DNA of 26,528 nt, taken from positions 1 to 26,528 of the IMG/VR virus record IMGVR_UViG_3300023184_000457. One strand, given 5' to 3'. The stretch comes from a virus. The notes under the pieces were generated by a model that was given only the letters and a program-made list of their open reading frames with translations, had not been told where the DNA came from and did no database searches. The stretch's first letter is position 1, and every line of letters starts with the position of its first letter. Positions 1 through 26,528 of the stretch are shown here, in pieces. The position numbers were made by a program, and so were the translations under genes.

Positions 1-390
1 TCGTTTATTGCCGCTAAAATTCCTAACAAGATCGAACCTTTTAGAATTTTAACTGAGCCTGAAATTATTCACAGCCGCGAAGGCGATACGCCGGGCAGAG
101 TCGGCGATTATGTTATTGCTGGTCCTAAAGACGAAGCAACTGGTAAGTTTGAATATCTTAATGATCCTAAAACTTTTCATGAGTTGAAAACAGACAACGG
201 TGATGGTACCGCTAGTCCCAAGGCCATTCACAAACAGGTAAAACTTGCGGATCACGATGGTGTGCTACACACAAGTTGGGGAGACCTTACCTATACCAAA
301 GGTAATGATTATATTGTACGTCACGGCACAGGCGATTATGGTGCTGTAAAGCTAGATGCTTTTGCACAAACATATCAAGAAGTAAAATAA
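1..390 (+). CDS. Unidentified phage protein, 5'-truncated (PGDY-type repeats)
   Basis: The frame is open from the first base to the TAA at 388-390, so the start lies outside the window and 129 residues are visible. Two similar halves can be seen. The first has PGRVGDYVIAG followed by an LNDP-KTFHEL segment. The second has YIVRHGTGDYGAVKLDAFAQTY. Each therefore has the pattern GDY-x-(I/A)-V/G, a short charged turn, then a Phe-containing segment. This pattern recalls small phage domains with a G-D-(Y/W)-(L/I)-V hairpin and a closing F-x-x-x-Y, whose function is unknown. The stop codon runs straight into the Shine-Dalgarno of clpP, so the gene is probably co-transcribed with it. No enzymatic motif is visible and I assign no function. 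Confidence 0.7.
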   Translation, partial: SFIAAKIPNKIEPFRILTEPEIIHSREGDTPGRVGDYVIAGPKDEATGKFEYLNDPKTFHELKTDNGDGTASPKAIHKQVKLADHDGVLHTSWGDLTYTKGNDYIVRHGTGDYGAVKLDAFAQTYQEVK

Positions 391-399
391 GGAAATAAT

Positions 400-984
400 A
401 TGTTAGTACCAATGGTGGTTGAGAAGACCGGTCAAGGCGAACGTGCTTTTGATATTTTTAGTCGTTTGCTTAATGAACGTATTGTTTTCCTAAATGGTCC
501 AGTTGATGACCACAGCAGCAATCTTGTAGTGGCACAGATGCTACATTTGGAGAGTGCCGATAGTGAGAAAGATATTCACTTTTACATCAATAGTCCAGGT
601 GGTGTGATCACCAGTGGTATGGCTATCTATGATGTTATGCAATTTGTCAAACCCGATGTAGCAACTTATGTTATGGGACAAGCCTGTAGTATGGGCAGTT
701 TCCTAGCACAAGCAGGAACCGCAGGCAAGCGTTATATGTTGCCACATAGTCGACATATGATTCATCAGCCTAGCGGCGGTGCTCGTGGTATGCAAAGTGA
801 TATTGAGATCCAATATAAAGAAATTACACAAATGAAAAAGATGCTTACTGATTTGTATGTTAAACATAATACAGCAGGTAAGTCATATGAACAATTTGAA
901 AAAGACATGGATCGTGATACATTTATGAGTGCTGAAGAAGCTTTGGCATATGGCCTGGTTGACAAGATCGTTGAGAAGCGTTAA
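400..984 (+). CDS. clpP: ClpP-like ATP-dependent protease proteolytic subunit
   Basis: This is a 194-residue ClpP, the serine peptidase that forms double-heptamer chambers fed by a Clp ATPase. The triad is readable: Ser97 in GQACSMGSF, His122 in [10 protein letters not shown], and Asp173 in the DRDTFMS stretch before the conserved [13 protein letters not shown] end. The first residues, MLVPMVVE, align with the processed N-terminus of E. coli ClpP, so the phage protein appears to lack a propeptide and be made directly in mature form. The axial-pore LVPMV and oxyanion NSPGG elements are kept. AAGGAAA at the upstream stop is a good ribosome site 6-7 bases before ATG. A ClpA-like unfoldase at 19919-22198 is the obvious partner. 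A Cys replaces the usual Ala just before the catalytic Ser. ClpP identity is near certain; pairing with the phage ClpA is inferred. Confidence 0.96.
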
Positions 985-999
985 ACTAAATATTATTAC

Positions 1000-1057
1000 A
1001 CCGGTCTTCGGCGTTCATCCCGGTATACAAACTCTGCCGCCTATGCTATAACATAGG
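1000..1057 (+). promoter_or_regulatory. Candidate preQ1-I-like riboswitch with SD-sequestering hairpin
   Basis: The leader can fold as a small H-type pseudoknot. P1 pairs ACCGG (1000-1004) with CCGGT (1020-1024). P2 pairs loop CGGC (1009-1012) with GCCG (1036-1039) across an A-rich linker, ATACAAACTCT. An unpaired C1019 sits immediately 5' of the second P1 strand, where preQ1-I aptamers hold the ligand-recognising C. Directly after it, CCTATG (1040-1045) pairs perfectly with CATAGG (1052-1057), and that arm contains part of the AGGAG ribosome site (1055-1059) of the QueD-like gene at 1066. A late-promoter-like CTAAATA (986-992) would start RNA at about 1000, at the aptamer's 5' edge. The pairings and the QueD context are seen. 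The preQ1 ligand is inferred from architecture, and the linker is longer than in the classic examples. Confidence 0.5.
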
Positions 1058-1065
1058 AGAAAATA

Positions 1066-1539
1066 ATGGCAAAATATATTTCAACAAAGACCTATAATCA
1101 AATAGGTCCAGTGGCTTACCGTCAATGGCGGGCTGATAGTCACTGCAATCTAATTCATGGATATGCACTAAGTTTCCATTTAGAATTTGAATGTGATACA
1201 CTAGATTCACGTAACTGGTGTATGGACTTTGGTGGTTTAAAACCACTTAAAGGCTTGCTCGAGGACTGGTTTGATCATACACTATTAGTAGCGCAGGATG
1301 ATCCTATGCGTGAACATTTACTTGAATTAGGCAAACTTAAACTTGCTAAGATTACAGAAGTAGAAAAAACTGGTTGTGAAGGTATTGCCGATTTCTTGTA
1401 TGAATACATTAATACAATCTTTTTGCCAAGTTATGGTGAGAAGGAACGTGTTTGGTGCTGTAAGGTACAGGTACGTGAAACTGATGCCAATATGGCCATG
1501 CGTGTAGGACACCGTGAAGATAACGAATTTCAGGATTAA
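1066..1539 (+). CDS. QueD-like 6-carboxytetrahydropterin synthase family protein
   Basis: The 157-residue T-fold protein matches the QueD/PTPS family. QueD converts dihydroneopterin triphosphate to 6-carboxytetrahydropterin, the first committed step towards preQ0/preQ1, queuosine and 7-deazaguanine DNA bases. Retained active-site signatures are Cys27, Asp70-His71 in FDHTLLV, Glu105 in TGCEG and Glu138 in VRET. The DFGGLK strand is at 54-59. The metal site is unusual: His31 of the usual C-x-x-x-H-G-H is present, but the second His is Tyr33 and the N-terminal His is not found at its usual place; His26 lies next to the Cys. AGGAG stands 6 bases before ATG, partly inside a hairpin. No QueE, QueC or transglycosylase gene is visible here, so the enzyme may feed a host pathway or partners elsewhere in the genome. 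Family placement is solid; the exact reaction is less sure. Confidence 0.75.
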   Translation: MAKYISTKTYNQIGPVAYRQWRADSHCNLIHGYALSFHLEFECDTLDSRNWCMDFGGLKPLKGLLEDWFDHTLLVAQDDPMREHLLELGKLKLAKITEVEKTGCEGIADFLYEYINTIFLPSYGEKERVWCCKVQVRETDANMAMRVGHREDNEFQD

Positions 1540-1540
1540 A

Positions 1541-1819
1541 ATGAACGCTAAAGAAAAAGAAGTATTGGATATTCTTCAAGAAGAATGTGCAGAAGTAATC
1601 CAAGCGGTTAGTAAAATTAATCGCTTTGGCGCTGATAATGTTAAGCCAGGCAAGCCTAAAACTAATCGAGAACATCTTGAAGAAGAATTAGGTGACATGC
1701 TGGCTATGATTGACATTATGCTAGAATTAGATATAGTAGATATGGATAATCTTGAAATTGCAAAACGAGCCAAGATTGTAAAACTGAAACAATGGTCTAA
1801 CATTTACGTACCACTATGA
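1541..1819 (+). CDS. MazG-like nucleotide pyrophosphohydrolase
   Basis: The 92-residue protein has the all-alpha NTP pyrophosphohydrolase pattern. A helix carries EECAE (14-18) and a second helix carries EEELGD (47-52), giving the paired E-x-x-E and E-x-x-D acids that bind Mg2+ in MazG, HisE and dUTPase-like enzymes. Such enzymes hydrolyse NTPs or dNTPs, and in phages MazG-like proteins are thought to adjust nucleotide pools or alarmone signals. I start at ATG 1541, just after the stop of the QueD-like gene, because residues from there match the family helix. An in-frame GTG at 1514 would add nine residues inside the upstream gene. The stop overlaps the ATG of the next small ORF as ATGA, indicating translational coupling. 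The substrate cannot be read from the sequence. Confidence 0.75.
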   Translation: MNAKEKEVLDILQEECAEVIQAVSKINRFGADNVKPGKPKTNREHLEEELGDMLAMIDIMLELDIVDMDNLEIAKRAKIVKLKQWSNIYVPL

Positions 1820-1935
1820 TTTTATATACAATTAAATGGTCTCAATCTTATCACAATTGGGAACCTGTTGAGTTGCCAATCCGCAATTTTACAGAAGCAC
1901 TGGCAGTTATTAACATGATTAGGAATAAACAATGA
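1816..1935 (+). CDS. Small coupled ORF, 39 residues, unknown
   Basis: ATG 1816 overlaps the stop of the MazG-like gene as ATGA, and the TGA at 1933-1935 overlaps the ATG of the next gene in the same way. The 39-residue product begins MILYTIKWSQSYHNW and ends in a basic NMIRNKQ tail. It has many aromatic residues but no signal peptide and no obvious membrane helix. Being locked between two genes by four-base overlaps on both sides is the main evidence that it is translated. I do not recognise the family. It could act only as a translational bridge between its neighbours. Confidence 0.55.
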   Translation: MILYTIKWSQSYHNWEPVELPIRNFTEALAVINMIRNKQ

Positions 1936-2114
1936 CAACTACTACAGCAACAAGTTGGACAGTTACATTAGAAGAAGCAGAGGATGGTAGCGGTGATCTT
2001 GTAATGCCATTGCCGCAAGACTTTCTAGATCAGCAAGGTTGGCGAGAAGGCGATACGCTAGATTGGAAAGATAACGAAGACGGTTCATGGACTCTATCGA
2101 AAGTTGAAAAGTGA
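1932..2114 (+). CDS. AbrB/MazE-like small protein
   Basis: This 60-residue protein has the swapped-hairpin AbrB/MazE-like pattern over residues 23-58: a strand DLVMPLP, a short helix around DFLDQQGW, then REGDTLDWKDNEDGSW and a closing LSKV strand. Antitoxin and transition-state regulators use this shape to dimerise and bind DNA. Similar short proteins with a GWKEGD-like turn are common in T4-like marine phages with no known role. No toxin gene sits beside it, so an antitoxin role is not supported. The start overlaps the preceding 39-residue ORF, and the stop overlaps the GTG start of uvdE as GTGA, placing it in one coupled operon running from the QueD-like gene. Confidence 0.6.
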   Translation: MTTTTATSWTVTLEEAEDGSGDLVMPLPQDFLDQQGWREGDTLDWKDNEDGSWTLSKVEK

Positions 2115-3139
2115 CTAAACGAATTGGTTTTGCCTGCAAGTGGATTGATCATGCAGATCAGGTAAATGGCATTGATGCCAAGGATGATGCTAAAAAGTAC
2201 AATACGGGCAGTACCACAGTTGCCTGGTTAAATAGACAGAGCAAAGATGTTGCAGAGCAAAAACTCTGGGACTTAATGGTAGGTAATATTGAAAGCACTA
2301 GATTACTAGTGGAAAGAGTAGGACAACTTGATCAGAATCTTAGGATGGTTCGTCTTAGTAGCGATTTGCTGCCTGTTTATACCCAATCTGATTGGGCTTA
2401 TTTCTGGCGCCGTACTGATGTGCGTGATTATTGCCAGCGTAATTTTCTATCTATTGGGGATAGCGCTCGCAACAATAATGTTCGCCTTTCTTTTCATCCT
2501 GGCCAGTTTACTGTACTTGCCTCTGTTAATCCCGGGATTGTTGATAGGAGTATAGATGAGTTTGAGTATCACACCGATATTGCCCGTTGGATGGGTTTTG
2601 GCAAAACATTCCAAGATCTCAAAATCAACGTCCACATATCAGGTAAAGAAGGCCCTGATGGCATACGAAGAGCATATGCCCGACTCAGTCCCGAAGCCCG
2701 TAATTGTATCACAATCGAAAACGAAGAAAACGCCTGGGGACTAAATGATTGCCTTACTATTAGCGATATCGTTCCTATTGTGCTCGATGTACATCATCAC
2801 TGGATACGAGAAGGGGAATATGTCACAGCGACAGATAGTCGTGTTAATCGTGTGGTGGACAGTTGGCGTGGTCTGCGCCCTACACTTCATTATTCTCTTA
2901 GTCGAGAGGATTATTTGGTCAATCATGTCACTGATGTAATGCCAAATCATTCTGCGTTATTAGAATCAGGCCACAAAAAACAAAAACTCAGAGCACACTC
3001 TGATTTTTACTGGAATAAACCAGTAAACGAATGGGCGCTGAGTTTTCTAGATCGATTCGACATTATGTGCGAATCTAAAGGCAAAAATTTAGCCAGTTTT
3101 GCATTACACAAACAGGCTAAAGAATTAAACCTTCTTTGA
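2111..3139 (+). CDS. uvdE: UV damage endonuclease, UvdE family
   Basis: The 342-residue protein is a UVDE-type TIM-barrel endonuclease, which nicks DNA immediately 5' of UV photoproducts and other lesions. Conserved metal-binding segments appear in order: LSFHPGQF (126-133), INVHISGKEG (172-181), ITIENEE (200-206), IVLDVHHHW (223-231), HYSLS (260-264) and RAHSDFYW (294-301), which supply the His, Glu and Asp ligands of the metal cluster. The length is close to bacterial UvdE. The start is GTG 2111, overlapping the upstream TGA. A photolesion repair enzyme fits a phage exposed to sunlight and complements the absence of a T4 DenV-like glycosylase in this window. The last 15 bases overlap a convergent minus-strand gene. 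The +1 frame inside this gene is unusually open and hydrophobic at 2328-2939. Confidence 0.93.
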   Translation: MTKRIGFACKWIDHADQVNGIDAKDDAKKYNTGSTTVAWLNRQSKDVAEQKLWDLMVGNIESTRLLVERVGQLDQNLRMVRLSSDLLPVYTQSDWAYFWRRTDVRDYCQRNFLSIGDSARNNNVRLSFHPGQFTVLASVNPGIVDRSIDEFEYHTDIARWMGFGKTFQDLKINVHISGKEGPDGIRRAYARLSPEARNCITIENEENAWGLNDCLTISDIVPIVLDVHHHWIREGEYVTATDSRVNRVVDSWRGLRPTLHYSLSREDYLVNHVTDVMPNHSALLESGHKKQKLRAHSDFYWNKPVNEWALSFLDRFDIMCESKGKNLASFALHKQAKELNLL

Positions 3140-3430
3140 TTTTACCTTACTAACTTTAATAACAGTTAATTTAGGAGCCTGGGCTTTTGCTGGGGCTTTT
3201 TCTTTGGCTGTTGTTTCCACCTTTGGAGCACGTGGTTTACGTACTTTCTTCTCAGGTGCTACTTCTACAATAGGTGCTACTTCTACAATAGGTGCAGGTG
3301 CAGTTTCAACTACTAATGGAATTGGTGTTGCTGCTGCTGGTTCTGGCACCTTATAAGGTGCTGTTTCAACAGATGTTGGTGCTACTTCTGCTGATTTTCC
3401 CACGAAGAACTCTTTGATTTTTTTAAACAT
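3125..3430 (-). CDS. Pro/Ala/Lys-rich low-complexity phage protein
   Basis: The 101-residue minus-strand protein starts with the amphipathic MFKKIKEFFVGK, continues with a Pro/Ala/Val/Glu-rich middle holding two exact copies of IVEVAP, and ends in a very basic tail with KPRAPK and SKVKSKK. A good ribosome site, AAAGGA, stands 8-13 bases upstream of the ATG on the minus strand. It is the only minus-strand gene in the first 12 kb and overlaps the 3' end of uvdE by 15 bases. Proteins with a short FxKFIKEFF-like head and histone-like Ala/Pro/Lys tail occur in large phages, with no established function. DNA or membrane association is conceivable from composition only. An 18-base exact tandem duplication lies inside the gene. 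Confidence 0.6.
   Translation of the reverse strand: MFKKIKEFFVGKSAEVAPTSVETAPYKVPEPAAATPIPLVVETAPAPIVEVAPIVEVAPEKKVRKPRAPKVETTAKEKAPAKAQAPKLTVIKVSKVKSKKV
3255..3290. repeat. 18-bp perfect tandem repeat, two copies
   Basis: Two identical 18-base units (3255-3272 and 3273-3290), each beginning ggtgctacttc, lie head to tail inside the minus-strand low-complexity gene. They encode the repeated IVEVAP hexapeptide. This is a recent slippage-type duplication that keeps the reading frame. Confidence 0.9.
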
Positions 3431-3475
3431 GATTCATTTCCTTTAAGAATTAAATGATACTATATTTACCTCTAC

Positions 3476-3482
3476 ATAAATA
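3476..3482 (+). promoter_or_regulatory. Putative late promoter box ATAAATA
   Basis: ATAAATA sits 23 bases before the ATG at 3506, in the gap between divergent genes. It resembles the T4 late promoter TATAAATA read by the gp55 sigma factor. Four similar boxes at matching distances elsewhere in the window make it more than a chance AT-rich word. Confidence 0.5.
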
Positions 3483-3505
3483 TCAGGTAATAAAAAGATA
3501 GTATA

Positions 3506-3706
3506 ATGATCAATAAAGATGAAGATTTTAGTTCAGAAATCCTTGAAGAAGGCGATTATGAATTTGTAATAAGTGCTTCTGGAGAACTAAAAAGCATTCT
3601 AATTCCAGAAGAGTTGATGGATGATCCTCCTAAATCCGTAAAAAGAATTTTAAAAATATTTGGTATTTCTGATATACATTTATTGAATAACAGCACATTG
3701 CACTGA
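3506..3706 (+). CDS. Conserved hypothetical protein, 66 residues
   Basis: This is an acidic small protein with an N-terminal EDFSSEILEEGDYEF segment, an FVISASGELKSILIP strand pair, then DDPPKSVKRILKIFGI and an ending LLNNSTLH. The layout (short beta hairpin, a DPP turn, one helix and a terminal His) resembles a small conserved protein I associate with marine T4-like phages, from memory and without a name. It follows an ATAAATA box by 23 bases, so it is probably expressed late, and it precedes the fibre gene. No function is assigned. Confidence 0.6.
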   Translation: MINKDEDFSSEILEEGDYEFVISASGELKSILIPEELMDDPPKSVKRILKIFGISDIHLLNNSTLH

Positions 3707-3722
3707 ATCATGAGCGAATTTA

Positions 3723-3729
3723 ATAAATA
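3723..3729 (+). promoter_or_regulatory. Putative late promoter box ATAAATA (fibre gene)
   Basis: ATAAATA lies 30 bases before the ATG of the 764-residue fibre gene, and CTGGAG (3749-3754) provides its ribosome site. Spacing and sequence match the other ATAAATA boxes before structural and lysis genes. Confidence 0.5.
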
Positions 3730-3759
3730 AGATTAGATAATTTTAATCTGGAGTAATCA

Positions 3760-6054
3760 ATGGCTACAAGGGCACCCTTATCAGAAGTTTTAAGCACTGA
3801 AATAACACAACCAACAAATGCAACCGTTTTTATAGTTTCAGATCAAGGAACTGAGGGTAAATTATCAGTTGCTAATGCTATAACATTACTAGCAACCACC
3901 GGAGACAAAGGCGATCCTGGAATACCTGGATATTGGGGTAGTGTTGGTTATGTAGGTTCTACTGGTACTCAAGGTGTTCAAGGTATTCCCGGATTTACCG
4001 GATCAACAGGTACGCAGGGTAATATAGGCTGGACTGGTAGTCGAGGTACTACAGGAACCACAGGATTTGTAGGTAGCCAAGGTCTTCCCGGAGTAGGTTA
4101 TGACGGTAGTCGAGGATTTGTAGGTAGTACAGGTTATACAGGGTCAACAGGTACAACTGGTTATACAGGTAGCGAAGGAGAACGTTTTTTCACTGCTACT
4201 AATGTTGGTGGTGGTATTGCCGGTGCTATTCCTATTCAGAAAAGTTCTAGTTCAACAGCATTTATTGCTCCAGGAAATAATGGAAATTTATTACGATATA
4301 ATACTGTAACAAGTACTGCTACATGGATATCTACTTCTACGTTAACAGTAGGATATGCAACAAATAGCGATAAAGAATATATAACTTCTTTAACTTCTGC
4401 TGAAGTTACTCCTACCAAATATCTTACAATGGTTAGCGGAGTTGCTGGTTATTATGATGTTGGTGCAATTTCTGATATCTCATATCATACAAATAATAAA
4501 ACATTGACATCCCCTGCGATGACAATAACAAATACCACTACGTCTTTATCTGCTTTAACAGGTGCATTAGTAGTTAAAGGTGGAGTTGGTGTTGCAGGTG
4601 ATTTGCAAGTGGGCGGTACAATAACTGCCAATAAACTAGTAATACAGTTTACAACAATAACAAGTGTGTCTGTTACAACGGATGATGTAACCACCATTAA
4701 TAATACAACTCAAGCAACTTCAAGTAGTACAGGTGCATTAGTAGTTGCAGGTGGAGTTGGTATTGCTAGAGATTTAAGAGTAGGCGGAACAATTTATGGT
4801 ATAGTATCAGGTGGAATATCTATTGCAACAAACTTAGCCGGTGGTACTGCTGGGCAAATGCCTTATCAATCTGCACCAAGTACTACGGTATTTTTAGGGG
4901 CAGGAACATCAGGAAATCTATTAGTAAGTAATGGTGCAAGTGCAGTTGGACCAGTATTTAGAAGTACTTCAAGTATTTCTGTAGGGGCGGCTGTTAATCT
5001 TATAGGTGGAATACCATGGGCATTGCCTTACCAATCAGCGGCTAATACAACATTGTTTATAGCACCGGGTGCAGCAGATACAGTATTAACATCTAATGGA
5101 ACTTCTTTATCATGGCAACCTAGTCCAACATCGGCGAGGGCAAATACCGCAACAAATATTGCAAATGGAGGACCTGGGCAATTACTTTATCAAAGTGCTC
5201 CGGGTGTAACTGCATTTGCTGCTACAGGTACTATTGGCCAAATATTATTAAGCAATGGAACTAATGCAGGTGGGCCGGTATTTACCAATACATCAAGTAT
5301 TAAAGTTAATGGTTCTGTTACCTCAGATAATTTAGGTGGGGGTCTTCAAGGATATATTCCAATACAAAGTGCTGCTGGACAAACTAGATTTATTGCTACT
5401 GGTAATGTTGGACAAGTTTTACAAATGGCAACAGGAAATACTGCTACTTGGGTTGATTTATCAGCAGTAGGGGCAGGAACTTCAAATACTGCAACAAATA
5501 TTGCAGGTGGGGGCCCTGGAAGAATTGTGTATCAAGTTGGATCTGGACAAACTGGATTTGCAAGTTCAGGAACACAGGGTAGTGTTCTTGTTTCCAGTGG
5601 TGGACAATATGGTACTCCTGTATTCCAAAATACATTAACCCTTACCAGTTCACTGTCATCAACTGGAACTAGTACTGGAGCATTACAAGTAGTCGGTGGC
5701 GTTGGATTCGGCGGCGATTTAAATGTTGGTGGGAATATTAACAGTCTTAAAGAAATTACAGCATACTACGGAACTCCATCAGATATTCGATTAAAAACTA
5801 ATATAACACCCATTGACAACGGTTTAGCAAAGGTAATAACATTATCAGGCATTACATATAATTTAAAAACAAATGAAGCGCATAAAGAAGCAGGTATTAT
5901 CGCTCAAGAATTATTAAAAGTATTACCTGAAGTAGTTATTGAAAGAGATGACGGATTCTTAACAGTTAAGTATGAAAGAATTATACCATTATTAATTGAA
6001 GCAATTAAAGATCTTTCAAATGAGATTGAAATTCTTAAAAAAAGAATGCCATAA
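3760..6054 (+). CDS. Collagen-like tail fibre with S74 intramolecular chaperone
   Basis: The 764-residue virion fibre protein has four parts. Residues 1-47 are a head likely to attach to the particle. Residues 48-141 are collagen-like Gly-X-Y triplets with many GST, GYT and GTQ triplets. The shaft holds about six degenerate modules of the type N-x-x-GG-x-x-G-x-x-x-YQSA followed by G-x-x-L-x-SNG, near residues 150, 360, 415, 467, 526 and 581. Three modules TGAL-V-V-GGVG-DL-VGG begin at 267, 324 and 639. From Ser674 comes a Peptidase_S74 domain: SDIRLKTNI carries the Ser and Lys used for self-cleavage, followed by AGIIAQELLKVLPEVV, VKYERIIPLLIEAI and a C-terminal coiled coil. S74 domains trimerise the fibre and then cut themselves off. 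It probably binds the host surface. The S74 call is firm; the receptor is unknown. Confidence 0.9.
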   Translation: MATRAPLSEVLSTEITQPTNATVFIVSDQGTEGKLSVANAITLLATTGDKGDPGIPGYWGSVGYVGSTGTQGVQGIPGFTGSTGTQGNIGWTGSRGTTGTTGFVGSQGLPGVGYDGSRGFVGSTGYTGSTGTTGYTGSEGERFFTATNVGGGIAGAIPIQKSSSSTAFIAPGNNGNLLRYNTVTSTATWISTSTLTVGYATNSDKEYITSLTSAEVTPTKYLTMVSGVAGYYDVGAISDISYHTNNKTLTSPAMTITNTTTSLSALTGALVVKGGVGVAGDLQVGGTITANKLVIQFTTITSVSVTTDDVTTINNTTQATSSSTGALVVAGGVGIARDLRVGGTIYGIVSGGISIATNLAGGTAGQMPYQSAPSTTVFLGAGTSGNLLVSNGASAVGPVFRSTSSISVGAAVNLIGGIPWALPYQSAANTTLFIAPGAADTVLTSNGTSLSWQPSPTSARANTATNIANGGPGQLLYQSAPGVTAFAATGTIGQILLSNGTNAGGPVFTNTSSIKVNGSVTSDNLGGGLQGYIPIQSAAGQTRFIATGNVGQVLQMATGNTATWVDLSAVGAGTSNTATNIAGGGPGRIVYQVGSGQTGFASSGTQGSVLVSSGGQYGTPVFQNTLTLTSSLSSTGTSTGALQVVGGVGFGGDLNVGGNINSLKEITAYYGTPSDIRLKTNITPIDNGLAKVITLSGITYNLKTNEAHKEAGIIAQELLKVLPEVVIERDDGFLTVKYERIIPLLIEAIKDLSNEIEILKKRMP

Positions 6055-6064
6055 TTTTAGTTCA

Positions 6065-6071
6065 ATAAATA
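6065..6071 (+). promoter_or_regulatory. Putative late promoter box ATAAATA
   Basis: ATAAATA lies 23 bases before the GTG start at 6095, in the 40-base gap after the fibre gene. It is identical to the boxes at 3476, 3723, 13287 and 17661. Confidence 0.5.
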
Positions 6072-6094
6072 ATAAAAAGAATCGGAGTTAGATA

Positions 6095-6424
6095 GTGTCA
6101 AGTACAATTACAAATTTTAGCGGACTAATTAATATTAATTTTCCAGTATCTGGAGCAAATAATGATACACAGGGATTTAGAACTAATTTTTCACAGATCC
6201 AATCTGCCCTTGGGGTTGCGGCTAACGAAATAACAAATCTACAATTAAATTCTGCCAACCCTGCTGATTTGGTTTTAAATAATTACACCCCTGCTGAACT
6301 TTATAATTTAGGATCAGTCGATGATGGTACTATGGTGTTTTTAACCACTGGATATTATAAACCTGTATATAGTAGCACCGGAACATGGTATACTATGGGC
6401 GGTTCAAAAGTTACACTTCCATAA
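6095..6424 (+). CDS. Putative virion structural protein, fibre-associated
   Basis: The 109-residue protein starts with GTG 6095, preceded by CGGAG (6083-6087). Its N-terminal NINFPVSGANNDTQGF-RTNFSQIQSALGVAANEITNLQ pattern is typical of a phage structural segment in which a residue run around NDTQGFR-NF is followed by a short trimeric coiled coil. A similar NTNANFDEV segment occurs in the gene at 23342. A C-terminal part with GYYKPVYSST suggests a small beta domain. It directly follows the fibre gene behind its own ATAAATA box. A role as a fibre or baseplate-attached protein is inferred from composition and position only. Confidence 0.6.
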   Translation: MSSTITNFSGLININFPVSGANNDTQGFRTNFSQIQSALGVAANEITNLQLNSANPADLVLNNYTPAELYNLGSVDDGTMVFLTTGYYKPVYSSTGTWYTMGGSKVTLP

Positions 6425-6425
6425 A

Positions 6426-6671
6426 ATGTTTAATCCACTGTTGAATGATCTGTCCACTTTAAAAGACACAGATATAGATAACAAAATAACTGAGTTAATG
6501 CAAAAATATTTCCTTGCTTCAAAATTTGGGCAAGGCGGAGTTATGCATCAACTAGCAGTAATCCTTGAAGCCTACAAGGAAGAACAATACCGTAGGCAAG
6601 CATTGGCCAACAAAAAATTAATTCAAAATCAAAATCAAGATTTAGGCGAATTTATTAAAATAGACTCTTGA
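6426..6671 (+). CDS. Conserved phage protein, 81 residues
   Basis: This small, mostly helical protein begins MFNPLLNDLSTLKDTDIDNK and continues with a helix ITELMQKYFLASKFGQGG, then HQLAVILEAYKEEQYRRQAL and an Asn/Gln-rich tail. The pattern (NPLL-DLS-LKD-D, K-x-YF, GxGG, helix with YKEEQ-RR) looks like a conserved uncharacterised protein of T4-like marine phages, by memory only. It starts one base after the stop of the 6095 gene. Its stop TGA lies inside the TTGACA box of the promoter for the next gene. No function is assigned. Confidence 0.65.
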   Translation: MFNPLLNDLSTLKDTDIDNKITELMQKYFLASKFGQGGVMHQLAVILEAYKEEQYRRQALANKKLIQNQNQDLGEFIKIDS

Positions 6672-6697
6672 CATTAACTTAACGGTTATGTTAAACT
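6668..6697 (+). promoter_or_regulatory. sigma70-like promoter, nearly leaderless
   Basis: TTGACA (6668-6673) is followed after 18 bases by TAAACT (6692-6697), preceded by an extended -10 TG at 6689-6690. The start site would fall at about 6703-6705, on the ATG at 6704, and no Shine-Dalgarno is seen, so the transcript may be leaderless. Confidence 0.6.
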
Positions 6698-6703
6698 AGC
6701 ACT

Positions 6704-7228
6704 ATGAGAATTGACGATTACGGTGCTGTATTTTTATCTGCTAATGAATTATTTGATGCCATTTATACAGGTAAAATTAAATCATTTAAAAATATATATT
6801 TGGATCAAAATACTACAGATCAATTTAATATTTCTAAAGATCTAAACAGAGATAATTTTGAGTATTTAGAAAAATATATCAAACCCGATATATCGTTAAA
6901 ACAATTTGATACAAATTTACAAGACGACTGGTTTATGCCGGAAAGGTATAAATCTACATCTATTAACATAGTAGAACATATTCTATCCTTATGTAAAACG
7001 GATACAGAAATCAATAGAGTACTAGATGAGTTAAAATTATTTGCTCAATACGATATGATTGAACTGCTATGTTACCTTAAATACCTAGTAGATACCTTAA
7101 GAGAAAACAAGATAGTATGGGGTGTTGGAAGAGGTAGCAGTGTGGCAAGTTATTGTTTATACTTGCTAGGTGTTCACAAAATAGACAGTATCAAGTATAA
7201 TCTTGATATTAAAGAATTTTTAAAATAG
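6704..7228 (+). CDS. DNA polymerase III alpha (DnaE)-like fragment protein
   Basis: The 174-residue protein carries near its end VWGVGRGSSVASY (138-150), followed by LLGVHKIDSIKYNLDIKEFL. This corresponds closely to the bacterial PolIII-alpha segment GPGRGS-AAGS-LVAY-LGIT-IDP-L-Y-L-FERFL, part of the polymerase active-site region that binds the incoming nucleotide. The downstream DxD catalytic acids, the thumb and the fingers of DnaE are missing because the protein stops right after this segment. Residues 76-83 (WFMPERYK) and a helical region (100-135) precede it. It is therefore not a working polymerase on its own. It may bind nucleotides or the replisome, or imitate the host polymerase. Similar proteins occur, to my memory, in T4-like marine phages without a known role. 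The start has no ribosome site. Confidence 0.7.
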   Translation: MRIDDYGAVFLSANELFDAIYTGKIKSFKNIYLDQNTTDQFNISKDLNRDNFEYLEKYIKPDISLKQFDTNLQDDWFMPERYKSTSINIVEHILSLCKTDTEINRVLDELKLFAQYDMIELLCYLKYLVDTLRENKIVWGVGRGSSVASYCLYLLGVHKIDSIKYNLDIKEFLK

Positions 7229-7237
7229 GAGAATATA

Positions 7238-7540
7238 ATGGGAAAAACATATAAATCAATGCAGGGTAGATCTGTTGATATGGAAAAACTAATGAGTCAG
7301 AATGAACTAATGCCTGCCATTGGTAATGTAAGAGTAAATGCACGAGGTGACGAATTAGGGCCCGGCGGTACAATTATTAAAAAACGTGAAGATGTAATGG
7401 CAGAATATTATGAAAATAATCCAAAGGCAATACCAGAAAAAAGCAAACCGGTAGAACCTAAAGCAGAATCCGAACCTAAAATAGTTCCAGAGACTGCACC
7501 AGTACTAACCAAAAAAGGAAAAAGTACAAATGAAAGTTAA
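7238..7540 (+). CDS. Conserved phage protein with disordered tail
   Basis: The 100-residue protein has a conserved head: GKTYKSMQGRSVDMEKLMSQ, then NVRVNARGDELGPGG and a KKREDVMAEYYENN helix. This is followed by a Pro/Glu/Lys-rich tail with repeated PK-x-E-P motifs. The head pattern (TY-x-x-QG-x-x-VDM, NVRVNARGDELG) is one I associate with a small conserved protein of T4-like phages lying near the co-chaperonin gene; its function is unknown. AGGAG lies 7 bases before ATG. The last 11 bases overlap the start of the GroES-like gene, so translation is probably coupled. Confidence 0.65.
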   Translation: MGKTYKSMQGRSVDMEKLMSQNELMPAIGNVRVNARGDELGPGGTIIKKREDVMAEYYENNPKAIPEKSKPVEPKAESEPKIVPETAPVLTKKGKSTNES

Positions 7541-7865
7541 AGGTAAAATAATTCCGATCCGTGACAATGTTTTAGTTTCGGATATGGATTTTGATATGCA
7601 GAAAACTGCTGCTGGAATCTTAATTACTAGTGATAATGGAAAAGCAGAAGGTATATATCCGCGATGGGGGAAGGTGTGGGCTGTTGGACCCGAGCAAACG
7701 GATGTCACAGTCGGTGAATGGATTTTAATAGAGCACGGTCGATGGACCAGGACTATTGAATTTGAATTAGACAACGAAAATATTGTTGAATTACGCAGAG
7801 TTGATACGAAGGCTATACTAGCATCTGCTGATGAAAAACCGCAAGATTGGATGCGTAGGGCATAG
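7530..7865 (+). CDS. GroES-like co-chaperonin (gp31-like)
   Basis: The 111-residue protein has the GroES beta-barrel pattern. A first strand KGKIIPIRDNVLVSDMDF matches IRPLHDRV. A mobile-loop region QKTAAGILITSDNGKA matches the segment that docks on GroEL. Then come GKVWAVGP and VTVGEWILIEHGRW. GroES-type lids close the host GroEL chamber; T4 gp31 and its relatives replace host GroES so that GroEL can fold the large capsid protein. The hydrophobic GILI in the loop is the GroEL-binding tripeptide position. Length is nearer gp31 (about 111) than GroES (about 97). It forms part of a wider chaperone and protease set in this window. The GroES fold is confident; specific service to the capsid protein is inferred from T4. 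Confidence 0.85.
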   Translation: MKVKGKIIPIRDNVLVSDMDFDMQKTAAGILITSDNGKAEGIYPRWGKVWAVGPEQTDVTVGEWILIEHGRWTRTIEFELDNENIVELRRVDTKAILASADEKPQDWMRRA

Positions 7866-7878
7866 AAGTATCTTAAAA

Positions 7879-8343
7879 ATGATATTCAATAAAGTTAAAG
7901 AACTAAAAAAAGAAGGGTTAAAAATTGGTATTACATTTTCAACCTTTGATCTTTTTCATGCTGGACATGTTGCCATGCTTTCAGAAGCCAAAAATCATTG
8001 TGATTACCTAATTGCAGCGTTACAAACAGATCCAACTATTGATCGTCCTGATACGAAAAATCCTCCTATCCAAAGCATTGTAGAACGTCAAATTCAACTA
8101 AGTACAAATCGTAATGTGGACGAAGTAGTTGTATATCAAACAGAAAAAGACCTCAACGATCTCTTGCTTATTTTGCCTGTTGATGTTAGAATATTAGGTA
8201 TAGAGTATGCAGACAAGGACTTTACAGGTAAAGATATTTGTCAAAAGCGTGGAATTGAAATCATCTATAACGGACGAGATCATTCCTTTAGTAGTAGCAG
8301 CCTACGCAAGCGTGTAGCAGAAGCAGAAGGAAAAAAGAAATGA
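7879..8343 (+). CDS. Cytidylyltransferase-family nucleotidyltransferase
   Basis: The 154-residue protein has the HxGH nucleotidyltransferase signature: GITFSTFDLFHAGH at residues 17-30 binds the nucleotide triphosphate, and SSSSLRKR near the C-terminus matches the closing S-T/S-x-x-R helix. Size and order fit glycerol-3-phosphate or ethanolamine-phosphate cytidylyltransferases and the HldE C-terminal domain, which make CDP- or ADP-activated lipid or sugar precursors. I start at ATG 7879, 13 bases after the co-chaperonin stop, because an in-frame ATG at 7831 would lie inside that gene. The stop overlaps the next ATG as ATGA. A role in modifying envelope or glycan precursors is possible; the substrate is not readable. 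Confidence 0.85.
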   Translation: MIFNKVKELKKEGLKIGITFSTFDLFHAGHVAMLSEAKNHCDYLIAALQTDPTIDRPDTKNPPIQSIVERQIQLSTNRNVDEVVVYQTEKDLNDLLLILPVDVRILGIEYADKDFTGKDICQKRGIEIIYNGRDHSFSSSSLRKRVAEAEGKKK

Positions 8344-8540
8344 AAGAATTTACAGTCAAAGAAGATCAAGCATTTAGACTCCGTGTTAAATCTTGGAAAT
8401 GTCTTACACCAAATAATCTTAATGCCGTTGAATTTATTCAAGAATGCATGAAGGATGGTGAGGTTGACTTTGCATCAACATATCAGTTTTTCATGACCGA
8501 CGAAGATATGAAAACTCTAGCACAAGGACTAACAGCATGA
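8340..8540 (+). CDS. Conserved phage protein, 66 residues
   Basis: This small protein is predicted to be mostly helical: KEFTVKEDQAFRLRVKSWK, then LTPNNLNAVEFIQECMKDG, a short DFASTYQFFMT segment and a closing DEDMKTLAQGL helix. The pattern is one I recall in T4-like marine phages as an uncharacterised conserved protein. It is coupled upstream by ATGA to the cytidylyltransferase-like gene and downstream by ATGA (8537-8540) to the next gene. No catalytic motif is visible and no function is assigned. Confidence 0.65.
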   Translation: MKEFTVKEDQAFRLRVKSWKCLTPNNLNAVEFIQECMKDGEVDFASTYQFFMTDEDMKTLAQGLTA

Positions 8541-8824
8541 ACTGGTTACGAAAGAAAATGCACAATTTTATATTCCCGCAGGATGAGCCACAACGAGCAA
8601 ATAAGTTGTCGAGAGGAAGTGACGTGGTTGCCTCCGGAGAAACACTCAGCACAGAACCTATAAGGTTAAGTATCTATCGTGCTAACGGTGGAATGATTGT
8701 TGAGACTCGTACATATGATCGTCAGAAGGATCGTAGTCAAAATCAACTACACATTGTCAGTCATGATGAAGACCTCGGACACAGTTTGGCAAAGATTATC
8801 ACCATGGAGTCGCTGCGTGGATAA
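8537..8824 (+). CDS. Conserved phage protein, 95 residues
   Basis: A basic, variable N-terminal stretch (MNWLRKKMHNFIFPQ) is followed by a conserved-looking beta domain with PIRLSIYRANGGMIVETRTYD, then LHIVSHDEDLGHSLAKIITMESL. The strand-strand-helix layout resembles a short uncharacterised protein found in T4-like marine phages, by memory. It overlaps the previous gene by ATGA, and its TAA overlaps the ATG of the next gene (TAATG). This keeps the run from 7530 to 10777 as one tightly coupled operon. No function is assigned. Confidence 0.65.
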   Translation: MNWLRKKMHNFIFPQDEPQRANKLSRGSDVVASGETLSTEPIRLSIYRANGGMIVETRTYDRQKDRSQNQLHIVSHDEDLGHSLAKIITMESLRG

Positions 8825-9315
8825 TGTTAGATCAACAAGATATCAAAGAAAAATTAATTAATTGGATAATTAATTTTTTAGAAGTTCCTAATCAACAGTT
8901 AAACAATTGGGCTCCGTGCCCTTTTGCAAGACAGGCAAGGGTTAAAGATAATATTTCCTACAAGTTTTGTACCGTAGCAGAATTTGCAGATGTACTAAGA
9001 GAAAGTACATATATATTAGAACAAAAGGATGTAGTGGTCATTTGTTTTGATCACACTTACATAGACCCGTTAACTTTACAAAAGTGGGTAGAAGACAAAA
9101 ATAAAATGTTAATACCTGCCGGTTATGTCATTCTTGAAGATCACCCCGATGCCTTAGAATTTATCAACGGTGTAAGAATGAATTTTGGACATTGCGGATT
9201 ATTGTTAATGCAAAAATTAGACAAACTAAATATTGCGTCTGAACAACTACGCAATAAAGGTTATTACGATGTTTGGTCTACAGATGAATTAGATTCAGTA
9301 GTATCGTGGCGTTAA
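8824..9315 (+). CDS. Unknown protein with WxPCPFAR motif, first of coupled trio
   Basis: The 163-residue protein has a conserved-looking N-terminal NNWAPCPFARQAR segment (28-39). A central beta-alpha unit with DVVVICFDHTYIDP follows, then a GYVILEDHPDALEFINGV segment and an ending LGLLLMQ-like strand with the helix DKLNIASEQLRNKGYYDVW. The C-P-F-A-R-x-A motif recalls bacterial proteins with a buried functional Cys, such as DUF1415-type proteins, but I cannot place it in a named family. It overlaps the next gene by 10 bases and is followed by a GNAT/ATE-like transferase and an amidinotransferase-like enzyme, so it probably works in the same small pathway. Whether the Cys is catalytic, metal-binding or structural cannot be told. 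Confidence 0.6.
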   Translation: MLDQQDIKEKLINWIINFLEVPNQQLNNWAPCPFARQARVKDNISYKFCTVAEFADVLRESTYILEQKDVVVICFDHTYIDPLTLQKWVEDKNKMLIPAGYVILEDHPDALEFINGVRMNFGHCGLLLMQKLDKLNIASEQLRNKGYYDVWSTDELDSVVSWR

Positions 9316-9737
9316 AATTTTGTAGAATAGATTTAAGTAAAACAAATTATGTCCAATTAGATAATTGGATTTATATCTCTGCGCCCAATATAGATCAACT
9401 TAACTATATCTATAAACAATATTGCAGTTATAAAAATTTTGAAAGTGTGATGCCGCTATTTGATAATCATTATCAAAATCCTATCGTAGAAATCATCGGC
9501 TATCAACATAATAACAATATTGTTGCATTCAGTTTAACAACTATATTAGATCAATTCAATTGCGAAGGTACACAATTTGCTTGGGATTATAAAAATCCAG
9601 AATTAAAATTAGGTATTGAAAGTTTAAAAAATGAATGTGCAATTTATAAATCAAGAGGGTTCAAGTATTACTATCTAGGTACAGCAGACAAATACAAAGA
9701 ACAAATAGACGGTTATGAAGTGTTAGGAACATTATAA
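9306..9737 (+). CDS. GNAT/arginyltransferase (ATE)-like protein
   Basis: The 143-residue protein resembles the GNAT-type C-terminal half of arginyl-tRNA-protein transferases and FemX-like aminoacyl transferases. It has a strand IIGYQHNNNIVAFSLT, then FAWDYKNPELKLGIESLKNE, and RGFKYYYLGTADKYKEQ-DGYEVLG. In ATE the equivalent segment is a Y/W-D-(Y/P), L-x-LG, S-x-x-E, then G-x-x-YYYLG pattern. Such folds pass an amino acid from aminoacyl-tRNA, or an acyl group, to an amine. The start is GTG 9306; no nearer ATG exists before residue 49. The zinc-binding N-terminal domain of true ATE is absent. Sandwiched between an unknown protein and a pentein-fold enzyme with overlapping codons, it is probably part of a shared pathway. 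Fold call is moderate; donor and acceptor are unknown. Confidence 0.45.
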   Translation: MALKFCRIDLSKTNYVQLDNWIYISAPNIDQLNYIYKQYCSYKNFESVMPLFDNHYQNPIVEIIGYQHNNNIVAFSLTTILDQFNCEGTQFAWDYKNPELKLGIESLKNECAIYKSRGFKYYYLGTADKYKEQIDGYEVLGTL

Positions 9738-10777
9738 TGTATTCAGTACATCAACATTGGGATCCGTTAAAAGTTTGTATAGTGGGTAAATCTTATTCCC
9801 CTGAGTTTTATTCTTTTGTTAAAAATTCAAATGTAAGACAAGTGCTGCAACAAATAGCACAAGAGACTGAAGAAGATTATCAAAAATTAGTTAATCTATT
9901 AGAAAGTTTTGGTGTAAAAGTACTAAGGCCTACACTTACAAATAATTATTTAGATTACATAGATATCACTACACAACGTATTCGGCAGCCGCCGATGACT
10001 CCTAGAGATTATAGTATCATGCTAGGAAATGATTTTTATTGGAAAGTTAATTTGTTCCAACCTCCAGAATTTGATAATGTTATTAATGATATTAAAAATG
10101 CAGGTAATAGAATTATTACTACTGGTATACCTGAGATGACTAATTTTAATTCAGCAATGACACTTAGAATAGGCAAGGATTTATATGTTGGCACGTGGCC
10201 AGGACATACGCCAGACAGAAAAGAGTATGAACGAAAACAATTTGCAGATTATCTCATCGATTATAGAATTACAACAGTAGATTCAAACGGGCATTCGGAT
10301 GGGGTATTGTGTGCTGTTAAACCGGGATTACTAGTTTCCTTGAATAATATATCAAATTATAAAAAAACATTTCCAGGTTGGGAAGTAATATTCTTGCCGG
10401 GACAAAGTTGGGACAAGGTAAAATCTTTTATGGAAAGCAAAAAAAAACATGGAGGTAAATGGTGGGTTCCTGGGGAGGAACTTAATGACGACTTTACCAA
10501 TTATGTGAATAAATGGTTAGACCATTGGGTTGGATTTGTTGAAGAAACTGTGTTCGATGTGAATATGTTAGTCATTGATGAGAAAAATGTAATCTGCAAT
10601 AATTACAATGAGAAAGTATTTGAAGCATTTAATCGGCATGGAATTACTCCACACATTTTAAATTTTAGACATAGATATTTTTGGGACGGGGGATTGCATT
10701 GTATTACTAGCGATGTACATCGTGTTGGAGAACAAAAGGACTATTTTCCAGAAAGATCACTATTGCATAAACTTTAA
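9737..10777 (+). CDS. Amidinotransferase-like (pentein superfamily) enzyme
   Basis: The 346-residue protein fits the guanidino-group modifying (pentein) enzymes such as glycine amidinotransferase, arginine deiminase and DDAH, which form a thiouronium intermediate on a Cys. It opens with WDPLKVCIVGKSYSPEFY, has the PRDYSIMLGND segment (89-99), the His motif GHSDG (His186, Asp188) and the nucleophile motif GGLHCITSDVHR (Cys322) near the C-terminus. Order and spacing match amidinotransferases in length and are longer than DDAH. Substrates in this family are arginine, ornithine, glycine or peptidyl arginine. It starts on the overlapping TAATG of the GNAT-like gene and ends the coupled run. Moving or removing an arginine-derived amidino group in concert with the transferase is inferred. 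The family is confident; the reaction (transfer, deimination or hydrolysis) is not. Confidence 0.8.
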   Translation: MYSVHQHWDPLKVCIVGKSYSPEFYSFVKNSNVRQVLQQIAQETEEDYQKLVNLLESFGVKVLRPTLTNNYLDYIDITTQRIRQPPMTPRDYSIMLGNDFYWKVNLFQPPEFDNVINDIKNAGNRIITTGIPEMTNFNSAMTLRIGKDLYVGTWPGHTPDRKEYERKQFADYLIDYRITTVDSNGHSDGVLCAVKPGLLVSLNNISNYKKTFPGWEVIFLPGQSWDKVKSFMESKKKHGGKWWVPGEELNDDFTNYVNKWLDHWVGFVEETVFDVNMLVIDEKNVICNNYNEKVFEAFNRHGITPHILNFRHRYFWDGGLHCITSDVHRVGEQKDYFPERSLLHKL

Positions 10778-10791
10778 AGTTATGCTATAAT
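10763..10791 (+). promoter_or_regulatory. sigma70-like promoter of clamp-loader operon
   Basis: TTGCAT (10763-10768), a 17-base spacer and TATAAT (10786-10791) with an extended -10 TG at 10783-10784 precede the ATG at 10813. The predicted start is about 10798, leaving a leader that contains AAAGGAAA (10801-10808, approx.) as ribosome site. The -35 overlaps the end of the amidinotransferase-like gene. Confidence 0.65.
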
Positions 10792-10812
10792 AATTGATAC
10801 AAAGGAAACGCA

Positions 10813-10983
10813 ATGTTAGATATACAACCGAAAGATACTAGCAAAGGACATTTCTATGTCAGCATGGTAAAGAGTTTTGTAAGAATATTTGCCGGCATTG
10901 CACTAATCAATGGAAGTTTGATCGTCGCCGGAATAAGTTTTATAGTAGCCGAACTATTAGGCATTGTTGAGGAACTAGTATGA
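10813..10983 (+). CDS. Small single-pass membrane protein, 56 residues
   Basis: This short gene begins MLDIQPKDTSKGHFYVSMV, then has one long hydrophobic stretch from about residue 23 to 50 (IFAGIALINGSLIVAGISF and on), and ends in EELV. The hydrophobic segment is long enough for one or two tight membrane passes. It is preceded by AAAGGAAA and a good sigma70-like promoter, and its TGA overlaps the next ATG as ATGA. It is therefore very likely translated. No family is recognised. It stands at the head of a replication-gene operon, and a membrane-tethering role for replication proteins would be pure guesswork. Confidence 0.65.
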   Translation: MLDIQPKDTSKGHFYVSMVKSFVRIFAGIALINGSLIVAGISFIVAELLGIVEELV

Positions 10984-11171
10984 TTGACAAAAAAGCAGTA
11001 AGCAAGCGTATGGATGAACTCATGGAACCTATTGATCGTCAGATCATGATGAGTGATAGCAGAGAAGAATTGTTGATGTTGGCATGTGCTATGCAACAAC
11101 GCACAACTGAAATATTTGATGCCGAACTCGGCGTAAATGGTAGAAAACGAATGTATGAGGATTATGTATGA
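10980..11171 (+). CDS. Conserved phage protein, 63 residues
   Basis: A helical acidic protein: KKAVSKRMDELMEPIDRQIMMSD, then REELLMLACAMQQRTTEIFDAELGVNGRKRMYEDYV. The LACAM-QRT-EIFD-LG-x-x-GRK-MY pattern resembles a small conserved protein I associate with T4-like phages near replication genes, without a name. Four-base ATGA overlaps couple it both to the upstream membrane protein and to the clamp loader ATPase. No catalytic residues are evident. Its position suggests an accessory role to replication or late transcription, which remains speculative. Confidence 0.65.
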   Translation: MIDKKAVSKRMDELMEPIDRQIMMSDSREELLMLACAMQQRTTEIFDAELGVNGRKRMYEDYV

Positions 11172-12088
11172 TCGAATTGTGGGTAGAGAAGTATCGTCCA
11201 AAAAAAGTCAGCGACTATGTGTTTAGAGATGACGCACAGCGTAGACAAGTTAACTCCTGGATTAAGGATGGTAGTATTCCCCATCTCTTGTTAAGTGGTG
11301 CTGCTGGTATCGGTAAGACCACATTGGCCAAGGTGCTATGTAATGAACTCAACATCGAAGAATATGATGTATTAGAAATCAATGCAAGCCGTGATAATAA
11401 TGTAGATACTGTACGTGATAAGATTATCAACTTCGTACAGATGATTCCGTTTGGTCCTTTTAAGGTGGTACTATTAGATGAAGCAGACTATCTTACGCCT
11501 AACGCACAGGCAATCCTTCGAGGAGTTATGGAGACCTACAGTAACCATAGTAGGTTTATTCTTACTTGCAATTATCCGAATAGAATTATTCCTGCTTTGC
11601 ATAGTCGTTGTCAGGGCTTTCACATCGAGAAAACCGATCTAACAGAATACACAGCCCGAGTGGCCACTATTCTTGTTGAGGAAAATGTAGAGTTTGATTT
11701 AGATACCTTAGATACCTATGTTAAAATAGCATATCCCGATTTACGTAAGTGTATTAATCTAATACAACAAAATGTCAGCGATAGCCGATTACAGACTCCT
11801 ACAGCAGGTGAAGAAGGAGTCAGTGACTACAAGATTGAAATGGTTGAGTTATTCAAGAAAGGCAAAATTAAAGATGCAAGAAAATTGCTATGTAGCAGAG
11901 CACGACCAGAAGAGATTGGTGAAATATTCAGATGGATGTATGATAACTTAGATCTGTTTGGCAAGACCGAAGAACAAAAAGATTCAGCATTATTAATTAT
12001 TAAACAAGGATTAGTTGATCACACTATTATTGCTGATCCTGAAATTAATCTGTCAGCAACATTAACCAAACTAGCACGGTTACAATGA
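11168..12088 (+). CDS. 44: Sliding-clamp loader large subunit (gp44-like AAA+ ATPase)
   Basis: The 306-residue protein is a gp44/RFC-small-type AAA+ ATPase that opens and loads the phage sliding clamp onto primed DNA for processive replication. It begins with LWVEKYRPKKVSDYV, typical of clamp loaders. Walker A is SGAAGIGKTT (43-52), Walker B is VVLLDEADYL (100-109), sensor 1 is TCNYPNR (133-139), and the arginine finger SRC sits at 146-148 within LHSRCQGF. The C-terminal helical collar follows. Length is close to T4 gp44 (319). It is coupled to the preceding and following genes by ATGA. In T4 the small subunit gp62 lies directly downstream; the gene in that place here is only 85 residues and not recognisably gp62. 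Confidence 0.93.
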   Translation: MIELWVEKYRPKKVSDYVFRDDAQRRQVNSWIKDGSIPHLLLSGAAGIGKTTLAKVLCNELNIEEYDVLEINASRDNNVDTVRDKIINFVQMIPFGPFKVVLLDEADYLTPNAQAILRGVMETYSNHSRFILTCNYPNRIIPALHSRCQGFHIEKTDLTEYTARVATILVEENVEFDLDTLDTYVKIAYPDLRKCINLIQQNVSDSRLQTPTAGEEGVSDYKIEMVELFKKGKIKDARKLLCSRARPEEIGEIFRWMYDNLDLFGKTEEQKDSALLIIKQGLVDHTIIADPEINLSATLTKLARLQ

Positions 12089-12342
12089 AAAAAATAGAAT
12101 TAGAATCGTTGGGTCACGATGATCTATGGAGAGAATGGCAATCTCTGCAATCAATGGAGACAGGCCTGGATAATCTTGATTTTTATGAATGGTTAAAATC
12201 TATATGGTCCGATTTACTAGGCGTTCGAATCGAACCAAAGTATGATTTTGAAAATGAACAAGATCAAGGAATGCCCTGGGCATATTGTTATTTTATGGAA
12301 AAAGAATCTGATCGTACCTGGTTTTTACTCGGTGGAAAATAA
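12085..12342 (+). CDS. Hypothetical protein in the gp62 position, 85 residues
   Basis: The small acidic protein is rich in Trp (about 7 of 85) and aromatic residues. It begins MKKIELESLGHDDLWREWQSL and ends with a beta-like PWAYCYFMEKE and RTWFLLGGK. It starts on the ATGA overlap with the clamp loader ATPase, exactly where T4 places gp62, the clamp loader small subunit. The length is well below gp62 (187 in T4), and I see no sequence resemblance. It may be a much-reduced partner, or an unrelated gene. The operon ends right after it at a strong bidirectional terminator. Confidence 0.6.
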   Translation: MKKIELESLGHDDLWREWQSLQSMETGLDNLDFYEWLKSIWSDLLGVRIEPKYDFENEQDQGMPWAYCYFMEKESDRTWFLLGGK

Positions 12343-12344
12343 AC

Positions 12345-12383
12345 AAACCGCACAGTCGATGCAGGTCGAATACTGTGCGGTTT
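12345..12383. terminator. Bidirectional intrinsic terminator
   Basis: A perfect 11-bp stem, AAACCGCACAG (12345-12355) with CTGTGCGGTTT (12373-12383), encloses a 17-base loop. A T-rich tail follows on the plus strand (TTTATTATTCTTG), and the minus strand also runs into T-rich sequence. It sits between the convergent 85-residue gene and phoH and would stop both transcripts. It is the only GC-rich hairpin of this strength seen in the window. Confidence 0.9.
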
Positions 12384-12404
12384 ATTATTCTTGTTTTAAG
12401 TTAG

Positions 12405-13166
12405 TTAATCGATAGCATCTTCCTTATAGATTTTTAAAACTTCTTTAACGACTGGATGCCGTTCAATATCTCGAGTTTCAAATCTTGCCATTGCAATCAT
12501 TCGAGAATCACCTCCTTGTCCGAACAAACTGCAAAACTCTAGGAGACCGTTTTCACTAGGACGGTCGGCTTGGTTTAAATCTCCAGTAACTACCATTCTA
12601 GAATTATTGCCAATTCTAGTTAATAACATCTTCATCTGACTAGGGGTAGCATTTTGCATTTCATCTGCAATAATGAATGCATTTTTAAATGTTCTACCTC
12701 TCATGTATGCCAACGGACTAATCTCAATAGATCCATCCTCTAACATACCGGCTATCTCCTTAGGGTGATAGTATTCTTCAAACACATCAAATATAGGTCT
12801 TGTCCAGGGTGCCATTTTGGCGTTTAAATCCCCTGGTAAAAACCCATGTTCTTCATCCACCGAAACAGCGGGGCGGGTTACAATTATTTTACTAATAGTC
12901 CCTTCCTTGTACAATTTAATTGCCATCTGTACGGCTAACATTGTTTTACCCGTACCGGCTGGACCGATGGCTAAAATAATGTATTTCTTGGGGTTTTTTA
13001 GCAGTTCGAGATAGTTCTCTTGTGATAGGTTACGTGGAACTATGTTGACTTGCTGGCTGCGTTTTAGGTATTGCTTAATTTGAATTAAGGTTCCACCTGG
13101 TTGTTTTTGAAATCTAGGATCGCGCTGTTCGTTTGAGTCCCGTGATCTTGGTTTGGCTCTAGGCAA
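12405..13166 (-). CDS. phoH: PhoH-like ATPase
   Basis: The 253-residue minus-strand protein is a PhoH-like P-loop ATPase. Walker A is GPAGTGKT (68-75), Walker B is FIIADEMQN (164-172), and the TGDLNQ box is at 194-199, resembling superfamily 1 helicase motifs. A short basic N-terminus precedes the ATPase core. PhoH proteins bind and possibly unwind nucleic acid; phoH is a common gene in marine phages, often linked to phosphate stress, though its precise phage role is unsettled. The start is an unusual TTG at 13166-13164 preceded by a full AAGGAGGT ribosome site four bases away, which decides it. The gene is convergent with the clamp-loader operon and divergent from the late gene at 13313. A 146-base gap upstream must hold its promoter, which I could not define. 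Confidence 0.92.
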   Translation of the reverse strand: MPRAKPRSRDSNEQRDPRFQKQPGGTLIQIKQYLKRSQQVNIVPRNLSQENYLELLKNPKKYIILAIGPAGTGKTMLAVQMAIKLYKEGTISKIIVTRPAVSVDEEHGFLPGDLNAKMAPWTRPIFDVFEEYYHPKEIAGMLEDGSIEISPLAYMRGRTFKNAFIIADEMQNATPSQMKMLLTRIGNNSRMVVTGDLNQADRPSENGLLEFCSLFGQGGDSRMIAMARFETRDIERHPVVKEVLKIYKEDAID

Positions 13167-13286
13167 TTTTACCTCCTTGGTGAAGATCGACCTGCACTAA
13201 TATTTAAAAGTTATTTCAAAATACCCTCTCAAATGCACCAATTTTGAATCTCTATGAATTTAACTTAAACTATCAGTTAGTTATTG

Positions 13287-13293
13287 ATAAATA
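13287..13293 (+). promoter_or_regulatory. Putative late promoter box ATAAATA
   Basis: GATAAATAT with the core at 13287-13293 lies 19 bases before ATG 13313, in the 146-base region divergent to phoH. Its position after an in-frame TTG at 13244 argues that the true start is the ATG at 13313. Confidence 0.5.
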
Positions 13294-13312
13294 TTTGATA
13301 AAGAGAACAACT

Positions 13313-13843
13313 ATGGCCCACGACATAATAGACGTTATAAAGAATCTACAAACACTTAGTGAAAATAATAGTGCGTTTAAAGTACTCAAAGACTTTGAAC
13401 GTGTTATTGATGAACTAGATGTGTATGTATTTAAAAATTGGGAAGAAGGCGAACTTATTGCTGGACCCAAAGTAAATCGCTACGATGTAGAATGCAAATT
13501 TATGTGGTCACGTGATAATATGCCCGATCCCAATGGCGGGAAACGTTTGGTAGATTACGGCTGTCAAGTTGTTTATTCTAAAGAAGTGGTTATGTTACCA
13601 CGTAAGATCAAGGACCCGAGTGACTTTAGACCTGGTACTAAAAAAGGTAAAATCGATGCACATCCAATTTGGACCGTAACTATTGTTATGCCTAAAAAAT
13701 TAATGCAAGATGTTTATGTTGGAAAAGAAAATAAAGAAAATAATAGAATGGCAGAATTGATGAAATATAGTCAACAAGACGCACAACTTGAAAATGTAGC
13801 ACAAGAAGAACCAGCGGAGGCGCCAGCAGATGCAACAGCATAA
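13313..13843 (+). CDS. Conserved phage protein, 176 residues (late)
   Basis: The protein has an N-terminal helix MAHDIIDVIKNLQTLSENNS, then LDVYVFKNWEEGELIAGPKV, a YDVECKFMW strand, MPDPNGGKRLVDYGCQVVYSK, and PRKIKDPSDFRPGTKKGKID with a following strand WTVTIVMPKKLM. The tail is Ala/Glu/Gln-rich. This architecture matches a conserved protein I know only from T4-like marine phages as an uncharacterised, probably virion-associated product. The start at ATG 13313 is chosen over TTG 13244 because an ATAAATA box lies between them. It overlaps the next gene by 14 bases, and the two are probably functionally linked. Confidence 0.65.
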   Translation: MAHDIIDVIKNLQTLSENNSAFKVLKDFERVIDELDVYVFKNWEEGELIAGPKVNRYDVECKFMWSRDNMPDPNGGKRLVDYGCQVVYSKEVVMLPRKIKDPSDFRPGTKKGKIDAHPIWTVTIVMPKKLMQDVYVGKENKENNRMAELMKYSQQDAQLENVAQEEPAEAPADATA

Positions 13844-14576
13844 ATTAAATGAAGGATTAAGATCCGGAGACCTTGAAAATTATGTGTCAGAACTATTTAC
13901 AGTTGACCAATATAAAAGCAAGATGGGAGAAGATAAAGATGTAATAGTACTAGGATTTCATGTACGTGAAAAAAATCCTGCTATTGATATGATGGAATTT
14001 ATTGAAAAAGGATACGATTTCATTCTCGATGCTGACATGAGTGCTGGAGAGGAAAACGATGGCCAGTATCAGGTGTTTGTCGAAATACAAAGAACTCCTG
14101 AATTAAAATCTCAATTAAAAGAATTATTAGGTGGTGTTGGTCAATTATGTAAATGTACCGAATGGAAATTTCGCTACCAAAAAGAACCAAAAAGTCGTGA
14201 GTTTAATGAAGAAAATATTACAGAAGCAATTCCAATGACCAAAGACGATTATGAACGCAAAGTTATGGAAATTAAAAATGTTGATGTTAAAGAATTCTTT
14301 GATCAAGGTATTGTAGATGTTGCGTTAGAATCTGATAATAATTTAATATTCAGTAAACCATATGCTGGTGATATTTCTGCTAAATTTATTGCTATTGGTG
14401 ATTATGCAGATGTCAAACACACTGTTCCGGGTCCATTATCTTTAGACGAAAGCAGTCAAAGTCAAATGTTCTTTTTATCAAAATATATTGGTAATTACGA
14501 AATTAATAAAATTGGAAATAAATTTTTAATTAGAAACGGAAATCGTGCTGTAGTATTAGAAAAAGATAGGTGGTAA
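13830..14576 (+). CDS. Conserved phage protein, 248 residues (late)
   Basis: The protein opens with LRSGDLENYVSELFTVDQYKS, continues with MGEDKDVIVLGFHV, MMEFIEKGYDFILDADMSAGEE and YQVFVEIQR, then LKELLGGVGQL. A second domain starts around residue 130 with MTKDDYERKVMEIKNVDVKEFFDQG, and the C-terminus ends in a beta-rich NKIGNKFLIRNGNRAVVLEKDRW. The first half (FTVDQYKSKMGED, DADMS-GEE) is strongly patterned like a conserved protein of T4-like marine phages lying next to the 13313-type gene. GGAGG (13816-13820) gives the ribosome site inside the upstream gene. Function is unknown; a structural or assembly role is suggested only by the late promoter upstream. Confidence 0.65.
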   Translation: MQQHKLNEGLRSGDLENYVSELFTVDQYKSKMGEDKDVIVLGFHVREKNPAIDMMEFIEKGYDFILDADMSAGEENDGQYQVFVEIQRTPELKSQLKELLGGVGQLCKCTEWKFRYQKEPKSREFNEENITEAIPMTKDDYERKVMEIKNVDVKEFFDQGIVDVALESDNNLIFSKPYAGDISAKFIAIGDYADVKHTVPGPLSLDESSQSQMFFLSKYIGNYEINKIGNKFLIRNGNRAVVLEKDRW

Positions 14577-14577
14577 T

Positions 14578-15039
14578 ATGTGGTTGATGAATTTTCTACC
14601 AGACTGGATTTTTCATGCTATACTATTAATTGGTATATTAGGATTAATTGCTAGTTTTATATTAGGTTTTATTCCTGCTGTTCGCACTTACAAATTGCCT
14701 ATACAAGTTGGAGCAATATTACTAATTGTATTTGGGGTATGGTTCGAAGGTGCAATGAGCAATCAAGCAGCATGGGAAGCCCGTGTAGCAGAAATGCAAG
14801 TTAAGGTGGCAGAGGCTGAAGCAAAAAGTCAAGAAACTAATGTTAAAATTATAACTAAAACTGTTAAACAACTTGAACTGGTTAGAACTCGTGGGGATGA
14901 TATTATTAACTATGTAGACCGCGAAGTAGTTAAAGATAAAGAAGTTATCAAATTTGTAGAGAATTGTCCTATTCCACAAATTATTATTAATACACACAAT
15001 GCCGCAGCATTAAATCAATCAATAGAGTCTAATAAATGA
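14578..15039 (+). CDS. Putative i-spanin (Rz-like inner-membrane spanin)
   Basis: The 153-residue protein has two hydrophobic segments (about 10-31 and 41-58), then a long charged helix rich in Ala/Glu/Lys (62-125, with AAWEARVAEMQVK and AEAEAKSQE), and a C-terminal part with Cys130 in ENCPIPQ and NTHNAAAL. Inner-membrane spanins have an N-terminal anchor and a periplasmic coiled coil that binds an outer-membrane lipoprotein to fuse the membranes at lysis. Classic Rz has a single anchor, so two segments are unusual. The following gene is a lipoprotein of o-spanin size coupled by ATGA, which strengthens the call. The assignment rests on architecture and context. Confidence 0.7.
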   Translation: MWLMNFLPDWIFHAILLIGILGLIASFILGFIPAVRTYKLPIQVGAILLIVFGVWFEGAMSNQAAWEARVAEMQVKVAEAEAKSQETNVKIITKTVKQLELVRTRGDDIINYVDREVVKDKEVIKFVENCPIPQIIINTHNAAALNQSIESNK

Positions 15040-15329
15040 ACTTAATTAAATTATTTGTCCTTGCAATTTTTATTATATTTGCATTTTTAATTACGGGCTG
15101 TAGTACAACCGTTCCTGTAACTGCTAGATTTCCAGATGCACCTATATTGATATTAGAAAAATGCCCCCAGTTAAAAACTATAGAAGGCGAATCTGTTAGC
15201 ATTATTGATTTTACAAAAACTGTAACATTAAATTATACAACATATTATGAATGTGCTGTAAAAAGCGATGCGTGGATAGAATGGTACTATACACAGAAAA
15301 AAATATTTGAAGAAGTACAAGGAGATTAA
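15036..15329 (+). CDS. Putative o-spanin lipoprotein (Rz1-like)
   Basis: The 97-residue protein starts with a hydrophobic signal peptide ending in the lipobox FLITGC, so Cys22 should be lipidated and anchored in the outer membrane. The mature part has Cys44 in EKCPQLK, an acidic TIEGESVSI segment, and TTYYECAVKSDAWIEWYYTQKKIFEE, which suits a short helix meeting the i-spanin. It overlaps the i-spanin-like gene as ATGA but is not nested within it, unlike lambda Rz/Rz1. The pair would breach the outer membrane, implying a diderm host. AAGGAG for the next gene overlaps its end. Confidence 0.75.
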   Translation: MNLIKLFVLAIFIIFAFLITGCSTTVPVTARFPDAPILILEKCPQLKTIEGESVSIIDFTKTVTLNYTTYYECAVKSDAWIEWYYTQKKIFEEVQGD

Positions 15330-15330
15330 T

Positions 15331-15450
15331 ATGTTAGAAACATTATTTTGGTTAGCATTAGGAGCATTTGTAGGATGGAATTTTCCACAACCACAATTTG
15401 CTAAAAACATTCAAGCAAAGGTTATAACCTTATTTCGTAAGGAGCAATAA
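15331..15450 (+). CDS. Small membrane-associated protein, 39 residues
   Basis: The short gene starts at ATG 15331 behind AAGGAG (15318-15323, approx.) and one base after the o-spanin stop. Its TAA overlaps the ATG of the endolysin gene (TAATG). It begins MLETLFWLALGAFVGW, a short hydrophobic helix, followed by FPQPQFAKN and a basic VITLFRKEQ tail. This looks like a tiny N-anchored membrane protein of a type that sits in phage lysis regions. It may modulate lysis, but no homologue is recognised with confidence. Its tight packing between two lysis genes and good ribosome site argue that it is real. Confidence 0.65.
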   Translation: MLETLFWLALGAFVGWNFPQPQFAKNIQAKVITLFRKEQ

Positions 15451-16073
15451 TGTCAGGATTTATTTTAACACAAGAACAACTAGCACAACTGCTTCCAAAT
15501 AATCATTATCTTGATCATTGGTATCATGCGTTGGAACAAGCATTGCCTGATTACGATATTAACACTCCTAACAGAGTAGCAGCATTTCTTGCTCAGTGTG
15601 CTCATGAAAGTGGCGGATTTACTGCTATTAAAGAAAACTTAAATTATCGTGCTGCTACATTACGCAAGGTGTTTCCTAAATATTTTCCAAGTGATGAAAT
15701 TGCTAATGCCTATGCCGGCAAACAAGAAATGATTGCTAATCGTGTATATGGCGGACGTATGGGCAACGGTGACGAACATAGTGGGGATGGATATCGTTAT
15801 TGCGGGCGCGGACTGATCCAACTAACCGGCAAACAAAATTATCAAAATTTTGCAGATAGTATTGAAATTGCTGTGGAAGATGTTCCAGAATATTTGGCTA
15901 CATTCGAAGGTGCTGTGCAAAGTGCCTGCTGGTTCTGGGAAAGTAATAACTTAAATGTACAGGCCGATGCCGGCGATATTAAAACAATGACAAGAAAAAT
16001 CAATGGTGGTTACATTGGTTTAGAAGATCGTATCAAACACTACGAACACGCACTACACATAATGGGTGCATAA
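15450..16073 (+). CDS. Endolysin, glycoside hydrolase family 19 (chitinase/lysozyme-like)
   Basis: The 207-residue protein is a GH19-type muramidase, the lysozyme-like fold used by many phage endolysins to cut peptidoglycan. AHESGGF (51-57) carries the catalytic Glu53. The following LNYRAATLRKVFPKYFP and the GDGYRYCGRGLIQLTGKQNY motif (113-131) line the substrate groove, and ACWFWESNNLN with MTRKINGG follow, all in the usual order. No signal peptide is seen, so export probably depends on a holin such as the one at 17692. Ribosome site AAGGAG lies within the upstream small gene (15439-15444). The family is confident. Confidence 0.93.
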   Translation: MSGFILTQEQLAQLLPNNHYLDHWYHALEQALPDYDINTPNRVAAFLAQCAHESGGFTAIKENLNYRAATLRKVFPKYFPSDEIANAYAGKQEMIANRVYGGRMGNGDEHSGDGYRYCGRGLIQLTGKQNYQNFADSIEIAVEDVPEYLATFEGAVQSACWFWESNNLNVQADAGDIKTMTRKINGGYIGLEDRIKHYEHALHIMGA

Positions 16074-16095
16074 TAAACACACTAAGGAGCGTAAG

Positions 16096-16617
16096 ATGGC
16101 AGAATCACGAAGCGAAAGAGAAGCACACATTAAAGATAAGGCAGGTTGGGTGATCACTGTTGTAGCAGCATTGTTAGCAGTGAATACATATCTTGCCAAT
16201 GGTTACAGCAGCAGCATATTAACCAATACTATCAAGGCCAACGATACATGGAATTTTTATCAGGCCAAAAGTATCAAACAAACTATTGCAGAAGCAGCAC
16301 GTGATGATGCAGAAGCACGCCACGATGCTAAAAAAGTAGCGGCACTAACTGCTAAAATAGATCGATATGAAAGTGATACTGAAAAAGGTGAAGGCAAGCG
16401 AGAACTATTTGTCAAAGCCAAAGCATTAGAAGCATCTCGTGATGAGGCTAAACTGCACGGTCCATGGCTGACATTTTCAGGATCTGCATTCCAACTCAGC
16501 ATTGTCCTGTTGTCTGCTGCTATACTAGCAGTCAGTATGGGCATGTTCTGGGCTAGCATTGGAGTTGGCTTTATTGGTGCTATACTAATGAGTCAAGGTA
16601 TTTGGCTCTGGATGTAA
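16096..16617 (+). CDS. DUF4337-like membrane protein
   Basis: The 173-residue protein has an N-terminal charged segment, a membrane helix (about 18-36, WVITVVAALLAVNTYLANG), then a conserved NDTWNFYQAKSIKQT motif, a long charged helix rich in Ala/Asp/Lys, and two C-terminal membrane helices. The W-x-FYQAKSIK motif and three-helix plan match the bacterial DUF4337 family, whose function is unknown. ATG 16096 is chosen because AAGGAGC sits 7 bases before it; an in-frame start at 16066 lies within the endolysin. It may assist lysis or the inner membrane, judging only by position. Confidence 0.75.
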   Translation: MAESRSEREAHIKDKAGWVITVVAALLAVNTYLANGYSSSILTNTIKANDTWNFYQAKSIKQTIAEAARDDAEARHDAKKVAALTAKIDRYESDTEKGEGKRELFVKAKALEASRDEAKLHGPWLTFSGSAFQLSIVLLSAAILAVSMGMFWASIGVGFIGAILMSQGIWLWM

Positions 16618-16655
16618 CTTAACTACATACTTAACTTTACCTGCTGCTTCTTTAA

Positions 16656-16673
16656 ATAATAGTACACTATTAT
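16656..16673. promoter_or_regulatory. Perfect inverted repeat before the 16685 gene
   Basis: ATAATAGT (16656-16663) and ACTATTAT (16666-16673) form a perfect 8-bp palindrome split by AC. It ends one base before GGAG, the ribosome site of the gene at 16685. It could be a repressor operator in DNA or a weak hairpin near the ribosome site in RNA. Confidence 0.5.
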
Positions 16674-16684
16674 GGAGCAGGCTA

Positions 16685-16900
16685 ATGTGGATTTTCAAAC
16701 CGGGTATTCTAATATCTGCATTAGCGGTTGTACTCCTTACAGCCTCATCTGATCAAATATTGAAAAAAAACGAAGTATGGGTTTGCGTAAAATGGCAATG
16801 GTCAAGTAGTCCATTTGAAGGACGAGTGACCTGTGTTGAATGGACCAAGAAAGATTGTTCTGGTAGATTGTATCCGGAGATATGTAAATTAGGCGGATAA
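16685..16900 (+). CDS. Small secreted or membrane-anchored Cys protein, 71 residues
   Basis: The protein opens with a hydrophobic helix (GILISALAVVLLTASS), which is either an uncleaved anchor or a signal peptide. It then has a short exported domain with four Cys residues, in VWVCVKW, VTCVEW, KKDCSGR and PEICKL. Even Cys number and periplasmic location suggest two disulphides. GGAG stands 7-10 bases before ATG, preceded by the palindrome at 16656-16673. No family is recognised. Superinfection exclusion or lysis regulation are both plausible for a small exported phage protein, but there is no direct evidence. Confidence 0.6.
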   Translation: MWIFKPGILISALAVVLLTASSDQILKKNEVWVCVKWQWSSSPFEGRVTCVEWTKKDCSGRLYPEICKLGG

Positions 16901-16903
16901 TAT

Positions 16904-17521
16904 ATGATTGATCCAATTAGTATAAGTCTTGCCTTTTCAGCAGCACAATCAGCGATTAGTGGCATTAAACAAGCCATTGCTATGGGCAAGGATGTTAACA
17001 GCATTATTGGGCAAGTAGGACATTTCTTTGAGTCTGCTGATCAAGTGCATATGGCCAGTATTCAGGCCAAACACAGTTCCATGGGTAAAAGTGATGCTCA
17101 ACTTGGTCGCCAGGCTCTTGAGTTTGCAATGCATAGTAATCAACTGCGTGAAGATGAAAGAGCCTTAAAAGATATGATCTATTGGCAACTTGGCAAACCT
17201 CAAATCTGGGAAGATATGATTAAGGAGCGTTCTAGATTATTAAAAGAAAAGCGTGAAGGTGAAGAAGCAATAGCAAAAGCCAAACAAGCACATAAAGAAA
17301 AAATGGGTCAGTACTTTATGATGACCATGTACCTAATTGGTGGGGCACTTGTTATTGGATCATTTATTATGATGGGGATTCAATTTTACAGTATGGCAGA
17401 AGAACAAAAAGCGTTTGAGGCTGCTCAAGCAAAAGTCTTAAAAATCCGTCGTGAACAACAATGGGCTAGAGAACTAGAACAAAAGAAACAACTAGAATCT
17501 GCTAGCAAAAACGGTGGTTAA
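16904..17521 (+). CDS. Conserved phage membrane protein, 205 residues
   Basis: The protein starts MIDPISISLAFSAAQSAISGIKQAIAMGKD, a recurrent N-terminus in uncharacterised phage proteins of T4-like marine phages. It continues with a helix-rich middle including LEFAMHSNQLREDERALKDMIYWQLG and the charged coiled coil RSRLLKEKREGEEAIAKAKQ. One membrane helix (about 145-165, MYLIGGALVIGSFIMMGIQF) is followed by another charged helix. The topology (cytosolic helices, one anchor, charged tail) could suit a lysis accessory or virion-associated membrane protein. Neither role is supported by motifs. ATG 16904 follows the preceding stop by three bases. Confidence 0.65.
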   Translation: MIDPISISLAFSAAQSAISGIKQAIAMGKDVNSIIGQVGHFFESADQVHMASIQAKHSSMGKSDAQLGRQALEFAMHSNQLREDERALKDMIYWQLGKPQIWEDMIKERSRLLKEKREGEEAIAKAKQAHKEKMGQYFMMTMYLIGGALVIGSFIMMGIQFYSMAEEQKAFEAAQAKVLKIRREQQWARELEQKKQLESASKNGG

Positions 17522-17660
17522 TACCTATTTCTATCATTTGACCAATCTTTGAACATTACCCAAAATATCATAACTAACGGAACACACCCTAATAAAAATA
17601 ATAGATCGTTGAAAGTAATGATTATATTAAAATACATCAATTATTTATTGGGTTATTTTG

Positions 17661-17667
17661 ATAAATA
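17661..17667 (+). promoter_or_regulatory. Putative late promoter box ATAAATA (holin)
   Basis: GATAAATATC with the core at 17661-17667 stands 24 bases before the holin ATG; CGGAGC (17681-17686) is the ribosome site. The rest of the 170-base gap (17522-17691) is AT-rich, and I see no other gene or RNA in it apart from a doubtful 20-codon ORF. Confidence 0.55.
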
Positions 17668-17691
17668 TCAGTACACTTAACGGAGCATAGC

Positions 17692-18303
17692 ATGGCAGAC
17701 GAAACCGCAGAAAAAATCAGCGCAAGCGAAAAGAAAAAAGAAGATTGGATGAACAGTAAATGGCGTCCAATGATGGGTTGGATGTATATGCTAATCTGTA
17801 CCATGGACATGGTAATATTTCCAGTACTTTGGAGTTTGTTACAAAGTCTTAGTCACGGTGCAGTTAATTCACAATGGCAACCGTTAACACTACAGGGAGC
17901 AGGATTGTTCCATATTGCTATGGGTGCTGTACTTGGTATTGCTGCACATGGTCGTACACAAGAAAAATTAAACGGTGCTAACAATGGCGGATTGGGCGGT
18001 GCAGGGTTAGGAACAACATATGTTCCACCGGGAGCACAAAATACAGTTAATGTAGGAGGTATGAATAATGGCGGATTCAATACACAACCAGGAGGCTCAA
18101 CAGGATTCGGTGCTCCAGCAGCAGGAGGCTTTGGAAACTCCGGCGGTTTTGGTTCACCAGCACCAGCAGGATTTGGCGCACCAGCACCGGGAGGCTTTGG
18201 TGGCAATTCAGGATTTGGAGCGTCAGCGGGTGGCTCTCCAGCAGTCGTAACCGGATTTGGAGGCAAACCTGCTCCAATGCCAGCACCACAACCAATGTTA
18301 TAA
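17692..18303 (+). CDS. Putative holin with Gly-Phe-rich tail
   Basis: The 203-residue protein has a charged N-terminus, then WRPMMGWMYMLICTMDMVIFP leading into a first membrane segment and LTLQGAGLFHIAMGAVLGIAA as another. The RP-x-x-GW start and short hydrophobic hairpins are typical of three-helix phage holins that make the lethal membrane hole and release the endolysin. From residue 100 on, the tail is Gly/Ala/Pro/Phe-rich with repeated GFGAP, GGFG and SGFG units and no charge until the last residues. Such tails occur in holin-like proteins of marine phages, but their role is unknown. It follows its own ATAAATA box, so lysis timing is probably late. Confidence 0.75.
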   Translation: MADETAEKISASEKKKEDWMNSKWRPMMGWMYMLICTMDMVIFPVLWSLLQSLSHGAVNSQWQPLTLQGAGLFHIAMGAVLGIAAHGRTQEKLNGANNGGLGGAGLGTTYVPPGAQNTVNVGGMNNGGFNTQPGGSTGFGAPAAGGFGNSGGFGSPAPAGFGAPAPGGFGGNSGFGASAGGSPAVVTGFGGKPAPMPAPQPML

Positions 18304-18314
18304 GGAAACATAAA

Positions 18315-18539
18315 ATGAAGAAATTATCAGCAGTATTATATCTAGTAGGAATTTATTCAGTATGCTTAATGGCTACTACGAACATAGCCTATGCAGGTGG
18401 CGAAATGAAAGAAGTATGCCACGATAAATTAGACAAGGCCGGCAAGCCTGTAATGAAGGACGGTAAAGCGGTCCAAGCGTGTAAAAAAATCAAGGTTCAT
18501 AAGAAACTTGAGGGAACTGATGTTCCGGTTAAGAAATAA
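18315..18539 (+). CDS. Small exported basic protein, 74 residues
   Basis: A clear Sec signal peptide (MKKLSAVLYLVGIYSVCLMA and on) ends in AYA before Gly-Gly, giving a predicted mature form of about 46 residues. The mature part is Lys-rich with two Cys (VCHDKLDK, AVQACKKIK) and likely one disulphide. AAGGAAA precedes ATG, 11 bases after the holin stop. It is the last gene before the hairpin at 18558-18588. Exported small basic proteins near lysis genes are often of unknown function. It may act on the periplasm during lysis or exclusion, but this is not shown. Confidence 0.65.
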   Translation: MKKLSAVLYLVGIYSVCLMATTNIAYAGGEMKEVCHDKLDKAGKPVMKDGKAVQACKKIKVHKKLEGTDVPVKK

Positions 18540-18545
18540 AAACTC

Positions 18546-18574
18546 TTGACACAACTTAAAAGGTATAGTATAAT
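18546..18574 (+). promoter_or_regulatory. Consensus sigma70 promoter of dnaJ-def-clpA operon
   Basis: TTGACA (18546-18551), exactly 17 bases, then TATAAT (18569-18574) match the full bacterial consensus at both boxes. The predicted start is about 18581, leaving only about 14 bases before ATG 18595 and no Shine-Dalgarno. This is the best promoter in the window. Confidence 0.85.
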
Positions 18575-18588
18575 CTACTATACCTTTT
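18558..18588. terminator. 11-bp inverted repeat enclosing the -10 box; terminator-like
   Basis: AAAAGGTATAG (18558-18568) pairs perfectly with CTATACCTTTT (18578-18588), with a 9-base loop that holds the TATAAT box. Followed by T5 and C, it would act as a weak, AT-rich terminator for RNA arriving from the lysis genes. As DNA it centres a symmetric site on the -10 box, where a repressor could bind. Confidence 0.65.
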
Positions 18589-18594
18589 TCTATT

Positions 18595-19422
18595 ATGGAC
18601 CATTACACAACTTTAGGCGTAGATCGAAACGCAAGCCCCGACGATATCAAACGGGCATATCGTAAATTGGCCAGTCAGCATCATCCAGATAAAGGTGGCG
18701 ACAAGGCTAAATTCCAAGATATTCAGGTTGCTTATGATACATTGAGCGACCCGGATAAACGATCCCAATACGATAATCCAATGCCCCAAGGCTTCCGACA
18801 GCACGGAGGAGTGCCGCCCGGCTTTGAAGACGTATTTGCTCAGATGTTTGGAGGCAATAGTCCATTTGGTGATATGTTTGGTGGACGTAGGCCACAACCT
18901 GTTAGGAACAGAACCTTAAATTTACAAACACAAATATTGTTAGAAGAAGCATTTCACGGTAAAGATCTATTAGCAACAATTCAATTGCCGTCGGGTAGAG
19001 AACAAGTTCTACAGGTAAAAATTCCTCCAGGAGTTAGTGATGGTACTACATTGCGACTAGCAAGTATGGGTGATGATAGCATAGGAAATATGCCAAGAGG
19101 GGATATACATTTAGGAGTTCACATACTACCTCATAATATATATCAACGACAAGGCGATGACCTTGTTAGAAATTTATCTATTAACTGTCTAGATGCAATA
19201 GTAGGTAAAACTTTACAGTTTGATACTATAGATAATAAAACATTAGAAATTGAAATTGCGCCTGGTACACAACACGGGCAAACACTTGCCGTACAAGGAT
19301 ACGGAATGCCTAACATGTCTAATTTTTATATGAGAGGAAGATTGCTATTAAATATTAATATCACTGTACCAACTAATTTAACAGATGAACACAAATTACT
19401 TATAAAACAAATATTATGTTAA
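18595..19422 (+). CDS. DnaJ/CbpA-like J-domain co-chaperone
   Basis: The 275-residue protein has a J-domain at 1-60: YTTLGVDRNASPDDIKRAYR, the HPD motif (30-32) and DPDKRSQYD. A Gly/Phe-rich linker (PMPQGF, GGNSPFGDMFGG) follows, then a DnaJ C-terminal substrate-binding domain from about 98 with LNLQTQILLEEAFHGK and VKIPPGVSDGTTLRL. The Cys-rich zinc finger of DnaJ is absent, as in CbpA/DjlA-type J-proteins. J-proteins hand clients to DnaK and stimulate its ATPase; no DnaK is visible here, so it probably uses the host's. It heads an operon with deformylase and ClpA and overlaps the next ATG by 7 bases. The leader is about 14 bases with no ribosome site. Confidence 0.93.
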   Translation: MDHYTTLGVDRNASPDDIKRAYRKLASQHHPDKGGDKAKFQDIQVAYDTLSDPDKRSQYDNPMPQGFRQHGGVPPGFEDVFAQMFGGNSPFGDMFGGRRPQPVRNRTLNLQTQILLEEAFHGKDLLATIQLPSGREQVLQVKIPPGVSDGTTLRLASMGDDSIGNMPRGDIHLGVHILPHNIYQRQGDDLVRNLSINCLDAIVGKTLQFDTIDNKTLEIEIAPGTQHGQTLAVQGYGMPNMSNFYMRGRLLLNINITVPTNLTDEHKLLIKQILC

Positions 19423-19919
19423 AACTTGTAAAATTTCCAGACCCCATACTTAGGCAACGTATGCCTGATTTTGACTTCACTAATCCTGTAATAGATCCAG
19501 TAGAACTTGAAAAAGATATGATTAACATTATGCTAGCCGCTGACGGTATTGGTCTTGCTGCTAATCAAGTTGGAATCAATACTCGTATGTTTGTTATGGG
19601 GCATAGAGATAATCCAGAAGCCGCACAAGCATTTTTTAATCCTAAAATTATAGAAAATACAACAGAAAGTATTAATCTAGAGGAAGGATGTTTGAGTTTT
19701 CCTGGAATTTATGTTAAAATTAAACGTCCTACAGCAATTAAAGCACGTTGGCAGAATAGTCAAGGTGAAGTTGAAGAAGGAGAATTTGATGGATATAACT
19801 GTAAGTGTTTCTTACACGAATACGATCATTTAGAGGGAATTACATTCCAAGATAGAGTCAGCAGCCTTAAATGGGCTATGGCAGTTAAAAAAACTAAAGT
19901 AAAGAGAAAATACAAATAA
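19416..19919 (+). CDS. def: Peptide deformylase
   Basis: The 167-residue protein carries all three deformylase motifs: GIGLAANQ (44-51), EGCLS (90-94, metal ligand Cys92) and HEYDH (134-138, ligands His134 and His138, catalytic Glu135). Deformylases remove the formyl group from the start Met of new proteins, and phage versions are common in marine T4-like phages. A Tyr stands in the fourth position where H-E-(x)-D-H usually has Met/Leu, which is within the family range. A basic C-terminus (KKTKVKRKYK) might contact the ribosome, as the C-terminal helix of E. coli PDF does. Its ATG lies within dnaJ, and its TAA overlaps the clpA ATG (TAATG). Confidence 0.95.
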   Translation: MLKLVKFPDPILRQRMPDFDFTNPVIDPVELEKDMINIMLAADGIGLAANQVGINTRMFVMGHRDNPEAAQAFFNPKIIENTTESINLEEGCLSFPGIYVKIKRPTAIKARWQNSQGEVEEGEFDGYNCKCFLHEYDHLEGITFQDRVSSLKWAMAVKKTKVKRKYK

Positions 19920-22198
19920 TGCTACAACCAAATAAAGATCTAGAAGAAATTTTTGAATCAGCAGTAAGATTCGCTAATGAACATAATCATGAATTCATTA
20001 CATTAGAACATTTTCTTTATAGTATGGTTAAAAATGAACCGTTTGCTAAATTATTAACTAATTTTGGTACAGATGTTCCAACACTCATTGGTGATCTTGA
20101 AAAATATATCACAGATGAACTAGGCGGTATTGTTAATACAAGTGTTGATAGACCTAAAAAAACACAGGCTGTTGAAAGAATACTTAATCGTGCATTTTCA
20201 CAAACACTATTTGCCGGTAGACAAATAATCGAGCCAGTTGATTGCTTTATTAGTATGTTTGCAGAAAAAAAGAGTTATGCAAACTACTTTATTCGCAAAG
20301 CAAATATTGATAAAGACAAATTTATAAATTACATACAAAAAGAATATTCAAAAGAAGAAGAAGTTGAAGAAGGTACTACCACTAATGTTAATCCTCAGAT
20401 TGAGCGTATGCTTAATCAATTCTGTATTAATTTAAGTGCTCGTGCAAAATCTAAAAAGATTGATCCTGTTATTGGTCGTGAAAAAGAAATTGAAGAACTA
20501 CAACTAGTATTGGCACGTAGAAATAAAGCCAATGTTATGTTAATTGGTGACCCAGGTGTTGGTAAAACTGCTATTGCAGAAGGATTAGCACGTAAAATTT
20601 ACGAAGGTAATGTTCCTAAGTTTATTCAAGATAATACTGTTTATAGTTTAGATATTAGTGCATTACTGGCAGGGAGCAAATATCGTGGAGACTTTGAAGA
20701 ACGCTTAAAGATGGTTATAGGTGCTCTTGAAAAGAAAAAGAATTGTATCCTGTTCATTGACGAAGCACATATGATGAATGGTGCTGGTGCTAATAGTGGT
20801 GGTAGTAATGATATGGCTAATATGCTTAAACCTGCATTGAGTAAAGGTACAATTAAAGTTGTTGCCAGTACTACATGGGAAGAATATCGCAAACACTTTG
20901 AAAAAGATCGTGCATTGATGCGCCGGTTCCAACGTGTTACTGTCGATGAACCGGATGAATCTACTACCATTAAAATCCTTAAAGGTCTGCGTAAGTATTA
21001 CGAAAAACATCACGGTGTTAAGATCACTAATCAAGCACTAACTGATGCAGTAACATATTCAGTTAAGTATATGACTGATAAAAAATTACCTGATAAAGCA
21101 ATTGATCTTATTGATTGTGCTAGTGCTCGTTTTAAAGTTAAAGACGAAGAGAATGGAGTTGTTGATCATGATGAAATATTGTTTGAAGTAGCAAAGATTG
21201 CCAATCTACCATTAGAGCAAATTAACTCAAAAGAAGGTTCAAGTCTTGCAGGACTTGAAAAAGGCATGAGAAATAAAGTATTTGGACAAGAGAAAGCCAT
21301 TGAAACATTGTTAGATAAAATCTTTATTGCACAAGCAGGCCTTAAAGCGTTTAATAAACCAGTAGGTAGTTTCTTATTTGTTGGCCCAACAGGTGTTGGT
21401 AAGACTGAAGTTGCAAAACAACTTGCATCAAATATGGGAATCAAAATGATTCGCTTTGATATGAGTGAATTTCAAGAGAAACATAGTGTAGCCAAGTTTA
21501 TTGGTGCACCTCCCGGATATGTAGGGTTTGAAGATAATGCTGGACAATTGATTACCGGTCTTCAAGAACATCCCAATTGTGTATTATTGTTAGATGAAGT
21601 AGAAAAAGCGCATCCGGATGTACTTACAGTTCTATTACAATTGATGGATAATGGTTTTATCACTGGCAGCAATGGTAAGAAAGCGGATGGTCGCAATTCT
21701 ATTATCATTATGACCAGTAATTTAGGTGCTGCTGATGCTGAAAAGAATGGCGTTGGATTTGGTAGTTTAGAGCGTGACGGTGATCCCAAGGATGCTGTTA
21801 ATAAGTTCTTTGCACCTGAATTCCGTAATCGGTTAGATGGCATCATTAAGTTTGGTAAGTTAGATCAAACAAGTATGATTAAAGTTGTTAAGAAGTTTAT
21901 TGATGACCTAAATGCATTGGTTAAAGATAAAAACATACATGTAAAACCTAATGCTGAGGCTGTTGAGTATTTAATTAAGAAGGGGTTTGATAGTAAAATG
22001 GGTGCTCGTCCATTACAACGTACCATTGATGACATGATTAAAAAGCCACTTAGCAAAGAAATACTATTTGGTAAGTTAACTAATGGCGGAGTTGTTGAAG
22101 TATCTGTTGAAGATGGTAAACTTAAACTTAATATTATCGAAGTATTACCCGTAGTTAAGGTAGAAAAAAATGCAGATACAGAAACTGAACTCCAGTAA
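19919..22198 (+). CDS. clpA: ClpA-like AAA+ unfoldase (Clp protease ATPase subunit)
   Basis: The 759-residue protein has the full ClpA plan: an N-domain (1-140) with HEFITLEHFLYSM, AAA1 with Walker A GDPGVGKT (210-217) and Walker B ILFIDEAH (277-284), and AAA2 with Walker A GPTGVGKT (489-496) and Walker B VLLLDEVEKA (555-564). Pore-loop KYRGDFE is at 254-260, GYVGFE at 533-538, and ARPLQRTI near the end. No ClpB-type middle coiled coil is present, and GVGFGSL around 611-617 offers a hydrophobic VGF tripeptide where ClpA/ClpX carry the IGF/L loop that docks on ClpP. It unfolds proteins into ClpP, probably the phage ClpP at 400-984. The length equals E. coli ClpA (758). The ClpA call is very secure; docking to the phage ClpP is inferred. 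Confidence 0.96.
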   Translation: MLQPNKDLEEIFESAVRFANEHNHEFITLEHFLYSMVKNEPFAKLLTNFGTDVPTLIGDLEKYITDELGGIVNTSVDRPKKTQAVERILNRAFSQTLFAGRQIIEPVDCFISMFAEKKSYANYFIRKANIDKDKFINYIQKEYSKEEEVEEGTTTNVNPQIERMLNQFCINLSARAKSKKIDPVIGREKEIEELQLVLARRNKANVMLIGDPGVGKTAIAEGLARKIYEGNVPKFIQDNTVYSLDISALLAGSKYRGDFEERLKMVIGALEKKKNCILFIDEAHMMNGAGANSGGSNDMANMLKPALSKGTIKVVASTTWEEYRKHFEKDRALMRRFQRVTVDEPDESTTIKILKGLRKYYEKHHGVKITNQALTDAVTYSVKYMTDKKLPDKAIDLIDCASARFKVKDEENGVVDHDEILFEVAKIANLPLEQINSKEGSSLAGLEKGMRNKVFGQEKAIETLLDKIFIAQAGLKAFNKPVGSFLFVGPTGVGKTEVAKQLASNMGIKMIRFDMSEFQEKHSVAKFIGAPPGYVGFEDNAGQLITGLQEHPNCVLLLDEVEKAHPDVLTVLLQLMDNGFITGSNGKKADGRNSIIIMTSNLGAADAEKNGVGFGSLERDGDPKDAVNKFFAPEFRNRLDGIIKFGKLDQTSMIKVVKKFIDDLNALVKDKNIHVKPNAEAVEYLIKKGFDSKMGARPLQRTIDDMIKKPLSKEILFGKLTNGGVVEVSVEDGKLKLNIIEVLPVVKVEKNADTETELQ

Positions 22199-22868
22199 GT
22201 TATTCTATAACAAATGGCCCTACAAAATAGAATGTTATATTAGTGGGGCCAGTAGATTAAAGTGGCTAGGAGTAGAAACAACCAAAGATTTTTGTCTTAA
22301 CAACCCAACTCCTACACTATGGAGTTGGCAAAGCAATGATAAATTAAGTTTAAAAGATAAGGCTGCTTTGTTGGAATTTACTACTGGCATGGAACCATTT
22401 ATAGAACTTAAAGATCAATTACAAATTAGAGTTGAAGGTAGACGTTATAATATCTTTTGTAAAGATCGTATATTGTTAGAAAGTATTTACAATACAGTTG
22501 CACCTTGGGTACAACGAGTATCCGGCCCTACTACTGATGAAGAACTCAATTATATGCTAGATAATGGGCATAGAAAGATTCTACGTGATGTATTACCTAA
22601 AAATATGTATCAATACAGAGTTTATTTTAAAGAATCTTGGAAAATAGAAGATAGAACTAAGTTTTTAGCATGGGCTATTAAGAATCCCAATATTGTTGAT
22701 GTAAGTAAAAGTTCTAAAGACTGGTTAGAAGATAATAAAAGATGGGTATACAACCCATTTATATATGTTAAAAACGCACATACATTAACTATGGTAGGTT
22801 TGTACTCAGGCGGAAATGTTAAACGAATTGAAGAATTCATACTACGGGAGAACTTAGTAACAGCATAA
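22170..22868 (+). CDS. Unidentified phage protein, 232 residues
   Basis: The protein begins MQIQKLNSSKLFYNKWPYKIE, followed by SGASRLKWLGVE, LWSWQSNDKLSLKDKAALLEF and IRVEGRRYNIFCKDRILLESIY. A conserved-looking VLPKNMYQYRVYFKESWKIED follows, and the C-terminal region has VYNPFIYVKNAHTLTMVGLYSGGNV. The aromatic and basic make-up and N-terminal KLFY-x-KWPYKI pattern recall an uncharacterised protein seen in marine phages, but no family is certain. It starts 29 bases inside the end of clpA with AAGG 12 bases upstream, so it is in the same operon. It may bind nucleic acid; that is inferred from composition only. Confidence 0.6.
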   Translation: MQIQKLNSSKLFYNKWPYKIECYISGASRLKWLGVETTKDFCLNNPTPTLWSWQSNDKLSLKDKAALLEFTTGMEPFIELKDQLQIRVEGRRYNIFCKDRILLESIYNTVAPWVQRVSGPTTDEELNYMLDNGHRKILRDVLPKNMYQYRVYFKESWKIEDRTKFLAWAIKNPNIVDVSKSSKDWLEDNKRWVYNPFIYVKNAHTLTMVGLYSGGNVKRIEEFILRENLVTA

Positions 22869-22878
22869 ATACTTTATT

Positions 22879-23331
22879 ATGCCAGCATTAAGTCAACACC
22901 TAATATTTAAAATTCCAAACGATAACGGTACATACGATTCAGTACAGGTTCAATATCCAAATAACGGGTATGGGGCACAATTATACAACAGTGATCGCAT
23001 CAAAGGTGATGGATATTTTGGTAATAGTGACGGATTACACACCGTATTCTGGAGCGTATCAGAATTTATAGGTGCTATTGAGATTCAAGGAACACTTGCA
23101 TCAGAGCCTACAGAATCAGATTGGGCTACAATTACACTCACATCGCCTACTAACAAATATATTGTAGATACTTCCGGGGCGGCTACTATTGCCGGTGTTA
23201 ATAGTACTCGATATACACAACAAACTACCATTTCAAAATCTTACAATTTTACTGGAAATTTTGTATGGATTAGAGGACGTATTAGTGAATTCACACAAGG
23301 TGTGATGAATGGTATAAGTATAAACAGATAA
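22879..23331 (+). CDS. Putative virion structural or fibre-associated protein
   Basis: The 150-residue protein is beta-rich with LIFKIPNDNGTYDSVQVQYP, a segment GYFGNSDGLHTVFWSVSEFIGAIEIQGTL, a SDWATITLTS turn, and the closing NFVWIRGRISEFTQGVMNGI. The pattern around DG-HTV-W-V-x-F-x-G-I-x-IQGTL matches virion-associated or fibre proteins from T4-like marine phages, by memory. ATAAATA occurs at 22865-22871 but only 7 bases from the ATG, too near for a normal late promoter leader, and no Shine-Dalgarno is evident. The following gene has a fibre-like head, so this pair is probably structural. Confidence 0.6.
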   Translation: MPALSQHLIFKIPNDNGTYDSVQVQYPNNGYGAQLYNSDRIKGDGYFGNSDGLHTVFWSVSEFIGAIEIQGTLASEPTESDWATITLTSPTNKYIVDTSGAATIAGVNSTRYTQQTTISKSYNFTGNFVWIRGRISEFTQGVMNGISINR

Positions 23332-23341
23332 CGGAATCACT

Positions 23342-23821
23342 ATGGCACAACAAAGCATAAACGTAGGGTCGGGAGAATATTCAGGTGATGGGGAGAGCCT
23401 ACGTTCAGCATTTACAAAAACAAATGCAAACTTTGACGAAGTTTATACAAGTATTGATGCCATTAATGAAAACATCACTGACATTCTTAGTACTTCTACT
23501 ACAAGTCAATTAGTTAATGGTGATAAACATGTGGTGCTTGGAGAAGATGGTAAATTAACTACTCCAAGAAATCTACAAGTTAATGGCGGTAGGGTATTTT
23601 TACACCCATACGGTAATTCGTATATTGAGTCAGTTGATTATGGAATTACTACTTCCACTAGTGCATTAAATATTTTTGCTGGTCCTGATCAAAACATTAA
23701 ACTACGAGCAGGATTTGGCCTAGAAGCGTTTTGGACCTTTAACCAAAATGGTAACTTAACATTGCCAGTAGGCGGGCAAATAATTAACTTAGATATAGAT
23801 GGTGGAGATTCTTCGGTATAA
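23342..23821 (+). CDS. Putative fibre-like structural protein, 159 residues
   Basis: The protein starts with INVGSGEYSGDGESLRSAFTK and NTNANFDEVYTSIDAINENI, a common N-terminal head of phage fibre and structural proteins in which a short helix trimerises. It continues with Gly-rich strands such as KHVVLGEDGKLTTPRNLQVNG and ALNIFAGPDQNIKLRAG, and LTLPVGGQI. This resembles the shaft of a short beta-helical fibre. It may form a fibre tip or adaptor with the gene at 22879. Relation to the large fibre gene at 3760 is only general. CGGAATC precedes ATG as a weak ribosome site. Confidence 0.65.
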   Translation: MAQQSINVGSGEYSGDGESLRSAFTKTNANFDEVYTSIDAINENITDILSTSTTSQLVNGDKHVVLGEDGKLTTPRNLQVNGGRVFLHPYGNSYIESVDYGITTSTSALNIFAGPDQNIKLRAGFGLEAFWTFNQNGNLTLPVGGQIINLDIDGGDSSV

Positions 23822-23835
23822 CAAAAGAATAAATT

Positions 23836-24195
23836 ATGAAACTTACAGAATTTTTTAACAAACCTATGGAGATCAGCAAGCGTGGTCAAGATACCGACGA
23901 CAACAAACGTGCTGACGAACTCTTTTGGTATATTATCGATCACGATAAACTACACAAAGATTATTTCCATCCTATTGCTAATAAACTTAAAAAGTTAAAA
24001 GAATGCACACCCGAGCAAGTATTAGAAATGTACATGCCCATGGTAATCAAAGGTTGTAAAGAATACCATCACGATAACGAATTAAAAGGCAAGTTAGGCA
24101 AAGAATTTCCTCGAGAAATGAGAGATGATATGTGCCATAGACTACACGATCACTATCGTGCAGATATCGAAAAAGACAAATATAAGTTAGGATAA
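23836..24195 (+). CDS. Conserved hypothetical protein, 119 residues
   Basis: A charged, mostly helical protein: MKLTEFFNKPMEISKRGQ, then DNKRADELFWYIIDHDKLHKDYF, PIANKLKKLKECTPEQVLEMYMPMVIKGCKEY, a KLGKEFPREMRDDMCHRLHDHYR segment and a basic tail. Nine or more His residues clustered after residue 36 may bind metal. Its MKL-x-EFF-x-KP N-terminus is shared with the next gene's MIL-NELF-NP start and resembles the short capsid-targeting heads of T4-type internal proteins, but the (L/I)-x-E cut site is not present. It lies four bases upstream of the giant gene and is probably co-expressed. Confidence 0.6.
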   Translation: MKLTEFFNKPMEISKRGQDTDDNKRADELFWYIIDHDKLHKDYFHPIANKLKKLKECTPEQVLEMYMPMVIKGCKEYHHDNELKGKLGKEFPREMRDDMCHRLHDHYRADIEKDKYKLG

Positions 24196-24199
24196 TGCC

Positions 24200-26528
24200 G
24201 TGATATTAAATGAACTATTTAGAAATCCTAAACTAGCATTGTCCGAGGGTGGTAATTTAGAATTGCCTAATCCCAACGATCTCACTACTCCCTATCAAGC
24301 AGACGAAATAGATCTCAAAGTTCATAACCGTTCATACATGGTTGGACTATTGGATAAGTTATTACATGATGTAAATGCTGCTTTCTATGGTCAATACAAA
24401 AAGCCAATATGGAATCCAGCATTACTGCAATCAAAAGAATTTTTAGGTGGCAGTAGTTTGCATTTTTTTAATACCGCAGGTATTAGTGATAAAGAATTTA
24501 CCAAATATAAACCCAAAGTGGGCGACATTGATACACAATGTAACAAAGAACTTGAACCAGAACTTAGAGAATTTTTAACCTCTTACAATCATAAACAAAT
24601 AGGCGATACAACATTACTAGGATTTAGTCAAGGTAGTGAGCAACTCAATGCATTGTTTCAATTCCAAGATCCTCCAATTAAAATTCAAATAGATTTTGAA
24701 TTTGGTCGTTATGCTCCAGAAACAGATACACCAGACGAGTGGTACCGTTTTAGTCATAGTTCAGAATGGAATGATATTCAGGCAGGAGTTAAAGGTGTAT
24801 TTCACAAATATCTATATCGTGCATTAACTTCTGCACATGGTAGTATTAAACACCAAGTTGATGTAAAGAAAACAAAAACCAATATTAAACCAAATGTTGA
24901 TGATAACGATTTATCATTTGCAGTGGCCAGCGGACAAGGTGGTGGGTTGAGTCAAAAGTACGAACCATATATACATACTGATCCTACTACTGGTGAGAAA
25001 ATGACTCATCAGGATAATGTTCCTTATAAGAGATTAATTCCATCTGCTGAAAGAACTTATATACAAAGTTTAGATAAACAATTCTATCATTTCTTTGGTG
25101 CAAATCCCGAAGGCAATGATAAAGAATTGCAAAAGAGTTTTTTAGGCACCCTTGAATTAATTAACAAATACATTCCTGATCAAACATCAAAAGAAAAAGT
25201 GTTTATGGCATTTTTAACTTTATGTTTTGAACCCGGTGGGCAAATGATTACTAAAGGCGATCCACAAAGAGATCAAGAAGTTAAATTTGCTGCAATAGAT
25301 AACTTTGTTAAAATTTGTAAAGTAAATAATCTAAGAAAAACTGCTGTAGATATGGGCAAGGCCTACATTAAAGATTTTGAAGAAGTAGAAGCATTTAAGA
25401 AAGCCAATCCGGGTGAAAGGCAACCACGTGCTGCAATGAAAAAACAAGGATTGAGAGAAGAGACACAGGTCAAAGCACAACTACGTAAAGGTATGCCACA
25501 CTTGCACGATCTTAAGCCTGCTGACTTGTTAGATTTATTAGACGAAATTCACGACGGAAACGGCAATTTTAAACTACAAAACATCCCGTTAAACGTCAAA
25601 GTAGATGGATTTGGTGGCAGATTCGGCAAGAATTCTGAGGGTAAGCCTTTCATGGGCACCAGTAGAACAGAACCAAGATATGAGCCGGGTTTTGTAGCAT
25701 ATCATCAAAAGAAAGGCACCACCGATCCAGAAATTTTAGGTCGTGCTCAATTGTTTGATGATCTATTTGAGGAAATGATGAAGGCTGTTAAATTAGTCGA
25801 TAGCAAGTTAGGACCCGGATTCCTTGTCAATAAACAAGTAACCTGTGAAGTATTGTATCTACCATTTGCTACAGAAACTCCAGAAGGCAAATTAAAGTTT
25901 GTAGGTATCCACTACGACAAATTGCCAGCAGGTGTTAAACTTGCACTGGTTCCATTTCACATTACAGATGCTACTACAGGTGATACATTGCCCAATGGAA
26001 ATAAAATTGTAAAAGAATTAGTCAGTGCAGGCGGATCTGGTAGTGTCATGTTTATTGACAATAGCCTCACACAGAACGAAGCATTGGATGTTACAGCATT
26101 AGTTCCACCTGTTGAGAACATTGATGAACTAAAAGCCATGTTAGCCAGCAACAAGTTAGAAGCCCGACGTCAAGTTAAGGCAGCATTAGAACCCGTAGCA
26201 ACAGCATTGGAAAAAGCAATCATTAACGATCCTAACATTATTGGCAAAGATTTGTTAGGTCAAGATTACGAAGGCATTGTTATCAACAGCCGACTGGGGC
26301 CTATTAAAGTTACCAGTCAAGAACAGCGTGATGTTATCACTGCTAAGAATGCTGCTAAAGTAAATGCTAGAACAGAACGTCCAAGAGGAGAAGCCAAGAC
26401 TGCGGTAGTTGCTGTTGGTAGTTTTGCAGGCCATATCGGCCATCAAGAATTATTCAAACTAACAATAGACAAAGCAAAAAGCCTAGGCGGCGATCCATAT
26501 TTGTTTATGGGTAACAGGGTAGGTGTAA
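24200..26528 (+). CDS. Large multi-domain nucleotidyltransferase-like protein, 3'-truncated
   Basis: The frame is open from GTG 24200 to the window edge (776 residues so far). Three catalytic-type signatures are visible. FLGGSSLHFF (81-90) with GDIDTQ (Asp109, Asp111) and IQIDFEFGRY resembles a Pol-beta-type nucleotidyltransferase, though the spacing between GS and DxD is long. KVDG (467-470) with EGIVI (691-695) matches the lysine-adenylation and motif IV of ATP-dependent ligases or mRNA cappers. Near the end VGSFAGHIGHQELF has the HxGH motif (745-748) of cytidylyl/NMN adenylyltransferases, and that domain is cut off. The N-terminus MILNELFRNPKLALSE followed by GG ends in (L/I)-x-E, like a prohead-protease-cleaved capsid-targeting sequence. 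Roles in RNA or DNA end modification are inferred. All three calls are by motif only. Confidence 0.7.
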   Translation, partial: MILNELFRNPKLALSEGGNLELPNPNDLTTPYQADEIDLKVHNRSYMVGLLDKLLHDVNAAFYGQYKKPIWNPALLQSKEFLGGSSLHFFNTAGISDKEFTKYKPKVGDIDTQCNKELEPELREFLTSYNHKQIGDTTLLGFSQGSEQLNALFQFQDPPIKIQIDFEFGRYAPETDTPDEWYRFSHSSEWNDIQAGVKGVFHKYLYRALTSAHGSIKHQVDVKKTKTNIKPNVDDNDLSFAVASGQGGGLSQKYEPYIHTDPTTGEKMTHQDNVPYKRLIPSAERTYIQSLDKQFYHFFGANPEGNDKELQKSFLGTLELINKYIPDQTSKEKVFMAFLTLCFEPGGQMITKGDPQRDQEVKFAAIDNFVKICKVNNLRKTAVDMGKAYIKDFEEVEAFKKANPGERQPRAAMKKQGLREETQVKAQLRKGMPHLHDLKPADLLDLLDEIHDGNGNFKLQNIPLNVKVDGFGGRFGKNSEGKPFMGTSRTEPRYEPGFVAYHQKKGTTDPEILGRAQLFDDLFEEMMKAVKLVDSKLGPGFLVNKQVTCEVLYLPFATETPEGKLKFVGIHYDKLPAGVKLALVPFHITDATTGDTLPNGNKIVKELVSAGGSGSVMFIDNSLTQNEALDVTALVPPVENIDELKAMLASNKLEARRQVKAALEPVATALEKAIINDPNIIGKDLLGQDYEGIVINSRLGPIKVTSQEQRDVITAKNAAKVNARTERPRGEAKTAVVAVGSFAGHIGHQELFKLTIDKAKSLGGDPYLFMGNRVGV

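Follow-up and report, generated by a model that had tools for sequence, protein, structure and literature searches.

AglA is a heme-thiolate guanidine N-hydroxylase whose four-stranded sheet is flanked by three helices on one side and by two on the opposite side, and whose heme iron is bound by Cys44 (PMC12866846). Its relative ChmN hydroxylates arginine, and the C47A variant of ChmN loses the heme (PMC10849742); in both enzymes heme is bound through an N-terminal cysteine and guanidine nitrogens are hydroxylated (PMC12866846, PMC10849742). The DUF6875 proteins ("cytochrome P422") are also reported to bind heme and to act on tryptophan (PMC13307353). In the argolaphos pathway AlpD, a YqcI/YcgG protein, is paired with the GNAT aminoacyl-tRNA ligases AlpF and AlpO (PMC8976061); AMPn-Arg is made by AglC together with ArgRS and tRNA, and AglA then hydroxylates the conjugate (PMC12866846). 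As for viruses, survey lists include "glycine amidinotransferase" as a lone viral metabolic gene.

We analyzed three overlapping genes, here named P1, P2 and P3, of a virus record. A sequence-only reading of this DNA had proposed a guanidino pathway of ATE/GNAT-like and amidinotransferase-like enzymes and knew of no described phage system with such a trio; our literature search, with most subscription papers and preprints outside its reach, likewise returned no phage paper on YqcI/YcgG proteins and no such trio.

Organization of the locus

The window, that is the whole stretch of DNA that was analyzed, is a virus record of 26.5 kb, probably a fragment, and carries T4-like genes including those for a head maturation protease, a tail fibre, a clamp loader, PhoH and an endolysin. 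The trio lies at 8824-10777 on the + strand and is composed of the following elements:

8824..9315, + strand: gene 1 (P1), 163 aa, by its predicted structure a probable heme-thiolate oxygenase of the AglA-fold / DUF6875 / DUF1415 group
9306..9315, + strand: overlap of gene 1 and gene 2, 10 bases
9306..9737, + strand: gene 2 (P2), 143 aa, GTG start, single-domain GNAT, kin to the C-terminal domain of arginyl-tRNA-protein transferase
9735..9739, + strand: TAATG stop/start junction of gene 2 and gene 3, with one base common to both
9737..10777, + strand: gene 3 (P3), 346 aa, pentein enzyme of the arginine amidinotransferase group

Both joins had been described from the letters alone and are present, as are the motifs singled out in the same way (NWAPCPFAR in P1; FAWDY, LGIESLKNE and YYYLG in P2; GHSDG and GGLHCIT in P3). 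Overlaps are typical of the loci of relatives too, four bases being the most frequent length. P2 compared with its relative at L016 gives dN 0.13 and dS 0.76, and P3 compared with that at L001 gives dN 0.26 and dS 2.9. Because dN is far below dS against these diverged relatives, and because the same order is found in dozens of phage contigs, all three are real genes under purifying selection and not chance open reading frames.

Other genes of the window include an HldE-like adenylyltransferase (7831-8343; rfaE domain II, E 2e-21) a short distance upstream of the trio, a QueD-like gene (1066-1539) that overlaps a nucleoside triphosphate pyrophosphohydrolase-like gene (together 1066-1819), and an ATP-dependent protease (Clp-type ATPase) gene that comes right after a peptide deformylase gene (19416-22198).

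P3, an amidinotransferase-type enzyme

A profile of P3 relatives searched against the PDB matches human AGAT (E 9e-24), HsvA (1e-21), SxtG (3e-19) and StrB (2e-18). The positions that correspond to the AGAT residues Cys407, His303, Asp305, Asp170 and Asp254, whose roles we take as commonly understood and whose numbering is that of the PDB chains, are the following:

10004..10009, + strand: Arg90-Asp91, with Asp91 equivalent to AGAT Asp170; Arg90 in 31/32 and Asp91 in 32/32 relatives
10148..10150, + strand: Asn138, at the position of the catalytic Asp254 of AGAT, aligned to CFDAADF of AGAT
10289..10303, + strand: GHSDG, with His186 and Asp188 (AGAT His303 and Asp305), both invariant in 32 relatives
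10688..10708, + strand: GGLHCIT, with the nucleophile Cys322 (AGAT Cys407), invariant in 32 relatives

Asn138 is placed at Asp254 by the alignment of the P3 segment NFNSAMTLRIGKDLY with the AGAT segment CFDAADFIRAGRDIF. Among the 32 relatives this position is Asn in 24 and Asp in two. The amidinotransferase-like pentein enzyme proposed from the letters is thus borne out by the AGAT profile match and by the conserved Cys, His and two Asp residues. Judged by its sequence, P3 belongs to the AGAT superfamily but is not a plain AGAT, since the Asp254 position is Asn; a housekeeping AGAT was considered and rejected because of this change and of the multiple paralogues.

A P3 relative of Synechococcus phage S-SCSM2R (L010, 213353-214246) is annotated as glycine amidinotransferase; it adjoins KdsA and is also near KdsB, a glycosyltransferase and two 2OG-Fe(II) oxygenases. 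The large records of L142 and L159 (G457, G460) have up to seven amidinotransferase-like matches each, among them a shorter P3 type of about 304-316 aa with a UDP-sugar dehydrogenase gene close by. Neighbourhoods of this kind raise the alternative of glycan or surface decoration, in which the three enzymes would attach guanidino and hydroxyl groups to a sugar made by phage or host, or trim such groups from it. The HldE-like gene of the window, the KdsA, KdsB, glycosyltransferase and 2OG oxygenase genes of S-SCSM2R and the UDP-sugar dehydrogenase of some large records are consistent with it, as is StrB, a relative of P3 in the PDB that amidinates an aminocyclitol. However, the S-SCSM2R gene is not beside P1 or P2 and most P1-P2 loci have no evident glycan genes, and we consider decoration of a sugar quite improbable.

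P2, a single-domain GNAT protein

Pfam ATE_C is matched by 25/29 P2 relatives (best E 2e-9); the P2 of the window, at 22.5 bits, falls slightly short of the cut-off of 25. The AF2 model (pLDDT 94.6) has its highest-scoring structure matches in MprF (Z 15.0), FemX (Z 14.4) and L-PGS (Z 14.4), and the Foldseek top matches include ATE1 and A-PGS. These matches agree with the earlier proposal that P2 corresponds to the GNAT half of arginyltransferases. The P2 profile gave nothing significant against PDB sequences. N-myristoyltransferase (NMT) and VipF, which use acyl-CoA, score nearly as high, so the fold alone cannot settle the donor. A further indication is given by one segment of the protein:

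9579..9623, + strand: AWDYxNPxLxLGIxS, ATE-type, in place of the CoA motif [QR]xxGx[GA]

Trp93, Tyr95 and Gly103 are invariant in 29 relatives, and the CoA motif [QR]xxGx[GA] was found in none of them. Its absence in all 29 favours an aminoacyl-tRNA as donor, to which we would give an even chance, with arginine as the favoured guess for the group moved.

P2 has no ATE_N match and is a single domain of 143 residues; without the ATE N-terminal half it would not be filed as an arginyltransferase on sequence grounds. The same fact bears on a different use of the trio, namely that P2 transfers an amino acid from aminoacyl-tRNA to a protein of the host or of the virion, or to a surface molecule, and that P1 and P3 oxidise or edit the residue, marking the target for degradation or altering the virion. 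Arginyl-tRNA-protein transferase is indeed nearest to P2 by sequence, and lipid-modifying enzymes of the MprF type are its best structural matches; but P2 lacks the N-terminal half of ATE, the AglA-type oxygenases of known function act on small molecules (PMC12866846), and the gene neighbourhood points to no target protein. Modification of a macromolecule appears unlikely to us.

P1, a candidate heme-thiolate oxygenase

The AF2 model of P1, folded from an alignment of the window protein and its relatives without the rows of named phages, has a pLDDT of 92.4. AglA was absent from the Foldseek top 50, where only weak methyltransferase- and IF3-type rows were present; the match to it came from a second structure comparison, after Foldseek, in which five AglA entries have Z 8.2-8.4 over 148-151 of the 163 residues and the next row has Z 4.7, a Z near 8 being modest. 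The order of helices and strands in the model fits the description of AglA, four-stranded sheet included. Two motifs were located:

8914..8931, + strand: PCPFAR, with Cys32 (8917-8919) as proposed axial heme ligand, aligned with the CPFA motif of DUF1415
9139..9147, + strand: Asp106-His107-Pro108, invariant in 38 relatives, aligned with the HP motif of DUF1415

Cys32, Pro33 and Ala35 are invariant in the 38 relatives, as are Trp14, Glu112, Asn120, Leu135, Tyr148 and Trp151, and only one cysteine is invariant in the family. Of the family members, 32/38 match Pfam DUF6875 (PF21780), with a best E of 9e-5, and the matched part covers the N-terminal helix plus the CPF motif; the matches of singly shown members are below the curated cut-off of 24.5 bits, and the P1 of the window has no listed match. 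Moreover, hhalign links P1 to DUF1415 (79%, E 1.6e-5, about 93 columns), and the CPFAR and HP segments are aligned between the two families; control pairs with P1 gave less than 1%. Against six YqcI/YcgG members hhalign gave 0.5%, which is not significant, and Pfam PF08892 (YqcI/YcgG) has no match in the window; for these two reasons P1 would not be filed as a YqcI/YcgG member. The P1 profile matched nothing significant among PDB sequences.

The fold match and the family links suggest that P1 probably binds heme. Alternatively, P1 could be a non-heme protein whose cysteine is a metal site or an acyl anchor, the likeness to AglA being that of a common scaffold only. Such a role would suit a single invariant cysteine and the lack of a significant direct sequence link to YqcI/YcgG, and an earlier paper suggested that the YqcI/YcgG cysteine acts as a thiocarboxylate anchor (PMC2922099). 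We nevertheless regard it as rather unlikely, considering that the AglA match far outscores every other one and extends over almost all of P1, and that the DUF6875 and DUF1415 links, which are independent, include the CPF motif. Even in a heme-binding P1 the substrate may not be guanidine, because DUF6875 enzymes are reported to act on tryptophan; by analogy with AglA, guanidine is possible, though on the doubtful side.

P1 relatives, annotated as hypothetical, are present in cyanophages, Puniceispirillum phage HMO-2011 and Roseobacter phages, and some of them adjoin 2OG-Fe(II) oxygenase genes. One relative (L011:4989-5459) keeps the cysteine and not the DHP motif. A stand-alone relative of 208 aa lies between housekeeping genes on a 710 kb Bdellovibrionia contig (L173:7917-8543); it also matches DUF6875 and is a cellular branch of the P1 family.

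Conservation of the three genes

IMG/VR was scanned with the P2 alignment (478 confirmed stretches) and with the P3 alignment (at least 543), and the best 80 loci were kept in each case; the non-redundant set is composed of 58 P2 genes differing by more than 10%. P1 is directly upstream of P2 on the same strand in 49 of these 58 loci, with a four-base overlap in 27 of the 49; one of the remaining loci is cut by the contig end and eight have another arrangement, in some cases P1-P3-P2. P3 is directly downstream of P2 in 24/58 loci, or, among the 51 loci with room for it, directly after P2 in 23. In records of more than 150 kb that have P1-P2 and no nearby P3, P3 is encoded elsewhere in 5/5. Fifteen large (>150 kb) records have P1 in 15/15, P3 in 15/15 and P2 in 13/15, counts that are not frequencies among phages at large since these records were picked for holding P1-P2 or P3. 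The P3 family reaches seven copies per record.

The linkage of the trio is thus well supported. The sequence-only reading had made itself dependent on a GNAT-like P2 and on the three genes being found together elsewhere: P2 is GNAT-like in its predicted structure, and the three-gene order recurs in many phage contigs. Linkage could also mean that the three genes are lineage-core neighbours with no common pathway. In fact, many contigs have P1-P2 inside a recurring gene block, cyanophages and the Bdellovibrionia contig carry P1 with no P2, and as many as seven P3 paralogues are found in one record; on the other hand, the set stays the same in overlapping genes, in order variants such as P1-P3-P2 and in dispersed loci, and mere neighbourhood seems to us a poor explanation of it, as improbable as the decoration of a sugar.

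In most loci the neighbours of P1-P2 are structural and recombination-type genes, and no electron-donor gene was recognised adjoining the trio. A DUF6614 gene of about 110 aa is within three genes of P2 in 45/58 non-redundant loci (for example L070:8438-8773 and L105:7148-7477) and is likely a fourth member of the module; it was not found near the trio in the window. At L001:4603-5271 (- strand) a longer, divergent P2-like protein of 222 aa is encoded between P1 and P3. A contig binned as Bacteroidetes (L171:1-6344) has P1-P2-P3 with several 2OG-Fe(II) oxygenase-like genes after it and looks like phage DNA inside a bacterial MAG. A UvdE-type UV endonuclease gene is near P3 in a large phage record (L099:7540-8571). 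One P2 pattern searched in GTDB genomes gave 14 matches and no relatives, a search that leaves room for distant cellular relatives, and tblastn of P2 against named phages gave no relatives.

Proposed pathway

The folds of the three enzymes are well supported; for their substrates, the order of steps, the product and its purpose we infer the following scheme. P2 would join an aminoacyl group, taken from aminoacyl-tRNA and with arginine favoured, to an amine acceptor. P1, as a small heme-thiolate oxygenase, would hydroxylate the product of P2, a guanidine nitrogen being the likeliest position as in AglA. P3, as an amidinotransferase-type Cys enzyme, would supply, move or remove a guanidino or N-hydroxyguanidino group, with the outcome that a small arginine- or guanidino-derived molecule would form during infection.

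P1 and P2 reproduce by fold the pairing of the argolaphos pathway and P3 is nearest to arginine-using amidinotransferases; for these reasons we tentatively read the trio as one enzymatic tailoring module for making or oxidising an arginine or guanidino compound, at somewhat less than even likelihood, and put a small molecule as its product only just short of even. The set is reminiscent of the enzymes with which bacteria make N-hydroxylated arginine antibiotics. The guanidino/arginine theme of the sequence-only reading fits, but that reading missed the oxidation step and left gene 1 undefined; oxidation belongs in the model because the predicted fold that holds the CPFAR cysteine of P1 is matched by AglA. 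A stronger version, in which hundreds of T4-like phages have their own pathway to an N-hydroxyguanidine compound during infection, with a transferase of the arginyl-tRNA type, a very small heme-thiolate guanidine N-oxygenase and a modified amidinotransferase as its parts, and in which the Asn of P3 fits a neutral N-hydroxyguanidine made by P1, is decidedly speculative and about as unlikely as macromolecule modification. A role in 7-deazaguanine DNA modification, suggested by the QueD-like gene, was set aside: that gene is 7 kb away and has no family link to the trio.

If the tailoring module is real, phages would be carrying natural-product-like chemistry, heme N-oxygenation and tRNA-dependent transfer of aminoacyl groups, in a multi-gene module conserved across hundreds of environmental contigs. 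Hypothetical proteins of cyanophages, HMO-2011 and Roseobacter phages would then have a function that can be tested, the AglA fold, solved only recently, would have a candidate branch in phages, and the question would arise which arginine- or guanidino-derived compound a phage needs.

Comparison with known systems

Each of the three enzyme types is known or near to known; for their assembly as a conserved phage module the literature searched gave no description. The predicted fold of P1 is like that of the AglA / YqcI-YcgG guanidine N-hydroxylases of the argolaphos, guanitoxin, chalkophomycin and D-cycloserine pathways, with which it shares the invariant N-terminal cysteine before a helix, the four-stranded sheet and the same order of elements, whereas it differs in length (163 aa versus about 230-270), in having no significant direct sequence match and in being phage-encoded. 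P1 is similar to DUF6875 over the N-terminal helix and the CPF motif and to DUF1415 over about 93 columns, but the chemistry reported for DUF6875 is on tryptophan and single P1 proteins score below the Pfam curated cut-offs. P2 resembles ATE1/Bpt and MprF/FemX in its GNAT fold, in the ATE_C motif and in having no CoA-binding motif; ATE, MprF and Fem have two GNAT domains, while P2 has one and is without the ATE N-terminal domain. P3 is related by profile to the penteins AGAT, StrB, SxtG and HsvA, and the equivalents of Cys407, His303, Asp305 and Asp170 are invariant, but the equivalent of Asp254 is Asn in most phage members and there are several P3 paralogues per phage. The argolaphos pathway also pairs an AglA-type enzyme with a GNAT aminoacyl-tRNA transferase, as P1 and P2 are paired here.
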